Of a DNA stretch of 64,000 nt, positions 1 to 64,000 are shown piece after piece. How positions within the stretch are numbered: position 1 is the first letter of the stretch; each line of letters begins with the position of its first letter. Source of the DNA: Paracyclopina nana (lineage: Eukaryota > Arthropoda > Copepoda > Cyclopoida > Cyclopettidae); contig JAGUCH010000001.1 of the NCBI GenBank assembly GCA_019096065.1, positions 3,782,001 to 3,846,000 on the forward strand, written 5' to 3'. The notes beneath the pieces were generated by a model. It did not search any database. It was not told the origin of the DNA and saw only the letters and a list, made by a program, of their open reading frames with translations. Made by a program: the position numbers and the translations under genes.

Positions 1-1
1 T

Positions 2-3000
2 GAGAAGTCGGGCAACGCTCAATATTTGGCCTCGAATCGGGTCCTCATCACCAACTACGACAGAGATGCTCAAAGTGCTGTGGAAGAACATTTTAACCGA
101 GCTCTCAGCTACGCCAACAGCGAAGCTCCAGAAAAAGGTATTTCGCATTTGACACTTTTTCTTTAGCGACCGTTTTTGCTCATCTATCATTACTCATCAC
201 TACGCTGCACCGTTAGCTTCCTTAAAAGACGCCTAGACAAACATTTGGCCAGCATTTGGAACTAGATCGGATGCGGAAAAACAAAAACTGTCTCGTCAAT
301 GTCTACTAGTAGTTCTGCCGAAAGTTAAGGATACTCATGGCTCAAAGGGTCAAGCCGCGTATGAGCGGAGCTAGCTCTTGCGACACTTTTGATAAAATTG
401 GCGGAAGTTCTGTCTGACGAACCATAGTGCCGAGGTCGAAGTTGTCGTCTTCAGAGAGCTCAGATTTCTCATTTTCAAGTGCACCCTCTGAAGAGTCATA
501 GGAGCGCCATTTTTAAGGAGCTTCTCTAGAAGAGTTAACTTTTCATTTACTACTCAATTGGAAGCGAGACCTCAGGATAGAGTGGCTGAGCAACCACTAG
601 TTCTGTAAGAGCTTATCGTGAATGCACTTTTTGTGGCAATTACACGATGATAAATTAATGAAGGATTGTCAAAAATTGTCCCCCATGCGAAGAGACGACT
701 TAATCTGGAGTCGTTTGTTCTGAGCACCACCCCCACTCATGTTTTTTAGCATGAAGACTACGAGAAGAAAAATCGTTGTCTAGTAAACTGCACTCTACTT
801 ACTAAAAGAGTCTTGCATTTTCGGCCACCAATGAGTGTGAAATCCTAAAATCATTTGCGGGAATCCGATTCTTCACACTACAGTGGCTCTCTTTCTGTCA
901 CCTTGACTTGAGAAAAAATTCCTCAATGTGGGTGAAAAATGACTTACTTTGCTATCAAGGATAAGGAGTATCTCTTCCACATGTAGAACATGCATCTGTC
1001 CCGCGTTGAGAAAAGCCAAGCTGAGCAGAAATGGGAAGTGTCTGAGGAAGTGATTTGGCAGCCAGACAATTAGAATTGGTCAGACCAAACTTTTCGCTGT
1101 CAAGTCTGCAAAATGTCTTCGGCGAAGAACTAGCTCTCATTTTTTCCAGTGTATTTCTCGTCGAGCTCATTTACACCTGCTCTTGGTGGTCTAGTTCAAC
1201 ATCTGCACTTTTATGGACTCCCAGCTTTACAAAGTAATGATGACCTTCACCCAGAAACCCTAGTGAGGATCACATTACTTGTCTTCTTCCAAATTTGATA
1301 AGATGAGCAGCTTCAGAGCTTGCAAGCAAAAAAAAACTTGCTGAAGAGGAGCTCCTCAATATTAGCAAAGTGTTTCGATTATATAGTAGTAGATCGACAA
1401 ATTACGAGACGACATAGTTGTCATGCCCTCCTCATGTTTTTCAGCATTTTTCGCATTTCCAAGCCAATTAAGGAATTGAATAGGTGGCTGCTAATAGTTC
1501 AACCGGTTCATGTTCTACACAAAAAATACCATTTGAGCCATAAGGTTGTCTACACCTAAAAACAACTCAAAATTCCAGAACCGTCGTTGATTTGTTGATT
1601 TTCATCTTTTGCTGATATGGTGCTTATCAGCAAACCCAGTGTTAAGCACTTTAGGCAAGCTGGGCAAGGTTTGGAGTAAACACATTTTTGGCTCTCAAGT
1701 TTTCCACGATAGCTAGTAGAGCTCACCCCAAATACTATATGCTTCGTCTGCTCAAGACTGATGAATGTTAGGCGAAATTATCAGTGACACGCCCATAAAA
1801 TTCGAGTTGAATAAACAAAGGTGAAATTCCACCAATAGTCAGGCGAAGAAGAAGGTCGGAGCGAGGAGCGCAAATCGCCATGTTTTATCAGATAACTATT
1901 TCTGCCGAGTTTCTCGTTATTCTTTTCAGCTTGAACGGGTCCAGCAGCTTCATGGCTGGAAAAATGCGAAATGCAAAGAGTGTACCTGCTGTCAGGCCTA
2001 ATTTAAATGCTTTTGACTTTACAGCCCCCACTCCAATGAGCCAAAGAGGCTTGCCAGCGTCATTTTGGCAGCTACCTCAGCCGAATCTAAACGGCCACCA
2101 CAACCCGCTGGGCACGCCGGTCAGCAGTAGCGCGGCCGCGGCCTCATACGCTGACCTCTACTCGGATCAGCTGCAGCAGGCGGCTGCGCTTCATCAGCTG
2201 GCCGCTGAATGGCAGTACCCGTCAGCTGCTCACTCAGCTCAAACCAGTTACGCCAGCCGGTCAGCTGCCGCCGCCGCCGCTCACCCTTACAACTACAGCC
2301 GGTTTCACCAGCCGTCCTCAGCTGCTGCAGGCAGCTACTGGGCATCCCGGCTGGCGGCTGGCCAGGTCAAAGGCGAGTGGGCCCCAAGCGACTACCAGGC
2401 TGCTGCGGCCGCTGCAGCCCTCCAGGGAGCCTCAGGCCTCCATAACGCAGCTGGCGACTTTTCGCACCACTACGGGGCCGCTGCCGCTCATCACTATTCG
2501 AACATGACTGGTGAGTAACAATTTATTGGGCTGTCTGTCATTAATTCAGCTATTAGACATTATTTTGACACCATTAGAGGCCAGACGGTCACATTGTATG
2601 TGGGAAAACTGACCAGACAGCAGCATCATTCCTGCGACAACGGTCTTTTAATTGCAGTGCGTCATGTGCAGCATATTTATTTTTAAATCGATCCTAGCAT
2701 AATATGTTATATGATTCAGCCATAAAAATCAATGAATGCTACGCATCTAGTCTTGCATAGCTAATGCTAATTGTTGGGGTGACCCCTATTTCTAACAAGT
2801 GCGCGTAGCAAATCATCTTCATTTTCAATGAATCAAAAAAGTGATGCGGCAAATTCCGATTGCAGCAGGGGTTCAAATTTCTTTTTGAATCTCGAAACAG
2901 AAAAGGTTGCGCGCACACACGTGCTTTGAGATAGATCAAAAAGTGAGGGTTTTTTGAGTGTAAGTGTGGGAAAAGATGGGCTAAGCAGATTGTATCTCTT

Positions 3001-4166
3001 AGCAAAAGTAATAACAGAAAATGGAGAATTCAGCCATGATACCACTTCCATGCTCGACCGAGCGGATAATTGATTCACTTTTCAGCCAAACTTTGTCGTG
3101 TCACAGCGATATCCAAGAGAATCAATTTCTCCCCTCTAATGTCCCAAATGAAAAGCTCGGGGACACGTGCACAAGACTCATCACTTTGCCAGGGCTGGGA
3201 CACCTCCTTGAATCATGATAGGGGGATTTTAAATGCCATTCAAACGAATGCTCAATAAAATTGTGTGCGAGGGACATGCTCTTTGCTAGCAGCAGTACAC
3301 TTGTTCACGTTACGTACATCTGCACAGTTGGAATGCAAAAACACAATCTGCAATGTCTTCTCTGCTATGTTTTCTAAAATTAGGCTGGCGATTTTGCGCT
3401 GCGCAATACATTACAGTGATACCAATATGAAAATAAGACGGCTGATCGCAGCTGGGTAACGGAGAAATAGAGAAGGGACATAAATTTGTCGACATTTCTA
3501 TAGTAGTCTAGTTATAATGCATGAATAATCAGAGAATTCAACCCCCATCATGTGAGGTGTGATAAATTGTAGCGATTTGCATATATTGGCTTGTAGCTTT
3601 CACTATTATTTGCCTTCGCCAGAATTGGTGTATTAGTAGCTAAAATCGTTTGGATATTTGACGGTTGCTTGTCGGATTGTTGACTCTATTGTCACTGAAT
3701 TTAATACTTGAGTGGAGAGATCATGAAAAACTGATGATGATCCGATTGAACGGATTAAATATGATGATGTCATGTGACAAATATGGGCTCAACCACCACG
3801 TGCTCCATTTTCCACATCTGGCTGCACATTATGGGCAAAACACATCAATTTTCATGCACCTCTCTAAATAATTATAGCTTGGTGACATCCCTTTATCGGC
3901 AATGTTTGTCCAGTCAAATGTACAAGGAACATTTTTGGGTCAGCTCATTTGGCTCAGTGTGGTTGGCAATTACACCCTCTATTCAGAAAAAAGATGATGA
4001 TTGTTAAAGTTTTGTCAAGCATCATATTTCAGGAATTTCTCGCGTTCCATTCAAATTGTTCGAGTCATCATTGATTGTGTTGCTAACTATTTCCTCCTTT
4101 TTTCCAGGCTTGGAGAGCTCAATGCAAGATTCTGGCAAAGAACTCTATTGGCCCACCAGTTTTTGA
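2..4166 (+). CDS. vg: Vestigial-like transcription cofactor, paralog A (5' end outside window)
   Basis: Nuclear cofactor expected to bind Scalloped/TEAD through a Tondu domain. Hand-spliced exons are 2-137 (5' end cut by the window), 2025-2510 and 4108-4166, giving 226 residues. Both introns are phase 1: donor gtattt with acceptor tttacag, then donor gtgagt with acceptor tttccag. The first exon encodes the Tondu core (NAQYLASNRVLITNY then EEHFNRALSYAN). The second opens with APTPMSQRGLPASFW, the block that follows Tondu in vestigial, and continues with Ala/His/Tyr-rich sequence including two poly-Ala runs. The last exon encodes only GLESSMQDSGKELYW plus PTSF and a stop. The Tondu core departs from the usual form: CVV is RVL and YSGD is YDRD. 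It lies tail-to-tail with paralog B at 25.4-28.6 kb. Identity is firm; the N-terminus is not visible. Confidence 0.85.
138..2024 (+). other. Intron of vgA (1.9 kb)
   Basis: Sequence between the Tondu exon and the PMSQR exon. No supported gene, repeat or motif was seen. An open frame runs through the acceptor from 1880, but its first 48 codons are intronic and do not look like vestigial. Confidence 0.7.
2511..4107 (+). other. Intron of vgA (1.6 kb)
   Basis: Lies between the large Ala/His-rich exon and the 59-nt terminal exon. Several short open frames are present without splice support. No repeat recognised. Confidence 0.65.
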
Positions 4167-4385
4167 TGATGCGAAGCCCCCATGATCAGCTGATATTGAT
4201 CTCAACTACTTTTCAAGAATCATTTGCGACATGCGAGAGTGTTTTTCGGCGCCAGTTCCTAGTCACACAAAGTGCAGAGATACAACAGACTCTAGATGGC
4301 GTTAGCATATATTGTTGATCGTTTAACAGAAGGAAAAAAAAGTTCAGTGTACTATACCAACCACATTCTACTGCTATTTCATTAG

Positions 4386-4391
4386 AATAAA
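4386..4391 (+). terminator. Poly(A) signal for vgA
   Basis: AATAAA 220 nt after the vgA stop codon; the first such hexamer downstream on this strand. Confidence 0.45.
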
Positions 4392-5917
4392 TAGAAATCT
4401 GTGAAATCTGTCTTGACTGCTTCCAAAGCCAGACGAGTGCAGGTGATGGTGGGTAAATTCCTAAGGAGGAGGCTGATTTCTGAATTCTTGATTTGGCCAA
4501 GATTTTTTTCGGTGAACCGACGACGATTGCGACCTCAGATAGAAAAATAGTTCAGATGTCTTCGACTACTGTGCCATTCCTGGCATCGTTTTCCCCGCTT
4601 ACTTCCCACGGCCAAGCGATGATCCTTTACTGCAGAGGCGACTCTGCTCATGGTTTTAGAAAATAGACCCACCTGAAGTTCTCACACACGTCACTGGTCT
4701 CGAACTAGGCATTCCATCAATTCCAGCTTGATACTACTACAAATGGATAGATGATGGCACTCATAAATAATACCTTTCCGTTGAATACCGACATTCAAGG
4801 TCCTGCGTATCAAAATGTTAGCTCAATGTCACATCATCTCGAGAGACGTTTTGCTTGCTACTCCACAGATTTGCCGCTCTACTTACTCGTGTGCATATCA
4901 TGGTCGGATCTGTTGTTCCATCTTGCAGGGAAAGAGGAATGGCTACTTCACAATAGAGACAAAAGTTAGCATCTGTTGGCTACAAATCACCCACGGTCGA
5001 TGGAAGAACTCTGCAAGGAGAGTCTCTGTAAAAAAAACGCTTGAAACAAGAAAAGCTCTTCGATTCTCGCAAGGAGAACCTTATCATGTGCTAGTACTAT
5101 GTGAAGCGTTAATGAGGCGAAAATTAAGCTCTCTCTCTACGAGCAAAAGCTGTGCACAAAATTGGAGCTGAGAGACGTATGTGCGCCCTTGGGACGAGCG
5201 TAACAGCACAAGTGAAGACAGCTAATCTCATTCTTTAAGTTCACCCAATTAAACTTTGGAAAGCACTCGCGAACATCGGCAATCATCACTTCCAGAGCGT
5301 CTCGATGTCAAAAGATGGATGCCACTTGATGCGACAGTGAAAGCGTGCACTTATCGCAACGTAGACGCGATAGCATATATAGCAGTGCAAGTAAAATAGA
5401 AAGCCCATGAATCAAATGTATTTGCTTCAATCTTAATGAGCTACGCACCATGAGGACCCATGCCCATAAAGTAACTTACGACTCGAGTCATCTGCTTCGC
5501 ATCACCGACTTCTTTGTCCCAAGAAAGCTACTCAAGTCGAACTGAAGTTCGCTGCGCTGCTATAGCTTCGGCGGTGTGTATCAGTTAGTACCTTTCAGTC
5601 ATAATACTAGTCCCGTATGCTGCAACAGCAGAGGGCCATGTATCACTCAACACCCGAAAACTGACTAATTTAATGGACACGAAATGGAGGCATGATATTT
5701 CAAATGTCACTTTCCAGGTCAGCCACGGGGTGCCTGCAGGCTATGAAAAAGTCGCCGCAGTTTTTTGTCCCTGCTGCGCCACCCTGGCATGTGGGGCCCA
5801 AAATTACGACAGTTATGGCTTGTTTTTGATCCTGGAAAAATGAGGAAAATGCAAACAATGCTGTTTGACACGTGCCTCCGCCTATGCTAGTCACCAATCG
5901 TTGAATCACTTACCCCC

Positions 5918-5967
5918 CGCGGGCGCGCGGGCGCGTCAGCTGACCGCTTGTGCGCGCAACAGCTGAC
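5918..5967. promoter_or_regulatory. GC-rich patch with two CAGCTG E-boxes
   Basis: A short run made almost entirely of C, G and CpG, unlike the AT-rich surroundings. It is followed by the palindrome GTCAGCTGAC at 5935-5944 and a second CAGCTGAC at 5960-5967. E-boxes of this form bind bHLH factors. It sits about 160 bp upstream of a TATA/initiator pair, so a proximal promoter is a reasonable reading. Confidence 0.35.
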
Positions 5968-6097
5968 ACTCAGACGAACGAAGGTAATTTACTTTGTGCG
6001 TCTAATATTGAAGATTTAATGTTGACACGGTAATTATGTCACGAGAGCTAGGAGAATATCCAGCAGCAGCTATATAGCGGGGGAAATGTGTGGGGGC

Positions 6098-6127
6098 TAT
6101 AAATCTCTCGCGGTAGCTACATCAGTT
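6098..6127 (+). promoter_or_regulatory. Candidate core promoter (TATA + initiator)
   Basis: TATAAAT at 6098-6104 is followed by ATCAGTT at 6121-6127. The arthropod initiator consensus is TCAGT, with the A as start site. TATA-to-A spacing is 26 nt, slightly short. No ORF begins nearby, so it would drive either a non-coding RNA or a 5' UTR exon of the transporter 3.2 kb downstream. The link is inferred. Confidence 0.3.
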
Positions 6128-9100
6128 GGAGAACTTCTCTCTGTCTGTATCTGCATCAGAAATCTTAGTCTAATGACCTGAAATTAGACTTTGAGGCCGT
6201 TCACAGCTATAAGATCTAGGCAATTTTTCCACGTCTCATAGCCCGCAAGTTTGCACGTACAATCGCCAATACGTCTTGCTTTCCAGCGGCCGTTTCAGCT
6301 GTCACCGTTTCCCTTCACGAAATCGCTCAGCTAGTCTCAAAGTTGCAGAGTAAACCGACTGAGAGTCGATCGGGCATCATGATCATGAAATAGGGTTTTT
6401 TATTCCCTTGTTAAAACACGACTGGCCAAGAATACAGTAGCAACTTCTTCTCGTGCAGCGCACTACTTGAAACCCCAGCCATATAAGCGAGCTCGAGCGG
6501 CAGGAGCATCAAGCAAGCAAGAAAAGTCAATAAAAATTCCTTAGCCCGTTTTTTTCGCAAAGGGAGATCACTTTTCTTGTCTGCTGCTGTTGTAGTCTTC
6601 GCATATGGCAGGATCAGGAAAAACAATCTGGCTGAAGAAGGAGGAGAAGTTCTGAATCTAGATCCCCCTGTTTTACGTCTGAGTTAAGTCTGCGAACTGG
6701 AAATTTCGTCTAAGTACTCACAAAACGTATGGCCAAGTTGGCATGAATCTGACATGGGGCAAACATAAAGTGTCATGTAACCCAGCAGTAAATTGAGTTC
6801 TCCAGTCCCTTGTAAATGGTCTTAATCATGATGATGATCGCGATACAACCGCGAATTTAAGGGACTCTCAAACCATACGAATGTCTTGATCTGACCACAA
6901 GTCCACAACTTGAAACTTGACCTCATGATTTTCACACACAGATAACCATAACAAAACTGAGCTGCTGCTGCTCGGTCCAGCAAAATTACTAATTGGATCA
7001 TGATGGCGAAGATCTCTTACGTGGAAAAAAAGAGCACACAACAGTGGAAATTAAGATATACTTGTGACACTCGATATCTGGCTTTTCTCCCTTTTGTGGG
7101 CGGTCGCAAAATTGCCATTCCTTGAATTGTTCGAAAGGCCAACAACAGCAGTTAATGCATGCAGAAAACACCCCCATAACGTGAATGTTTTTGCCGCGCA
7201 CTCCTGTTCAAATTTCAAAACTCACACCTTAAAGAATTCCCAAACAATTCCTGGCGCAGCCATAGTAAAGCGATGAATTACGATGGCCAAAAAAGAGGGC
7301 ATTTTTCTGCTGCACTTATTAACAGGATAGATTGGCTGACACGAAAAACTCGTGTACTAGATTGAATAATGAATTTTTAAACGCATTTCCGGAGTGTCTT
7401 GAGAAATTAAAAGATTCCACCTCATTCAAGAGTGTAGACTGTCCTGAAAATGTGCCCAAAAAACTACGCCCCTTGTCGCACGTCGACAAGATTGCATCCT
7501 TTGACCGTAAGATAATGTGATCTTTCCCTTCTTATGCTTCAGTTTGCCCATCGATTTTCGTGGACTTTGATTAACGAGCCAAACTTGGCTAAAAGGCAGC
7601 CATTAGCAAAAATCATATTCAATAAAAACACTTTTATTGCAAACTCCCTTATGGAGCCTTCTGCACTTCAAACAATGGAGTATATACATTGTGACCAAAG
7701 AGCAATTTTCCCACGCATTCCTCGGTACCTAGGCATTATACAGCAAGTCCCAGCAATTTTGGTCAACAACTTTTTACTGCACAGTTCAAAGGTCGACCCA
7801 AAGCTACTAAAGAGTATCAGTAAAAGCCCATCAAAGGTACAAACCAAGGAAGAGATCTTTAGGGACTAACAGCTAATAAATTACCAAGAGTGGCTTTAAA
7901 AATCAGCTCCACCAACAAGCTTTTAAAGATAATATCCTACAGAGCTCATGGAGATCAAGCCTTTCTCTGTTGGTGATTTTTTATTGAAATCACCATATCT
8001 ACTTTGATAACAGCAACCACTTTATGGACGAAAATTGGTGGGACGCAGAGTATGTGATATGGGCTTCCAGTTGTCTACTCTGCGCTCCAAGACAATCATC
8101 AAGAGGGTAGCCAAGCTTGGTAGGGCCAGCTGAAAAACAGCCAGTTTGGCATTTGATCCTTCTCTGGTCTATTGTAATGGTACAATTAGTTATAGCATTC
8201 CCTGATTAGAGCTAGAGTTAACGACGGTAAATGACAAAGTATGCGCCCAGCATTCCTGGCTTGCTCTAATTAATAGCATCAATCCAGAGAGCACGACAGA
8301 AAATGCTTATTTGATTGGAATGCTGCGTTCTTAATATATTATATCTTGGTTTAACCAGACAAGTGTCATCTCGCTGCAATTTCCAAGCACGTAGCGCATA
8401 CCTTAATAATGCCAAATCGGAACATTCCAAATTGAATCTGTCAACTCTTACTTTATTTATGAAAATGAAAACAAGTCGACGTTGCTCGTTTTCTTTAGTA
8501 TAGAAAATGGCTATTTTTCTCAAAAAATGTAGGCCAGTTTTGGCTTTTTCTGAATACAACAGACCATTTTCTTAGGGGTAGCATAACATAACCCTTCTAG
8601 CGAAAAACTGAGCTGGTTGCTAAATTAGCTACTCCTGAGCTCCTAAGCTAACTGGGAAAAAGTGCGCTGTTAGTGCTGAACAAAGCAACGATACTGAACA
8701 GCAACATATCAGTATTTTTATAGTACGGTGCAAAGAGCAAGAGTAATGAGACAAAACTGGGCTTCCTAAAGCAGCCATTAATTCATCTCAAGATCGAGTG
8801 TGGCTTTTACCAAACCCTTTTAGGCAACTTCAACACCGGATTAGCATGCGGTTGAAAAACTGGATTCCTAGCAATCTTGGAAAACTGATCTTAGCCCTTA
8901 TGAAGACGTATTGAGCTACTACTTCTCACATTCTTCTCGGGACCGGGGGAAAATGGCGAGATTTCTTTAGTGTCAATTCATAAAAGTGCCTCATTAATTT
9001 TTCCTCAGCAGTCCAGCTGCTTCTGCACTAAATCAATTGGCCTACAATTGGCGCAAAAAGTGGGAACTCATTTTGCACTCTACGCTACTGTTGCTGCTTC

Positions 9101-9322
9101 TATCCTTAACGACTGCTTGGCCAGTTAGCAAGGCCAACTTAAGCATATAATTTATAAGAATGGATTTTAGAGAACTGTAGTATTTTGCTGAATCCCTTGT
9201 TTTTGTTGGAAGATGTCATTATACTAGCAATTAAGGATGCTAGTCAGAAGGCAAGAGCTGTCGCAAGAACGAGTATAGCTCTGGCCCAATTTAAACTCGT
9301 TTCTTTTAGCTCCAGTTCCACA

Positions 9323-10455
9323 ATGCTCGAGCACGAGGATGAAGCTCCGCTGATAGCTGAGGAAAGTAATACTGTAATCAGTGATGGCAGTAGCCAGAGA
9401 AAAAAAGTCATCGGTGGCTTCCTGGCTGTAATGGCAGGATTCACATTCACGTGGTACAGCTTCCTGATCAAGACCTTGCAATTAGATTTTGTGGACGTGG
9501 TGTTTCTCAGATCAGTGCTGCAAATGGTGATTTTTGGCCTACTTGTCTCGTTCTCCAGCCAATCTTTTTGGCCCCAAAAAGGCTCCTACGAATCAAAGAA
9601 AGAGTACCTCACCGATTGCTGCCTTCTGCTTTTCCAAGTAAGTTGCTGCAAACGCTGTTTTTTATGCATGAAAAACAATTTCGATTGTAGGGCTTGTGCA
9701 CCGGAGGAATCATGCTTTTTGGGCTGATGGCCGTTACATTCATACCAATAGGAGACGCCATTACTGTGATTTACTTTGCGCCATTCTTCACCATGATACT
9801 TGCAGCCATATTCCTGGGCCATAGGCTTCGCCTGTATAAAGTGACGTTTGCATCTCTCCTCACTTGCGGCATCATCCTTGTAGTGAGACCCCCATTTATA
9901 TTCTCAAGCTACTCAACTTGCACAAGCGACTCTTCAGTGACGGAAAAAGCGACAGCAGCTAGCAGCAAGGATGACGTTCACGATTTGCATTACTACCTTG
10001 GCGTGTTGGCTGGGCTAGCTGGGGCCTTAACCGCATCTCTGCTGACGGTGACAGTTAACCGGTTGAAGAATTTCAGCCAAAATGTGCTCATATTTTACGG
10101 TGGAATCGGAGCGCTGATCAGTGTGTTGATCTGCTTCAGCTTTGATGAAAAAAGCAAAATCTTCCACGACTTCACGAATGCAAATTTTCCACAACTTCTT
10201 CTACTGACTTCCATTGGTTTGATAGCCTGTTTCATGTCAATGAAGTCGTTCCAACTGGTGTCTCCTGCTGTCGCATCAGTTTTGATGTCCTTGGAAATCA
10301 TTTTCTCCTACATGGTTCAAGCTGTTGTGCAGCAAGATATGCCAACGGCAACGACGCTCGGAGGTGGATTCTTGGTCATTCTTAGTGCCATTTTTATCCC
10401 CATTGAAAGTATAATTGTTAACCGATTGCCATCTCCGCTCAAAAATATATTTTGA
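9323..10455 (+). CDS. EamA/DMT-superfamily transporter, SLC35G-like
   Basis: Polytopic membrane transporter of the drug/metabolite superfamily; the substrate is not known for most SLC35G members. Exons 9323-9637 and 9691-10455 give 359 residues, with a 53-nt phase-0 intron (gtaagt ... ttgtag). The start is placed at the ATG opening MLEHEDEAPLIAEE, an acidic cytosolic N-terminus. An in-frame ATG at 9185 lies upstream of an acceptor-like tract and is less likely. Two EamA repeats are visible, each about five hydrophobic helices. The first starts near residue 30 (GGFLAVMAGFTFTWYSF) and carries FLRSVLQ. The second starts near residue 186 (YLGVLAGLAGALTASLL). The repeats are joined by a Ser/Thr-rich charged loop. 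Length fits the family. It is isolated from other genes by several kb on each side. Confidence 0.82.
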
Positions 10456-12004
10456 AAATATAATAATTGCCTAAAAAGCGTGTGGATATGGCGGCGTATG
10501 TCGTTAGTCAATTACGAAGATCGAGACTCGGATGCTCGTAAATTCAAGAAGCCTAGACCACCCGCGGAGGCTTGACACTTTAAGATTCTGGTGACTACTC
10601 CTTGTTTTACTACCGTGGAAAACCTGAAAAAACCTTTGATCTCCGCCAGCCACGTCCAATAGTGCACTGTTCAAAGAATAGATATTCACTTCGACATTAT
10701 CAGCTCGTAAAAAGGTTGCTGTCGTCTCTCTCTTTTTTAAATGAGCAGCATTTTGGTGACCACACATCTCGCTTTTTGGCCAAAGTGCATCTTCCTACAA
10801 AGGAGCTTTGTGTTTTGGGTCTGAGGCATTTGAAAATCATCTATCTGGTTTTACAACAAGTGAAAATTCTATTTTTGGAGAGTCTCTATTACACACTCTG
10901 ACTGCTGCTGAAGGCTGAAATCATTTGTCTGATGAGAGAGATAGGCAGATGAAAAGAATATATGCTAAGCATAGTACAGTTGTTGTTTGAGAAACTGAAG
11001 GTATATGCCGTGACAAATGACCTTTGAAGAAATGACCCAAACATGTGAGACAATTTCCCATAACTCGAGTTAAAGGAAAGACAAAACTACTTCTATTGAT
11101 TGGAGGAGACAGCCTGTGAGAGAATTGGGAAACTTCTATAATTGGACATAATGACCCCACAACGAGTCGACATCTCTTGAAAACTTCAGTAGGCACAAAA
11201 GATGCATCTTCACCAGTAGAAATGCCTGTGGTTCCCTAATATTTTTGTGTGCTTTCAGTTGATAGCCTCCTCATTGTCGAGACACTTGAAAGCATCTAGA
11301 AAATGAAATAGAGGGAAGGTTTAAGAGTTTTGAGCATTCCTAGCAGCAACACGGGTAATTTACCGAAAAAATGGCGTCTATCTGAGTAAATTAGGCTCGT
11401 GTTGGGAACCAAAGCAATATGCGAGAAAAAGGCTGATTTCTGCTGCAGATTTTGAAGTCTTGAGTAATGACTCGAAACAGCGTGCTTGAAGATACTCAAA
11501 GAAGCCAGCTCATTTTCTCAGGTGGCGCAATGAAAGATGAAAGATTTTTCAGAGGCTACTCAAGGGATGAATGACAAGACAGCAGTCTTTGGACAGTTAG
11601 TCACAATACGCTAGCTGAAAGACGTGCGATTTGGGCCAGAAAATGACCATTTTTCCCACGAGGAAGAGCAGCAAGGGAGGCTATAGAGAAGATGCTTGTT
11701 CTTACTAATTCATTTCTCATTTGCTCTCTTTTTTGCTTGGCAAAATCAGAATTTCTGACACCTTCCCGTATGCGCACGCGAGCAATGCTGAGAATTATGG
11801 CGGTTATCTTAGTAATGCAGCTTGAAAACTTTACGAGAAGCCGGAATGTCCCAAAAGATGCGTCGTACGTGCGAAGTAGCACGCGTGGTATTTTGTATTA
11901 TACACGTTGGTAATTTGAGAACGCTTCTAAAGTCGCAAACGGTCAAATTCGTCGCTTCTATGATAACCAAACCTCACTTCGTCCATTTATCTCTCTTTGC
12001 CTTC
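10456..12004. other. Intergenic, 1.5 kb
   Basis: Between the transporter and the repeat element. Short open frames occur on both strands without splice sites or recognisable protein motifs. Nothing further seen. Confidence 0.6.
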
Positions 12005-12526
12005 CCCAACCAAACAAATGATCCGTAGTTTATCCGTAGTAAACGGATCTGAAAATTAAAAATGTTAATTTTTAAAAAATATCCTCACATATTTATTCTC
12101 CATGGTATTTAGTATACACAAATGTAATTTTTACTTAAATATCATTTCAAACATAAGAGATATGATTTTTTTTAAAACTTGATTTTGCGTCATTTTGGCT
12201 CTTTGACAGACTCTTCTAATTTTTTAGGAAACCAATTTTTTTCAACTTATATCATGTTGCTAGGATCAAGCAAAGAAAAATAATTGATTTTTTTAATATT
12301 GTTAATTTTTTAAGTCAGTATTATTAAAGTATTAAATTAGGTTTTGACAGTTGTACTACTTATATACTACTGTAAAATTTTTATCAGTAGTAGGAATAAA
12401 TTTTATTTGCCATACATATATATATTAAATCAGTATTTAATCCATTTACTACTTATTTTGAAATCTGTTTTTTATCAGTATTCACGTTCAAGTTAATTAA
12501 TAATTATTTGCGTATTATATCTGTAG

Positions 12527-13065
12527 GAAATCAGTCTGAACCTGATTTACTGCAGCAGTAGTAATTCGGTGAAGTACAACTTTTCACATGGCTGTTGCCA
12601 CCAGTCTTATATCAGCAGATAACACATTATCTACTGCCACCTAACTCGGTAGTTCCCCAGTGCATCCTTGCTAAAAAATCTGTACTAAATCAGTTTGAAA
12701 TCAGTCTGAACCGGATTTACTGCAGCAGTAGTAATTCGGTGAAGTGCAATTTTTTACATGGCTGTCGCCACCTGTCTTATATCGGCAGTTAATACATGAT
12801 CTACTGCCACCTTACTTGGTAGTTCCCCAGTGCATCCTTGCTAAAAAATCTGTACTAAATCAGTTTGAAATCAGTCTGAACCGGATTTACTGCAGCAGTA
12901 GTAATTCAGTGAAGTGCAACTTTTCACATGGCTGTAGCCACCAGTCTTATATCAGCAGATAACACATTATCTACTGCCACCTAACTCGCTAGTGCGCTTT
13001 TTCATCCTTGCTAAAAAATCTGTACTAAATCAGTTTGAAATCAGTCTGAACCGGATTTACTTGGT
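12527..13065. repeat. 170-bp tandem repeat, three copies plus a partial
   Basis: Units begin at 12527, 12697 and 12867, each with GAAATCAGTCTGAAC, with exact 170-bp spacing. A fourth partial unit starts at 13037 and stops matching after about 29 bp. Copies differ by scattered substitutions. Each contains CTGCAGCAGTAGTAATTC and ends CTGTACTAAATCAGTTT. Similar parallel frames in adjacent copies are a by-product of the repeat and not genes. Confidence 0.92.
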
Positions 13066-13519
13066 CAGTTGTAAATCAGTATTTTATCTGTTTTCATGAA
13101 TTAAATTTAGTAAACTATTCAGAGATGGCGCTGATTACATATCATTATATTGTGAAAATTGTCTTGTAAATTAACTTTTGTTGAGTTGTAGATTTTGAAA
13201 AAAAGTATTAATAGTTTTTAGCTATAAGTCTCTAAATATGCTATTGAAAATAGCATTCATGCTTATTTTTGAATAAATAAGTAAAACTTTATAAAAAAAT
13301 CAAATGTATTTGTCAGGAAAGAAGGTATTGCCTAAAGTGCTTATAATTGAAATAACCATATATATGATTACCAATCGTTTAGTCTGATGAATGGAACAAG
13401 TTCTCTTAAGTGGAGAATTGAGTCATCAAATCTAAGGCATGCAAAGTTCCTAATTGTGCGCTTTATTAAATGATTTAAATATATGTCATTGCAAATCTCC
13501 GTCAAAAAACAGATAGATT

Positions 13520-13714
13520 TTCAGTAGTTTGGTGGCAGAAGTACTGAAATGGATACAGATATCCTGCTGTAGTTGGGTGTGATGGAAATCAGCAGTTTCT
13601 CAGTCAAACGCCGGATATAGGACGGGTAGACATTCAGTAGTCTGGTGGCAGAAGTAGGGATTCAGATACAGATATCCTGCTGTAGAGTTGGGTGTGGTGG
13701 AAATCAGCAGTTTC
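13520..13714. repeat. Two-copy ~80-bp direct repeat inside the element
   Basis: Copies at 13520-13599 and 13633-13714. Both start TTCAGTAGT.TGGTGGCAG, share CAGATATCCTGCTGTAG, and end GAAATCAGCAGTTTC. The GGTGGCAG core is the reverse complement of CTGCCACC in the 170-bp units, so the halves of the element are partly inverted relative to each other. Confidence 0.8.
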
Positions 13715-14115
13715 ACCGTACACTACAAATAAAAAACAGTTTTACTACTGATAAAATACAGGCTTGCATTCACAAAAATCAGAAAAAAAAATCAGGTGTT
13801 AATGTGTAGAAATCAAGTATTTGACAGATTAACTACTGAATAAAATTTTATATTCTAGAATTAAAAGATTGTTAACTTGTGAATGAAACATTTTTTGAAA
13901 AAATTAACTACATATTTGGCATCGCTAGAGTGCGAGGAAGGCAATAATAATGATTAGAAATCTGTAACTTTAATTTTATAAATCAGTATTTTGAAAAGCT
14001 TATATTTTATGATATCGTTACAAATTAATCAGTAGTAAACCGGGAAAATACGGATGATGATACTGGTAGTAAATCTGTATTAAATCCGTAGTTTTTTTTG
14101 TTTTGTTTGGTTGGG

Positions 14116-17100
14116 TCATCTTTCCTGGGGGATTTTCAAAGTCTTACTTTGATCATTTCTGAAGAGTAATTCAATCCTCGCAGTAGCATAGCTAGTGTTT
14201 CTGCTAAAATTGAAAGACAAGGCGCGAGCAGTAAATAAAAATCTTGTAAAACATGCCATGTTTTCGTCTTTTTTTGTTTTTGCAGCAGCCCAGAGCTAAC
14301 AGCTGCATGTTCTGTGCCGCTTCAATTTTCTTCCAGTGGTCAAACGCCAACAAGAAAGCCATTTGGGGATTTCCCTAGTAGCATTTCTGGCTGACTCTTG
14401 TGTGTCAGTTAAAATTGTGTCTTCCGATGAAGTTCGAAGCCAAAAAGCCACGCGCGCTTCAGTAGCAGCTTCGGATCAGCTCAAATTACCAAGAAGGGGA
14501 AAGAAAAGATTTGAATTATGGCTTTTGTGGATCCCACGTGTGCGTCTGCTGGTGTAACTGTCTTTTGCCAATATCCTGGTCAAACGGAAACAGGACTTGG
14601 GTCACTCGGTTCAGGGCGTCCTACTCGGGTCATCGCGTTTACTTTTATGCCATACACTACATAGACCGCGCCCCTGCACCTCGGTGGAATTAAAAGGAAA
14701 TTTCAAAATTCGCTCTCTCGCTCTCTTTGCGAACTGGCTACACGTGGGATTTTGAAAGATGCTTATCTCGCACTTTTCGAAGTGAGTTCTAATGAATTTC
14801 CATCCCTTTGAAGTATCTCTGCTACAACGAGAGCAGTTGAGGGTTTTTTTTCCAGAGCGTTTTGTTTCTCAACCGTTGATGCGACTTTTGGTCATTGTTG
14901 GCCACAAATAAGTGGCATGCCTTCAGACATGGCATATCTCAGCTCAAAAAATAGTGAACTCGATTGCATTGTACCATGTCACCGAGGAAAAATTCTTTTG
15001 AAGTTGAGCCTTGTAATTGATGACACCTGACCATGCAATATGACGTGGGATCGAGGAACTGTGTATATATAGCCAAACGGCAATTCCACATCAATTAACA
15101 GCTACTCAACATCATTTAATTAATTGTCATGGCATCCCCCTTTTTGCCCCTGTGCGAGTTTATTTCTGTTGTTTGGCTGCAGGTCGTTAATGTAGTCCAA
15201 TTACCGGGGAATTTTCTAATTGTCAGCGACTGATGCAGCACTACTGCTGCTCGCAGTAACCTCGCGATGTCACTCGTCAAAAGTCTTGAGGCCACTTTGA
15301 ATAAGATGGCCGCGCTGCTAGCCAACTCAACTCTGCCGCACTTGTTCCCGTAAATTGTTGACGAACATCTGACGAACTGCCCACCGCTGTCGAAAAATGG
15401 ACAGAAGGGAGGAGAAAAAACAAAATCACTATCTTTTAAATGAACCTTAAAGCTAAGATAACAACACATCCCGCACTTGCCGATTTGTACCCAAGAGAGA
15501 GAAATGAATAGTCGTCGATTTTGCGCCTAAAAGAGAGAAATGAATTGTCGTCGATTTGCTTTGCAATTTCTTCTGCTGAACAAAAAGGCGTGGGAAAAGG
15601 CTAAAAAAGCTCGGAGACACTAAAGTTTGCAAAAAAGCATCTCGGCTTACTTCTCCGATGACAAATGTGTCAAGCGATGTCAGACATCAACAACTTTTAT
15701 AAAAGCAGATGCTGGTGATACAAAAGCGCGCTTTTTTCCTCTTCATTTTCCTGACTGGCTAACAATTCATGGTGAAAAACGGCCGCATTAAGCGGCTGGA
15801 AAGCCGTATTTCTGTCATGGAAGCAAGTACAATTAGAAAATGGAAATTTTCGAGAAAGCCACCATATTTATGTCGACAATACGACTGTCACTTTGTGTCG
15901 TCTACTGCTCGAAGCCAAATAATGATCCAGGTGCGCTTATTTTTTTAGGCTAAGCCTGAAATTTATAGGCTCGGACCTCCACGTGTCAACTCGATGGGGT
16001 AACTCGCGCAGTTGATGCTCTCAAGACAACAAAGTCGATTGTTGCGTCTAGCCTAATGAAAAATTAACACGTCATTAACTTGATTTCCTGCAATATTCAC
16101 GCTGAAAAAGCGGTGAAGAGCTTTTTAGCAGCAGAAACTTTCAGCTCAGGGTATGAGTTGATTAAAAAACTTTTTGCATGAAAAAAGTGAGTAATTTTCA
16201 GCGTTGTTACCCCCGCCCCAGCTTATCAGATCTGATGCCCCGCTATGATATTTGTCTTTGGTCGCCGGCTGCTATATAACTGTCATATGACAGAAGATAT
16301 TTTTATTAGTGGTCTAGTAAAAGCTGCACCACCTTGTTAATGTTGCTGCCAGAACCAATTTTAATACCATTAAATAGGCACTCCTTGTGGGTCTGGGCAA
16401 GTTTTTTTTGTATGTGGCTTTGTCGCATGTTCGATGTAGATTTTATCCACTTTTATATTTAGATTTAGTCAAAAAAAAGCATTACATATATCAGAAACAA
16501 ATGATGGCCATTATTTGGTATGTTGTGGTTAATTCATGGTATTTTAACGTTACCTTTGACTAATTGTGAACGTCTGCTGTTGTCACCCAATTTATAGTCA
16601 GAAGAGCTTATTTATCGCCAAATCAATTAACTTTCCAAATCGTGATCTGGTAGCAAGCGAGGGTAGACTGAGTAGCAAATTATCATTTGTGCAGTATTTA
16701 TTGCGCAGTAAGCAGTGTTTGCAGTGCATTGAAATATATAAAAAAAGTTTTAATAATCTGGTCGGTAAGTACAATTGGAAAGTATTTTCCTTTAAAAGTT
16801 AAGAAATTATTACACAATGCACTCAGAATTTTTTTTATTTTTGTTGGAATTAAACAGCCTACTCTCGAGAGAATGGCTTTTTGGTGGCTCTTTAAAAGAG
16901 TCCAAACATGTCAAAATTCCAGCATCAACAGTTAGGATGAGGGCAGCGTAAGCAAGAAGATTTGGAAGGAAAACGGTACACTTGTGTTTTTAACTGATGC
17001 AAAAGCAAGTTCTCGTAAGGAATGCCATCAGGATGTCCATCTCAGCAGAGCAAAGTCATAAGTGCGTTTCAAGCCATTTCTCACGGTATTTTGCTTAGCA

Positions 17101-20100
17101 AACAAAGGTGACTCTGTCGCAGTAGGGGCATGCATGGCCAATAAAATATGGCTGCCCATCGATGCAAGTCGGTGTAGGCAAGTAGCTATGGAATTTACCG
17201 ATAAAGCAACTACTATAGTGGCCGTACCATCATGATTAAATAGTATAGGCTTAGTTTTAACGATGTCTCCTCCAAGGAAGTAGTATATGAGAGAGTCCCA
17301 TCTGAGACTACGGTCACCCTGACTGGATTCCTGGCATGCCGACGTGACGTCACTTTGGAGGTAAAACCAGGTTTTCGCATCACGAGGGCTTTCAGCTCCC
17401 AAGCAAAGCAAACAACTCTTTTCTTGCTTAGCTGCACCTCTGAAGCTGAGCTGTGACAAATAGCTTTTATTAATCCAGCGCTAAGGAAACAAGCCATTTG
17501 TTTTCGACGTTTGAGTAATTTGTCGGTGCTAGGCATGAATTCACCTTATGCCTTGCTTCTTTGAAGTTTGACCTTTTGCAGCTTGGAATTCGACCCGTTT
17601 TCCATGTTGTTGTTGTCTCTTTGTTTATCACCCTGAGAGGAGCTGAGATTTTGTGAGAGCGATCACACTGGGGTAAAATCAATAAGGATCTTACCTATAT
17701 GTAGATTTTGGATGATCTCCTCGTGTCGTTTTGGAAGCTTCAGCAAGCATTGAAATGCGTAGTTTTTAAGCATGGGGCTCTCCACCAATGTGCGTTAGTG
17801 AGCTTCGTGAACCGCAAAGAAACCAGAAATGATCTGACAACGACCTTAAGAGCAAATTCCTGGCAAGAAAATTTCATAGATCACAGGCTTTCAGCAGAAG
17901 CTGCTGTATATTATCCGTCCTCGTGAAAAATGATCAAAACCGTTCCTCCGGCTGAAAGATTGACATCTTTTTCACGTTTTGCATCTTGCATCCAATTTTG
18001 AAGCCAAAAATATTTAGAAACGCAGCCCAAAAGTTTCTCACGAGATTTCAAACGGAGACAAGCAACATGTGTGGTTTTCTTTATCTTGATAAAATTGTCA
18101 CTGAACATCAAACTTGATAAGTCTTGATTTGACGCTAGTTTTGCGGCTGACGGGTTTTTTTTAAATCGTTCGCATCAAAGGTCAGCCAAAAGGGAAGCTC
18201 ACATTCTTAGAGGACATTTTCCACTTTGCTTGCCATGGAAATTGCACTGTTTGGCTGCTGTTTGCTTCGCACCACTAATTGCAAAGCGTTATCATTGACA
18301 AATGGTCAAAGGAGAAACTTTGCAATTAGGATATTTGGCTGATGCTGACCACTTTTGCCAGGCCGAACCAAGTGACCACACATCACACATGTGATCGACA
18401 GTGCAAAGGGGCCGCACTTTGTTGCTCGTTATGATCGTGTCTCTGTGATAGGAGACCTGCCGACGACATTTATATGCCAGCCCCTAAAAAACAACTAATA
18501 TCAAGATACTATCAACCTGCAAAACTTGTCATGTCTCTCTAATGATTTTGGGAAATCGAGAGAGACCATGATCTCTCCGTTGATTTGTGAAATACTGGCT
18601 GATTGACAAGGTGCTCCATCTTCTCAGAGAAAATCGCGGAGAAGACCTCTGAAGTCCGATCAATCAGTTATCAGTTCTTGGGGCAAAAACAAGCAGCTGA
18701 TCAGGCGAAAAAAGCCTAAATGGATTTTGACGATCCTAATGAAGGCAAAAAACCTTCTAAACTGATATGCTAGTATTTTTTGTACATAGCAGCATCTTGG
18801 AAAATTATGATAGGCATTAGTTTATGGGCAAAGTGCAACGTGGGAACATTCCCCGATTGGTTAAAAAATGAGAAAGTCTAATTGGAAAATGGAAGGGTAG
18901 TTGTTAGACTATTTAGTAGCACGCCAGCAATGTTCGATCCTGCATAGTACGAATTCTTAGTAGCAGCTTTAAAAGTCCTGAGAACATTTTTCTGGTTTGT
19001 AAAACCTGCAACGACTATGATCCGCTGCTGACATAATTCGAATAATATTGGGCAGCTCACTTTGCTGAAGGTATGCTTGTTATTTCGAGCCCCATTTAGA
19101 GGTCAGATAACTGGAGCGAATTCCGACCCTCTTACTGCAGGATAGCTGCAGCTTTGAATCAAGAAACACTTTTGATCACTTCAATTATTATGTTTTGCAT
19201 CTCATGTGACATCTGCTGACAATCAAATCGTCCAGTCATGGCAAAACGAATCATGCACCCAATAAAGGAGTGACTTTTGATTTTTTGTTACTCCATGGTG
19301 ATCCTTTGCAGTCAACTTTAGCTCATAGAAACTACCGATAATTTGCTGGCATCCGTCGTAAAAGTACCGTAGCACAGTGGACATTTTTACCTAAAATACC
19401 TTCGATGGAAAATAAATGTAGAGACCCAGTTGATATAAAATAAGCCAGTTGATGTGGCTCTTTATTTAGCCTGGTCATGGAAAGTTGCGCCCACTGTGGA
19501 ATGGCTATTTTCTCCCCCATATCGTTTTCTAGTGCAGTAGTGACTCATTAAATTGCTTCAATTTTCCCCTCGACAACATTGGACACGCGTCTGTCGTCTC
19601 GAATGTTGCATGCAACTAGTACACGTGTGCATTTCACTGCTGCACTTTATGGAAAGTTGAGAAGGCCTAAAAGAGGAGAAAATGTCAACTCTCTTGGAGG
19701 TTATCTGCCAAAACTTCCCCTCAAGGAAATGAAAGATAATGGCAACACATGTAGAATACAAGATCATTCCCCAGGAAAATGGCGACCAGGGATCATCGCT
19801 TGATACAGCTTCAAAATTTTGCTCGTACTTCTATAAAAGGCTGAAAATTGACTCTCCACAAGCATCAGTTTGACAATTGTCAACTTTTTTAGCCTGTATT
19901 TTTATGGCCTGAAAGTGCATCATGTTCACAGGGTCCTCAACCCTTTTCTTTGGTTATCGGGACAGTATTATGTGTGAGCTTTGAAGCGTTATCTTAATGT
20001 CGGAAAAACTGATGGTAACCTCACACGTTGAAAAGCTTTGCAGCGCGGCCTTGTTAAAACGGCTTGAGAAAGACAATAGGTAGTACGAGTAAGGAAGACT

Positions 20101-20802
20101 TTTGCACATTTGTTCCCCTAAAAATAATAATGGCGCTTTGCAGACTATTACGCACTCCGCGCTTTTTTGACAGTCTTTAGTCATTTTAGCATAAGCCCAT
20201 AAAAAATGTTACGACCCAAAAACTACGCAAGTTAGTGCATTTTAATGAGCTGTTTACTCCCGCGGCGAAGGTTGCGTGAACGAGGGAAGATTTTGAAAGT
20301 TGCGCGCACAGCTGACTGATTCAATTATATTTTGTTTTGAAAAACAGCATTTCGTAAGATTGCGGAAAATATTTTTTTTTTTTGCATTTTTAAGCCGCAT
20401 AACAATAAGCTACAATAAGGTGAGACTAATTTCTTTCGGCGGCTCTTTTTAGATATTTTGTATGGAGCTCTATAGTCTTATTATGGCTGGTGTTGATCTT
20501 TAGTGTTCACTGTTCAATCTCGAGGCGAGTAATTCAAAAAGCCGCGATAGATAATCGTTAATAGTCTGCTTGTGTGTTAAACTTCTGTTCTTACTTATTT
20601 TTATTGGTTCAAAGGCAGTTGTCTTATCTCGTTAAAAGTAGAAGCAAACTGTTCAAAGGGAAGAGTCTGTTTCTTCAACAATTAAAGAATACAGAAGCTT
20701 TCACGGTCAATTTGAGAGTTTCTCAAATATTGAAGAAAAAACAGCAATTGAAGGGGAAACAGAGACTGCAAATTTTCGACGTGGAAAACGAGGATGATCT
20801 AA
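14116..20802. other. Intergenic, 6.7 kb
   Basis: No supported gene. The longest open frame (143 codons, minus, 17028-17459) has no domain or splice support. A short duplicated motif lies at 15.5 kb. A TATATATAG at about 15.06 kb has no linked ORF. Confidence 0.55.
15493..15558 (+). repeat. Short direct duplication
   Basis: The motif AGAGAGAAATGAAT, then A or T, then GTCGTCGATTT occurs twice with start points 36 bp apart and one substitution. It looks like a small local duplication; function unknown. Confidence 0.7.
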
Positions 20803-20808
20803 TTTATT
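20803..20808 (-). terminator. Poly(A) signal for the four-domain FABP-like gene
   Basis: AATAAA on the minus strand, about 100 nt after the stop codon at 20910. Confidence 0.5.
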
Positions 20809-20909
20809 GAGACAAATGGGGCCTTGAACCCCGTCAAACATAATTTTCGTAAAGCTGCAACAAATCACGTTTTCGGTGTATCCATTGATGCTTGAATAAA
20901 GATAGCAGC

Positions 20910-22853
20910 TTACAGCTCTCTCTCAAAAATGTATTTCATCTCTGTGGTCAGACCGTCCACTTTGGAGCTCTAAAATTGATCAGTGTTAAGTGCGATTTTT
21001 TTTAAAAACGGAACGTATCAACTCACAAAGACTAAAAACGTTGCTCCAAACCATACGTTTGTTCTAAAAACCCATTTGGGATACGTTGAGACAATCTTAA
21101 TCTTGTTCCCTCTTTTCCAGGCCTGGCACTTGAAATTCGACTTGAATGCATCATCATGAACTTCAAACTCCTCTCCATACTTGGACTTGAGAGTCATTGG
21201 TGCCAGGCGGCTCTTGAAATCCAGGCTGAAGGTCTCCCCCTTCTCCTGGATTTCCAAGCTCAAGTCATACTCTGTGGCGAATTCAGCCGCTTGGGCCTGA
21301 GACAGGCCCATTTCTAGTATGCCCTCCTCAGCTCCAACAATTTCAGAGACTCGCCAAACTCCAGAAGGCTCATGATATTTCTGCATCAGTAGCTCGCAGG
21401 TTTCTCCAGTAGTCATATTTTTACCTCTCTGTAGAATTGAGTATAATTTTTTTAAAGCTGATAGTTTTGCAGGATGTGGATATTGGGGAATTTACCATTT
21501 CGAGGAAAGTATGGTGAAAAACCAAAATCCATTCTTCAATTGATCCACTTTCGAAAGTCTTAGTTGCTTTATAAGTGTGTGGACCCATTTTCTCTACCAA
21601 CAGCTTGTAAGTTTCTTTCACTGAAAGCAATTTACTTTACTGATCATGCAAACTTATTTGAGCTTCGTGTACTTATTGTACTGGATATGGCCATTTCTTC
21701 CCCTAAATCAACTTGAATAACATCAACATCATCTTTCAGGTAGCTGACCCAACGCAACGAATTCGCAGAGGAAGGATTCCAAAACAGCCTTAAATCCCGC
21801 ATATTTTGGTCAGCGCCCCACTTTTTGGCCAGTTCGTCAAAGTTCTTATCAGACAAGTACTTGTAAAACCCTACTTCATCCACCTGGAAAAGCCTTCGTA
21901 GCCAAAGCCGGCCACATTCCCCGCTAGTCAAATTTTCCCCTGTGATTTCTGCTCCAGACTCGTGAAGGTATACATTCCACTCCTCTACTGTTTGGTTGGG
22001 TTGTTCAATAACCATCTTGAACCGGTTGTAGCCGATTTGAGTGACGGTATTGAAGTGCGAGGCCTCTGAAAGTGCCACGATATTAGATTATCTCCATGAG
22101 ATATGGTCTAGAATCCTCACCTCCCATTTTGACTTCCTTCTTAGCTCCAAATTTGGACGAGGTGACCAGCTTCAAGTCCCCAAACCATTCAGTCATTGTG
22201 AAATCCTCGGTAGAGGAGATCCACTTCATTTTGTAGTCTTCCAATGCATCGATAACCGCGTCAGGGGCTCCCCCTTTTTTCATCAGATTTTTCAAATTGC
22301 TGTCGCGTTCGTACACGTACATTAAGGAATTCTGCTTGCATTGCAGCTTTTTCAAGAACAACTCGCAAAACGAGCCCGTTGAAAGATTTTTTCCAGTCTG
22401 CAAAAAAAAGGGGATGCAGTAAAGCCATAATTTACTTTCTTTGGCTTTTTACAATGTAAGCCCCATTTGCGTGGAAATGCACATTCCATTGCTCGACAGT
22501 TCCATTTTCTTGTCTAATCACCATTTTGAAGCGGTTGTGCTCCACAAGCACAGTCTTATTGAAGTGAGAGTGCTCTACAAAAGTAATGATCGAGAAGGAT
22601 ATAGCATTTGCATAGATTATTCTTATTAATTACGCGGCCCAGTGGAAACTTGACACTCGATCCCAAAGCGAGACTTTGTGACTACATGAGCGGGCCCAAA
22701 CCATTCCTCCATATGAAATTCATTGCTGTCGTTGCTCCACTGCATCTGATAATTTTTTAGAACTGCCAAAAGTTGGTCGGGTGCTCCACCGTCTTTCATC
22801 ACAGCTGACAAATTATTGTCTGAGTCATAGCAATATAACTTTGGCGAGTCCAT
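20910..22853 (-). CDS. Four-domain FABP-like protein (Cys-poor paralog)
   Basis: Exons in transcript order: 22853-22634, 22574-22453, 22397-22121, 22065-21682, 21620-21496, 21428-21027, 20969-20910; 529 residues. All seven joins keep frame, and introns are 55-67 nt. Four calycin/FABP-like units are arranged in tandem; the first opens KLYCYDSDNNL and the last ends TTEMKYIFEREL. The last unit is the clearest, with KSKYGEEFEVHDDAFKSN matching the FABP F.LGEEF(D/E) turn. Units close with G(K/E)N..(T/S)G...C. The final 19-residue exon matches the usual last FABP exon. About 7 Cys in total. The start is the first ATG in the frame; an upstream leader exon cannot be excluded, because the frame stays open above it to an acceptor at about 22900. 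There is no signal peptide in this model. Family lipid binding is inferred; the fold assignment rests on motifs and gene structure. Confidence 0.72.
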
Positions 22854-23516
22854 TTTATTAGCTTGCGTAGCTCCTGATTGTCGAAAAAGACCCCTGCAAC
22901 TAAAGAAGCCCACTAAGATTAAGCAGTCAATATTTTACGGGTGCGGTTGTAAACATTAAATTCGTCACGTTTTCCATAACCCCTCTATTTTGCACTAACC
23001 AAGCTCTTCATGTATAGGCGAGACAATCACCACGAACAGTTCATCACTTGTTCATATTTCTCAATTGGATGAGTTTTATGTTTGATAAGCAAAAATGCTG
23101 CAACAGTTTTCCTCTTTGATTTTAAAAGCACATTATTGCACATGTTTATGTGAGCAATTTTTAGTTCTTTGGCTATGTGTACGTACCCAAAAGTGCATTG
23201 TAAACAACTTGAAAAGTTCAGCTCGCCTGTTGTTGACGACAAATCTCCTTGAGCGGATGACTGGACACCTTTTTCAAAAGAGAGTGAGAGTTTGATAAAT
23301 CTCACGCATGTACTGTAAATTTCCATGCCGTGAGCATGTTCCTCGTGATCGTCAAAAAGTATACGGTGAACTTTTACAAATGTCCACCAGAGTACTCCTG
23401 ATGGGTTTTGGGGGCTCGAGCCTGCAGCTTATAAAAGGGGACCAGGCCTGGGTCTCGCCCCTCATTTCGAGTCTGTCATTTCTCCGATAAAGTGCGAGAA
23501 AACGTTATCCGTCAAC
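22854..23516. promoter_or_regulatory. Shared divergent promoter region of the FABP-like pair
   Basis: 663 bp separate the two start codons. The plus side has a strong TATA/initiator pair. The minus side has only a weak TATA-like CATAAAAC near 23073-23080. A minus-strand ATGAAGAGCTTG at 23011 followed by a donor (gttagt) does not splice in frame to the next exon, so it is at most a short upstream ORF. Short distance and common ancestry suggest possible co-regulation (inference). Confidence 0.45.
23430..23467 (+). promoter_or_regulatory. TATA box and initiator of the Cys-rich FABP-like gene
   Basis: TATAAAAG at 23430-23437, flanked by GC, is followed about 34 nt later by CTCATTT, an initiator-like TCA. 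The start codon lies about 55 nt beyond, giving a short 5' UTR. A consensus TATA fits an inducible or highly expressed tissue-specific gene. Confidence 0.6.
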
Positions 23517-25084
23517 ATGGTGAAGACCACTGGAACCTTCTGTCATACCGTCTGTCAAAAGGACTGTGACTTTTATGCCAGCTGTAAGTGCCTTTGGTGC
23601 AACATTTTTAGCTTTAAGTAAGGCAGCTCAATTTTTGATTGTATCCTAGGTGGGTATGGGGATGAAGCCCAAAAGTGGCTTGGCATGACGTTGAAAATGA
23701 CTAGCTGCGAGGTTGGCCATGGCAAATTGGCTTGTCATTGGCAATGCGACTCCATGCCCAGCATGAATTCTTTCCACGTCTTCTGTGAGGGAGTGAAGAA
23801 CAAGTGCGATGCTCCCTTTCTGGGTGGAAAGTGTGAGGTGAAGTTTTGCAAAAACTCCACTGGAGACGGCTACGAGACGGAAGTTTGCTCTGAAAAGTAC
23901 GGGAAATGCCACTACTCTGAAAAATACACTGACGATGGCTTCAAATTGGTAAGGCTCAAAATTAACACTTTTCAATAGAGAATGAAATTAATGCTTCTTT
24001 CATATTTAGACCATTTGCAAGGATGGCAAGATGCACGAGGAGCATTGGGAAAGGATGGTTTGCGAGGACGGCTACTATAGGACGACCAAGTGCGAGAACG
24101 TCAAGGAGTTCATGAGGAAGGAAGGCATGCCTGAGGATTTTTGCGCCAAGGCCGATGACTACAAGCTTTGCTGGAAGGCCTGCGATTCTGGTTTCAAGAT
24201 GACCGAATGCTGGGGAGATTTAAAGGTTTGCTGCAATGGCAAATTTGACGAGGAGTGCGACTACAAGTTCCCCGTTGAAGGTGGAGTACTATTTCAGGCC
24301 TAGTTCACTGTAAAATTATCAATATTAATCACAGGTTGCCCCCCTTGCAAGTTTTTGGTCACTCGGTGCGGAAAGGGAATGTACAAATGTATCACCAAGG
24401 CCGAGGGATCTACCTGCGAATGGACGTACAAGTTTTGCGACGGCTCTCTCGAAATCGTAAGTTATATGCTCGCGTACGTTTTTCTGCGCTCTAAGCAAGT
24501 CCTTTTGGCGCAGGTTGGCAAAAATCTGAAAACTGGCGAGAAGTGCAGCATTTGCATGGTCAAATGTTGCCCCATGGCTGGCACCTACAAGCCCATTTGC
24601 ATGACTGGCATCACCGAACCCATGATGGCTTTGGGTATTTTCTATGCATAATCAATATTTGATTATGTTAATAATTGGAGTTGTTTCTAGGCGTCCCTGC
24701 TGACATGTGCCACAAGTTGGCCAATGAGTTTGATGCCAGGCTGATCGTTGAGGACAAGTGCCCTGTTTATCGTTGGTGCTGGAAGTCCGAGCTCTGCCCA
24801 ATGGACATGTGCTTCAAGTTTGACGAGGAGTTCGAAGTCTTCGATCCTGTCTTGAAGGCGAACTGCAAGTGCATTTGCACCATGAGTGGAAATTGCATTA
24901 TTAGCGTTTGCAAGTATCCCAACTTTACTCTCAAAACTAAGTGTACCATCACCGACAACTTTTGCGTCATGGTAAGATTACTATCTGTAAGTATTCTGTC
25001 CTGCTAAAATGGCGTGCTTTTCAGAAATCCTGCATTGAAGGCATGAAGTGCCCACCCATGACCTACGTTTTGGAGAGATGCTAA
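23517..25084 (+). CDS. Cysteine-rich three-domain FABP-like protein
   Basis: Exons 23517-23583, 23650-23948, 24010-24280, 24335-24456, 24514-24634, 24691-24971 and 25025-25084; 406 residues. Every junction keeps frame, and introns are 53-66 nt. Three FABP-like units: about 5-138, 139-272 and 273-406. Unit 3 is diagnostic (FKFDEEFEVFDPVLKAN) and aligns with the last unit of the minus neighbour (KYGEEFEVHDDAFKSN). Exon 1 (22 residues) and the last exon (19 residues) match the ends of the classical four-exon FABP gene. There are 49 Cys (12%), including CPPC at 214-217, CSIC at 264-267, CC at 196-197 and 271-272, alternating CKCIC at 352-356, and a C-terminal Cys. It starts MVKTTGTFC with no signal peptide, so it is probably cytosolic. 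Thiol-metal binding or disulfide crosslinking are possible roles (inference). A secreted adhesive by a non-classical route is less likely. Confidence 0.8.
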
Positions 25085-25227
25085 AGCAAAAAGTCGACCA
25101 CGAATGGCAAAAAGAAGAAAGCAGAAAAAATCAAAATTGTAAACGTATTTGCATATAATTCTTGCATCTGACTAACACAATCGGCCTTTTCTAACATTGT
25201 TCCAATGTAGCATGCAAAATTATAGCA

Positions 25228-25233
25228 AATAAA
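25228..25233 (+). terminator. Poly(A) signal for the Cys-rich FABP-like gene
   Basis: AATAAA about 145 nt after the stop codon. Only 45 bp separate it from the minus-strand AATAAA serving vgB. Confidence 0.5.
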
Positions 25234-25277
25234 TTATTTTGGCTCGTTTTGAATTCAAAAACACATTTGCCTATTAA

Positions 25278-25283
25278 TTTATT
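25278..25283 (-). terminator. Poly(A) signal for vgB
   Basis: AATAAA on the minus strand about 125 nt beyond the vgB stop codon. Together with the plus-strand signal at 25228 it implies overlapping or abutting convergent 3' ends. Confidence 0.45.
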
Positions 25284-25406
25284 CGTATAATCACTTTGGT
25301 TGGCACATATAACTGATATGGTGGTATGATGCATAGAAATAATTATCCATTGATAATAGTAAACTGTTATGGTTGGTGCAGCAATGGCTGGCAATAATAA
25401 AGCTCC

Positions 25407-28400
25407 TTAGAACCAATAAAGGTCTTTCGATGGTCCTTGCATCGTTCCCTCCAGACCTGCAATCATAAAAGAAGCATCTTGAAAGCAATATACTACTGGA
25501 GTATCCTAGTTCATTGTTAGAGTACGCATATGAGAAGCGAGAGAGGCGCAATATTTTCCCAGGCGACATTTGTTTACATTTTTGCTGTCTTTTTAACTCT
25601 TAACTTGTCAAAGCTAAAACTTGCATGAAAAAAGATGACCGCCGATCTCTCAAGATCGAGAAACTTTAGCTCATACTCTTTGTCAGTAGCGCAGTGCCAG
25701 GAGCATTATGTGTTGAAAACCATCGAGATCTCTAGGGGAAGAAAGGGTCTCGTCTAGGAAATGAAATTCCTTGCCAGTTTGGAATGCGGCAAGGGGCTTT
25801 CTCTTTTGTCAGCCTTAGCTTCGGTGGAGAAGGAGGAGGGACTACTACCATATAAGAAGAATAAAATGGGAAATGACGTCGCCCTCTCCTTCGTCGCCGT
25901 TGCTCGTCGAGAAATTAATTATGCTTTCCCCCCATGTTCCTGCAGAGTTGCCACCGCGCAAAACGAAGTGAAATGGCAAAAAGTAGAATGGCTGATTTAT
26001 ATGAGAAAAGTAAGTTGAGTGTATCAGGTAAAAAATGTAGTGCGGGGGTTCGTTCGGCAACAAAAGAGACTCTCCAGAAAAGAAAGTACCACACATTCGT
26101 ACCAAAGCAATTTGATGGTATATTATATGCGGTATTTAAAAATGCATTGCGTAATGTAAGCCATGTGCTAACTTCGGCGGCCTCATCTCAATTTCAAGTT
26201 GAAAGGAAGACAATGCTCATTGACAAGTCAAGCCACAACAAGACAGCAAAAAAGCTGTAACCCAAGACAAATTCAACACTTTTTTTTCTCGTACCTGTCA
26301 TGGCCGCTGAATAATGGGGGTGAGTGGAGGCTGCTGCGGCAGCGGAAGTAAAGCCATCTACCGCTGCACTTCCGGCGACGGCTGACGCTGCAGCTGCCCA
26401 AGAATCACTGGGAGCCTTGCCCAAGGCTGCTGCCACCTGGCGGCCTTGCTGGTGGGCCTGCCTTGCTATGGCGGAGCTTTGCAAGTGCAGCAGCGAGGAG
26501 TACTGACTACGCGCCGAGTACATATCGGCAGAGGCGCGGTGATGCTGGTGGTAGCTCGTCATGTAATTGTGCCACGGGTCAGCCGCGCTGGCAGCTGCTG
26601 AGACGTAGGCGTCGTACGGGTCATACTGGTGCTGCATGGGGTAGCCCTGAGGGTGCCCGCTGCCAACCTGACTTTGAAGATGACTGTGACTCTGCACATA
26701 GTAGTCGCTGACCCAGAAGCTGGGCGGCAAATTGCGCTGCGACATAGGAACTGGAGAATCTGAAAAAAGCATACACAGTTATATATGGGCCCTTGTTATT
26801 CCGAATGTCTGCTGATGAGGACAAATTACCACTTTGTTGCTTGGCACTCTCAGAGTGCTGCTCTGGCGATGATCCTCCTCCGCTACTGCTGTTGTTGGCC
26901 CGTTTCAGGGCTCGGTTGAAGTGATCATCAATTGCTGCAGTCAAATCTCCGCTATAAAAAGTGTATACGACGCAATTAGCCGTGAGATATTGCGGCTGCT
27001 GGCCGGCCTCCGACTCGATGATATCGTCTCTAATTTCGCTCTTTTCGCTCTTATTACTATTGTCCTCGTAAGCACTGGCACGACTATTACTGCGGCTGGA
27101 AACTGTCACATCAATCGAGGCTGACAGCCGTTGCAACGCGGCCACGGACGGGGCCATGGTCGAGGCCGGCAGAGGCTGGTGGACGAGTGGCGAGGATGCC
27201 GAGAGGTAGCTGCTTTGATGAGTCTCGTGGTGAGGAGACATTGGCGGTTGCATGCTCCCCCCATGGTGACCTCTGTGGTCGTACACGCTTTCGTTGGGAT
27301 GCTGCATGTCCCCATATGACAATCGTTTCTGGAAGAAATGAGGGCCGGTGTGCTTCATATATTGCGTCAAAACATGCAGAAATGCATCGTGTCGCGTCGG
27401 CGAAAAACCCTTAAAGAAAATGCCCGAATTCCAAGATTCTTCGCATTTTATGCTAGCCAACTGGATTTTTCCTACTCTGCTGAAGCCGCGTTGTACTGTA
27501 CTAGGCTATTTTTTGGCGTAATTAGATATTCCCACGGCATCTAGCAGAATTGAAGCGAATGCTAATAGAGTTTTTTGCCCAAAAAAATGAGAATCAGATA
27601 TTTATCTTGAAGAAACGCAGATGTATCGATCTGATCAAGATCTCCAGTCTCCCCCCTGCAGGTAGGCCAAAAGTCTACGAGATCGACTAATGCGACATTT
27701 ATCTTTGAGGTAGCCGGTTTCTTCTTTTCAAATGGAACCGCTTAAGGAACCAAAAAAGTGACAAAATGGACATGGGCTGAATTTCAATTTGTGGGAATCC
27801 TTCTGCTACAAATGCAAATGATTCATGGGCCCGACCCTACTATAGTGTTAGTATACCTTACTATACGCTTTTAAAGCTTTTGAAATATTTCATCGTGAGA
27901 AAAAGCTGGATTATCATAAACATAAGTAGATTGCCAATACATATGTGAAAGCTCTCTCACTCAGAACTGTCGAAATTTTGGCTACAGTTCATTTCCGTTT
28001 AGCTTGTCCATCTGTCGCTAAGCTTCACACCCTCAAGATAATGGAGGCAAAAGTTTTCAGCTTTTTTTTGCCACTTTTTTCCGAGATCTTTAAAGCGACA
28101 TTTGTCAGCACTGTGCGTTGACTTTGCGCAAATAGGCGATTTTTCTTGCTATCTCAAAACAGTCAGAAAGGGGTATAGAGTTACAAAGAATGTGTGATAA
28201 GTACAAAAGCTAAGAACTCCACTTGATAACGTCCCTTGGGATAAAGCAGACATTTTAGCACTAAAACACATTCGGACAGCTTTTTTAGGATGCTTTAGAG
28301 CAGGCAGAAAATTCTTACTGTTTTTCCTCTGGATGCTGGCGAGTTGGGATTGGGGCTTCCCTCAGCCTCAGCCTCTAACGATCGCCCCCCGTGATGATGG

Positions 28401-28558
28401 GCGAGATGGGGTGGCGAGGTCTCCAAAGCCTGGTGGTGGTGATGGCTCGATGCCGAGGCTGTGGGCGAAGAGGCTGCTGGAGAGGCTGCCACTTGGTGAT
28501 GATGATACGGATTAAAATACGGATAATAGGACTGGTACATCACTTGGCAGCTCGTCAT
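25407..28558 (-). CDS. vg: Vestigial transcription cofactor, paralog B (complete)
   Basis: Exons in transcript order: 28558-28319, 27328-26830, 26759-26295 and 25456-25407; 417 residues, intron phases 0, 1, 1. The N-terminus MTSCQVMYQSYYPYF resembles the vestigial start (CPEVMYGAYYPY in the fly). His-rich segments follow. The Tondu domain spans about 191-225 (QYLTANCVVYTFYSGDL, then DDHFNRAL); it binds Scalloped/TEAD. Next comes SPVPMSQRNLPPSFW, Ala/His/Tyr-rich sequence, and a 50-nt last exon encoding LEGTMQGPSKDLYWF. The start is the first ATG; the frame above it has none. The large second and third introns separate exons exactly where vgA has its introns. The Tondu core is canonical except that I replaces V in V..HF. 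It is probably the copy that keeps the ancestral role, since its domain is less diverged than that of vgA (inference). Confidence 0.92.
25457..26294 (-). other. Last intron of vgB (0.8 kb)
   Basis: Donor gtacga, acceptor atgattgcag. Two overlapping plus-strand frames (25761-26018 and 25934-26260) have no splice or domain support. No repeat seen. Confidence 0.65.
27329..28318 (-). other. First intron of vgB (1.0 kb)
   Basis: Donor gtaaga, acceptor tttcttccag, phase 0. No supported feature inside. In the fly gene, wing enhancers lie in vestigial introns, so conserved non-coding blocks would be worth looking for here. Confidence 0.6.
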
Positions 28559-29444
28559 CACTTCATAGTAACATTTACTGCTGTGCACGAGGACGAGATC
28601 TGGGTGAAACTGACACCGGGGAATACAACGCTAAATACAGAGCCAATGTCATGGTTGGCGCCGCGCTCTTCAATTTCGCTTCAATAAGCTCCTCCCAGAA
28701 ACCAAAGTAGAAGAAATCTCAAAGTACCGTGAGAACCATTGTAGCCAAGAATGCTTTAACATTATTCATTACCCATAATTTTACAAAAGCTAAATTTTCG
28801 TTATTTGCTTTTTTATCATAAAAACGTTCATTAGCCCACTTTTCATTAAAGAAGCAAAATTCACTAATTTATGAATGACAAATTATTTCATTACTATTGC
28901 ATACATTATATTGTAATGGTATTGCATAAGAAAATTTTTCCTCATTTTACTAATCACGAGAATGAGCATTACTTTGAGAACATGTGAGATGTTGCAATTA
29001 TTTTTCCATCTACTTGAAAAGGAACCCATTTGACAGTACTCGAATTTTTCCTGTGTTTATGGCATTTTCTCTGAGGGCTAAAATTCAGAAAATGCAGGAA
29101 AAATTTTAATTGACGCTTTATTGACTAGCGAGGTGCTAAATAAAGGCATCGCAGGTAACTAGCGCAAGGTTGCGTGATTACTTCAAGCATTTTGCGCTTT
29201 AAAGTGCAAGCTTCTCGGATCCGGAGACGCAACCGCATAATCGACAAACTCGTATGTATGCTAGTTGGATTCCATTAGAATATGTACATTTTTCTTCATG
29301 GTCCCTTTAAGCTTTTTTCATTATGTCGTAACAAAAAAACGTAAGTTTGTAGTGCAAAGAATTCTTTTGATTATATTATCATATATACGCTCATTGTACG
29401 GACTTATCGTAAACTGTTCATTGTGTTACGTAACACGTTCAATA
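28559..29444. other. Intergenic, 0.9 kb, upstream of vgB
   Basis: Holds the vgB 5' UTR and promoter, neither placed with certainty, and the 3' flank of the BTB-zinc-finger gene. The nearest minus-strand AATAAA for the latter is at 29117-29122. Confidence 0.5.
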
Positions 29445-30206
29445 TTAATCTTCCGCTGCTTCCGGGTCTTTCTTGATGTGCGTTTCTTCATCCGGTTCCT
29501 TCTTCACACGTTTGGCTTTAACGGTGTTCTTTGACTCGCCTTCCAAAGGGCTTTCTTCTTTCGGATCCGTCTTAAATCTTTTCGCCTGGACGGTATTCAT
29601 AAGTTCTTTATCAGACACTCCATGAACTTTTTTCGAGTGTTTATTCCTGTAGTCTTTACTTGTGAAAAGCATCTTGCAGAGCCTACAGGCAAACTCGGCT
29701 TTCGGCTCGTGCACCAAATTCACATGACGATTGGCGTTTCGAACATTCGACAATTTTTTGGTGCAAATAAGACACATAGCTTTTCCGTCAGATAACCTAG
29801 CTATTTGACCAGGATTATTAGAGTCGTCGTCATTGGCTTCTGGATCCTTCTTGATAGTCTCTTTTGACTCATTCGAATCAAATTCGAGTCCACGTAACTC
29901 GAAATCATAGCATCCGGATAAAAAGGAATCAAGATTTCGCTTGTCCACTTTAGTTTCGCCTCTATGCATGAAGTCAATAATGTTTGTCAAAATGTCGTGC
30001 CTGATGTCAGGTAAGAAAATTTTGTCTGGATTTGGCGAATTTCTTGCTTCTTTGATTTGGTTTTTCAAAAAAGGCGAAAAGATGCCAATGATTGTCTTAT
30101 TGGCTTTAATTTCGCTCGTTTGGCTAACGAGGGTGACATCTAACATGTCGTCTGTCAATCCACTCGCGAAATATTCTTTGAAATTCTTTAATTGGAAGAG
30201 CTCCAT
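29445..30206 (-). CDS. Single-exon BTB domain/C2H2 zinc-finger protein
   Basis: 253 residues, uninterrupted, ATG in good context. BTB/POZ domain about residues 18-108 (DVTLVSQTSEIKANKTII, FSPFLKNQI, the LPDIRHDILTNIIDFMHRGE strand-helix unit, then FLSGCYDFELRGL), expected to dimerise. Two C2H2 fingers, both C-X2-C-X12-H-X4-H: Cys145-His166 and Cys174-His195. A basic/acidic tail carries repeated KAKR.KKEP-type segments that look like nuclear localisation signals. This layout is that of the lola-like BTB-ZF regulators that multiply in arthropods, often intronless. Probably a nuclear DNA-binding regulator; targets unknown. Lack of introns may mean an old retrocopy. Confidence 0.78.
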   Translation of the reverse strand: MELFQLKNFKEYFASGLTDDMLDVTLVSQTSEIKANKTIIGIFSPFLKNQIKEARNSPNPDKIFLPDIRHDILTNIIDFMHRGETKVDKRNLDSFLSGCYDFELRGLEFDSNESKETIKKDPEANDDDSNNPGQIARLSDGKAMCLICTKKLSNVRNANRHVNLVHEPKAEFACRLCKMLFTSKDYRNKHSKKVHGVSDKELMNTVQAKRFKTDPKEESPLEGESKNTVKAKRVKKEPDEETHIKKDPEAAED

Positions 30207-31146
30207 GGCGGTGACTCGATGCCGTTGAATGTTTTCGCAGACGTGAAAATCTATTGCTGATCAAGCTGATCTTTAACTCAGTACTACCACTGCGAAATGA
30301 CTCCTATTAGCTGAAACTCAGAATTGTCGCAGCTATAACGATAGCTAATTATATTATTTTCTTTGTTTGCCTCTGAACTCGTTCGTTCGCGAGTGATAAA
30401 TAGGAGGAAATTATTTATAGCCGCTTCAGCACGTGTGAGGAAAAACGTGCCCATTCTTCATGGTCTGGTTGCAAATCAAGACTGAGCAGGAGGAGCGTCA
30501 ATTGTGCCATCAATTAGGCCTGCAAAAATTCGTGATGACAACATCAAGGCCTTATGAAATCTATTCATAGGTTCTTTTAACAGCCACCCAATTATCGTCA
30601 CGGGAGTACGATGATGTGAGCAAAACCGCGATGATGAATTGATGGCGTGTTCATCATTAAGTTGTTGCTCTACTGTTGCCACATAAGCTCCGGTTGGAAT
30701 CCGGATTGAAATCGGGTAGTTGAAAAAGGGCCAGCTCGACTTGAAAAAAAGGTTGATGATAGCAGCAAGTCTTGCATTAACTATATGGTTGTAGTGAAAA
30801 GTTGCGCTAAAGACTTTTGCACCGATGATTAGTGTCTGATCGCGCGAGCCATTGCTACCGCGAAATTTAGCGTTTCGAATTGGCCAGATGCAGCATGCAG
30901 AAATGCATACCCCCAAGTTCTTCTCTGAATTTCTTAATTTGAATTTCGGTGAACAATCGTCGAGAGATAAAATGACTATTTATTTACATATTTAGAACAT
31001 TGTATTTTAGTAGTTGTAGAACGATGCCACAGAACGACAAAAAATATTTTTTTTTTTGCATTTCTCAAGATGTTCGTCAGCATCTTGGTCATTTATGGAG
31101 CACTTTATCTTCACTGTCACTGCTGAGATCTCAGATGAAAAATGTC
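30207..31146. other. Intergenic, 0.9 kb
   Basis: Holds the upstream flank of the BTB-ZF gene and the 3' flank of the Thr-rich gene. A 146-codon minus-strand frame (30476-30916) shows no domain, signal peptide or splice support and is treated as chance. Confidence 0.5.
30979..30984 (-). terminator. Poly(A) signal for the Thr-rich secreted protein
   Basis: AATAAA on the minus strand about 160 nt after the stop at 31147. Confidence 0.45.
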
Positions 31147-32037
31147 TCAAAAAATCCTCAGATTTTGAGATGGAATTTCGTTCGCCACGTTTTTCAAGGA
31201 TTCGAACCAGTATAGAGGCGAGTATGGCGACTTGAAATCGAACAGCTGACTAGGTAATCCATTGAAAAGGAACTTTCCGAGCCAAATTATGGGACTATTT
31301 TCACTAGAAGATTCCTCAGTAGTCTTATTTGCCTGTTCCGTCGTGGTTGACTCTGTCGTAGTTGTCGTAGTTGTAGTCGTTGTGGTTGTTGTAGTTGTAG
31401 TTGTTGTAGTTGTCGTTGTCGTTGTCGTAGTGGTTGTCGTTGAAGTCGTTTGAATTGGGCTTTTCAGCAAAGTTCCAGCCATTTCGAAAATATTAAATGG
31501 CTTCCCATTAGCCTCAAACTTTACATCTGGACGGATAATTTTCGAGTTTTGTTGGTTGGCCTTCTTCTTTTTCGTATCACTGCTTTCAATGCCATTGATG
31601 CTGCTCACTTTTTGGGTCAATTTCTGCCCAGAACTCGTTCTGATTTCCTCCTGTGGCACCGAGTTTGAAAGCATTGACAAAATGCTCATGAGGCCGGATC
31701 CGGAGGAGGCTGGCTTTGAAATGTAGCCTTCACCAGGTATGTAGTTGTACGGAGTGGCTGGAAGCTTGATAAAGGTGATGGGGGAATTGGTGTAGGGCTT
31801 CTTCTTCGTGTTTTTCTTTCGCCTCTTAAATGGCCTCTGGGCGGTGGCCCACGATGACAAGTATTTGTCATTTCTTCCTCGGCCCGACCTGAAACTGGAT
31901 AATGACCTGGCGTGACCATTTTGGCTCATGGGCTGGTTCTCGTGATTTGGCCACCTCAAAGGATGATTGTCGACAATTGTGCTCATATAAAGAATCAAAA
32001 GTGTCAAAGATATGGCAAATTGTGAGGAAACGTCCAT
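31147..32037 (-). CDS. Secreted protein with a 29-residue poly-Thr tract (unrecognised family)
   Basis: 296 residues in one exon. The start is placed at the ATG (MDVSSQFAISLTLLILYMS) one base after an acceptor (actttcag), which implies a 5' UTR intron; the frame extends eight residues upstream but only through intron. The N-terminus is a typical signal peptide with a hydrophobic core at about 7-20. It is followed by a basic stretch (RPFKRRKKNTKKKPY) that could be a processing or polyanion-binding site. A short helix follows (GLMSILSMLSNS), then a run of 29 Thr, then STTTEQANKTTEE, then a C-terminal module with IIWLGKFLFNGLPSQLFDF. The Thr tract should be heavily O-glycosylated, as in mucin-like cuticle or matrix proteins. 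No homologous domain recognised. Confidence 0.65.
   Translation of the reverse strand: MDVSSQFAISLTLLILYMSTIVDNHPLRWPNHENQPMSQNGHARSLSSFRSGRGRNDKYLSSWATAQRPFKRRKKNTKKKPYTNSPITFIKLPATPYNYIPGEGYISKPASSGSGLMSILSMLSNSVPQEEIRTSSGQKLTQKVSSINGIESSDTKKKKANQQNSKIIRPDVKFEANGKPFNIFEMAGTLLKSPIQTTSTTTTTTTTTTTTTTTTTTTTTTTTTTTTTESTTTEQANKTTEESSSENSPIIWLGKFLFNGLPSQLFDFKSPYSPLYWFESLKNVANEIPSQNLRIF
31354..31440 (-). repeat. Poly-threonine coding tract
   Basis: 29 consecutive Thr codons using all four of ACA, ACT, ACG and ACC in irregular order. The mixed codons mean the DNA is not a pure microsatellite, so the amino-acid run itself is probably maintained. Confidence 0.9.
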
Positions 32038-35000
32038 CCTGAAAGTGAAGGTAAAAAGCACGTTTAATCAAACTATCATGCTGTCATTACAGGTAAGCAC
32101 CATTAGAAATATGAAAAATCGACCAGTTTTTCACCTTTTTATATTAACTATACGAATTTTGTGTGAAACTGATCGTTAAGGGAATTTTACAGTCAGTGAA
32201 CAGAAATGCAAAAAAGCCTTTAAATGGCCATTAACGTTTCTATACTCGATTATTTTTATTCGCATCATTGATGCACGACTAGGCCCGTTGTAAGGAGCGT
32301 TTTCGTTAAAGATGAGCGATGAGGATCTTGAAGAGGATTTCAAAACAATTATCCGTCGTGAGCAACTCGCGGAGCTTTTTGCTACTTACGACCATCAGAA
32401 ATTCTAATCAAGAATGCTATAATTACGTTTAGATTTCATTTCATGGTTGGTTTCTGCAAAAAGTGTCACAGTATGATTATATTTACCAAAAAGTTCAACT
32501 GTGGCATGATTTATGCGCGCACGATTACAAAAGGTTTTTCGTTGCACTTTTTCTTCTTCTTCTCCCCGAGGAGACAATTCGAGGCTGAGTGGCAAAAAGG
32601 TAAGACAAATGCTCATAAAATGTCAACCCTCGTAATGGTATGATGTACTATGAAAATCGCCTCATTGGAAAAAAATGTCCAAGAAAACCGACAAGAAGAC
32701 AAAGAGGGCTCAAATTGTTTTTGCAACAGGTCTGTGGTCGAATTGACCATAGATCCTCCTCGCTCGAAATAAATCTTTTTGCCCGATTTTTCTACGTTGA
32801 CAAATAGCCTCTTCAACAAAGAGAAACCCTCATGGAATAGAATAGTTTTCCTCCTTTCGACATTTGACCTTAAAAATGGCGCTCGGTCTAATTTGTAGGT
32901 CGACACTACTATAAAAGTGGTGAGGCCTATGCTCCCATGGTATTTAATTGGTAAGTTGCCGACGTCTTGGGAAATAAGTTCATCATAATTAACCTTGAAT
33001 TAAGGTTAATTTTTCAGCCCAAAACTGCTCAAAAGCCGGCGAAGATTTTTTAAGATCAAGTAACCGCATGATTTAGCGGTTCCGCTGAGGAAAAGACCCA
33101 GCCAGCCTAGAAGATACCAGAAAAAGTCAACGGTGTTTTATTCAAACTTATTGAACGCCACATGGCAGCTTTGGGTAATATTCAATGCTGAAATGCTTGT
33201 GGTGTCAATGAGATTTAGATGAACGATTTTCAAATAGGCTTGCACGTATTTTAAAGTGATGATCGTCATCATGATTTCATGTACGACCTCAATTGTACAC
33301 ACTGAGGTAGGTGGTGCCATCACCAGCAGAGAACACTCGTATCCTTTGAAAAATTCGAAATGCTTGAATAGTAGTACTATTTCCTTTGAATATCCCTATA
33401 TATTGATCCTTTTTTCTCAGTGAGTACCACGTTGAATTTCTGTTTCCATTTTGGAGGCTATACTCCGATATAAAGCTCTGAGCGCAATGCTAACTCTATT
33501 TTATGACTTGTGGTATGTGCTTTTGGTATAAAAATATCGCTCTAAATTGAGGGATTTTGCCCTTTGTGATTATTATTCCTTATGGCAGTTATTGCCTCTT
33601 TGCTTTGTGGCCAAGCCAAAAAAGTGAAAAGTAGCATTTTTTCGGTGAAAAATACACAAACTTGCACAGCTTGCATTCTAAAGCAAGCTAGCTTTTATCA
33701 GCGCGAGCAGGCCGAGGAAAAGTCAAATCTGCGCGGGAAGGTCGCTCGCGGAAATTGAAAATTGCTAGTAATAACAGTTAAAATATGGGGATATTTTCCA
33801 AAATTGGTTTTTTTCCAAGCTGCTGTGCATTGCGGTGAAACACATCGTAATTAGCACCAATATAACAAATATAGTACACGTGTACAAACATGAGCTTGAT
33901 TTCGCAACTGAGCACAAGGTTGCTTTTCATCCCTCCTTTTATTTTCCTCCCCCTCCTTTATTATAATCCCTGGATCATCAACCCTGCGCAAAGAATGAGA
34001 TCAGAGCAGAAAGGTCATGTCTTTTGCCAAAATGCTCTGAGGTTATTGGGTAATGACAATAATAAAGGAGACAGCTTCATTGTGGGAAAATCATCAATCC
34101 TGACATTAACAAAGGGTTACTTTTAAAATGGGCTTGATTTCTTAAACTCTGCACCCTCTTTGGAAGAAAACGTCAATCAAATGTTGCGACGTGATATGCG
34201 TACTGGATATGTGTCGTTGGTACAAATAACAGGCACAGTTTTGTTCCATATACCACCAACATTTCAAAGGAGCTTGCTCGAAAGAAGCAAAAAAAAAATC
34301 AATATTTTTTTTCCAGAACAAAGGACTTGAATGCAATTATCCTATGAGAAGGCCTGTTTTTAAAAAATCTGTAATATACCTGAAGACTCTCATCACTTTT
34401 GAGCAGATTTATGCCATTTTTCAAGCAACGCCAAAACAGACAGTTACAATAGCGTATCGATATCTGGAATCATTTTGGCTCCTAATTTCAATCAGATAGA
34501 GAGAGAGAGACATGTCGTATTTTTTTGTCAAAATACGAACATACGAAGGTTTGAGAAAGACTTGTCGACTCCTCCTGTCATTTCCTATGGATGTGGCTTG
34601 GATGATTTCCCAACTCTGAGAAGTTGCGAAAAGAACCAAAATTTGACCGAATTCATCGTCTGGGACTGATGCTACTCAGTCAAGGTCTTTTCAGTGCATT
34701 TTTTCTGAATCCTCTTTAGATTAGTGCCCACGCAACCGAGGAATTGTCCACGAGGCAGGATCACAACCTTTGTAAGTAGCATTGTCCAAGATATATGTCA
34801 AAGATACATGATAAACATGGCGTCAGCGCTTTTTCTTTGAGCCTCTATTTATTCTGCTCTGGTATTTAATGTGGCTGTACAGATCCTACTAGGAGCCATC
34901 TTTGATAAATGATGTTAGAAAATAATAGAAATCTACGCAGCCAACTTTTGCATTTTGTCTACAAAAAACATCTTGTGCAACTGCCAGAAACGAACAAATG

Positions 35001-38000
35001 CAGCAGCAGCAGCAGCACAATTTTTCATACGACTTGAATTTTCAATCAGCCCGAAAGAAGTTCAATGTCAAGCAATCAAATTGACGCGTGAAATATGAAG
35101 ATCATCACTTTTAAACAGACCATCACCACTGCTCATGCACTCGTTGAAGACATGCCCAAAATGAGCCACTCAGGGAACAATCACTCTTTCAACCCATATC
35201 TGATTTTGCGTTAAAGTGTGAAGGTACCCATATTTTCCTCAGCAGGGGAAGAAAAAAATGTGATGCTGTCGAATCAGCTCGGATGAATTGGTTGGGTAAC
35301 GATGAAGCTTCCTTCAATGCAAGATGATGAACTTCTTCCAAAAAATGTAACCTGTCTGGCTGAAACTGAAATTAAACGCCTTGACAAGATTTCGGGCCAT
35401 TTTTCCCATGCAGCAAGTCATCATCAAGAGACGAGAAATTGAAATGATAACTCAACGATTCATTTTAAGATTGTATGAGATCAGAAGCCTTAAATTACAT
35501 GCTTTTACAATTGCATGCTATTAGTCACAGGAGGCGAGCAAAGTTGAGCATTTTTTGCCCATCTTTCAGAATGGCTTATATTCACTGGGATAATTATCAC
35601 TGCGGGTGCAAAGGCCATTTTCTTTACAAATAATTTCTTTTATAGCCACTTTAAGTAACAGGGGGTTGTTGATAATTGCTGTTTCAGTTGTCGGGTGCAA
35701 TTAGATTTTTTGCGTGGCTAAACAACATTAAAAATCAAATGTTCCCCACATATGTGTACGCTAGTTGCCTTTTAAAAGCGCTCTTCTTCCACCTAAGAAT
35801 ACACAAGTGGTGATCTCGAGACTTGCAACTTTGACTAATAAAGCTAAAATGATCGAACGGTATCTGTTGTGATCTTCGACCTAGTTGCATCTCACGCGGT
35901 GATTTGATCGACCTACATATTTTATGCCTAGTATAGTTGCTACGTGCGAACTGAAATCAACAAATTCTCAAATGAAGTCGACACCAACCAGAGCTCAAAC
36001 CGAACCCAAACCACAGCGAGTAATTTAACAAGGCTTTAATCTGCTGGAGCCACTAAAACACCTTCGTGCTAAAACATCTTTATATTCTCCTCTGCTCAAT
36101 GCAAGCTCAATAAACGATGAGAAAACAAGTTTTTTTTTCTCCTGGCTGCATATCGCACTTTGTGATTCCTTCAAGGGCGTGTGATCAAGATCTACATGAC
36201 TAGATTGAGATCTACCAAGTTTGCAAACATTTCATTGACGGGTTGTGTGTGTGTGCAAATTAGATGCCCGCCAAAACAGGCGAAAATGCACCTGCAATGA
36301 AGTTTCTTGGCTTCATAAACGCGCGGTGCAATGTCTAAAGGTCATCATCACGTATTAATAACAATGATCGCGTGGCAGGCCTGCTTGCTCATAAAAAAGG
36401 CAGACATTTAGCTTGACTAGACTTGATAAATGAGGGTCTTTAACGCTAAAAATTGTTATTTCCATATGAGAGTGCACGCATAGAGATAGTAAAAACAGTT
36501 GCTTATTTTATATAGACCCAAATAAGTATCATCCACTCTAGCTTGGAACTGAGGCCTAACCTGTTTAAAAGTCAAGTTTAATTTAAAGATGTTCTTCTGA
36601 GGGCAAAAAAAATATCAAAATTACACTAGCAGAAGCAAAAAAAACTAGCTGGACTTCAGATTTGCCTCTACATGCGATTTTTAAAGCATCATATGCCCGT
36701 CCCCAGTTTCAGCCATCAAAAAAGGTCGTAATATTTGATATCCGCACTATCCTGGGATGATTCTAACCCTGAATCTGCCATTATAACAGACATTGAAGGA
36801 ACTTCGCAAAACATTTTTCAGCCATTTTCGCCTAGCGTGAACTATTATTCCAAGCATAGTTCAGCAGGTCAACAATGTGAAAAAGAATATGCTTGATGCA
36901 AGCATCGACTTTTTCTGTATCACAATCAAACTTTTTGTAAGCTTAATAGTGCTGTTTATGCATATCTTCCATTTTTTGCCGAATATCACAGATCGTTGAA
37001 TGTACATAATCAATCCCCAAAAGTTGAGTCTTTTACCAAGCACAATGTCATCTTTATTAGGCCTCCTCAGATGTGGTGCCTTTGTGTCCACTGTGCTCGT
37101 AGCAGAGCACGATTTTTCAATCAGAACTCATGACGCGGCCGTTTTTACAGGTGGTATTACAAATCCGTGATCTATTGAAAAAGTGGTAGTCTGTTCAATA
37201 ATGGACAGATTAAGATCAAAAATTCATTTCCCTCCTTTTGAAAACTCGTCAAGTGTGAATTTCTGATAGGCCCAGTCTAATTTTTACCTCTGCAAATGGA
37301 TTGTCAGATTATTATTGCAACAAGAAGCATCGTTTTTTCATTCAGCCATTCGTAAAAAAATGATGATGCTAGACAGGTGACATCACAAAACAGGCTTTTA
37401 TGACGTAAACTATAACGGTAATTTAATAGGTGCATTTTGGGAGGGAAAAAGAAGGGCACTTACTAGCAGTACACGCATGCGCAAGAATGAAAAATCCGAG
37501 CTAACTTATACAGATCAAACATAAAACAGATCCCAAAAGTTTAATCTACAGCTTTGACCTTACATAACTTTGATGCAAGCAGGGGAAATAGATTCTAATC
37601 ATGCTGCCGTACGCAGTAGATCATAAATTAACGACCCCCAACTTGCAAATCCTCGCGCGCAAGAATTTATGTGTATAAAAAGGAGGTATAAGCATAAAAG
37701 AGTTCTCACACCAAAACTCAAAGATAGGAGTCAAAAGGAATTCCGCTCTAATGAGATCAGTCAAGATCTTAAGTGGAATAATCTCAGCAGTAGGCCTCAA
37801 ATTGGCCCTAAAGGGAACAAAGGCCTTGCAATATTGGCGCCAAAATAAAATAATAGAAGCAAAATGACTCTTTTGTTTTTGGGAAATCCTACTCCATCCC
37901 GTCACAAAAATCATCACTGCACTGCAGTATTAGTGATGGAATGAACCTAATTAAGTTTAGCATCCTTTTCAAATCCATTTCAGCCAATTGCACTTGTCGG

Positions 38001-41000
38001 TGGTACACAAGGTAATTGAAAATGCTTCCACTGAGTCAGCTGGAAGCTCATCAACTGATCATCTTGGTGAAACATTGTACGCACTCAATGCGTAATGAGA
38101 AAATGCTGCGTCATACTATTGGTCCCGTTAAAATTGTCACTTGATTATTTCTAATTTTCTGTGCGTCTTGAGCACGTGGTAGCATGATTTACACCATTCC
38201 GTTTCCGCCCGATTTGACAGGAAATTATTCTTATGGTAACATTTTCAAGATCACATCACTTTTAAAGCATATCTTCCACAATGAATGATTTGCCTCCAAA
38301 AAGGAACTACCAATGTGAAAACACAAGCTTGATCATTATAGGCAATTTGACATAACAAAGTGAAGGAAAATAAACATTGAAAATAAGGAATCCTACGTTT
38401 TTTCCCACCAGGCAAACCTGGCTATACTTAGAGGGGCCACCTCATAAAAAATGATCAATTACAAAACATCTTATAGAGTAGGATGTGAGATGTGATGCAA
38501 TTTTTTTGGCCTGGCTACAAAAAATTTCGGAAGGAAACTTTGGCTTAAGGTTTTTTTGCAAGCTCACTCAAGCAAATATTGCACACTCTCGTAACCAGCT
38601 ATAAGACTACTTGAAATTTTCTGGGGCTTGAGTTTCCAAGATATTTTTTAAGAGTGTCCTCAGCTTTCTCTGGTTAGAAAAGTTTTTATCTCGTGAGATA
38701 ATTCATTAACGCTTAAAATCTGGCTCATGATGACACATAGGATCATTTCCAACTGCTACTTGCGAACTAAAAATAATGAACCTACACGGACAATTACACA
38801 ATTAAAAATTGCAAAACAAAAAGTAAACAACATTCCGCGTTAACAAGCTAGCCCTGCCAGATTTTTACGCAAATATCATTCGACTCTTTAAAACACGAAA
38901 CCAACACTGAATAATAATAGAATTGATGGGCCTTTTGGGGGCCCTGCTGGTGTGCGAAATGTCCTTTGACCACTCGCAGCGAAAAGCAAATGCAAACGAT
39001 GCAATTGTTTTTACTGTGGATTAGTAACGCGGAAAGTGAAACCGTCCATCCATTCGCACGCACGAACGTCGTCGTCTAAAGATTCACTTTGTTTAGGGAT
39101 GTTGCAACAATGTTATTGTTGTTGACTGTTATGGGTCATGAGGTCACTTTTCCCTCTAACTAGGTAGGTACGTGAAGATATTAAAAGTTGGTGGTGCTAC
39201 ACCAACAAGACCCAATTTCTCGCACTAGAGGCTCAGATTTCATCAGTGCAGCTGCAGATGACAAGGTGCAAACTAAGAGACCTAGCTAGGCCTTCATAAT
39301 AGAACAATACTCACATAGGATGGCTAAAATTATGTTCATCAGCAAACATTCGTGTCGTGACTTCTGGCTAATGGACAATTGTTCTGCTTAACTTTCTATA
39401 GTAATCTCTAATTTCATTATTTATTGTTTCACCCCATTGTTGTGCAGTGAGAGCTCGGAAGTTGCCAAACAACTCACCCCTGAAAAACCCCAAGAAAAGA
39501 CCTCATCTTCCGCGCCAATGTCACGCCGGTAAAAGGGGATAAAAATTACAAGACAACAATGAAGCCGCGTCAGGAAATTCGCGCAATTTTCGAATCTTTC
39601 ACGCCCACGGTTTTCTTTCGGTTTATATTTGGTTGTCTTGTTGACCTTAATTGAAAATTGTAGATACTGTGCCATTCGCATCAGTTATGCAGTCGCAGAG
39701 AAAAATTCTTAGCTCCTGATCTAGTGCCAAGAATTTCGTCGTCTCATGATAAATCACGCAAACACATCAAGGTGTTTCTCCAATTTCCAGCTAAAAACAT
39801 CCTGGACCAATTTCCAACACAATTACTTTTGCTGCAATTAGAGCTGTCCATGAGGGAGGAAGACACAACAAGTGTTGATGTAAGACCTAGATTCCAAAAG
39901 TAACATTTTTATTCCTTTTAAGAAGCATTCAGTTGACCCCCAATTTTTCTTGAACCTAACAAAGGAAGTGACTGAGGAGTGATTGGTGCTATAAAAATGG
40001 TGGAAATATCTGATTTCGCACGCTTCTCGTTGGAACTGATAACCTTTCAATTTTTCACGATTTCTGCTGATGCTGCTCAAAAAGCGCACAGCTTTGTGTG
40101 TTATGAAAGTTGGGTTGAGATTAGCATAAGGCTCAACTGACCTGACCCCGTTTATGGAGCGAAATTTTGGACATGAAAAGATGATCTGAGCGCATAAAAG
40201 GATAAACTCAACTTGGTAGGTAAAAAATTGCTGGCTAGCTATAAAAATTGCAATATGAGAAGGAATAAAAATGCTACAAGGCAAATGCAAACTTACTTCT
40301 ATCACACTACCAAGAGCCATAAAAATCTTTTTGAATTCAAACAAGGCCAAAAAGTTATTTGACAGGAGGCCAAAGCCAAATCATAGTTGGAGCAAATCAC
40401 AGATGGCTTTGAAAAAATGGGGCAAGAAAACCACTTGGGTGGTAATTACTGTGTAGCAAAAGTACACAAATTAGTCGTAGAAAAAAAGCAAACACGTTTT
40501 GTGCTCTGAGTCAAAGAAATCCCCCTTGTCAGTCCCCTGAAAGCACTAAATAGGGATGAAAACAGTAAAAGTGCCACTTTTTTGGAAAAAAAACTTGGAT
40601 TTGTTCCAGCAGTTGGTTTCCACAAAAAAAAACCACAATCGTCCAGGTCACCTAAGAAGCTCTACTTCATAATAATTTTATAAATCAGATTGAGCAAACT
40701 GTCATGGTCCAAGAAAATATTAATTGGAAGAAAATGCTGCTGAGGTCAAGGTTACTCTTGTAAAGGATTGACAACAATTTACAAAGCTCAGCTGAAGAAT
40801 TACTAACATCCAACAGCTTGGAAGAATTTCAAAAGTCCTTGACACAAAAATCAAATGACTCTGAAAGGTTATGAAGTAGGAGGTGGTTTTTATAAGTACC
40901 TTAGTCATCAAAATAATTAAGTAGTATTTTTCCAATTCCACCTTTTGACAACTTTGTTTATCCCAGCAATTTCCTGGACAAAAGTGGTTTTCTAAATTCT

Positions 41001-42330
41001 CTAAGAGTCAAATGCAAATAAAATGACACAAAAGTATTGACACATTCTTTGTGCAACTCTTTTTCGCTACTGCAATTGAAAGTTTCACTAAATACTTATG
41101 CAGTAGTCACTATTTTATTTGATGACCTTTTCTTTGTCCAGGTAAAATTGTTTTTCTCTAGAAACTCTGTGATTAAGCTACCTTCCCCGAATATAATTAA
41201 ATAATTCGGCTATAATTAGTGAGTGATGATGGAACAAATGGCCACCTAAGATGTGGAACAACATCTTTATTTAGCAGAATTTCTTTGGCTTATGCAAATA
41301 TGCAGCAAACTTTTTGATAATTCCGTGAACATGGAACAGCTAGGCTTCAAAACAATATCCAAGATCAAAGCATTCTAACCCAATTTGAAACAGATCAATC
41401 AACCTCATCAACTGTAATGGAACAAATCGACCTTTATGCATTTGTTCACACTGGCCAAAAAGCAAAGGAATACATCTCAATGGCTCTGTTTTAAATCTTA
41501 AAACCATGGTTGTTACAACACAGGGCTATACAGGGCCATTGCAAGATTTGATAGGCTTAATTTGGCACAGGCTTACAGGTGAGAAATTAACTCGAAGCGT
41601 TCGGCAAAAACAATTGGCCAAACGTTTTTGCTGCCCTTTTTTGCTCGGGCTCTTGGCGTCAATTTTCCGCTAAAGCTCGGAAGCGCAAAAAACGATTCAT
41701 GACAAAAATTCTTACCACATGTAATAAGTTCCAATCCAAGCCTACAGCCATTTTGGGGCTTTAACACAAGTCAAAACACGCAGCAGCACGCTGCCACTTT
41801 GTTTTTGTTTACAAACCTCACCAATGCTCATCTCATCAAAGCGCTACCAGAGAGTCATTTAACGAAAACCTAAGTTGATTTTTTATTTGCTAAAGAAGAA
41901 CTTTCAGATGAAATGCCGTTTTTTAAAAGGATGCTTGTCAGTTTCCTTCGTGAAGGTGAACAAACTTTCGTGTCACGAAGTTATCACTATAAGAGGAAAC
42001 ACTCCAAAAAGCTGCATTGGTTTCAAACAAAAGAAGGAATTTTTTATCTTGAGAATCATCTAATTTTTCTGACTTCTGCTCCTCTTACCATCTCTCATTG
42101 CTTGAAATGCCACTCGAGAAGCTGAGGTCGTAAAAATCAAGCAGAGCCGATTATTAGCAAAAAACGCCAAATGACCTTGACTCCTTAGGCAAACAACAAC
42201 TCTGCAATGGCATGCCACAGTGAAATTTCAATAAAAATAACAGCACCAAGTGGCAAAAAGTGAAGAAATTTGTCATGTCCCATTTGAAGTTCATCCAAGG
42301 AGCCATTTCAATGTAAAGAGTGGGTGGGTA
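32038..42330. other. Gene-poor region, about 10 kb
   Basis: No supported multi-codon gene. Short tracts of (CAG)n near 35.0 kb, (GT)n near 36.25 kb and (GA)n near 34.5 kb are present. Open frames up to 170 codons (39838-40350, minus) have no domain or splice support. A small plus-strand ORF at 32312-32407 and a donor-like AAAAG/gtaaga at 32.6 kb are noted separately. Confidence 0.5.
32312..32407 (+). CDS. Small acidic ORF, possible microprotein or first exon
   Basis: 31 codons from an ATG (MSDEDLEEDFKTIIRREQLA) to a stop. Composition is protein-like (acidic, then basic), unlike the low-complexity frames around it. Just downstream a pyrimidine tract with an AG and a strong donor (aaaaggtaaga near 32.6 kb) look like splice sites, but I could not join them in frame. 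No family recognised. It could equally be chance. Confidence 0.2.
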   Translation: MSDEDLEEDFKTIIRREQLAELFATYDHQKF

Positions 42331-42870
42331 CTACCGAAACGTGATCACAAAATTCTGGATTTTTTTTCTTGCATCACGTGGCCAACGTAAAAAACGAGGA
42401 TGTTCACGCAATCCAATTTTTTCCTTAATGTTTTCACAGTGGGTGCAAGGCCTTTCAAAACATGAAGGCCTCATTGTAAGTTTGATTTGAACAGCTTCAT
42501 TTTGGGGCTCAAATTCAAAAGCTTGTTTTTGATTGATGTTCTTTAAATTTTCGCAGTTTTTCCCACAGTAGTAGTGAGTGTGGACGGATGGATGGGGCGA
42601 GGCTGAGCCCTCAGAACATCCCATACATTTATCGCAATGCAATGTCGTGCCATAGTCATCTGCATCTTTTGACAGCAATTTACTCACGGAGAAATGCAAT
42701 TTAATTGAAGCTACAAATGCCAGCTTTATTAGTAAAGTTGAGCAAACAATGCCATTTTCTGCATTAGCGTTGTTGAGAGGATCACATGAGAAGGGCCTTA
42801 ATACTAGAGCTCTTTTGTTTGGCATTTTTGAGAATTTGGGTTTGATCAAGGGTGAGAACAAAAAGTTCAT
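42331..42870 (-). CDS. Doubtful unrecognised ORF
   Basis: An open frame of 194 codons, 179 from its first ATG (MNFLFSPLIKPKF). This is long for AT-rich sequence. A cysteine cluster stands out: CDKCMGC, then YYCGKNC, then CTHC, which could hold zinc. An acceptor-like ttattgcag lies just above the ATG. No family is recognised and there is no sign of conservation, so chance remains likely. Confidence 0.2.
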   Translation of the reverse strand: MNFLFSPLIKPKFSKMPNKRALVLRPFSCDPLNNANAENGIVCSTLLIKLAFVASIKLHFSVSKLLSKDADDYGTTLHCDKCMGCSEGSASPHPSVHTHYYCGKNCENLKNINQKQAFEFEPQNEAVQIKLTMRPSCFERPCTHCENIKEKIGLREHPRFLRWPRDARKKIQNFVITFR

Positions 42871-43825
42871 TAGTTCAGAGCCAACGGTAGCTGCAATAAT
42901 TTGGGCCAAGTCCAAAAAATGTTAAATGCAATTTCGCGAATCGCGATTTCTTCAGGAGGTGTTGTAAGACTGAAAGTGTCACCACTAAAGTTCAGTGAAG
43001 AAGTCTAATGTTGTAATTACTGCCAAGAAACAAAATGTTCCAGAGTTAATTTACTATACCAAATACACCTCAGCAATTCAACACTTATTTTTGGGGCCAA
43101 ATCTTTCGGAGTTCATTCGCCTTTTTTGGCAGGCGTATATGGAGCACATGATTACCCTAATTTAAGAAAAACATATTTCTAACAAAACGTGACGTGTTTT
43201 AAAATGGGTCAAACCTTTTGATATCCGAATTATGAAAATCACTGCAAAGTAAGAAAAGGTCAGTTTTCACTGAAAGTAAGAGTCAAAACTTCTGCGTGCC
43301 ATTTCAAAAAAGTGATGATTATAGTCATTTTTGCGGAATGTGATACGGAGATTTCAACGCGTGATCTGTGAAAAAAGTCCTAATAGATTCGCATTTATCA
43401 TTCATTGAATTTAATTGTCCTATGAATTTTAAAATCGCTGCCAGGAATTCGAGAAATTCATTCATGTCTCAAAAAAGTGAGCGTGTTTCCTTAAGCGCGA
43501 CTCCAGACATTTCACTACCATTTTTAGCAGATGGTTAAAAATCGCATTTTTTGTGAACTTTCCATGTAAATCAATAATCACTTTTGAAGAACAAGCTCGC
43601 ATATATTGTGGCAGTGATATGGCGTAATCGGACACAATGCGGACTTTTCTAGTAGGTTGGTAAGTTCTGGTTCTAATTTTAAAGTGTTGATGTAACATTT
43701 CTATGACAATTGCCTTTTTGTTTAAATCGATATACCAATTGCAAGATTTTCCATCTGGAATGTTTGTTTTCTGTGAAACGTCAACTGTGCACGCTGAAAA
43801 AACAAGTCCTTTTAAAAAGGTGACG

Positions 43826-44298
43826 ATGGCACAAAAAGTCGAGAAACTTCAAGACGAAGCGTTTTTAATAGAACCTCGTAATGAGAAAATCGTCGTCAAT
43901 TTACTAGCTGCTTGGAAGAGTGTAAAAATAATTTACAGCTTCCAATGTCAAGGGCGTGGAAAACCTGGTCAACGATATTCGCATTTCTCCTTGGAATAAT
44001 TCTGTCATTTTCCGATATCATAATCGATATAGCCTTCCTTAATCAGGTACGTACAACATTTGCTGTCCATCTTCTTTCCTGCATAATCAATTGCCTAAAG
44101 CGCGACGCATGAGTGACCTTTTTCTTGTTTTGAAAGAAAAAGAAAATATATGGCTTTATTATTGCCTCTGTTTTCCTTGAAATTGGGATCACTTATTTTT
44201 CTTGGCCGACTTTTCATTTTTGGGCCATTCCCCAAGAAATTGCTCAGTGCATGTCGGCAAAAGGAGGAGACGCAAATCATGGCAAAGAAAATCTATGA
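43826..44298 (+). CDS. Possible exons of a polytopic membrane protein (fragment)
   Basis: Two pieces look translated. One is 43945-44046 (MSRAWKTWSTIFAFLLG then SFSDIIIDIAFLNQ), ending at a good donor (cag/gtacgt). The other is open from 44137 after acceptor tgaaag to 44298, encoding IYGFIIASVFLEIGITYFSW. Joined in phase 0 they give two hydrophobic helices, the first with Asp residues as in XK-related proteins. A third piece in another frame from 43826 (MAQKVEKLQDEAFLIEPRNE) may be the N-terminus. The 20-nt gap between frames is too short for an intron, so a frameshift or pseudogene is possible. The MITE at 44400 follows directly. Confidence 0.25.
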
Positions 44299-44399
44299 AG
44301 TTGTAGCTCATTATGTCTCATTATGCTGGAAAAACAGCTTTCAAAAAGGCTAAAATTGACCCTTTGAGTGACACCGTAGATTCGTGCCATTTGGAAAAT

Positions 44400-44684
44400 C
44401 CCAACCAGAAATTCTGGGCCCTCATACGGCAAAAAAACCCTCAGTGAAACTTATACGTTTTATCAACATTGAGTTCAAGTCGTTATGTAACATTAACTGC
44501 CTTGACACCTTGGTAAAATCGAAAATACAAATTTTCCGTGTCACATACGATTTTTCTCAAATTTTTTTCATAGGTGGTACGGAAGTTAATGTTACATAAC
44601 GACATAAACTCAACCTGGGTAAAACGAAGGAGTGATAACACGTTACAATAACTTTCAGAAAACTTGGGAAAATTTCTGGTTGGG
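44400..44684. mobile_element. 285-bp MITE with long terminal inverted repeats
   Basis: Ends are CCCAACCAGAAATT (44400-44413) and its exact reverse complement (44671-44684). Inverted similarity runs about 110 bp inward and includes an exact 18-bp pair, CGTTATGTAACATTAACT at 44481-44498 and its complement at 44584-44601. AT flanks both sides, a possible 2-bp target duplication. No coding capacity; the mirror-image ORFs on both strands are produced by the palindrome. Confidence 0.88.
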
Positions 44685-47600
44685 ATGTGCAAGAAGTATG
44701 GCATATCTTTGGTTTTCGCTTGCTCGTGGAATAACTAGCATGTCAATTATAGGTAAATGTGGATAGGACACATAGTGCAAGCATTACTAATCAAGATATG
44801 CATACTGGCTCAATGATGATTTGCTCAAAAACAAATAAGAAAACTCAAATTTTTGCGTGCAAGGACATTATAACGGAATTCGGTCTCATGTAAAGTAACT
44901 CACCTATAACGAATTCAAAGTGAAGAAAATCGAGGCCTGCAAAATGTACGCTTTGTTTGCCCCCTCCGCCCAAAGAAATCTGTTTCGGCAACTTTTCCTG
45001 CTTTGTGCAATTTCCCTATCTGTCATGTTTTTTCCGCAGTTATAAACGTGAGTAATTACAAAACAGAGAAGAGGCCGGGTCTTCCGGGCCAGTTACAAGG
45101 CAACAGTGCAAAAAGATGGCTCAAAAGTTTCCTTTTGAAATAATAAGAGTTTGACCCAAATCAAGCGCCTGAAATCACTCGGCATCTTGCTTAGTCATGC
45201 TGGGGAAAAATTCGGAATTTGGATGTCTTTTCAAAGTCAATTTTCCGGCAATCCCCATCTCATATTGTGCCAAGATTAGCACAGTGGAACCGGCTTAGTG
45301 TGAGGCCTCAACCCATTTTACAACACCACCAAAAGGGGGCCCCTAAACCTTCCCTAAGAATGGAACAAACAAAAAATCTCAAGAGTGATGACGACCAAGA
45401 TTCGGATAATCTTCTAGATCCCTGATTTTTATCACATAGCAATTCTTGCTCGACTTTCTGCCATAACGTACTGAAGAGAGTGACAAAATGCACAGAGAGT
45501 GCAGTACTCAAAAATTAAGCGGATGCAGTTTTTTTTCGGAGCACTCATATATTCTGTGGTGAAGAAATAGATTTGCGTAGAAAGGATAGTAAAGCTTTTT
45601 GATGGCTTGTAAGTGAGCCTAGTCGCTGAAGTTAGTAAAATTACTCATAGTAGGGAAAAATAGCTACGAGGATGAGTTTAATGCCACCTTAAGAAGTGTC
45701 ATTAAAATGCATCTTTGCCTTTTTCGCAGGTCTTGACCAACAAGCCATAAAGCGGAGATTTTAGAGGCGTTTTTCCGAATTTACTACTGTCAGCCAAATG
45801 TCTGGTACGGATCTCACAAATACCTTTTGAAATTTCTTTGATTCATTTTCAAGCCCTAGTACTGCGAGTTATTTGAGTCAAATTAGCATAAAAAGTGACA
45901 TGACAGATCACAAAGGAAGAGATCTTCTTCATGCTAACTTGACTTAAAGAGTCATAATTTTATGTTCAAATATGGATGCTCGTAAATCTCATGATTAAAG
46001 GTGGAGATGTTGGTTAGCCCAAATCCATTTCATAATTTGGTTTTGGAAACCACCAACTCCAATAATGTACACTGGTCTACCCGTCAACAGCAAAAAAAGC
46101 TACAAGCAACCCAGAAGAAAGAAGTCAAGTTGGTTGAGCATTATAAAAAAGGTGCGGCTTGTAAGCTAATTTTAGTACTGAAAATCCCAACACTATATGC
46201 AACACTCTATGCAAATTCCCCAAGAATCATCTCAATTAATGAGCTTTTTGAATGGGACATTATGCATTTTTGAGCAATCAATGAGCATGGCCAATTAAAA
46301 ATGAAAAATAGCAACTCTTTGATCAGTCAATGGAGGTTGAGAAGAATCTGCATCCTACAAAAAGGTGCTGGAAAATGCAATGCGTAGCTAAGCAAAATGG
46401 TACCCCATATCAATTTGAGAAACAACAAAGTCCCTCTGCATAATGCTTGCAATTCACTCCAATAAAACTTGACTTTTATCATACACTTTTCTCTCATTGT
46501 GCATCCACGATCCTAATATGTACTCTATGTAGAAACATAATGGTGTAAAGCTGCTCCTCGTGAGTCTCTCATAAAAATACTGAAGTCTGAATTTCCAATG
46601 AAGTAGGATGTTTTTCCCCTTACCTTGTGAGCAATGGGATGATTTCCGATAACAGTCGATATGCAGTAGGTGATAAAAGTTCAAATATTCAACTTGAGAG
46701 GGGTAAAAGGCTCTTCTGTGAGTAGCTATTGCAAAATGAGCGGAGACGATGCCTTCTTAGTCATCATCATGTCACACAAGAGCATGGACTGAATTGAAGC
46801 GCAAAAAACTTGAAGAGCGCTGGATTTTCCGTCGAGGATTCTCCGCGCTCATGAGCTCACTTTATATACTGCACGTGGTACTACTACTTCGCGCATCATC
46901 GTCATCTTGAGGGAAACCGAAATTCTAAATAATAATCACCGAAGAGTGAACTTGAACTTCATCGTTCTCGACCTCTGCTGAAGATGAGTGACACTATTAC
47001 TATGGAATCACTATATGAACGGGGCATAATGAGCGGAGCCCATAAGTAAATTTTGGGCCCAACTGCGCATAAATGTCATGCTTTTTTAAAACTGCGCTGC
47101 TCATTTTTTGGCGTTTCGCAACATTTCGAATATTTCAAGGCCTGATTTTTTATAGATAATATGGTAATGATATTGTTGTAATGAGTATCATGCTACATAG
47201 TAGTCTTGTAATGGTTTATGTAATGTTGTTTACTGGCAAGGTTGGGCATGCCTTAGAGGTAAATCAATTCCTCCATGCAGAAAAAATAGCTTCAGAGAAA
47301 AAAAGATCTATTAATTAGAGACAGAGGAAAAAACTCAACTTTCAGTGGCTTTGCAAAGGACATTTGAAGAATGGTGAAAACATATTGTTTGTTTTATGAC
47401 CTATAAAAATTGTCACTTTTGGTTGTGCATTGTATTTTTTTGTAGGTCTAATAAGCAAGAGGTCCGTTTGGAAAACATCGATGGCATTGAAATCAGATTC
47501 CAGGAATTCACGGGTATTAGTTATACAAAGAACTTTTGGTCTGCTTATTGCAATAGCTTCTTAGGCGGAAATGCACATCGGATTGAGTAGAAAGAGATCA

Positions 47601-48350
47601 AATGCAGGAAAAAATTCTAATTGCTTCATAACTTTTCCCGCGAGAAAATCCACTCTTTACTTTTTGGAAAATTGCACATTTTTGCGCGACCTCTATATCA
47701 AAGATATCTGTTCTGCCACATTCATTGCATTGCCTCAAAACCAGCCATTAGCTTTGGCCTGTTTTTCATTTTTTTGGCATGCTTTAAAAACTCTGACATT
47801 CAGAACTCAGGAATTAACAATTAACCGTGGGAATAAGTTTTTTGTCACTCGCAAAATGTGTAACCATTCTTAATTTATTGGAAATCTGGAAAATTCAAGC
47901 GAAATATTTGTCCAATCGCGAGCAATTATCACGTGAGAGAAACAGGTCCACCTAAGCCTAAATTGTAGCGACAACAACGACTCTTCAGCCTGGGTACAAC
48001 AAGCATTGCTCCAAGTGAAAATTGCTGTTTATCTTCCCAAAAAAGGACGCGCGATAAAGGAGAATGGTCAAAACGTGTTTTTCCTTCCCGTGGCACAAAA
48101 CGTTTAAATCAAGGCAACAAAACAAGGCTAAGCATCACTTCGTTTCTGGAATTACCTACATAGATTGATGTTCTTTTTTGGAAGAGTAAAATACCAGCTT
48201 CTCATGTGGCTTGGGAACACTAGCAGAAGAAAACAAAAAATGAGAGGGGTAAGGAAGGATCTCTCTTTTTTCAAAGGCATATGATAAACAAATTGATTGC
48301 AAGTTTTGGTGCCACGAATCGGCCTTAATTCTTACTTCATTGCGGTACTT
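44685..48350. other. Intergenic, 3.7 kb
   Basis: No supported gene. One exon-like piece stands out at 47446-47590 on +: acceptor tttttttgtag, then a frame containing VRLENIDGIEIRFQEFTG and ending at a stop. It might be the last exon of the doubtful membrane-protein gene at 44 kb, but no connecting exons were found. Confidence 0.4.
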
Positions 48351-48356
48351 TTTATT
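48351..48356 (-). terminator. Poly(A) signal for the RhoGEF gene
   Basis: AATAAA on the minus strand about 70 nt beyond the RhoGEF stop codon. Confidence 0.5.
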
Positions 48357-48426
48357 AATCTTGATTCTACATCTATTAAGCCACAAATATAAGAATAGGA
48401 GAAAATAATCTTGAAAAAACATCTCG

Positions 48427-51367
48427 TTACATGATGGAGCAATAATTAGTCATGGAATAATTAGAGGCCAAGGACGGATTTGCTGGAACTATCTCGTAAT
48501 TTTTATCTTGGTCTGGTTTCCTCTCCACTAAATGATCCACATTTGTCGGCTGCTGCGATGGTGTCAACGGCACCAATTTTCCCGACAAGTACTTTTTCAT
48601 CATTGACTCGCCACTGTTTTCCTGATTATTTTCATAAATTGACGGCGATCGAAAGATCTGCATGGAGGACTCGTGCTTCACTCTGTCTTTACGATTCAAA
48701 GACAAATGCTTCCAAGCGGAAGTTGACCGGTTGATTCTCTTGATGAGTTTTGCTCTGATTTGAACGTTTGCGATTTCCGGCGGATCCGAACGAGTCGTTG
48801 GAGTCCCGTTCAGGTTAGCGCCACTTTTCGATGACTCCTTAAGCGGTGTCAGTCCCTTAGGTTGATCCTCGTCGATTTTTGGAAGCTTCTTTTCTGGACT
48901 GAACTTCTCGAGGGCTTCCATCGGGATAGGAGCGGGACGTTTCTTCGACCTTGGACTGAACACTATAGGACTGTTTCCAGGACTGGACAAATCATCGAAT
49001 TTCCTCTTCTCTGTAGACCTTAGCACCATTTTGTGGAGATTTTTGGAGGGCGTCAAAATGCCCTTTCTGAGCAGCAGAATTTGGCCCAGGCTCTCACGGC
49101 GCATCTTCATGATGTCGGGCCTCTTGATGGGGTCCCTTCTGCTACTTTCTTTCCTCAAAGTAGCCGAGTTGGCTTTGTGCTGGGCGATGGCTTTACGAAT
49201 CGACTCAACCCACTCCTCAGAGCTTTGGGCCCCATCCAGCGAAAAGAGGATGAGTTCTTCACGTTGGCAAGTTAGTTTGAAAACTCCTTTGCCAACCAAA
49301 GTCTCGATTTTGCAATTTTTGAGAGGGAGCATGCATCCGCATTCCAAAGCGTTAGTTTTCGGCAAAACTAAGCTTTGGCAGAGATTCCCTTGGGCCTTGA
49401 GCTTGCAGTACATGATCATGTCGGAAAAGAGGACAAAATAGCGAGGCTGGCCCGAAGATCCACCTGTTCTGGGAACCTTCATCAAATTGCCCTGTTTGAG
49501 CAGCTTGCGACCCGGAGCAATGATTTTCGGGAAGCCACCGCATAGGCTCTTTTGGATGTCGACCATTTTCATGTTGTTTTCGTGCTCCCGAAGCTGTTCG
49601 TTGATGTGCCAGGCTACATTTTCAATCTGCTCAAGCGCCTCTCTAAGATTAGCTTTGTCCGGATGAGTGTCGGGGGTGTTTTTGATGACATCTTCCAGCA
49701 GTAGCTTGTACCTGAAATTAAATAAAATTGATGGTATTAAAAATAAATAGTCTATTCAAAGATAAGCAGAACAGTGCAAAGAAGATAAGAAGGTAAACAT
49801 GTCTCTATCTGAACGGTTGCTCCAAGATTTATCAAAAATCTTCAAGGAAAAGGAAGAGGATTTAGCAACTCTTTTGGTCTTTTTGGCGAAAGATGAGCAT
49901 CAGCCTTACATTGAAGTCTTAGATCCACCTCCAAAGGGAATGTTCAGAGAAGATTTGGAAAGCTATGCGGTGAACTTGGTTGAAGATATCAAAATATTAA
50001 ATGTTCACCCTGAATATAAAAAAGTAATGGCTGCAACATGGGAGAGCAGCTTGGAGGAAGACAAGCATAGAAACCATCGAACTCAACAGCTCAAATGCCC
50101 ATGTGCTGAGGAGCCGAGATTTCAGTGCGATGGCGTCACTCCCAATGTCGAGTTGGATGTATACTTGGCAAAAGAAGCAATAAGAGCCATCGAAAAGTGG
50201 TGGGACGGCGAAATTTCTGGTAGCTACTGTTTTCTCAATTTTTTTTTGCTTTCATTCTTGCAAATCCATCGCTAACTTAAATAGGTAAAGAATGTGCAGA
50301 ACACGTAGTAGATGCATGCATGATTGCTGCAACTGAGGGAGTGGCTATCGGAGGAGCAGCAATCGGAACGTTGGTTCTCCCAGGAATTGGAACTGTCATA
50401 GGGGGTCTGATTGGAGAGGCTTTTACAACGAGGCTAACACATTTCTTGGGCAAGTGGATCAAGCATTTATTTGAACAGCCCAAGGAGCAGGCAGTGAAAA
50501 AGGCTTTCGAGTTCATAGGAATGGAACCTAATGCTCCAGACCACTTGATAAGCAAAGTAGCTAAAAAATTGATGCGAGCATTCCATCTTAACAAGAATTG
50601 CAACACAGAGGAAGCTGTTAAAAAGTGGCACCAGCTCCAAGTGAGCATTGCGACTATCAAAGTTAGTAAAAGAATTCAATAAACACACCTTGGAATTCTC
50701 TGGATTGGTGTAATAAGCAGGGCATTGAGCTTGTGCTTAACTTCCGGCCGTGATTCTTGATTGCTGATCAAAGTGCGAAACGCTCGGTTTTTGTCAGTCC
50801 AATATTCAACAAGTTTGACTGCGCTTTGAAAGTCATTGGCATACGTGGAGTAGAACTTCAGATACGGAGCCAGTTCCAGAAAGACCTTTCCGATTCGATC
50901 ATCAGAATTTTCGAGAGCATGCAACAGCTCTTTGTTGACCTGAAAGTACGCATGAAATCTCGTACCAAGCTACCGATACTGTACGGTGAAAAGATTACCT
51001 GTATTATACTGGGAAGGTCACCAAAAATGGTTGCAAAATCAGAATTTGGCAAAAGTCCTCTTTCTCGCACTGGCTTCATGAAATATTCCTCAACTGTTTC
51101 TAAATGGTTTAAGTAGGTCTTTTCACTACTCAACACTTCTTCAACGGCTTTCTGTCTCAACTTTGACATAGCATTGTCTTCCACTTCATGGGCGGCCTCG
51201 TTCAAGTCATCCAAGACTTTCTTGCGAGTTTTGGCTGTGAGCAGGTTTCGTTGAGCGATCACTGATTCCAGCTCTCTTGACAAAGGAGCCATCCATTCTG
51301 GTGTTCCAGGAGGCATTGGAGACTTGAAGGACTTTTTCATTGTGTTTTCAGGTGTGCCGACTTCCAT
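48427..51367 (-). CDS. Rho guanine nucleotide exchange factor (DH-PH), ARHGEF39-like
   Basis: Exons in transcript order: 51367-50999, 50939-50689 and 49711-48427; 634 residues, intron phases 0 and 2. DH domain about 71-255: first conserved helix RQKAVEEVLSSEKTYLNHL, and the signature LLITPIQRIPRYKLLLEDV at 197-215, which forms the GTPase-binding surface. PH domain about 276-385 (KLLKQGNLMKVP, YFVLFSDMIMYCK, EEWVESIRKAI). The spacing and the PH opening resemble ARHGEF39, a small DH-PH factor. This protein adds a basic, Ser/Pro-rich tail of about 245 residues (NSPIVFSPRSKKRPAPIP) with likely phosphorylation sites. It acts on a Rho-family GTPase at membrane or cytoskeleton; which one is not visible. 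The 977-nt second intron contains a complete gene on the other strand. Confidence 0.85.
49799..50682 (+). CDS. Glycine-zipper protein with degenerate J-like domain, nested in RhoGEF intron
   Basis: Exons 49799-50219 and 50285-50682; phase-1 intron of 65 nt (gtagct ... aaatag); 272 residues. The helical, charged N-terminal half contains a KCPCAEEP motif. A hydrophobic glycine-zipper segment spans 159-186 (GVAIGGAAIGTLVLPG, GIGTVIGGLIGEAF), able to insert in membrane. The C-terminus, 209-271, resembles a J domain (AVKKAFEFIGMEPNAPDHLI, then EEAVKKWHQLQVSIATIK). The HPD tripeptide that activates Hsp70 is H241-L-N. A glycine zipper before a J domain is an architecture I recall from invertebrate proteins. 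The whole gene lies antisense inside RhoGEF intron 2. AATAAA overlaps its stop codon. Confidence 0.7.
50678..50683 (+). terminator. Poly(A) signal overlapping the stop codon of the nested gene
   Basis: AATAAA whose bases 50680-50682 are the TAA stop. The next base, 50683, begins the antisense RhoGEF donor hexamer (acacac on +, gtgtgt on -). Any 3' UTR must overlap RhoGEF exon 2. Confidence 0.5.
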
Positions 51368-51861
51368 CTTCGCCAAGAAACACGCCCAAAATAATTTGTT
51401 TACAAGCGCGCGATTTTGAACGGCAAGAAGTCACAGATCGGAAAAATAACCCAATCCCAAAACTTGAATTCTATATTCAAAATAAAATTACTGGTAATAC
51501 TAAAATCAAAATAGATTTCAATACAAAAAAGGTAATAAATCAAATATAACTGTATGGACCATTGCATAATTTCATTGAGATATCTTTTGGTTTTAAAAGA
51601 CAACGTCACTTTGTTATGCCCCAAGATCTAGCAAACAATTCGCAAATGTTTTTACTGTCGAAAAAAGAGGCGAGTCGTACCAATTGAGGCGCATTTCGCA
51701 ACAATAGAGGGATTTGTCAGTTTTCAACTACTAAGTATGATTTTGAAATCGAGGTAAAAACGCTCCAGCATTATAATTAAAAAACTGAAAACTGAGTTGG
51801 TTCGCTCTGTTCGCGAAATTGGTAGGTGTCAAAGTGTCTTATCGAGAATTCCTCGTAAAAA
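51368..51861. other. Divergent intergenic region, 0.5 kb
   Basis: Lies between the RhoGEF start (-) and the membrane-protein start (+), so both promoters should be here. No TATA/initiator pair stands out. Confidence 0.45.
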
Positions 51862-52854
51862 ATGGACAAGTCTTGGACTCCTGATCGCAGCACTAGGGAG
51901 ACAACTCCAGACCTCCAGATATACGTCGCTGAAAAGCTTAATGGCATCATTTTCTCCGCTTGGTACACTGACAGAGTATGGATCGAGGACTTGCATACGT
52001 ATTTGGACGAAATCAGAATTGACGAAGATGAAAAATCTACCATCAAAGCTCTGAAAAGCGTATTAAGGCGGGTTAAAAAGCTCCGACCCGGATTCTCCGG
52101 AATTGAAAGTATGGATGCTCAATAAGTTTTCTTTCATTGATTGTACGAGTCGTCTATCTTAGAAAAGGGGGAGAATGTCAGCATATACGTGGATTGGTCA
52201 CAAGAGCAGCAAGTTATCGGCCATTATTGGCTTCAAATCAGGAACGCATATTGTGGCCCCACGCACGTGATACTTACCCTTAAAATTCTTCGGTCCGTGA
52301 TCGACTCGGAGAAGGCTTCAGTCCGATGTCCTCATTGTGGGAAGCTTCCAATATTAGACAGCTCTTCAAATACTCAAGATGACCCCTTAAACCTGAGTGA
52401 AATAGCTAGGCAGCTACAATGGAAATTTCAAGACTTTTTCCGGCTAACAGAATGGTGGACAGAAGCCAAACCACACTTGTCATTAGAGAACTTTTTCAAG
52501 CTCTGCAAATTTTTCATCATATTGACTCTTGCTGCCATCAGTAGCATTGGAAACTTCATAGTAGTCGTTCTATTCAGGACTGATAAGATAATCAATGCGA
52601 TGAGCAATTTGATCAGAAGCTTGACTCCAGCTTTTTTGTCTTGCACTGACCTCGTCAATCGACTAGTTGCAGGAATTTTAACATTATTTGCAATGATGTG
52701 GCGTGACTGGAGACGGTCAAGGGAAACTCCAATCGAAACATCGGAGAGGCTGGCATTTCAACAAAGTGAAGCGAAAAGAAATTTCCTCGAGGGACCCAAA
52801 AAGCCTGCTTACCCATATGCTCGGGATGGCAATCGTCCCTACAAGAGGCTATGA
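51862..52854 (+). CDS. Unrecognised two-helix membrane protein with CPHC motif
   Basis: Exons 51862-52108 and 52163-52854; phase-1 intron of 54 nt (gtatgg ... atcttag); 312 residues. The N-terminal part is charged and helical (IKALKSVLRRVKKLRPGF). RCPHCGKL at about 137-144 looks like half a zinc site. LTEWWTEAKPHL precedes two hydrophobic segments at about 197-220 (FFIILTLAAISSIGNFIVVV) and 247-261 (RLVAGILTLFAMMW). A basic tail follows, ending PYKRL. No signal peptide. The order CPxC, WW, hydrophobic segment also occurs in the nested glycine-zipper gene 1.2 kb away (KCPC, EKWWDGE, zipper). They may be distant relatives, but residue identity is too low to claim this. Its 3' end converges on loco. 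Confidence 0.62.
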
Positions 52855-52889
52855 GCTCCCAGCCCCTGTTCGTCATGAAGACAATAGAA

Positions 52890-52895
52890 AATAAA
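52890..52895 (+). terminator. Poly(A) signal for the two-helix membrane protein
   Basis: AATAAA 36 nt after the stop codon, 28 bp from the opposing loco signal. Confidence 0.5.
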
Positions 52896-52923
52896 GGCCT
52901 TCGTGTGTAGTTAAAAACCTCTG

Positions 52924-52929
52924 TTTATT
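52924..52929 (-). terminator. Poly(A) signal for loco
   Basis: AATAAA on the minus strand about 250 nt past the loco stop codon. Transcripts using it and the plus-strand signal at 52890 would overlap or abut. Confidence 0.45.
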
Positions 52930-53181
52930 TAACATAAGACGTGTTACTTTTCGTTGTGCTTGTGGTAAAATAATTATGGAGTCACACAGTGACAATGCAA
53001 CTGACGAATTGTTATAGTGCATTAGCTTCCGCGGAAAAAACAAAATACTATATTATTGGCAACTTTGTGTGGTCTGTTCATTTTTGTTGAACGTGTTGTA
53101 CTAGAAGGTTCGGTTCTGGTCATGAATGAGTGAAAAAAGAATATCACAGCCAAAAATGAAACAAGATGAAGCGGAACTTTT

Positions 53182-56100
53182 TTAAACAAAGCTGACGGAA
53201 TATCCAGAGTCTCTGTGGTGTTGTCCTCCTGAACGCGGGTGATCTTGCTGGTGGTGGCTCCGTGAGGACGGCAATATTCCTACGTCACTTTGCGTAGACC
53301 GGAGAGCGTGAGGAGGGGCTGGTGGCAGCCTCGGTTTCGGGGGCAAAGGAGGGGGCTCTCTCCTCATGAGGAACCGCTGCCCGTGACCGGGAGTGTTGGA
53401 CCACCTTCTTTGCCCTCCAGATCTGTATTGGCTCAAGGTCTCATACATAGGGTCGTTGTGGAATCTCATGCCAAGACTCAATCTCGAGGTCTCGCTGGGA
53501 GGCCCAAAGTATCTTTCAGCCTCCTGTAACGAGGGCATGAAGCCGTCGTTCAAAAAGGAGCTGTCATTGTGGTGGTTGGGAAAGTAGTCAAGGCTGTGAG
53601 GCTGATGCTGCTGAGGAGTGTGCTGAAGGCGAGCATAGCTGCTGGAAGTAGACAGCCGATCCGGAAAAATATCGCGGCGCATCGATTGGGGACGATGCTG
53701 CGGTGGCTGAGGCAAGATGGGCTCACTCTGCCTGGATGTCATTGACCGCGATGAATTGGGCGGATTTTGGTAAGGGGGAGGGCCAAAATTCTCCTTATTG
53801 TTCTACAGACAGAGAAATGACATTTTTTACGTGAGCTCAATGATAAATGGTCTTACCGTTGTCGTCGATGAGCCAGCCCGCTTGAGGAATTCCGGCATCT
53901 CGAATTTTATTTCTGTACCACGCTGGTCTTCCAGACGGCCCCTCTGGGCTAGCTTTAGCCCCTCGTACAAATCTGGGTAGAATGGTAATTGATTTACACG
54001 AATGGATCATTAAGAAAGCTGTTACACGCACCTTCGGTGATGGTCGATGAAGGTTTCGACGGAAACTTATGTTTGCGGGCAGAGGGAATGACCTCAGGTG
54101 GCGGCATTTTCTCTTCGTCCTCATTCTTGGGCTGCTGCTTTAAAAAATAACTATTAGCATCATTGGGCCCCTAATGGCACTTTAATAGATCTCGAGTACC
54201 TTATAGAAGAGGCCAGACTTCCTCTTCTCAGAGGAATCTTGACTCGACGCATGACTGATTTGATCCAGCTCCTTGCTGAGGCTTTTCGACCGTAGGAGGT
54301 CGCGCAAAAGCTCACTGTTGATGTCGGCCGTTTTGGGAGCTACCAGCAGCCTCGAGTTGTCAATACTAGCCACGGTGGCCTCTAGATCAACCAAAGCCAT
54401 CTCCGGATCCACATGACCTCCGTGAGAGTTGGGGACGTCTCTGCGAACGCTCATGGCCTCGAGACTCCATCCGTACTGGTTCAGAATCGGACCTAGTACC
54501 TCCTTCACCAGCTTGGCTGGCTTGGCCTTCACACCAATCGACTTTTTGCTGGGGAGCTCCAGTCTGAAGAGAACGCGTGGCTCAACTCTGACCTCGATGC
54601 AGCCCAATGTTGTACTTTCTTCGCCAAGGTCCAGAGGCTTGTCGGAGTTGGCGGCGAACACATCAAAGCTTGTGTAGCGCAAAGCTCGCTTTTCGAGCAA
54701 CCTTGCCACCATGGACCGTATAGTTTCCCCAGGCCTCGTTTGCACGACAGTGGTAGCCTTGTCCGGAAGGATCACTCTGGCGAGGCTGCAATTGGACCCG
54801 GTTTGACCTCCATCAGATTCGTTCTCGTTGGTGGTATCAAGGTTGGAGGGCTCGTTCGAGGCCAACGAAGTCATACTGTGATACTGCTCGTTGCCTTTGG
54901 CCTTTTTGATCGAAGACTCGCGATCCTTGGACTTTGATCGGTCCTTGCGCAAATTGCTCCAGGACGGCAGAATGGACCTCCTCCTGCTGGATGTCTCTTG
55001 GCTTTTCCGGCCAAGCGAATTGGTGCTGACATGATGGAGTAGTGGAATTCCTATATCCAGGTGTGGATCGTCACTGGCCTCAAAAGGCAGGCTTTTGCCA
55101 CTCATCTCTGCCATGAGGTTGTCCTTGTAAAGATCCGACTTGAGGAATCGAGTGAAACTGTCAAACTTCATGAGGTTGTAAATTTGCTTTTGGGCTGCTG
55201 CAAAGAGGTGGGCGGTTGGTGGGCCTTCGTGGGCAGCCTGGCGGGCGTGGCTGTCGACGTTAACCGGCTCTGGGGCTCCCGTTGACAGGTGACGCTTAAT
55301 AATTTCCTCGGCCGCAGCCATTCGCTGTCGCACAGCCTCCTCGTCGTCCCCTTTAATTTTGCGGTAGCGCTCACATGCCGTCCAAAAATAGATGTTTTCA
55401 TGGCTGAACTCTTTCTTGAGAAATTCCTGCCAAAAAAGAAAAATGATAAATGAGCAGTAATCAAGGATGTCCGAAAACATTTTTTGAGAGGCAGAGCCAA
55501 GTAGTAGGTAACTGATTTCACTCATTTGCTCTATGGGAGGTGACTGCAGTCAACCATCAGTGCAAAATTTGCAGTGCAAAAAAACCCTGCAAGATCTTCA
55601 GATTGTGGGCTGTTAGTCAGTCGGAGATGGAGTACCGTATTGGAAAATAAAGCAATAAACTCGAGCTCCACGATTCTCCGAATTTCCAAAACATTGCTTT
55701 GTTACGAGCCATAAAAGTCGTCCTAAACATGGCGATCAATGTCGACGAAACAAAAACCTGAGGTCGTTTGTGTAGCAGATAGTAAAGCGCACCCATCCTC
55801 TTGCGACTCCCACTCAAAAATGCACTTTAAGATTGAGCGGAGGGAAAAACGAAATTGAAACGGCCAGGCATGTCCACGTCGACGTGTTAGAGCAATGATC
55901 ATCTTTTCTGCTACTTGTTTTTCTCTCAGGCCGCGCGCAAAAATGATGATGACGTACGAAGATGGTGAGTGTATAGACTTACAGCAAAAGTTCTCAGGCC
56001 GATAGGATCTGTGAGAAGTTTCTCAAAATCTGTCGCCCAAGAGCCAACTCGACCGATGTCAATGCCTCGTTCACTGGCCAAACTTCCGGCTTGAGATGTT

Positions 56101-59010
56101 GTCTCTGGATCCCGTTCATCGGTTATGGTTACATCTTCACCGCCGGCCGCCTAAAATGGTTAAAAGAGAATTAATGAGCGCATATGGCGTCGCCTCCACC
56201 ATAACTCGAGAGCTGTTATCAGATCGACTTCAAGGAGGCCAATTGGCCAATTAGGTCAAAAAAGGAATGCCACTCAGGACGTTTAGCCATGCCCTGTTAA
56301 CGCGCGTTGTTGCCGAGTTGAGAAATAAAGCAAATATGCCCATATAATTTCCAAAGCATTGGAATTGAATCGTGGTGCTTGGCAAAAAATGACAGTTTTC
56401 ACCACGAGATTGAAATGCAGAATAAGACTCCGACAATTGATGATCTTGCCCTCCGAAGCAGCTAGAAACTTTTAATAATCACCAAGCATATACGTTGCAA
56501 CTTCCCTTGCTCATTCACACAGTGGGTAAAAGCGTAGCGCTCGCATGAATTTGCATGCCTCATCCGAATAATAATAATCATGGCTTCGATTACGTGATGG
56601 AATTGAAAAGCTTTTCAAATTCTCACTAAGTACAAAGAAGCGCGACTGGAAGAGTTAATTTACGCGAGTGCTTTATTTCACTTTATTTAAAAGCCACAAC
56701 GAGTTTTTTATCCATCTACAGAGAATTCTCGGGAGGAAGCAAAAGAAAAGTGAAAAGAACACGTTTATACTAGTACAAGACCCTAATTTGGGGAAGTTTG
56801 TTCTGGTGTCACCTTTGATGAGCAAGAGCTTCCTCCTCTTGTCCTAAGTCTACCAAGCTCATCACAATCAAGCTCTTGTGAAATCGGAGACACAATTGAA
56901 ATTACCAATACATAATCTATGCCCACCGCACCACACCACTACCACAAGACCAGGACAATTATGGCCCCACAAAGAATTACTATTCGAAATCTCGCTGATC
57001 AAGCTGAAGCATGAATGAACTAAGGGTCTCGGATTTTTTCCTCAAAAAGATACTCTCATTCAATGGAGCGAAAGGGAAACTTTTGCCAGCAGAAGAACAG
57101 TCATTTTCGATTTCCCATGAATTGGATAATTTGCGAAAATAGATCATTTTATGGGAATTACCATAAAATATGCACTGCGCGGTTCGAGCATAAATTCGAA
57201 TTTTGTGCCTCGAGCAGTCAGGTACATTATTATTACTACGTGCATGAGAGCAAGATTTTCGCTCGCCAATATGCAACTGTTGCTGAATTTCACGCAACAA
57301 TTTGGACTCGTACTAGCGTGAGTAACATAAAAAATTCTAATTTCGCGGCAGATTTTTGTCTTCTCCTTCATTGTGCTACGAAAAGGCATTTTAGGCCTGG
57401 TTCACCTGCGATATTATGATCAAAATATCGAGCGATATTATGCTGATATTTGCAAATATCAGGTACTTCCAACATCATTTTTTAGATTTTTTCTTCGAAT
57501 TCGGTCTTTTGGCACCAAAAGCCATCCTACAACAGTATCTAATTTCTCAGTTTCTCAGTATTTCGCTCCGATATTTTGTCAAAATATCTGATATTATGAG
57601 CAGGTGAACCATGCCTTAGAATTGAAATTGGAAGGTTTTCTGCCATTCAGGCCCCTTGCACAGCCGAAATTGAATACCTTTTTTCAGATGCGGTTCTCAC
57701 ACTCTCTCCAGTTCTATTCATGCAAAAACAGCAATGCTGCCTCAATTATTTCAAATAGCTCATGCTACCAAGTGAAATCTTGCAAGAATTAAAAATGCCA
57801 ACAAAACGTTTAGTTTTAAACACAGAGAAATCGGGCACACACAAAATAAACAGACTGGCTCGTTTTCACTTTGAAGCAACGAGAGCAAAAAAAGAGCCCA
57901 TTAAAACAACAGCAAGAAGCAATTCTAGTAAGTGCTTCATGAAAGTGCCCTCTTTAATATGGAATTTCGTCAACGGCACTTTTACTTTTGAGCCCTATTA
58001 CGCACACTATTATAGTCGTAGTGTGCTTGGCCCATGGCAAAAAATTCGAGAACGTAAATGAGGAAAAGTTTCACCTTAGCTGCTGAAGTCGGCAAAATTC
58101 AATTTTGAGCTACTGCTAGACTGGTACATAATGGAGAAATCTTCTGCAGTTCCTTATTGAATATGAGCTCGGCATTTCAGCCGGAAAATCGAAAATTTCT
58201 ATGATGATGCACTTCAGGACAAGCATCAATTTTATCAATAGATGTTACACCTCATCCATCACATGGAGGTGACTCAAATGAGTCTAAAAGTCACAGGATA
58301 TTCACGCAAGAGTGCAGGATTACAGCTAGATATAGATAATACTGCAGCATAAAGAACTTCCGGGGTGAAGTATGCCATTTTTGCAGAAAGAACTTCTTTT
58401 CAACATAAAATATGAGGCTTATGCAAGGCTTCCAGCAGCCAAAGGAAATTGGCTGAACAATGCGATACTTGTTAGAAAAAGGTTAATTTGTGTTTGAGCA
58501 AGTCAGTTCGGTAGCAGCCCAACAGGGGAAATATGGCGAGGTCACTCGATGTAGAGGCGCGTAAGCTATTTTTTCGCTCCTATGATATGGACTTTTTAAA
58601 TGTCATTTCGCAATCCAACGCAAGTCCATTTGTTCGTGATTCCAGACTTTTTATCGCGGCCACGACGATAACGCTTTTTGCAACAGATATCCGACTTTTT
58701 TGCCTATCATGACAGAATTTTCAAAAGTGCACCACTATTGCCGAAATGTTTAATCTAATGGAAGGGAACAAGTTTGAGAATTAGCATAAGAACCAGATCA
58801 GCTGCTTAGCTTTTAAGAAGCAGAACTGTCGTCGCACACCGAGCAAGACACTGGGCTAAAAGTCACGAAATTGGTTACCTTATGGCCACTTTCGGCTGAA
58901 TTTGCGCTGCCTCTGTTGCCCACTTGGTCTATTCTTGAGCTTGAAAACGATCGACGCCGAAGATGTTTCCGTATTGATGAACTTCGTGACCATCCTTTGT
59001 TTTCGCTGGC
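53182..59010 (-). CDS. loco: Loco / RGS12-RGS14-type regulator of G-protein signalling (5' end not found)
   Basis: Exons in transcript order: 59010-58879, 56150-55983, 55426-54200, 54137-54032, 53972-53857 and 53802-53182; 789 residues from the first exon found, all joins in frame. RGS domain about 82-208 (WATDFEKLLTDPIGLRTF, EFLKKEFSHENIYFW, LMKFDSFTRFLKSDLY), which accelerates GTP hydrolysis by Gi/Go alpha. Two tandem Raf-like Ras-binding domains, about 316-385 and 386-460 (RPGETIRSMVARLLEKRALR). GoLoco motif about 545-567 (YEGLKLAQRGRLEDQRG), a guanine-dissociation inhibitor of G-alpha-i with its D-Q-R triad. The Pro-rich tail is unique. The first exon found is Ser/Arg-rich (RSSSIRKHLRRRSFSSS) with both splice sites but no ATG, so the start lies further upstream, possibly outside the window. 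Acts at the membrane/cortex in G-protein signalling and asymmetric division in the fly. Confidence 0.88.
56151..58878 (-). other. Loco intron, 2.7 kb
   Basis: Donor gtaacc at 58878, acceptor ccattttag at 56151. Contains the 222-bp MITE at 57394. Open frames here on both strands lack support. Confidence 0.65.
57394..57615. mobile_element. 222-bp foldback MITE
   Basis: Ends GGCCTGGTTCACCTGC (57394-57409) and, inverted, GGCATGGTTCACCTGC (57600-57615), one mismatch in 16. The palindrome extends inward through CAAAATATCG/GAGCGA-type sequence rich in ATATTAT. TTA flanks both ends (57391-57393 and 57616-57618), a likely 3-bp target duplication. Inserted in a loco intron; no coding capacity. Confidence 0.82.
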
Positions 59011-62000
59011 CTGGAAAATGAAATTAACAATCATAATTCAAATTGAGCCTCCTCAGCGAGCCAGAAAACTTACAACAGCAAATTGACCTCGAACGTAATA
59101 GTTTATATCTGCGACCGAAAATGCACGTCTATTCACTCTGAGCCTCATGCTACACACTAAACCAACTTGGGAGAGAAAACTTTGTGTGGAAAAATGGATG
59201 ATCTGTTTTTCAATCCAGACTTTCAAGACCTACAGTAGGGAGCGCCTAAATTACATCAACCAGCTAGGTATTTAACATTTGCCTAGTTACTGCGCAACCT
59301 GGTGAATTTCATTACTGTCAAAAAGGCCTCATTTCGAGTTTCCAAACAGCAGTCTCTGTAATAGCTTTTGCCATCTGATGACGATGCCATGATGGGCTTG
59401 AATGCAAATATTGCAGCTTTTGATGCACGAAACGATCAAATTGCCATTAAATCACGGAGGATTACCCCATCAATTGACAAAGAACAAGCCATACCCAGAT
59501 GGCACAATAATCAAAGAATAGATGCAAATCGAGCCAACCTTCCGGCCCTTTAAATAGAGGTAGCAGTCACATTGAACAATGATGGACTACCTAGTCCCTC
59601 ATTTATGCCGAGAGACCTCACATTCCCACTACAGCTAAGCCTTAAATACCAATTAATCTTACCCCGAAAATGAGGTGAGACACATGGACTTGGCCTGCCG
59701 ACCACGACCTCCGCTTTCTACACTCCCTTCGCAATATTTTGGGGCTTTTCAAAAGAGCCTTCATCATGATTTCCTCTCAACGGATATTTCGTTATCAGCT
59801 CTATTTACTGATAAAGCGCGCATCGCAGCCGCGCGACCTTATTTGTCACCAAAACACTTCTAGCAGCAAAAGTTGAAGGTGAAACTCATGCTGGAATTGG
59901 TAATTACAACCAATTTGAATAGCCATCCATCAAATCAGTGTATCTTGAAGACGTCGGCGGAAAATTCATGTCGTTCCGTTGCATCTGAAAACTTCCTTGA
60001 AACAATGACAAGATCCTTAAAGAAAAGAAGGTCAACCGAAAACGAGCTGCCATGATCTATTTAGGTGGTTTCCTCAAAAGTCAAAATCGTAATTGAGCCA
60101 CGCCAAATTTTCAAATGGATGTTTGGCATGCGCGTTTGCGCAGCGCACTAACATTCTCTTCAATAACCTAGTAAGGAAGACTTTGGCAGAATTTGTCTTG
60201 GGTTTTTTATTCCATAAATTGCATACCAGCTGTATATCCAAAATGATTGAGAGCCTCTTTTCGAGCATGTTGATGTTTCGGAGGCAAGGCCATAATCCAA
60301 TTTTCCTCATAAAAACCTATCGTTTAATTCCGGAAGGAACAACAGAAGAAGATCTCCCGAAAACTGGCGATGTTGCCAATAATGCTCAGTGCTACGTGCC
60401 AAAAGATGGATTTTTATGTGTGCTACATTCCTCCTCGGGGGTCATACTAAATTACGCATTTATCTGATATGCACGACAACTCTATCATTTTCATAAAATG
60501 ATGGCCAAAAACGATAATGAAGCCCATTTCTCTTACAAGACAATGCCCATAATTAAGATATATGTATACAGAGAAACTTGATGTGAAAAATGCCTCAGAT
60601 CAAAACAAATTGCCAAAATGGCAAGCATCTTCGAGCAGAGCACAACTTGGCATTTTTCAGTCATGAGAAAATTGCCGACGGCCCATGTGAATAAATTGAT
60701 CGTGTCAAAATAGCGATTTGCACCAATTTAGTTTCGCAATAACAATAGACATGTATTTTCCTGCTAGCTTTTATGAATGCCTGGCTAACGTGACAAGAGC
60801 AACAAAATGACCATCTCTCGTCTCTCCTCATAAAATTACACTTATTACCAGGGGAGCAAGAAAAGAAGTCCTTCTCACTGGGGAAAAATGTACTGCAGCA
60901 GCTGACTTGACTGACAGTGCACCAGAAACAAATTTGTATCTGTAAATTAAGAGTTGGGCCGAGATCGCGTATCTTGTTACGTCCCGAGTCAAAGCAAATA
61001 AATTCCGAATTGATCGAAAAGGTTTTTGTAACAAGACAGCCATCCAGTTATATGCTCTTAGAAGGTCAAAAGCAAAGACACACACCAACATTGATCTTTT
61101 GCCGCAAGTGATTCATTGTACACTCCATTTAAGGGAGAACTACACTACCACCACACAATCGACCTTTTTCCAATACAGGAGAAAATGGACAAATTCGAAC
61201 ACCATTCAGGGTCAAAGAGCCATAATTATCAAGGCGAAGCGTCCTGATTTCACATTTTTACAATGGGGCTGTTTTACGATTTACATGACAAAGCAATTTT
61301 GCTGTTTTTGCGTAAAGCCACCCAATTTTGGTCTCGGGTGACAATAATCATCTCTCACCAAGGACGAGTAATATACAGCTCAAGAGTAATTTAGCTGCCT
61401 TGCGAGCTGCACGCGCTCAAGCTGGAAAAAAGGATGCTGGGGAAATCTAAGCAGATGATCTATAGTTACCAGTTTCAGTGGAGAAATTACGACAAAAATG
61501 GAGCCGCCGGAGCCGAAAAGACGATTGCTCTGTGTGCAGAAAATGACGATGATGATGATGATGAGGAATGACCTCTCCAGGCTAAATATGGCCCCTAAAC
61601 TGGGTGTCTAATGCTCAAGAAAATCCCACGCCATTCCCAAAACAGAAATGATCGGAAAAAGGGCTCAAAAATAAGGCCACCAATTTGGTCAAAAGGGCGT
61701 AGCAGCAGTTTGCACGAGGGATTTTTCTCCAAGGAAAAGTAGAAACAATACTTTGCACGATGCGCGAGTTGTCAGCCAATGCAAGCATGAAATTGAATTT
61801 TATTGAGCATGGGGACATGTTGCTGAGAGCAAGGGCCTGATTCAGCTCGTAGAGGCCATTCTTTGGGCGGAGATAAAATATAGAGGGGCTAATTTCAATT
61901 TATCGCTCAACGGGCATAATTAGTTCTTCCATATAAGAGCCTGCATGGTGTTGTATATGGCCCTTGATATTCCTTATGGTCCACTCACAAGTGGAAAAAA

Positions 62001-64000
62001 TCCCTGAGAACGAAGCGCAAAAATGCGCTTAATTACCGCTCAGATCGTTAAAAGTTGTAAAATGAACAAGTTAATGTAAGCTGCGTGCAATTTCACTCAC
62101 AGTAGGGTTGGAAAGCGATCATTTATCGGCACCCTATCCACGCGAGGATTGGCCACTGTGTTAAGGAAGATTGATTGATTTTGAGACAACAAAGCTCCTC
62201 CTTTGCATACCATATGAAACTTTTCTCAGTAAAACTGCTGTAGCGAGGAAGCAGCATGATAAATCTCACGTGAAGTTGAGGGATGTCACTTCCTAATGAG
62301 TAAATTCGCCAGAAGCGAATTGCGCAATGCATCGCATACGTTTATGGTCACAGGTTACACGAAAAATTTCGCTCTTCCTCGCAGAGGTATCAAAATCTCC
62401 CGAAATTGGTGTCGGCTACTGAGAAAAGCTGAGCGATAGGTCGACCATCAAGATGGAGAGAAGGCAAAACTTTGATAATTATATATCTGTCAGTCCGATT
62501 TCCCCATCTATTTTAGCCGCTTTGACAAGTCACACCCACGTTCATCGTTTTTTAAAAGTGGTTCAAGGTGTCAACAGGTCGCTGACAAATTACTTTTACA
62601 TCTTCGCACCCAGCAGCCGGCACGTCGGGGCAGCCCCGCGCAGCCAAAACAGCCGCTCGGAACGTTATGACAAATTAAACGCGGAGAAAACCATCCTCCT
62701 TAGGTTGTATTCAACCAGCAAGAAATTAGCTCTGGTGGAGAATGAAAGCGCAGCGCAATGATTTGCAGATTCAGCCCTATTTCAGCAATCCTACTGCGCT
62801 GTATCGAAGGGAGACAGGAATTTGAGAGGAACTTTTGCCCTTTTGGTCACACGGGTCACAGGCTTTAGTGATTAGCCAACTTGCACCCATAGTCTAGCAT
62901 CAATTTGAACGGTTTTGAATGCGGAATTTCCTTCCTGCTATTGTGTTTTATGGATGATGATGATCATCATCAGCCCACTCTGTTTTAAAAGATCTATTGA
63001 AGAGTTGCGTGCAAAAAAAGAAGCCCCCGCAAGCAAGGCCAATAATATTTCTTTTCAGCTTGAATGAGCATCTTGGGGCCTTTCGAAGTGCGCACAATGG
63101 ATCGGTTTCGCCACCCTTCCTATTCAGACAATGGATCGAAAATCAATTTTATGGCATCCCAGGCCATTTTCAGTAGCTGCAAAGCCACATAAAGCCAATT
63201 ATAAATGGAGGAAAAAAAACTCGATACATGAGATCGAATCACTAAAGGGTCAACTTTGCCGGTTGCCATAAATCTTGAGCTGCATGGAGGCTGCTGCGAC
63301 CAATTTGGATTTTTTCGAATCGACCGACCGTGGTAAAGTTCTGATTGATGGACTTTTTGAACGTAGGGTGTCAATCATTAATTGGTAACCCACCTCCTAG
63401 CTGCTGCAGCTAATTAAGAGCCCTCTGGAATTGACCAAAAAGATTAATGAAGGAGGCAAACCAGAAATTATTTTGATTAACAATTATAACATGCGACTCT
63501 GTCGTGACTTGATGTCGTTCCAAAAGGGGCAAAACGGGATGGACTCAGTTTCACTTTTGGCAGAAAATTAACGCAAATCCATTTCCCATAAGGTTCGCAT
63601 ATGCGGCCAAATATGAGCCGAAGAAGTGATGGAGATTTAATAATTCTCGCGTGCATGCTCGAAGCCAAGGGGCATCGGAATGAGAACATCCTTGTCGAAG
63701 ACGAAAGCGAGAATGCAATTATGAATGAGACACGTGAGCCCTGTTTGGGAAAATTGCAAAGAAGAGCAATTTTTTTGCGCAAATTATACACGAGCTGGCT
63801 AAAGAGGTCAAATTCAATTACAACATGACCCTATTATTTTGATCGAACAAAAACAGCCATTAGGAAAATTCATCCTTATTTTTGACGCAGTATTGCCTCA
63901 CTTGGACGAATCAAGAACTGGGAGCTATGTCACGATTTCCTAATAGAAGTGTCAGGACAATCATAACAAACTTGGCTCATGTTCACCCCATTTTTTAGGC
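59011..64000. other. Upstream region of loco, 5 kb
   Basis: No supported gene. It should contain more loco intron or its promoter. Open frames of 102-124 codons (60093-60467 and 62453-62761, both +) lack splice and domain support. A short GAT repeat lies at 61548-61562 and an 18-bp perfect palindrome at 62955-62972. Confidence 0.45.
62955..62972. repeat. 18-bp perfect palindrome (GAT/ATC repeats)
   Basis: TGATGATGATCATCATCA reads the same on both strands. It probably arose from GAT microsatellite sequence meeting its complement. No function can be assigned. Confidence 0.8.

Follow-up and report, generated by a model that had tools for sequence, protein, structure and literature searches.

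Gene Model and Upstream Region

The window analyzed here is a stretch of 64,000 nucleotides from Paracyclopina nana. At positions 23517–25084 of its forward strand lies a gene with seven exons and six GT–AG introns, which join cleanly into 406 codons and a stop (Table 1). The translated gene model contains 49 cysteine residues in 406 (12.1%), encoded by 39 TGC and 10 TGT codons; this corresponds to 49 thiols in a 46 kDa protein. Exon joining confirmed the coordinates, the length, and the cysteine count of the original prediction, and its CPPC, CSIC, and CKCIC motifs and the C-terminal Cys406 are all present in the translation. The start of the protein agrees with that of relatives opening with MVNKFGTF, including P0001 and P0002. 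The hydropathy of the first 40 residues revealed no hydrophobic stretch and hence no N-terminus resembling a signal peptide, in agreement with the original prediction. Cysteine makes up 0.9–2.9% of five further open coding pieces in the window, a comparison from which one vestigial-like piece in a wrong frame was left out. The GC3 of the coding sequence is 0.66, compared to 0.52 for the neighboring paralogue and 0.44–0.61 for these five pieces.

Table 1. Features of the locus (positions in the window).
Feature	Positions	Strand	Content	Basis
Divergent paralogue	20910..22853	−	about four FABP-like units; head-to-head with the 23517–25084 gene	exon boundaries and number of units judged by eye
Candidate TATA-box-like site, TATAAAAG	23430..23437	+	87 bases 5′ of ATG	sequence
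Exon 1	23517..23583	+	start of the unit 1 barrel	gene model
Exon 2	23650..23948	+	bulk of barrel unit 1	gene model
Exon 3	24010..24280	+	last part of unit 1, first half of unit 2	gene model
Exon 4	24335..24456	+	unit 2, most of CPPC	gene model
Exon 5	24514..24634	+	last part of unit 2, with CSIC; beginning of unit 3	gene model
Exon 6	24691..24971	+	bulk of unit 3, with CKCIC	gene model
Exon 7	25025..25084	+	final strands, Cys406, TAA	gene model

The intergenic stretch upstream comprises 651 bases. TATAAAAG matches once in it, against 0.34 matches expected at the whole-window rate. Response elements for metals or oxidative stress did not occur above chance in these 651 bases; the metal-response core TGCRCNC was absent against 0.52 expected, which is a weak negative.

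The paralogue on the reverse strand is a second multi-barrel protein adjoining the first. It aligns with residues 254–388 of the 406-residue protein at 32% identity (E=5.3e−17), and its approximate exon pieces contain 7 cysteines in 518 residues. The two genes have at least one intron position in common, before (T/V)GKNL. Three protein searches of the genome (92 Mb, 10 contigs), whose counts are lower bounds, gave no further copy past this divergent neighbor. Single FABP-type or lipocalin matches do occur elsewhere in the genome; pieces of five out of one set of eight were translated. The FABP pieces L021 and L023 have no cysteine and the lipocalin-type piece L024 has two; L022 and L025 were left out for their doubtful frame. 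The FABP-type match L011/L021 (G000:C7, about 1054163–1054399) is free of cysteine over 78 residues. The arthropod-type cuticle domain PF00379 has 80 matches across the genome; a COX1 search gave no match. Genome size, GC, and the sources of the relatives would suit a small planktonic crustacean, perhaps a copepod. Elsewhere in the window are two genes that we take to be vestigial-like, one at 1811–2518 (+) with MSQRGLPASFW and one at 26194–27505 (−) with VVYTFYSGDLTAAIDDHF and MSQRNLPPSFW.

Fold and Family

The 406-residue protein by itself matched no family in Pfam (E≤10) or NCBIfam (E≤1), and it does not reach the gathering cut-off of PF14651 (Lipocalin_7). This family was detected at E≤0.01 in 5 of the 18 relatives in alignment A5; of nine relatives scored, only P0010 exceeded the gathering cut-off. 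A search of the PDB with the single sequence returned fatty acid binding proteins (FABPs) at a best E of only 0.0093. The five-sequence family profile A1 resembles the FABP group: its top PDB match was myelin P2, with E=3.9e−14 over unit 3.

The fold was assessed on models of two relatives, P0002 and P0035, which are 39 and 46% identical to the 406-residue protein. AlphaFold predicted 30 strands, 6 helices, and three FABP-type units for both, with a mean pLDDT of 84.9 for P0002 (15 rows) and 90.6 for P0035 (18 rows), which itself has 29 cysteines. Each unit is thus modeled as the ten-strand barrel with two lid helices that is typical of the group. The rows shown for the P0002 model in Foldseek and VIA were FABP-type proteins. 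Judged on these relatives, barrels in the 406-residue protein are well supported, and the three tandem FABP-like units originally proposed are borne out by the two models.

Searching with just the sequence gave 4 relatives among 181 candidates; profile A1 yielded 31 out of 775 and profile A3 yielded 20 out of 1703, which makes 48 distinct proteins in total. Their source label is "merc", presumably a marine catalogue. Many are 401–492 residues long, and 40 of the 48 align with the 406-residue protein at E≤1e−3. P0001, P0002, and P0032–P0043 share its three-unit plan and are 32–47% identical to it over most or all of their length. P0001, P0002, and P0035 match it in length, and each is encoded without interruption on a contig of about 1.4 kb. 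The residues invariant in the family are retained in the 406-residue protein. The open reading frames of eight relatives (P0005, P0008, P0010, P0017, P0032, P0036, P0037, and P0042) open with MG and then unrelated residues ahead of the shared start, a pattern that reading through a common 5′ leader with ATGG would produce.

The protein is a cysteine-extreme member of a three-barrel family within the intracellular lipid-binding (FABP-type) fold group. Among the open-licence papers listed, judged by titles and the openings of abstracts, none concerns a three-barrel or cysteine-rich FABP, and the family itself seems to be undescribed. The original statement that no described FABP relative of this kind is known agrees with this, but the original prediction did not recognize the wider three-barrel family, one subclade of which is already mildly enriched in cysteine.

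Cysteine Gains Along the Branch

Five near relatives (P0032, P0033, P0034, P0035, and P0003) have 4.2–7.1% cysteine and the fragments P0024 and P0047 have 4.9 and 5.7%. The values are 1.2–3.3% for the remaining 33 aligned relatives and 1.0–2.5% for the eight that do not align. A tree was built from 24 of the 48 relatives plus the 406-residue protein (25 rows). In it, the protein lies inside a supported group of 14, with its position within the group left open; the tree program flags its odd letter make-up. Binary parsimony on this tree, rooted on 11 far rows, placed 35–41 gains of cysteine on its branch and not a single loss. This corresponds to 0.18–0.21 gains per expected substitution, compared to 0.00–0.10 on most other branches. 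Rates are equally high on some short branches and in the P0032/P0035 subclade, so the trend towards cysteine is shared.

Twenty-five of the 49 cysteine sites have cysteine in none of 14 aligned relatives; at 16 sites, one or more of the five near relatives have it. For each of the eight relatives tested, sites are shared more often than by chance (P=3e−7 to 5e−3), with 6–12 sites common with the near relatives against 1.8–3.3 expected; some positions may thus have specific roles or be inherited. The cysteine sites are somewhat more variable than others, with a top-residue share of 0.52 against 0.63.

Placement of the Cysteine Residues

Strands were taken from the P0002 model. A MAFFT alignment of the units misplaced strand B, and facing was therefore assigned by hand registers, using the DSSP assignment of P0002, the inward residues of P2, and the hydropathy of the relatives; this hydropathy does not back the registers for several strands (for example, A, I, and J of unit 1 and J of unit 3). 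By these registers, 36 of the 49 cysteines are on strands, 18 facing inward and 18 outward, and 13 are off strands. A thiol cluster lining the cavity was rejected as a general rule (Fisher P=1.0, hand register). Neighboring cysteine pairs on the barrel lattice number 11 against 10.9 expected, so there is no overall clustering. The clearest local group, again by hand register, consists of the inward Cys352, Cys354, and Cys356 in unit 3, with Cys367 opposite Cys354. Of the placements raised originally, neither the inside nor the outside of the barrels is preferred by these P0002-based registers. Conservation of cysteine positions across units was also rejected: there are 6 coincidences against 6.1 expected, in a comparison in which some unit 1 positions are approximate, Cys271 is counted in two units, and Cys396 is excluded.

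Along the chain, the cysteines are spaced more evenly than at random (standard deviation 4.8 against 7.4, P=0.00075), and this holds against two variable-site controls. None of the five near relatives has such even spacing (P=0.13 to 0.70). The motifs CC, CxC, and CxxC occur twice each, against random means of 5.8, 5.1, and 4.5 (singly P=0.05, 0.09, and 0.16). The pattern fits selection on the number of thiols and speaks against a metallothionein-like design.

The residues R106, R126, and Y128, which we take to be the carboxylate-binding triad of myelin P2, are kept in none of the three units by hand register. The equivalent sites are C378/Y401/L403 in unit 3, Y244/I266/M268 in unit 2, and E113/E133/W135 in unit 1. 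With no unit keeping the triad by these registers, even the binding of fatty acids cannot be taken for granted.

Comparison with Known Systems

Judged on the relatives' models, each unit resembles myelin P2, FABP4, and I-FABP in its barrel and two-helix lid. Unlike these proteins, the one described here has three fused units, 49 cysteines, no R106/R126/Y128 triad (hand register), and no Pfam match of its own. Metallothioneins are short proteins dominated by CC, CxC, and CxxC clusters; they likewise have many thiols and no signal peptide, whereas this protein belongs to a family of folded barrels and is long and poor in these motifs. It also differs from secreted disulfide-rich proteins, since the hydropathy of its first 40 residues does not indicate a signal peptide.

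Possible Function

The computation covers the gene model, the fold of the relatives, and the cysteine gains on the branch, and it is from this pattern that we infer a function. Our preferred explanation, which we put forward tentatively and at somewhat less than an even chance, is that the protein binds lipids in the cytosol and uses its many thiols to trap lipid electrophiles or oxidants. Selection would have raised the number of cysteines with the three barrels left intact. The protein would stay in the cytosol, as the missing signal peptide suggests, and its barrels would take in lipids or lipid-derived molecules. Scattered and mostly free thiols could then serve as sacrificial nucleophiles against aldehydes from lipid peroxidation, unsaturated aldehydes from the diet, and other oxidants. 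Single thiols dispersed on both faces would provide capacity without forming intramolecular disulfides. A narrower version, in which the polythiol is directed at lipid-derived electrophiles such as the unsaturated aldehydes of diatoms and selection on cysteine number has made it a lipid-targeted protein counterpart of glutathione, is possible but doubtful.

The sacrificial role is favored on two grounds: FABP cysteines are listed as sites of 4-hydroxynonenal adducts, and planktonic grazers encounter reactive aldehydes. Listed targets include Cys117 of A-FABP, Cys120 and Cys127 of E-FABP, and Cys69 of L-FABP (PMC10135105; PMC3368874). E-FABP and L-FABP thus offer a precedent for cysteine chemistry on the same fold, although only one or two reactive cysteines are listed for each and there are 49 here. 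In PMC4619725, diatom aldehydes are described as Michael acceptors and blamed for lower copepod reproduction. Other evidence counts against a scavenger. In the papers on FABPs, aldehyde adducts reduce ligand binding of A-FABP and L-FABP (PMC3368874; PMC10135105), so adducts may represent damage as much as defense. A scavenger of bound lipids might show enrichment of thiols in the cavity, and the cavity is no richer in them; the missing triad, the lack of even spacing in the near relatives, and the above-chance sharing of some cysteine sites with them also count against this reading.

The 49 thiols could instead bind Cu, Zn, or Cd, making the protein a metallothionein analogue built on barrels. 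The thiol content and the inward group around Cys354 (hand register) agree with metal sequestration, and the genome search gave no match to the metallothionein family PF00131, which does not prove its absence. The scarcity of CC, CxC, and CxxC, the lattice without overall clustering, and, weakly, the missing TGCRCNC core argue against it, and we consider it a real rival, though an unlikely one. The original suggestion of the barrel as a thiol scaffold therefore stands in part: the fold is kept in relatives, including the one with 29 cysteines, while cysteines were gained, but the metallothionein-like version is weakened by their dispersed and even placement. Somewhat less likely still is a structural or adhesive protein, in which surface thiols and Cys406 would link the barrels into a disulfide matrix. 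Half of the strand cysteines face outward (hand register), the spacing is even, and the last residue is a cysteine; against this, the N-terminus is not signal-peptide-like, and inward cysteines are as numerous as outward ones.

If selection acts on cysteine number and not on place, as it seems to, an abundant protein could also be a store of sulfur or amino acids, its cysteine content being itself the product. The raised GC3 is a weak hint of high expression, but storage proteins are usually secreted, and we regard a store as improbable. Least probable of all is neutral or compositional drift in a gene under weak constraint. The odd letter make-up relative to the family and the somewhat more variable cysteine sites would suit drift; the intact frame, splice sites, and full length, the retained invariant residues, a branch with gains only, and the low cysteine content of the other coding pieces in the window all stand against it.

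It is rare for a familiar barrel architecture to persist when about one-eighth of the residues are cysteine, and here intermediate relatives allow the path to be traced. Should the thiols indeed trap lipid electrophiles, grazers would have a protein with which to detoxify aldehydes, and the barrel would offer a new way of displaying thiols on a scaffold. The relatives of the same three-unit plan, P0001, P0002, and P0032–P0043, differ from it in having 1.5–7.1% cysteine. Seven of them, P0037–P0043, end in tails rich in Gln (for example, GFQQGQQQ or QNQNQNQ), which may reflect a further derived role for this scaffold.
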